Below are positions 1 through 10,254 of a stretch of 10,254 bases of DNA, piece by piece. Both the position numbers and the translations under genes were made by a program. The stretch comes from Actinomycetes bacterium (GTDB lineage: Bacteria > Actinomycetota > Acidimicrobiia > Acidimicrobiales > RAAP-2). The notes beneath the pieces are model-generated. The model saw only the letters and a list, made by a program, of their open reading frames with translations, did not search any database and was not told the DNA's origin. Within the stretch, counting starts at the first letter, position 1; the number at the start of each line of letters is the position of its first letter. The stretch spans positions 1 to 10,254 of the forward strand of contig JAJXTB010000095.1 of assembly GCA_021784205.1 (NCBI GenBank). Reading direction: 5' to 3'.

Positions 1-3000
1 TCTCTGTTCCACTTGAGATCCTTCGACTTCTTCAGTTCTTCATCACTGACGACGCCTGCTCTGGCTCGAACTTCCTCATACTTCTGGGTAACTTGTGCCA
101 TCGTGTCGTGAAGAGTTAGTGGACTGAAGTTGTATACGACCGCATCACGCCCACTCGCTACACCCAACGAGAATGTCGTAAAGATCGCATCGCTCTCCTT
201 GCCCTTCGCGTTCTCGTCGCCCAGCGGGGCTAGCTTGCCGTAGTCGGAGCGACGCTGATTGATCCAGTCGGCGAACTCATTGGGCACGATCGTTGTCCAC
301 TCGGGGCCCTTATCGGCGAAGTCGACGAGTTTTGCGAGCTTCTCCTCTCGAGTTAGGTAGTCGCCGATGTCGTGGTAATGGATGGTGCCCGGACCGGCGT
401 GCCCCTTCTTCTTCACGAGCAACGTGATAGTGACGGCGGTGCGACTGCCACCACCGAAGATCTTTCCGCCTTCTCTGCGGCTCTTCTCGCCCTGGGTCGT
501 GCGCTGATTCCCACGAAGGTCGAGCACGTAGATCTCGGCGAACTCGTCGACAAGACAGCGGCGCATGCCATCCATCGCATTGCCGATGAGCCACCCACCT
601 CCGCTCACGAAGCAAACGATGCCCTGTTCGCCAATTCGGTCGCTCGCCCAGCGAAACGCGCGGATATAGCTGTCATCGAGAGCTTTCGTATTGGTGGCTT
701 GGGTCTTGGCCTTGTACGACGCCGCTACTCGTACATCGAGGTCCGTGTACTTCTCGTTCTTGTCGCCATCGCCTTCACGCTCTTGACCCACCGAATACGG
801 GGGGTTCGAGATGATCACCTGTATGGGCAAATCCACCTGGTCGACGGCGCGTTTGGAGTTGTAGACGAACGTCTGGTCATTGCGCATCTGATTCCGCGTG
901 CTGTGCTCCGTCATCTGGAATGTATCGGTGAGGACCAGGCCGTCGAAGGGGATGTAGGTGCCCAAGCCATCCCCGTGGAAGGTCTCTTCGATGTTCACCG
1001 CTGCGATGTAGTAGGCGAGGAGCACGATCTCGTTGGCGTGGAGTTCGTAGCGATACTTGTGCTCGAGATTCTCAGGCTTGATCAAGCCGGAACCCATGAT
1101 GCGAGTAATGAAGGTTCCGGTTCCAACAAACGGGTCAAGGACGTGGACGCCCTTGTCACCGAGCGACGCACCGAGCGATTCCTGGAGTGTTCGCTCTACC
1201 GCGTGGATCATGTAGTCCACGACCTCGACGGGGGTGTAGACGATGCCGAGCTTGTCGGCGGTGACGCTGAACGCGCCCTGGAAGAACTTGTCGTAGAGCT
1301 CCTTGATGATCTGCTGCTTGCCCGCGGCAGTCTCAATGCCCTCGACCCTCTGGCGCACCGACGCGTAGAACTTGGACAGACTCTCCGTCTCGCTCTCCAG
1401 GTTCGCCCCTTCGAGCGTCGTGAGCATCCTCTCCATCACCTGACTCACCGGGTTGGAGTTCGAGAAGCTATACCCCTCGAAGAGGGCGTCGAACACGGGC
1501 TTCGTCACCATGTGCTGGGCGAGCATCTCGATTGCTGCTTCATCAGTGACACTGGGGTTGATGACGGCCCTCAACCCATTGACGAACTCCGCGAACTCCT
1601 CTCGCTGCGCTGAAGTGCCACGCTCGACGAGGGCGGCGATGCGTGTCTGGAATCGCTGCGTGATGTCCGCAACGTCCTTCGCCCAGTCCTCCCAGTACGT
1701 GCGCTGCCCAACTTTGGAGACGAGCTTGGCCAGGATCGCCTCACCCCACTCGGGCAGGTCACCGAGATTAAAGACCTTCTGGCGCTCGACGGGCTCTTCC
1801 GCGCTCGTCGACTCGTCCGGGTTATCTCTCTCGCCAACCGCGCCGAAGATTGTCTGCTCGCTAAGGGCTCTGTTGAGGTCGACCTTGTTTATCATCGCGG
1901 CGAATCGCTCGTCGTGAGAACGGAGGGCCTGGAGCACCTGCCAGACCGTCTTGTAGCGCTTGTTGTCATTGAGGGCTGCAACCGGGTCCTCGAAGTTCGG
2001 GATCGCGACGGGGATGATGATGTACCCGTACTGTTTGCCGTCACTCTTGCGCATGACCCGACCGACGGACTGGACAACGTCGACCACGGAGTTGCGTGGG
2101 CTAAGAAAGAGGACGGCGTCAAGCGCCGGGACGTCAACACCTTCAGACAGGCACCGAGCGTTCGACAGCACGCGCACCGTGTTGGGCTTCCCGGGTGCCT
2201 TCAACCACTCAAGTTCGGCGTTTCTCTTCAATACGTTGTGGGTGCCGTCAACGTGATGGACGTCGAGCCGGACGCTCTCCTCGTCATCATTCGTGAGCAG
2301 GAGGTCGTTGACTACCTCGGCGGCGCGATTCGTGAACGCCTTGGAGTCTCGAATGGACCTCGCAAAGGCGACTGCCCGCTTCATAGGTGCAGGGTCGGCG
2401 GCGAACTGATCGCTGCTGTCAGCGTTCTTCGCGAGTCCGTTGTAACAGCCGATTATTCGCGCGATGTCATCAATGGGTAGATCCAGCATGTTCGCCTGCT
2501 GGTCAGCCATCAGTCCAGCGACGAACTCCTCAGAGACTGAGAGAGTCACAACGCGGTAGTCAGAGAGCAGTCCCTGGGCCACAGCTTCGCCGAACATGAG
2601 TCGATGAAACTCCGGACCGTAGAGAGACTCGTCATCCATCGAGGCGAGCAGGGCATCAACCGACTCCGCCTTGGCCTTGACAGACTCTCCGTACACTCGC
2701 GGAGTCGCCGTCATGTAGAGACGCTTCGCGCCCACGATGTACTCGCCATCGTGAATCCTGACGAACGTCGACTCTTCTTCGTCGGCCAAGGTCGCGCCCG
2801 TGGTCCGGTGGGCCTCGTCGCAGATGATGAGGTCAAAGCCGGGCAGGCCCTGCTGCTGCGCCTGATGGATCACGTCCAGGGACTGGTACGTCGAGAACAT
2901 GACGGTCAATCCACTGAACCCTTTGGTTCGGCGATGGAAGTTCTCGACAAGGCGCTTGGCGTTGGTCGTCGCCGGATAGGCAAGATCGAACGACGCGATG

Positions 3001-3779
3001 TCGTCGTTCTCGCCCTTGTTCTTGCCCACCTTGGTGTCAGAGCACACGGCGAAGGAGCGAAGTTCCTGCGTGCACTCGGCGGTCCACTCGCGCAAGGTCT
3101 GGCTCAGGAGTGAAATCGACGGTACGAGGAAGAGGACGTTGCCCCCATTCGCAAGCATCCTCTCGGCGGTCTTCAATGACGTGAACGTCTTGCCAGTGCC
3201 GCACGCCATGATCAGCTTGCCTCGCTCGTGCGAGGTGAATCCGGCCACGACCTTCTCTAGGGCCTCGACTTGATGGGGACGAAGCTGCTTGCTCGGAAGA
3301 CGCGCGAGCGTCTCTGTCTCGGGCGCGAAGCTCGACCAGTCAATATCAGCCTGAGTGAAGTGCTCCAGTCCAATCCGCTGTACTGGCTTGGTCTGATCCT
3401 CGAGTGCGTGCTCGGCGTTCTGGCTCCAGTTGTTCGACGTCGTGACGATGATGCCCGAAGAGAAGTCCTTCTTCCCAAGTTCAGTGAAGAAGGTGCTGAT
3501 CGTCTTCTGGTCGATGTACTCGTCTTCGCCGTAGAACTTGCATTGGATGGCGCAGAGCTCACCGGTCACACGCTCGTAGCCAATGAGATCGATGCCCCGA
3601 TCACGTGTGTCCTCACGACCCGGCCACTCGCTGAAGGCGACGACCTTCTCGAAGCGCTGTAGGAACGCTGGCTCGGTCATCATGAAGCGCCGCACGAGGT
3701 TCTCGAAGCGCTTGCCCTTGTCATGCTCGTCGAGGGCCGAGGCGCGCAGTCCGTCCAGAATGTCGTAGAAACTGGTCAC
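1..3779 (-). CDS. Type ISP-like single-chain restriction-modification enzyme: nuclease, DEAH translocase and N6-adenine methyltransferase (3' end outside window)
   Basis: The frame was read codon by codon from 3779 to 1 with no stop, giving 1259 visible residues. Domains in order: (1) an Mrr-like PD-(D/E)xK nuclease with RDRGIDLIG and AIQCKF (D64, Q79, K81); (2) an SF2 helicase/translocase with Walker A ACGTGKT (K197, T198), DEAH box CDEAHRT (D321-H324), motif III YMTATP (356-360) and motif VI QSVGRVMRKSDGK (from Q570); (3) a SAM-dependent methyltransferase with motif I LDPFVGTGT (D882) and motif IV SNPPYSVGQ (N992-Y995), typical of N6-adenine enzymes. This order matches LlaGI/LlaBIII-type ISP enzymes, which bind a site, translocate on ATP and cleave when two complexes meet. 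Those proteins are roughly 1,550-1,600 residues, so the C-terminal target-recognition domain probably lies left of the window. The GTG at 3777-3779 was chosen because GAGGGG lies just upstream and MTSFYDILDGLRASA resembles the family's usual N-terminus; in-frame GTGs also exist further upstream. No frameshift is seen. Confidence 0.93.
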   Translation of the reverse strand, partial: MTSFYDILDGLRASALDEHDKGKRFENLVRRFMMTEPAFLQRFEKVVAFSEWPGREDTRDRGIDLIGYERVTGELCAIQCKFYGEDEYIDQKTISTFFTELGKKDFSSGIIVTTSNNWSQNAEHALEDQTKPVQRIGLEHFTQADIDWSSFAPETETLARLPSKQLRPHQVEALEKVVAGFTSHERGKLIMACGTGKTFTSLKTAERMLANGGNVLFLVPSISLLSQTLREWTAECTQELRSFAVCSDTKVGKNKGENDDIASFDLAYPATTNAKRLVENFHRRTKGFSGLTVMFSTYQSLDVIHQAQQQGLPGFDLIICDEAHRTTGATLADEEESTFVRIHDGEYIVGAKRLYMTATPRVYGESVKAKAESVDALLASMDDESLYGPEFHRLMFGEAVAQGLLSDYRVVTLSVSEEFVAGLMADQQANMLDLPIDDIARIIGCYNGLAKNADSSDQFAADPAPMKRAVAFARSIRDSKAFTNRAAEVVNDLLLTNDDEESVRLDVHHVDGTHNVLKRNAELEWLKAPGKPNTVRVLSNARCLSEGVDVPALDAVLFLSPRNSVVDVVQSVGRVMRKSDGKQYGYIIIPVAIPNFEDPVAALNDNKRYKTVWQVLQALRSHDERFAAMINKVDLNRALSEQTIFGAVGERDNPDESTSAEEPVERQKVFNLGDLPEWGEAILAKLVSKVGQRTYWEDWAKDVADITQRFQTRIAALVERGTSAQREEFAEFVNGLRAVINPSVTDEAAIEMLAQHMVTKPVFDALFEGYSFSNSNPVSQVMERMLTTLEGANLESETESLSKFYASVRQRVEGIETAAGKQQIIKELYDKFFQGAFSVTADKLGIVYTPVEVVDYMIHAVERTLQESLGASLGDKGVHVLDPFVGTGTFITRIMGSGLIKPENLEHKYRYELHANEIVLLAYYIAAVNIEETFHGDGLGTYIPFDGLVLTDTFQMTEHSTRNQMRNDQTFVYNSKRAVDQVDLPIQVIISNPPYSVGQEREGDGDKNEKYTDLDVRVAASYKAKTQATNTKALDDSYIRAFRWASDRIGEQGIVCFVSGGGWLIGNAMDGMRRCLVDEFAEIYVLDLRGNQRTTQGEKSRREGGKIFGGGSRTAVTITLLVKKKGHAGPGTIHYHDIGDYLTREEKLAKLVDFADKGPEWTTIVPNEFADWINQRRSDYGKLAPLGDENAKGKESDAIFTTFSLGVASGRDAVVYNFSPLTLHDTMAQVTQKYEEVRARAGVVSDEELKKSKDLKWNR

Positions 3780-4059
3780 CCTTTTCCCCTCGCTCGTCAC
3801 CGCCAATGCCGTACTCCTCACGCTAACCCTGGGGCACGATGAAGGGAGTCTTCTCTCACGAGGCTCGTGACGGGTGAGAGTTGAGGCTATGCCATATGAA
3901 TGAACCGCGGTCCGCCCGTATGAGCACGGATCTTGACTCCGGGAAAAGCGTCGAACCTGATTCAGTTAAATCGCGTCTTTCCCAGCAACTCCTTGAAGTC
4001 ACCTCCTTTCTGGGGCATTCACCTGGCCCCCATGTAGGCCGTGAGGTACGTTCGAGAAC
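3780..4059. promoter_or_regulatory. Divergent intergenic region between the R-M gene and the GIY-YIG gene
   Basis: This gap of about 280 bp separates two divergent genes and should hold both promoters. A TTGACT hexamer occurs at 3933-3938 on the plus strand, but no good -10 box sits 16-18 bp downstream, so I do not call a promoter there. A plus-strand reading frame from ATG 3897 runs through the gap and into the next gene out of frame. It resembles no family I know and is probably fortuitous. The gap is more A/T-rich than the genes to its right. Confidence 0.5.
3853..3880. repeat. Nested inverted repeats, candidate operator
   Basis: TCACGAG-G-CTCGTGA (3856-3870) is a perfect 7-bp inverted repeat around one central base. 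Overlapping it, CTCTCAC (3853-3859) and GTGAGAG (3874-3880) form a second 7-bp inverted repeat with a 14-bp spacer, sharing most of the left arm. The site lies about 75-100 bp upstream of the R-M start codon, a plausible place for a dimeric regulator. No regulator gene is visible in the window, so operator function is inferred. Confidence 0.4.
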
Positions 4060-4875
4060 ATGTCTTCCGACGTCTTTCCCTTCACGGTGCTCGTGCCCGA
4101 CGAGCCCGGTGACGCGATCGAACTGGTCGACCGCAACCACGCGCTGCGCCTGGCCTACGTTCACCGGGACTTCGTCACCCACCTCGCCGACCAGTGGGAC
4201 ACATCGGGCATCTACGTCCTGCTCGACCCGATCGGCGCTGATGGAACATGGGGTGCCTACGTCGGCAAGGCCGGAAGCGTCAAGACCCGCCTGCTGCGCC
4301 ACACCAAGGAGAAGGACAGCTGGCGACGCGCTCTTCTCGTGATATCCAACCAGCGCGAGCCCTTCCATACTGCCGAGATCGGCTGGCTCGAGGGCCAGGT
4401 CTTCAGCCTGCTCGCCAACTCCTACTACGCCCAGCCCTCCAATCGGCAGAATCCCGGCGACGACACCGTGGCCCCGTGGGACCAGAACAGCCTCTGGTCT
4501 ATCGCGCGTGGGGTGACCCACGCGCTACGCCTGCTTGGTTACGAGACCGCCGAAGAGGCGGAGATAGCCGCCGTCGAGCGCAAGCCCCGTACCCGGGTCA
4601 ACACGTCCAAGGTCTCACTCGCCGATCTCGCCGGAGGCAATCTGCTGCGAGAGGGCGATCGACTCGTCAGCCTCAACGGTCAGTGGCCCGCGCAGGCAAT
4701 CTTTCGGGCCCCGGATCAGATCCTCTTTAGGGACGGGGCGTTCTCGTCACCGTCGGCCGCCGCCTCGGCCGCGCGCGACGGCGGAGCTGCCAATGGGTGG
4801 ACGTTCTGGGGAGTCGTTCGCGACGGCCAGACAATCCCCCTCGCGGTGCTGCGCGCCGAGCTCGACGCTCACTGA
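4060..4875 (+). CDS. GIY-YIG nuclease with C-terminal RAMA-type (DUF4357-like) domain
   Basis: The protein has 271 residues. The GIY-YIG fold is seen as GIYVLL (50-55), then AYVGKAG (66-72) with R77 and R80 following, and a later Glu in EIGWLEGQV (E111) in the place of the metal-binding catalytic Glu. GIY-YIG enzymes cut phosphodiester bonds with one metal ion. The C-terminal half (about 186-253) has SLADLAGGNLLREGD, a basic strand segment, then SSPSAAASAA and NGWTFWGV. This is the signature of RAMA/DUF4357 domains, which occur in restriction enzymes and methylases and are proposed to read modified DNA. The ATG at 4060 has only a weak GAG upstream. The gene is divergent from the R-M gene and stands alone, ending 185 bp before the next gene. 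It may be a stand-alone, possibly modification-dependent, restriction nuclease. The domains are well supported; the biological role is inferred. Confidence 0.85.
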   Translation: MSSDVFPFTVLVPDEPGDAIELVDRNHALRLAYVHRDFVTHLADQWDTSGIYVLLDPIGADGTWGAYVGKAGSVKTRLLRHTKEKDSWRRALLVISNQREPFHTAEIGWLEGQVFSLLANSYYAQPSNRQNPGDDTVAPWDQNSLWSIARGVTHALRLLGYETAEEAEIAAVERKPRTRVNTSKVSLADLAGGNLLREGDRLVSLNGQWPAQAIFRAPDQILFRDGAFSSPSAAASAARDGGAANGWTFWGVVRDGQTIPLAVLRAELDAH

Positions 4876-4955
4876 TTCCAGCCCGAGCGAACGACTCGAT
4901 TAGGCATCCTCGAACGAGCTGGCCACCCGGGGTTCGGCACAACTCGGAGTTGACA

Positions 4956-4970
4956 GGATCCGCCAATTCG
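4956..4970 (+). repeat. Candidate left terminal inverted repeat
   Basis: GGATCCGCCAATTCG pairs, 13 of 15 in inverted orientation, with 6593-6607. It is flanked outside by ACA, and TTGACA (4950-4955) abuts it. A -35-like hexamer meeting an insertion-sequence end is a known way to make hybrid promoters, but no convincing -10 follows at 16-18 bp. Confidence 0.45.
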
Positions 4971-4975
4971 CCACA

Positions 4976-4996
4976 CCTAACTTCAGGCGATTGCCC
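4976..4996 (+). repeat. 21-bp imperfect direct repeat, copy 1
   Basis: This copy matches 6573-6593 at 18 of 21 positions. The last eleven bases, GGCGATTGCCC, are identical. In this copy GGCGAT can pair with ATCGCC at 5006-5011, and GCCC with GGGC inside, so it also forms the left arm of an imperfect stem-loop (4986-5011). The two copies lie upstream of gene A and upstream of gene B. Confidence 0.5.
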
Positions 4997-5018
4997 CCGG
5001 GCGCCATCGCCCCACCTT

Positions 5019-5053
5019 CCTTTCGCACCGGCACGCCGTGCCGGTGCGAAAGG
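5019..5053 (+). promoter_or_regulatory. Perfect palindrome that sequesters the Shine-Dalgarno of DDE gene A
   Basis: Left arm CCTTTCGCACCGGCACG (5019-5035), one central C (5036) and a fully complementary right arm (5037-5053) form a 17-bp perfect inverted repeat; in RNA the innermost bases form the loop. The right arm ends in GAAAGG, the only good ribosome-binding site, 7 nt before the ATG at 5061. A transcript entering from outside would fold and hide the site. Such hairpins are known in insertion sequences such as IS10 and IS200, where they limit transposase made from read-through. No T-run follows, so it is not a typical terminator. Confidence 0.7.
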
Positions 5054-5060
5054 ACGTGTC

Positions 5061-6569
5061 ATGGACCGCAATCCGATCTCTGATCTCGAGGCCCTCGCGG
5101 CGTTGCCCGGACTCGAGGACCTCGCCGACATCCTGGTGCGTCACGTATCCAGCGGACGCCTGAAGCGTCCCCAGGCCCTTGGCGTCCTGATCTTCCTCGG
5201 GGGCCGCTGGGCCTTCGGTTCGGCTAACGCCTGTGAGTCCGCGCTGCGCTCGACCAACCTCTGGGAGGGCCTTCGCGAGTCGGCCGCCCGGGTGGGACGC
5301 TTCCTACCCGAGACGCCCCCGACCTACCACCAGTACGAGAAGATCCGTCGCCTCCTCGGTGAGGACCTGCCCCACGAGTTGTCGGAGGCCTTCAGCGCGG
5401 CCGCGGTCAACCTGGCCCAGTCGATCGGCCTATTGAGCGCCGAGCCCACGTCACGTTGGGACGCGCCCTCGCCCGGCTCGGTCATCTACGGCGACGGCTC
5501 GGTCTTCGCCCCGATGTCGGAGGTCACGTTCGACGAGAACGGCGAGGTGAAGGGTTCGCGGGCAAAGGAGAATCCCCGTCTCGGCCCGCACTTCAAGGGA
5601 AAGAAGGGCAACGAGAGCCTCGTGGGTGTTCCCATCACGCTCGTCGGTGTTCACGGGCGCAAGCGTTGGCAGCGGGTGATCCTCGGGGTCGACCTCTTCC
5701 TAGATCGAAACGAGATCGGCTCGGCGATGGGTGTCCTCTCCCGAGTGATCGGCCTCGCCAGTGGCGGGGTCAGCCACGTCGTCTACGACCGGCTCATGCA
5801 GGGAACCCACATCCGAGAGCTCCTACGCCTCGGGGTCGTGCCGATCGTCGAGATGCCCGAGGCCTCCCCAACTCAACCCCACCTCCTGCTGCCCTACGAA
5901 CTCCAGCGAGGGGGCTATCGCTCCGACGGGCGGCACGAGAAGAGAAAGGGCAAGGGCGCGCGTCACCGCTCCTCCGACAAGGTCGCCCCGAAGGCCCGAC
6001 TCTCCCTGCACTACCTACGCACCGAGGCCCACGAGACGGTGATCGGACCGTGTCACCACGAGCTCTGGGCCCTCGACGGCGCCCTCGTCTGCACGACGCC
6101 GGGGGTTGAGGTGAGCCTGGACGCACCCGTCGTCGAGTGCTTGAGCGCCCGATTCGAGGACGGCGAGGATGACCGACGGCTGCTCGGTACCCACCGCGTC
6201 CCCTGTCGACACGGCTCGTTCAGCGTCGAGATCGACTTCACGGCGTCGCGCCCCTCGTCGCGCACCCCTAAGCGCGAACTAGCCCTCGCGGACTGGCTTC
6301 GCCCGATCCCCGAGGTCAGTTCCGCCATCGACGGCCTGGCCGGTCTGCGCAGCGACGTCGAGTCCTCCTTTTCCTGGCTCAAGTCCCTCCTACCCCGCGG
6401 ACGGGCGGGCAGCCTCGAGCCCGAGGCGTTCTTCCTCGACGTCATCGGGGCGGGTCTGCTCTGCAACGCCATCGCCTGGGACGTGCACGCCGCTCGTCAC
6501 ACGCGCTGCGCCCAGCACGAGGCTCACCTGGACCGTCGAGGACGGCGCCGGCGGACGGTGACCATCTAG
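5061..6569 (+). CDS. DDE-type transposase-like protein A
   Basis: The protein has 502 residues. A helical N-terminal region (about 1-138) includes RPQALGVLIFLGGRWAFGSA. An RNase-H-like core follows: VIYGDGSVF (D145), a strand-rich stretch with WQRVILGVDLFL, SHVVYDRLM (D243) and, after a long basic insertion (about 288-315, many R/K), LRSDVESSFSWLK (E434). The D, D, late-E spacing and the ESxxSWLK context fit a DDE transposase; I do not recognise a specific IS family. The tail is strongly basic (RRGRRRR). The ATG at 5061 was chosen over upstream in-frame GTGs because GAAAGG lies 7 nt before it and the upstream residues look non-coding. Gene D (8458-9789) is a divergent paralogue with the same motif order. 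The protein is intact, with all three acidic residues present, so it may be active. Catalytic residue assignment is from motif context, not alignment. Confidence 0.78.
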   Translation: MDRNPISDLEALAALPGLEDLADILVRHVSSGRLKRPQALGVLIFLGGRWAFGSANACESALRSTNLWEGLRESAARVGRFLPETPPTYHQYEKIRRLLGEDLPHELSEAFSAAAVNLAQSIGLLSAEPTSRWDAPSPGSVIYGDGSVFAPMSEVTFDENGEVKGSRAKENPRLGPHFKGKKGNESLVGVPITLVGVHGRKRWQRVILGVDLFLDRNEIGSAMGVLSRVIGLASGGVSHVVYDRLMQGTHIRELLRLGVVPIVEMPEASPTQPHLLLPYELQRGGYRSDGRHEKRKGKGARHRSSDKVAPKARLSLHYLRTEAHETVIGPCHHELWALDGALVCTTPGVEVSLDAPVVECLSARFEDGEDDRRLLGTHRVPCRHGSFSVEIDFTASRPSSRTPKRELALADWLRPIPEVSSAIDGLAGLRSDVESSFSWLKSLLPRGRAGSLEPEAFFLDVIGAGLLCNAIAWDVHAARHTRCAQHEAHLDRRGRRRRTVTI

Positions 6570-6572
6570 TTC

Positions 6573-6593
6573 CCTAAATTGCGGCGATTGCCC
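6573..6593 (+). repeat. 21-bp imperfect direct repeat, copy 2
   Basis: This copy matches 4976-4996 at 18 of 21 positions, with GGCGATTGCCC (6583-6593) identical. It lies just after the stop of gene A and runs into the candidate right terminal repeat. It could be a transposase-binding site present near both ends, or a regulatory site shared by genes A and B. Confidence 0.5.
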
Positions 6594-6607
6594 GATTCGG
6601 CGGATCC
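6593..6607 (-). repeat. Candidate right terminal inverted repeat
   Basis: CGATTCGGCGGATCC is the 13-of-15 inverted match of 4956-4970 and is followed by ACA (6608-6610). It ends only 14 bp before the ATG of the next gene, so if it is a real insertion-sequence end the element sits in the 5' leader of gene B. Confidence 0.45.
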
Positions 6608-6621
6608 ACACCGTCGTGGGC

Positions 6622-7524
6622 ATGACGAACTCATCTGACACCACCACCGAGACCACCCTCAGCGCCGCTCGCTGGCAGACCTGGCACGAGGATGGCCTGC
6701 CCGAGAACCTCGCCACGCGCCTGCGCGCCACCGGCGTCTACAGCGAGGCTGCCATTGAGACCGTCACCGGCCTCGCCGGCGAGCTCGAGGCGCTCCTCGA
6801 GCACCACGCCCCGCTTCGAGCGATCGACTACTTCCTCGCAGAGCCAACCCTCTGGGCCGAGCGCCTCGATCGCTGGGCCAGCCTGCAGGTGCTCGAGCGC
6901 CTGAGCCAGCTGAGCGGTCCTGGTCTGCGGCGACCGCGCTGGGAGGCGCCCTCGCGGAACCTGCGCCGGCGCACCTTCACCGAGGTGGAGTCCGGACTCG
7001 TTCGCCACAGCGCACTCGGCTCGGTCGTTCGCTGCGCGAGCGTTGGCGCGCTCGACACCGGACTCGCCAGCGGAGAGCTGAACCGGTTCCGTGGAAGCGC
7101 AGTCCTGTGGGACGAGACCGGCACCGTCTGTGCCGTGATGACACCGGGGACTGAGCGCGAGTCGAGCTTCGGCTACCCCGTGGCCGCTCCGCGACGCCTC
7201 GAGGTGGCGGTCTGGGCGCGGGCGTCGCTCACGCGCCTGGCCGACGGCGCCCCATCGGACTCCCTGCTCCTCTACGGGGGACGCTCTAGCGACCCCGGCA
7301 AGGTCCAGTCCTCGATCCTCATGGTGGTGCGCAAGGCCCTCGTGCGCGCCGGACTCGGCGAGGACCCCACCGTCACTCCCCTCTCGGTGCGCAACACCGC
7401 TGGTCGGCGCGTCTACGACGAGCACGGTCTCGAGGCCGCGGCGGCCTTCCTCGGGCATCAGGACCTCATGAGTGTGGCTCGTGAGATCGGCATTCGCGAT
7501 CACCTACCGGCCCGCCAACGGTGA
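6622..7524 (+). CDS. Tyrosine-recombinase-like protein B, catalytic residues apparently lost
   Basis: The protein has 300 residues. The C-terminal half has the layout of a phage-integrase/Xer catalytic domain: ALDTGLASGELNRFRGS (144-159) corresponds to the GLRxxEL segment, and PLSVRNTAGRRVYDEHGLEA with AFLGHQDLMSV (about 253-285) corresponds to HxLRHT...LGHxxL. The first catalytic Arg is replaced (A149), the His of HxxR is not seen, R257 and H279 remain, and no Tyr appears where the nucleophile is expected (about 288). It is therefore probably not a working recombinase alone; DNA binding or partnering with protein C is possible. The ATG at 6622 was chosen (a GTG at 6616 is the alternative); no clear Shine-Dalgarno is visible. 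It follows gene A by 52 bp and precedes gene C by 34 bp. The C-terminal motif GLEAAAAFLG matches GVEAAAEALG in C. The fold is fairly sure; inactivity is inferred from motifs. Confidence 0.7.
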   Translation: MTNSSDTTTETTLSAARWQTWHEDGLPENLATRLRATGVYSEAAIETVTGLAGELEALLEHHAPLRAIDYFLAEPTLWAERLDRWASLQVLERLSQLSGPGLRRPRWEAPSRNLRRRTFTEVESGLVRHSALGSVVRCASVGALDTGLASGELNRFRGSAVLWDETGTVCAVMTPGTERESSFGYPVAAPRRLEVAVWARASLTRLADGAPSDSLLLYGGRSSDPGKVQSSILMVVRKALVRAGLGEDPTVTPLSVRNTAGRRVYDEHGLEAAAAFLGHQDLMSVAREIGIRDHLPARQR

Positions 7525-7540
7525 GTGCACGGATCTGACC

Positions 7541-7558
7541 GACCGGCACGGTGCGGTC
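7541..7558 (+). repeat. Imperfect inverted repeat abutting the ATG of gene C
   Basis: GACC-G-GCAC-G-GTGC-GGTC pairs with a single bulged G and ends one base before the ATG at 7559. It is short and could be chance in such GC-rich DNA. Its position directly before a start codon resembles the larger palindrome before gene A. Confidence 0.25.
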
Positions 7559-8458
7559 ATGGAGTCCACACCACAGGCCGGAGACTGGAGCAAGGTTCGC
7601 GGTCAAGGTCTTAGAGCCGAGCTCGCCGTCGTACGGGAGATCTGGGCACAGCAGCCGAGATCCGTCTCGACGAGGGAACGCCTCGGAGGGCTGATCGAAC
7701 GCTTCGCCACCCGCCTGGAGGTGACCGAGGTGACCTCGCTGCTTGCCGTCACGCGCGAGCACTGTGAGGGCTTCATCTGGGCCAAGACGCGCCGCCAGCA
7801 CAACCCCTCGCTCGCCACCGCCCACCTACGCCGCAGCGCCCTCACGGGCCTCTTCGCCGCGCTCCGTCAGGTCGAGCCGGGCTTGGTTGACCCGACCGTG
7901 GCCCTTTCGCTGCCGAGCAAGACCGAGCGCCGGGTGCGGCCCCTCAGTGACGCCGAGATAACGCGCGTACGCATCGCGGCCCTCGGACGGGTGCGCTCCT
8001 CACGGCGCGCCGCCCTGAGCGTCGCACTCGCCGAAGCGGGTGCGACCACCGGAGAGATCGCGCAGATCCAGTGGCGTGACGTCGATCTGGGTAGCGGGAC
8101 GGTCGATCTGCCCGGCGCGATGCCGATCCAGCCCCGCACGGGTCATCTCAGCTCCTGGGGACGGGGCGTCCTCACCCGCATCCACCACGACGCCCGACCG
8201 CGTCCCGAGGAGTTCGTGGTCCCGCGTCGAGTCGGGTACGCCGATCCTCACAGCGCCCAGGCCGCGATGGCGAACCTGCTCACCAAGGTCCTCGCCGCAG
8301 CCGGCGTCACCGGGCCGGGCGTACGGCCGGGTTCTCTTCGCCTCTGGGGCGCTCGCCAGGTGCTCGTCCGCTTCGGCGTCGAGGCGGCGGCCGAGGCGCT
8401 CGGGGTGACGAGCCTCGACGTCGCCCGTCGTGCCCTCAGCGTGGAGGAGGACCTCTAG
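7559..8458 (+). CDS. Tyrosine-recombinase-like protein C, catalytic residues apparently lost
   Basis: The protein has 299 residues from ATG 7559. The N-terminal part (about 20-115) looks like a core-binding domain, with TREHCEGFIWAKT, SLATAHLRRSALTGLF and VDPT. RPLSDAEITRVR (127-138) then opens the catalytic domain. AGATTGEIAQIQWRDVDL (160-177) matches the GLRxxELxxLxWxDVDL segment but has Thr where the first catalytic Arg belongs. GSLRLWGARQVLVRFGVEAAAEALG (about 258-282) keeps an Arg but lacks the His, and LGVTSLDVARRAL lacks both the second His and the Tyr. A DNA-binding or structural role is more likely than recombination. The ATG has no good Shine-Dalgarno. A GTG at 7472 with AGGA 8 nt upstream would overlap gene B by 53 bp and is a real alternative. 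The stop overlaps the GTG of gene D by one base, indicating coupled expression. Confidence 0.72.
   Translation: MESTPQAGDWSKVRGQGLRAELAVVREIWAQQPRSVSTRERLGGLIERFATRLEVTEVTSLLAVTREHCEGFIWAKTRRQHNPSLATAHLRRSALTGLFAALRQVEPGLVDPTVALSLPSKTERRVRPLSDAEITRVRIAALGRVRSSRRAALSVALAEAGATTGEIAQIQWRDVDLGSGTVDLPGAMPIQPRTGHLSSWGRGVLTRIHHDARPRPEEFVVPRRVGYADPHSAQAAMANLLTKVLAAAGVTGPGVRPGSLRLWGARQVLVRFGVEAAAEALGVTSLDVARRALSVEEDL
8443..8450 (+). promoter_or_regulatory. Strong Shine-Dalgarno for gene D
   Basis: GGAGGAGG ends 7 nt before the GTG at 8458. It lies inside the last codons of gene C and fixes the start of gene D, where TAGTG joins the stop of C to the start of D. Confidence 0.75.
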
Positions 8459-9789
8459 TGACTCGACATCGCCCGCCCAGCGTGGCTGAGCAGCTCGACG
8501 CCCTTTTCGCCAGTCCCCTGATCCACGACCTGGCCGCGGAGCTCGGGGATCTCGGTCGGCGCACCCGCCGACATCCCCTGGCGATGCACCTGGCCTACGG
8601 GGCGATGGCGCGCATCTACCGCTCGGCCAACCGCCTAGACGCTGAACTGCTGAGCGGCGACACGTGGCAGCGCGTCCTCGAGCGCTACAACGAGGGCGCC
8701 GCACACCACCCGGGCGGCGTCGTGATGAAGGCGACCACGCCGCCCCTGCTCGCCGACACCTACCGCCACGTGCGCGACCACCTCACGCACGATGAGAACC
8801 TCGAGACACTCCAGCTCGCCTTCACGACTCACTCGGTGGCCCTCGCCCAGCGGATCGGCTTGCTCGTGCCCCAGGGGGGCTCGCGAACGAGACCCCACCC
8901 GCGCCGCACGATCTACGGCGACGGCACCATCGTGCGCCCCCTCTACAACCGGGCCGAGCAGGGCCGCCAGGATCCTGATGCGCAGGAACACGCCCGCCAC
9001 GACGGACAGATCTACGGCAACAACCTGGTCGCCATCGCGGTGCGCGGAGAGGCGGTCCAACAACGCGTCATCCTCGCCGTCGGCCGGGTGCAGCAGCGTG
9101 GACACGAGGCCGACGAGGCCATCCGCCTCATCCGCCAGGTCCACGCCGTCGCCGGCGATGCCATCCAGGCCGTCGTCTATGACGGGGCCTTCCGTGGGGT
9201 GCACCACGAGATCCTGATGAGCGAGCTGGGTCTTCTCGTCGTCAACAAGGTCCACGCCGGCAGGCGCGATGGGGACCAGCGCGTGCACCGCCAGATCCCC
9301 CTAGGCGCCTCACGGCACGTGATTCGCGGTCGAGTCTGCGAGCACTCCCTAGTCGCCTCCAACGGCTCCGTCCACGAGGTCAGCCTCGACGACGCGGGCC
9401 AGCTGGTCCTCTCGGATCCCCTGAGGCGCCAACAGGTGCGCCGCTACCAGCGCGGCGGGGGCGGCTGGCGCTTCAGCCTCGGTGTGGTGGTGCCGTGTCC
9501 AAGGGGGTCGTACGTCACGTGGATCAGCCCGCACCCTCAGGCCGGAGAGCGCGGCCACGGCCGACCTGATCAGTTGCGACTACTGCCCGAGTCGGATCCC
9601 CACTTCCAGCGCCTCTACGGACTGCGCAACGACAGCGAGTCGATCAACCGCGGGTACAAGCGGACGCTGATCGCCGACCGGGCGGCAACTCGGGGTTGGA
9701 GAAGGCAAGGGCTCGACATGACTTCATGGAGTGTTCTGATGAACTCACTCGCCCTGTCGATGAGCTACCTCGAGCAGTCTCCGCAGTAA
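8458..9789 (+). CDS. DDE-type transposase-like protein D, paralogue of A
   Basis: The protein has 443 residues and a GTG start. Motif order matches protein A: an N-terminal helical region with HPLAMHLAYGAMARIYRSAN (A has RPQALG...FGSAN), ALAQRIGLL (A has LAQSIGLL), RTIYGDGTIVRPL (D155), QQRVILAVGRV, QAVVYDGAF (D242) and LRNDSESINRGYK (E394). The three acidic residues are in place for a DDE nuclease fold, so it may be catalytically competent. It lacks the long basic insertion and basic tail of A and is 59 residues shorter. It overlaps gene C by one base with a strong Shine-Dalgarno, so it is probably made together with C in a fixed ratio. It ends 27 bp before the convergent PIN-like gene, where composition changes sharply. 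The closest IS family is not recognised, and a non-transposition role within the B-C-D unit remains possible. Confidence 0.75.
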   Translation: MTRHRPPSVAEQLDALFASPLIHDLAAELGDLGRRTRRHPLAMHLAYGAMARIYRSANRLDAELLSGDTWQRVLERYNEGAAHHPGGVVMKATTPPLLADTYRHVRDHLTHDENLETLQLAFTTHSVALAQRIGLLVPQGGSRTRPHPRRTIYGDGTIVRPLYNRAEQGRQDPDAQEHARHDGQIYGNNLVAIAVRGEAVQQRVILAVGRVQQRGHEADEAIRLIRQVHAVAGDAIQAVVYDGAFRGVHHEILMSELGLLVVNKVHAGRRDGDQRVHRQIPLGASRHVIRGRVCEHSLVASNGSVHEVSLDDAGQLVLSDPLRRQQVRRYQRGGGGWRFSLGVVVPCPRGSYVTWISPHPQAGERGHGRPDQLRLLPESDPHFQRLYGLRNDSESINRGYKRTLIADRAATRGWRRQGLDMTSWSVLMNSLALSMSYLEQSPQ

Positions 9790-9816
9790 TCTCTCAAGGA
9801 CCAGGACGGCCAGTCG
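9790..9816. other. 27-bp convergent junction
   Basis: This short space lies between the stop of gene D and the stop of the PIN-like gene. I see no hairpin-plus-T terminator, and no copy of GGATCCGCC or of the GGCGATTGCCC repeat. If genes A-D are one element, its right end should lie about here, but no matching terminal repeat was found. Confidence 0.5.
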
Positions 9817-10233
9817 CTATTTGATAGGAACTCGAAGTTCCTGGATCTTGGCCTCGGTAACTTGAAACACCCACGGACCTGGTCCTGCCTTAAGAATCTC
9901 CCTTTCGATCTTCTCCCATCGCGTCACAAGTAGAACGAACTTCTCCCAGCTAGTTCGATCTTTCTTCGCGCTAACGTTGAACATTCGGATGCCGTTGTTC
10001 GTAAGGGCAAGAAGTTCAGCGGGTTTCTCCCTGATCCGTTTGTCTTGTGTGATGACAACCAAATCAAGACCTTGCTTGCCAATTACGGACAGCCACTCTT
10101 CATCCTTCGTCCCCCTCGGCACCTGAGGAAGATTCCGATGTCCCGGGTAGCACACATCCTCACGAACCGCGTCGAACGCCTTCCCCACGGGGATCGTGTC
10201 TTCGTCGAAGAAATATAGGAGCCGCGGCGTCAT
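9817..10233 (-). CDS. PIN-like domain nuclease, probable toxin of a toxin-antitoxin pair
   Basis: The protein has 138 residues. RLLYFFDEDTIP (D10, E11, D12), GTKDEEWLSV (D44, E45) and DLVVITQDKRI (D64) give the spaced acidic residues of PIN-like RNases, in the single-domain variety that opens with an FFDED-type strand (DUF5615/PIN_10-like). Such proteins cleave RNA and are usually held inactive by a partner encoded just upstream. The C-terminal third (about 90-138) is charged with WEKFVLLVTRWEKIE, probably helical. The ATG at 10231-10233 overlaps a TGA in another frame (ATGA), as expected for an antitoxin-toxin junction. GGGGAG lies 14 nt upstream, too far to be a strong site, which fits translational coupling. 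Base composition is clearly less GC-rich than the A-D block. The family is probable; toxin function is inferred. Confidence 0.7.
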   Translation of the reverse strand: MTPRLLYFFDEDTIPVGKAFDAVREDVCYPGHRNLPQVPRGTKDEEWLSVIGKQGLDLVVITQDKRIREKPAELLALTNNGIRMFNVSAKKDRTSWEKFVLLVTRWEKIEREILKAGPGPWVFQVTEAKIQELRVPIK

Positions 10234-10254
10234 CCCGTTGCAGCCAGCTCCCCT
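10230..10254 (-). CDS. Possible C-terminal end of an antitoxin gene (partial)
   Basis: On the minus strand, seven codons (GELAATG) lead into a TGA whose last two bases lie within the ATG of the PIN-like gene. A 4-bp ATGA overlap is common between antitoxin and toxin genes. Only 25 bp are visible, so this is a positional inference and not recognition of a family. Confidence 0.3.

Follow-up and report, generated by a model that had tools for sequence, protein, structure and literature searches.

The locus examined here raises the question of why two DDE-type genes and two integrase-like genes stand together in one cassette, and what such a cassette might do. It lies in a stretch of 10,254 nucleotides from an acidimicrobial contig (referred to as the window), with all four genes on the + strand. 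Gene A (5061–6569) encodes a DDE protein of 502 aa, B (6616–7524, starting at GTG 6616 or ATG 6622) an integrase-like protein that has lost catalytic residues, C (7559–8458) an integrase-fold protein with catalytic residues lost as well, and D (8458–9789) a DDE protein of 443 aa with a Tn5-like fold and a Y-2-R-3-E-6-K motif. The reading frame of C is open from 7472, yet most homologues start at the position of 7559. The original prediction of a DDE/recombinase-like/recombinase-like/DDE cassette on one strand is confirmed: the gaps of 52 and 34 bp are reproduced with B starting at ATG 6622 and C at 7559, C and D overlap by one base at 8458, and sequence comparison shows A and D to be one paralogous pair and B and C another. 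Judged from sequence, the cassette probably supplies the transposition functions of a DDE transposon that carries cargo and homes to tRNA genes, with B and C as selectors.

A DDE triad combined with a Y-2-R-3-E-6-K signature is the mark of Tn5/IS4-like transposases. In A, the triad D145/D243/E434 is invariant in an alignment of 26 sequences, and in D the signature residues are Y387, R390, E394 and K401. Across 56 DDE ORFs, the glutamate and the arginine are each present in 52, the lysine in 40 and the tyrosine in 28; the tyrosine is absent from A, and tyrosine and lysine are often replaced. The predicted structure of D is a Tn5-transposase fold. Unlike Tn5/IS4-type transposases, A and D have only sub-threshold family matches, the best curated-family scores being 13.0 bits to DDE_Tnp_1 for A (cut-off 23) and 13.3 bits to IS1182 for D (cut-off 270). 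Nothing relevant was found for D among the sequences of solved structures, and no match among phage records. The two divergent DDE proteins seen in many elements, the integrase-like partner and the tRNA targeting are further differences from the Tn5/IS4 type.

C barely passes the Phage_int_SAM_1 profile (22.4 vs a cut-off of 22.3 bits), and B has no match in the curated family libraries. In a weak alignment of B with XerA (E 0.062), the first arginine and the histidine are lost and the second arginine is kept. For the catalytic set R..H-x-x-R..Y, 37 integrase-like ORFs retain Arg I in three cases, His II in one and Arg II in 28, and none of the 21 aligned C homologues has a tyrosine in the expected column; P0173 and two plasmid copies have one three residues further on. 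C is predicted to adopt the integrase fold, with structural matches that include SPbeta MrpR, YopR and phi3T SroF, which we take to be inactive integrase folds serving as regulators. These matches lend some weight to a different role in the same transposon, that of repressors of the module instead of selectors, and so does a repeated motif upstream of A and B, although we regard this role as unlikely. The motif, CTAA.TT..GGCGATTGC, occurs on the + strand ∼65 bp upstream of A (4976–4996) and again upstream of B (6573–6593), giving two matches in the window against a mean of 0.00 in 200 shuffles. In the form CTAAATTGCGGCGATTGC it is also seen upstream of A/B in two other loci (L005 at 6521 and 8119; L004 at 7175). 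Closer to A there is a perfect 18-bp hairpin on the + strand (5018–5054; RNA fold z -6.6), whose 3' arm holds AAAGGA, the ribosome-binding-like stretch of A. By covering that site it may damp translation of A, and weaker hairpins occupy the same place in L004 (z -2.4) and L005 (z -2.6).

Whether the genes belong together was assessed in 395 genomes of the same class (Acidimicrobiia). Matches to the D family occur in 29 genomes and to the C family in 31, with 22 genomes on both lists. The neighbourhood of C was read in 28 of the 31 (leaving out G278, G337 and G359), and D lies directly 3' of C in 21 of these; two have B-type genes 3' of A, two are cut by a contig end, and in three (G310, G245 and G117) C lacks a DDE gene beside it on the contig. 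These three genomes would suit a chance neighbourhood of unrelated mobile genes, in which the homologues would mostly be found apart. The recurrent C-D adjacency and the coupling of the two DDE clades described below refute it, and we give it a negligible probability. The position of C directly upstream of D also argues against repressors. Beyond the class, loci found via D show the C-D pair in Geodermatophilus, Blastococcus, Cellulomonas, Actinotalea and Nocardioides, and it is present on Mycobacterium and Streptomyces plasmids.

The order A-B-C-D is shared by the window and three loci (L004, L005 and L007). Elsewhere the order is A'-C-D with B not found (L009, L104, L098), divergent, with B'A' reverse and CD forward (L010, L014, L015, L017), or C-D-A'-B' (L011, L019), while many Acidimicrobiia, and L013, have C-D only. 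The pair in L013 is of the D-role type and has no second DDE gene in its locus; this, and the absence of B from L009, L104 and L098, indicate that the four genes are not always required. Given this variety, the mirror-image order that had been remarked upon as a feature of the cassette has little meaning in itself. In the closest chromosomal relative (genome G208), gene A is split over two frames (L005, 6607–8098), and in L004 a DUF6994 gene is found between B and C on the opposite strand (8251–9033).

Of 56 DDE sequences placed in a midpoint-rooted tree, 34 form a two-DDE clade (support 1.0), which divides into an A-role clade (16 sequences, support 0.99), which holds A, and a D-role clade (18 sequences, support 0.70), which holds D. 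Single-pair elements fall outside it, as 19 sequences (support 0.68) and three from plasmids. An A-role gene is present in 13 of the 18 D-role loci and absent in L006, L012, L013, L095 and L106, with L006 and L095 being short contigs. The split between the two roles is read, from the sequences, as one old duplication followed by co-inheritance.

Comparison of loci showed that the homology past D stops at tRNA genes. A tRNA on the same strand starts no more than 600 bp 3' of the DDE gene in 22 of the 35 loci of the survey that have a DDE match; the same holds for 1 of the 329 other predicted genes of those loci, the tRNA idea having been drawn from the same loci in which its frequency was counted. 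Two further loci have a truncated tRNA 3' of the DDE gene (L100 and L119, 10 and ∼40 nt), and three carry the tRNA on the other side of the module (L098, L104, L115). The remaining eight are L095, L097, L102 and L113, at contig ends, and L106, L121, L127 and L128. No adjoining tRNA gene was found for L127/L128, L121 or the Mycobacterium plasmid copies; L127 and L128 are two 92%-identical D-side stretches of one genome with differing flanks. The tRNA types at the element are Arg, Lys, Thr, Ala and Gly. A weight matrix for the tRNA-side end scores at least 15 at tRNA nucleotide 1, or no more than 2 nt from it, in 16 of 22 ends, a circular figure, since 20 of these 22 ends had served to build the matrix. 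A further, identical tRNA-side end, not counted here, lies 83 kb away in G083, beside only the first 10 nt of the tRNA.

By eye, many tRNA-side ends show two or three tandem repeats of ∼12 bp that reach tRNA nucleotide 1. Such repeats would suit integrase-like proteins that bind only the transposon ends, as architectural partners, and leave the choice of target to the DDE proteins. We think this doubtful, as end binding alone does not account for insertion always at nucleotide 1 of differing tRNAs; one protein could serve in both roles. So strict a choice of site needs a recogniser, which also counts against B and C as repressors, and there is a precedent for that role in TnsF of Tn6022, an inactivated tyrosine recombinase which, in the excerpts of the source, is required for DDE transposition into comM (PMC10293859).

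A generic alignment of flank against flank gave no clear inverted repeats, and the ends emerged only with the tRNA as anchor: one end was fixed at the tRNA, and an 8-bp copy of tRNA nucleotides 1–8 was sought beside a matching inverted repeat. Ten elements of 7–42 kb, each with one end abutting the tRNA, have inverted repeats and an exact 8-bp duplication of nucleotides 1–8 of a tRNA for Arg, Lys or Ala. Those at tRNA-Arg are in G208 (16,782 bp, tRNA-Arg(CCT), with GGGACTTCCGCG as a 12/12 inverted repeat), L108 (6.9 kb), G042 (28.2 kb, its DDE gene a fragment) and L014 of Actinotalea (23.4 kb, tRNA-Arg(TCT)). Those at tRNA-Lys are in G190 (16,020 bp, with GGGACTGCAAGA as a 12/12 inverted repeat), L019 (19.0 kb) and L015 (42.2 kb) of Nocardioides, L011 of Blastococcus (20.6 kb) and L017 of Cellulomonas (19.1 kb), and L123 (9.4 kb) adjoins tRNA-Ala. 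These ten came from 34 tRNA/core contexts, tested as sets of 22, 4 and 8, of which two more gave weak ends (G002, G110) and 22 none; many of these are short contigs, but G252, G322 and G019 were searched over ∼51, 112 and 42 kb, respectively. Shorter stretches of L014, L013, L019 and L101 yielded no ends. In a control on the 21 tRNAs of two test rounds there were seven strong pairs, one weak pair and 13 without a pair, the last comprising Phe, Asp and Glu three times each, two Lys, Ala and Thr, with one Lys-type context counted within. Among these 13, the Lys of L010 and the Thr of G382 resemble element ends whose partner was not found. Behind the far duplication, G208, G002 and L017 continue with the tRNA-side end of another element, a tandem insertion. 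The hallmarks of DDE transposons, terminal inverted repeats and a duplication of fixed length, are thus seen in ten relatives, the window's own ends being off its contig, and comparison supports the suspicion of a mobile system with defined ends recurring at different sites.

As tRNA genes are classic integrase targets, it might be argued that these are conventional tyrosine-integrase islands in which the cassette is a passenger. Probable conventional integrases (one cluster, weak profile matches) do lie 3' of the tRNA in L107 and L125, and L107 has a 44-bp tRNA 3' repeat. However, the bounded elements have inverted repeats and an 8-bp duplication and lie on the 5' side of the tRNA, and the integrase-like proteins of the cassette are without catalytic residues, which makes this view very improbable.

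The window's own element can be approached through its genus. In G208, of the same genus, the module has 71% nucleotide identity, and the end GGGACTTCCGCG..CTCCGCG..TTCCGCG abuts tRNA-Arg(CCT). Of 14 further genomes of the genus with a readable upstream region, four have the same end there (G425, G428, G434 and, diverged, G433), and the other ten, e.g. G055, have no such end at tRNA-Arg. In G428 (L226–L227) and G433 (L228–L229) no A-D genes were found within 36–40 kb of the end, and these ends are read as relics or non-autonomous elements. In the window's genome (G000), the end stands before a whole tRNA on contig 134, and before tRNA nucleotides 1–42 only on contigs 27 and 126. Three loci (L216 and L217 of this genome, and L219) have the element end and nucleotides 1–42 of tRNA-Arg followed by one of two shared sequences; the truncations are perhaps the work of a different integrating element with its site in the anticodon loop. 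Over bases 1–237, the window's contig shares 84% identity with bases 295–531 inside the contig 134 end, so the element probably begins ∼295 bp before the contig, which would put A at a distance of 8.1 kb from its end, compared with 7.6 kb in G208.

Since the contig would then start inside the element end, the defence genes on it, restriction among them, appear to be cargo. They are a type ISP-like restriction-modification enzyme on the - strand (3–3821, running off the window; ISP_coupler, Mrr_cat_2, ResIII and N6_Mtase domains, PADLOC REase_MTase_IIG) and a PDC-S14/RAMA-domain protein on the + strand (4060–4875), a candidate defence protein; both are probable cargo, with neither end of the element on the contig. 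The PIN_10 protein beyond D (9817–10233, - strand), cargo or flank by position, is probably cargo too, the far element end being off the contig. The PDC-S14/RAMA protein has, by eye, what we take to be a GIY-YIG motif, without a profile match. Tsy transposons carry a GIY-YIG nuclease as well, according to excerpts of PMC10293859. Scans of selected proteins from the bounded elements identified type I restriction genes in L014, with homologues in L015, L017 and L019, an ApeA-like HEPN protein in G190 and a UvrD-HRDC helicase in G208; an OLD-like ATPase and a cytosine methylase come from G002 and G110, whose ends are weak. Two adjacent genes of G208 presumably represent an IS21 insertion. No Tns genes (TnsC, TniQ, TnsA) were recognised among the selected cargo proteins scanned. 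The frequency of restriction-modification and other defence genes among neighbours and cargo accords with the suggestion, made at the outset, of a domesticated DNA-processing system, or with an anti-phage defence system. Against it stand the variable cargo, the presence of defined ends, and copies that are inserted in tandem or decayed, and we see hardly any likelihood in either form of it.

An empty site in related strains had also been proposed as a check. Host DNA past the far end of the 20.6-kb Blastococcus element (G398) has matches of 86–94% in 8 of 22 other Blastococcus genomes (L253, L254, L255, L257, L258, L261, L263, L271), in each case to sequence lying at most ∼250 bp upstream of tRNA-Lys, with ∼0.66 kb next to the G398 junction unmatched in those eight. 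These are candidate unoccupied sites, for which a base-exact junction was not obtained. An alignment to the joined flanks crossed the junction in occupied genomes as well and is therefore not used as evidence of empty sites; searches with the flanks of G190 and G127 for their relatives gave no useful information.

On the preferred reading, a tRNA-homing transposon with B and C as selectors, A and D, whose DDE triads are kept, would cut and join the element ends, and B and C would recognise the tandem end repeats, the tRNA gene (possibly through its conserved 5' half) or both, and so bring the DDE proteins into place. The presence of two divergent DDE proteins in a single element points to a heteromeric machine, possibly with one protein per end. 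With one end at tRNA nucleotide 1 the tRNA stays whole, and the tRNA-side end may provide a replacement promoter, which would make insertion harmless; TAGGCT-like stretches were noted by eye in the tRNA-side ends of the window's genus. The earlier idea that the dead integrase-like proteins give target or end binding would fit the tRNA targeting and, by analogy, the TnsF precedent. Whether the elements form a new class, with two Tn5-like DDE subunits each paired with a burnt-out integrase that reads the tRNA, homing to the 5' end with no need of an AAA+ regulator and supplying the promoter anew from their own end, seems to us evenly balanced.

Several known systems share parts of this arrangement. 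Tn554, RIT elements and integrase islands have several tyrosine-recombinase-fold proteins per operon, or integrate at tRNA genes; they differ, to our knowledge, in using active tyrosine recombinases and no DDE chemistry. There is a close likeness in composition to Tn6022, a Tn7-like DDE transposon with the inactivated recombinase TnsF as partner, from which the selector role here is drawn by analogy. In the excerpts of its description, Tn6022 has TnsA, TnsB, TnsC and TniQ, the target comM, and a TnsF with zinc fingers and a partial catalytic domain (PMC10293859), whereas here D is Tn5-like and insertion is at the 5' end of tRNAs. CASTs and other Tn7-like elements resemble ours as cargo-bearing DDE transposons that home to tRNA genes; in the portions of PMC11406308 at hand, they find their site via TnsD/TniQ or a guide RNA, with no dead-integrase core, and their ends are typically 5'-TGT, with some exceptions, in contrast to the GG with which all ten bounded elements begin. 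Eukaryotic Dada elements also show DDE insertion at a fixed position in tRNA or snRNA genes, with a 6–7 bp duplication, but their transposase is distantly like IS256 and hAT, and no integrase-like partner is described in the excerpted text (PMC3706591). Among the matches listed in the open-access literature, no title or abstract describes a bacterial Tn5-like transposon that has dead integrase partners and sits at tRNA 5' ends; preprints and most subscription papers fall outside that scope. The family, apparently undescribed, would combine site-specific DDE transposition with a repurposed recombinase and may amount to a new class.

If this is true, it would be a second instance of an inactivated tyrosine recombinase directing a DDE transposon, the setting being simpler than Tn7 (a two-gene core in single-pair elements) and the target one that every genome has. 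It could account for those islands of Actinobacteria that are linked to tRNA genes and carry defence genes but show no working integrase, and would offer a compact, testable system for how transposases gain fixed targets.

The plasmid copies have a layout of their own. In five Mycobacterium plasmids (L135, L137, L138, L139, L140) the integrase-like/DDE pair is accompanied by a divergent short (HTH) gene and three more genes, and in L139 and L140 part of the integrase-like gene is missing. A left end guessed in L137 (GGGACGTC) showed no clean duplication. A right end resembling GGGACGTCTTTGAATACC is common to different Mycobacterium plasmids.
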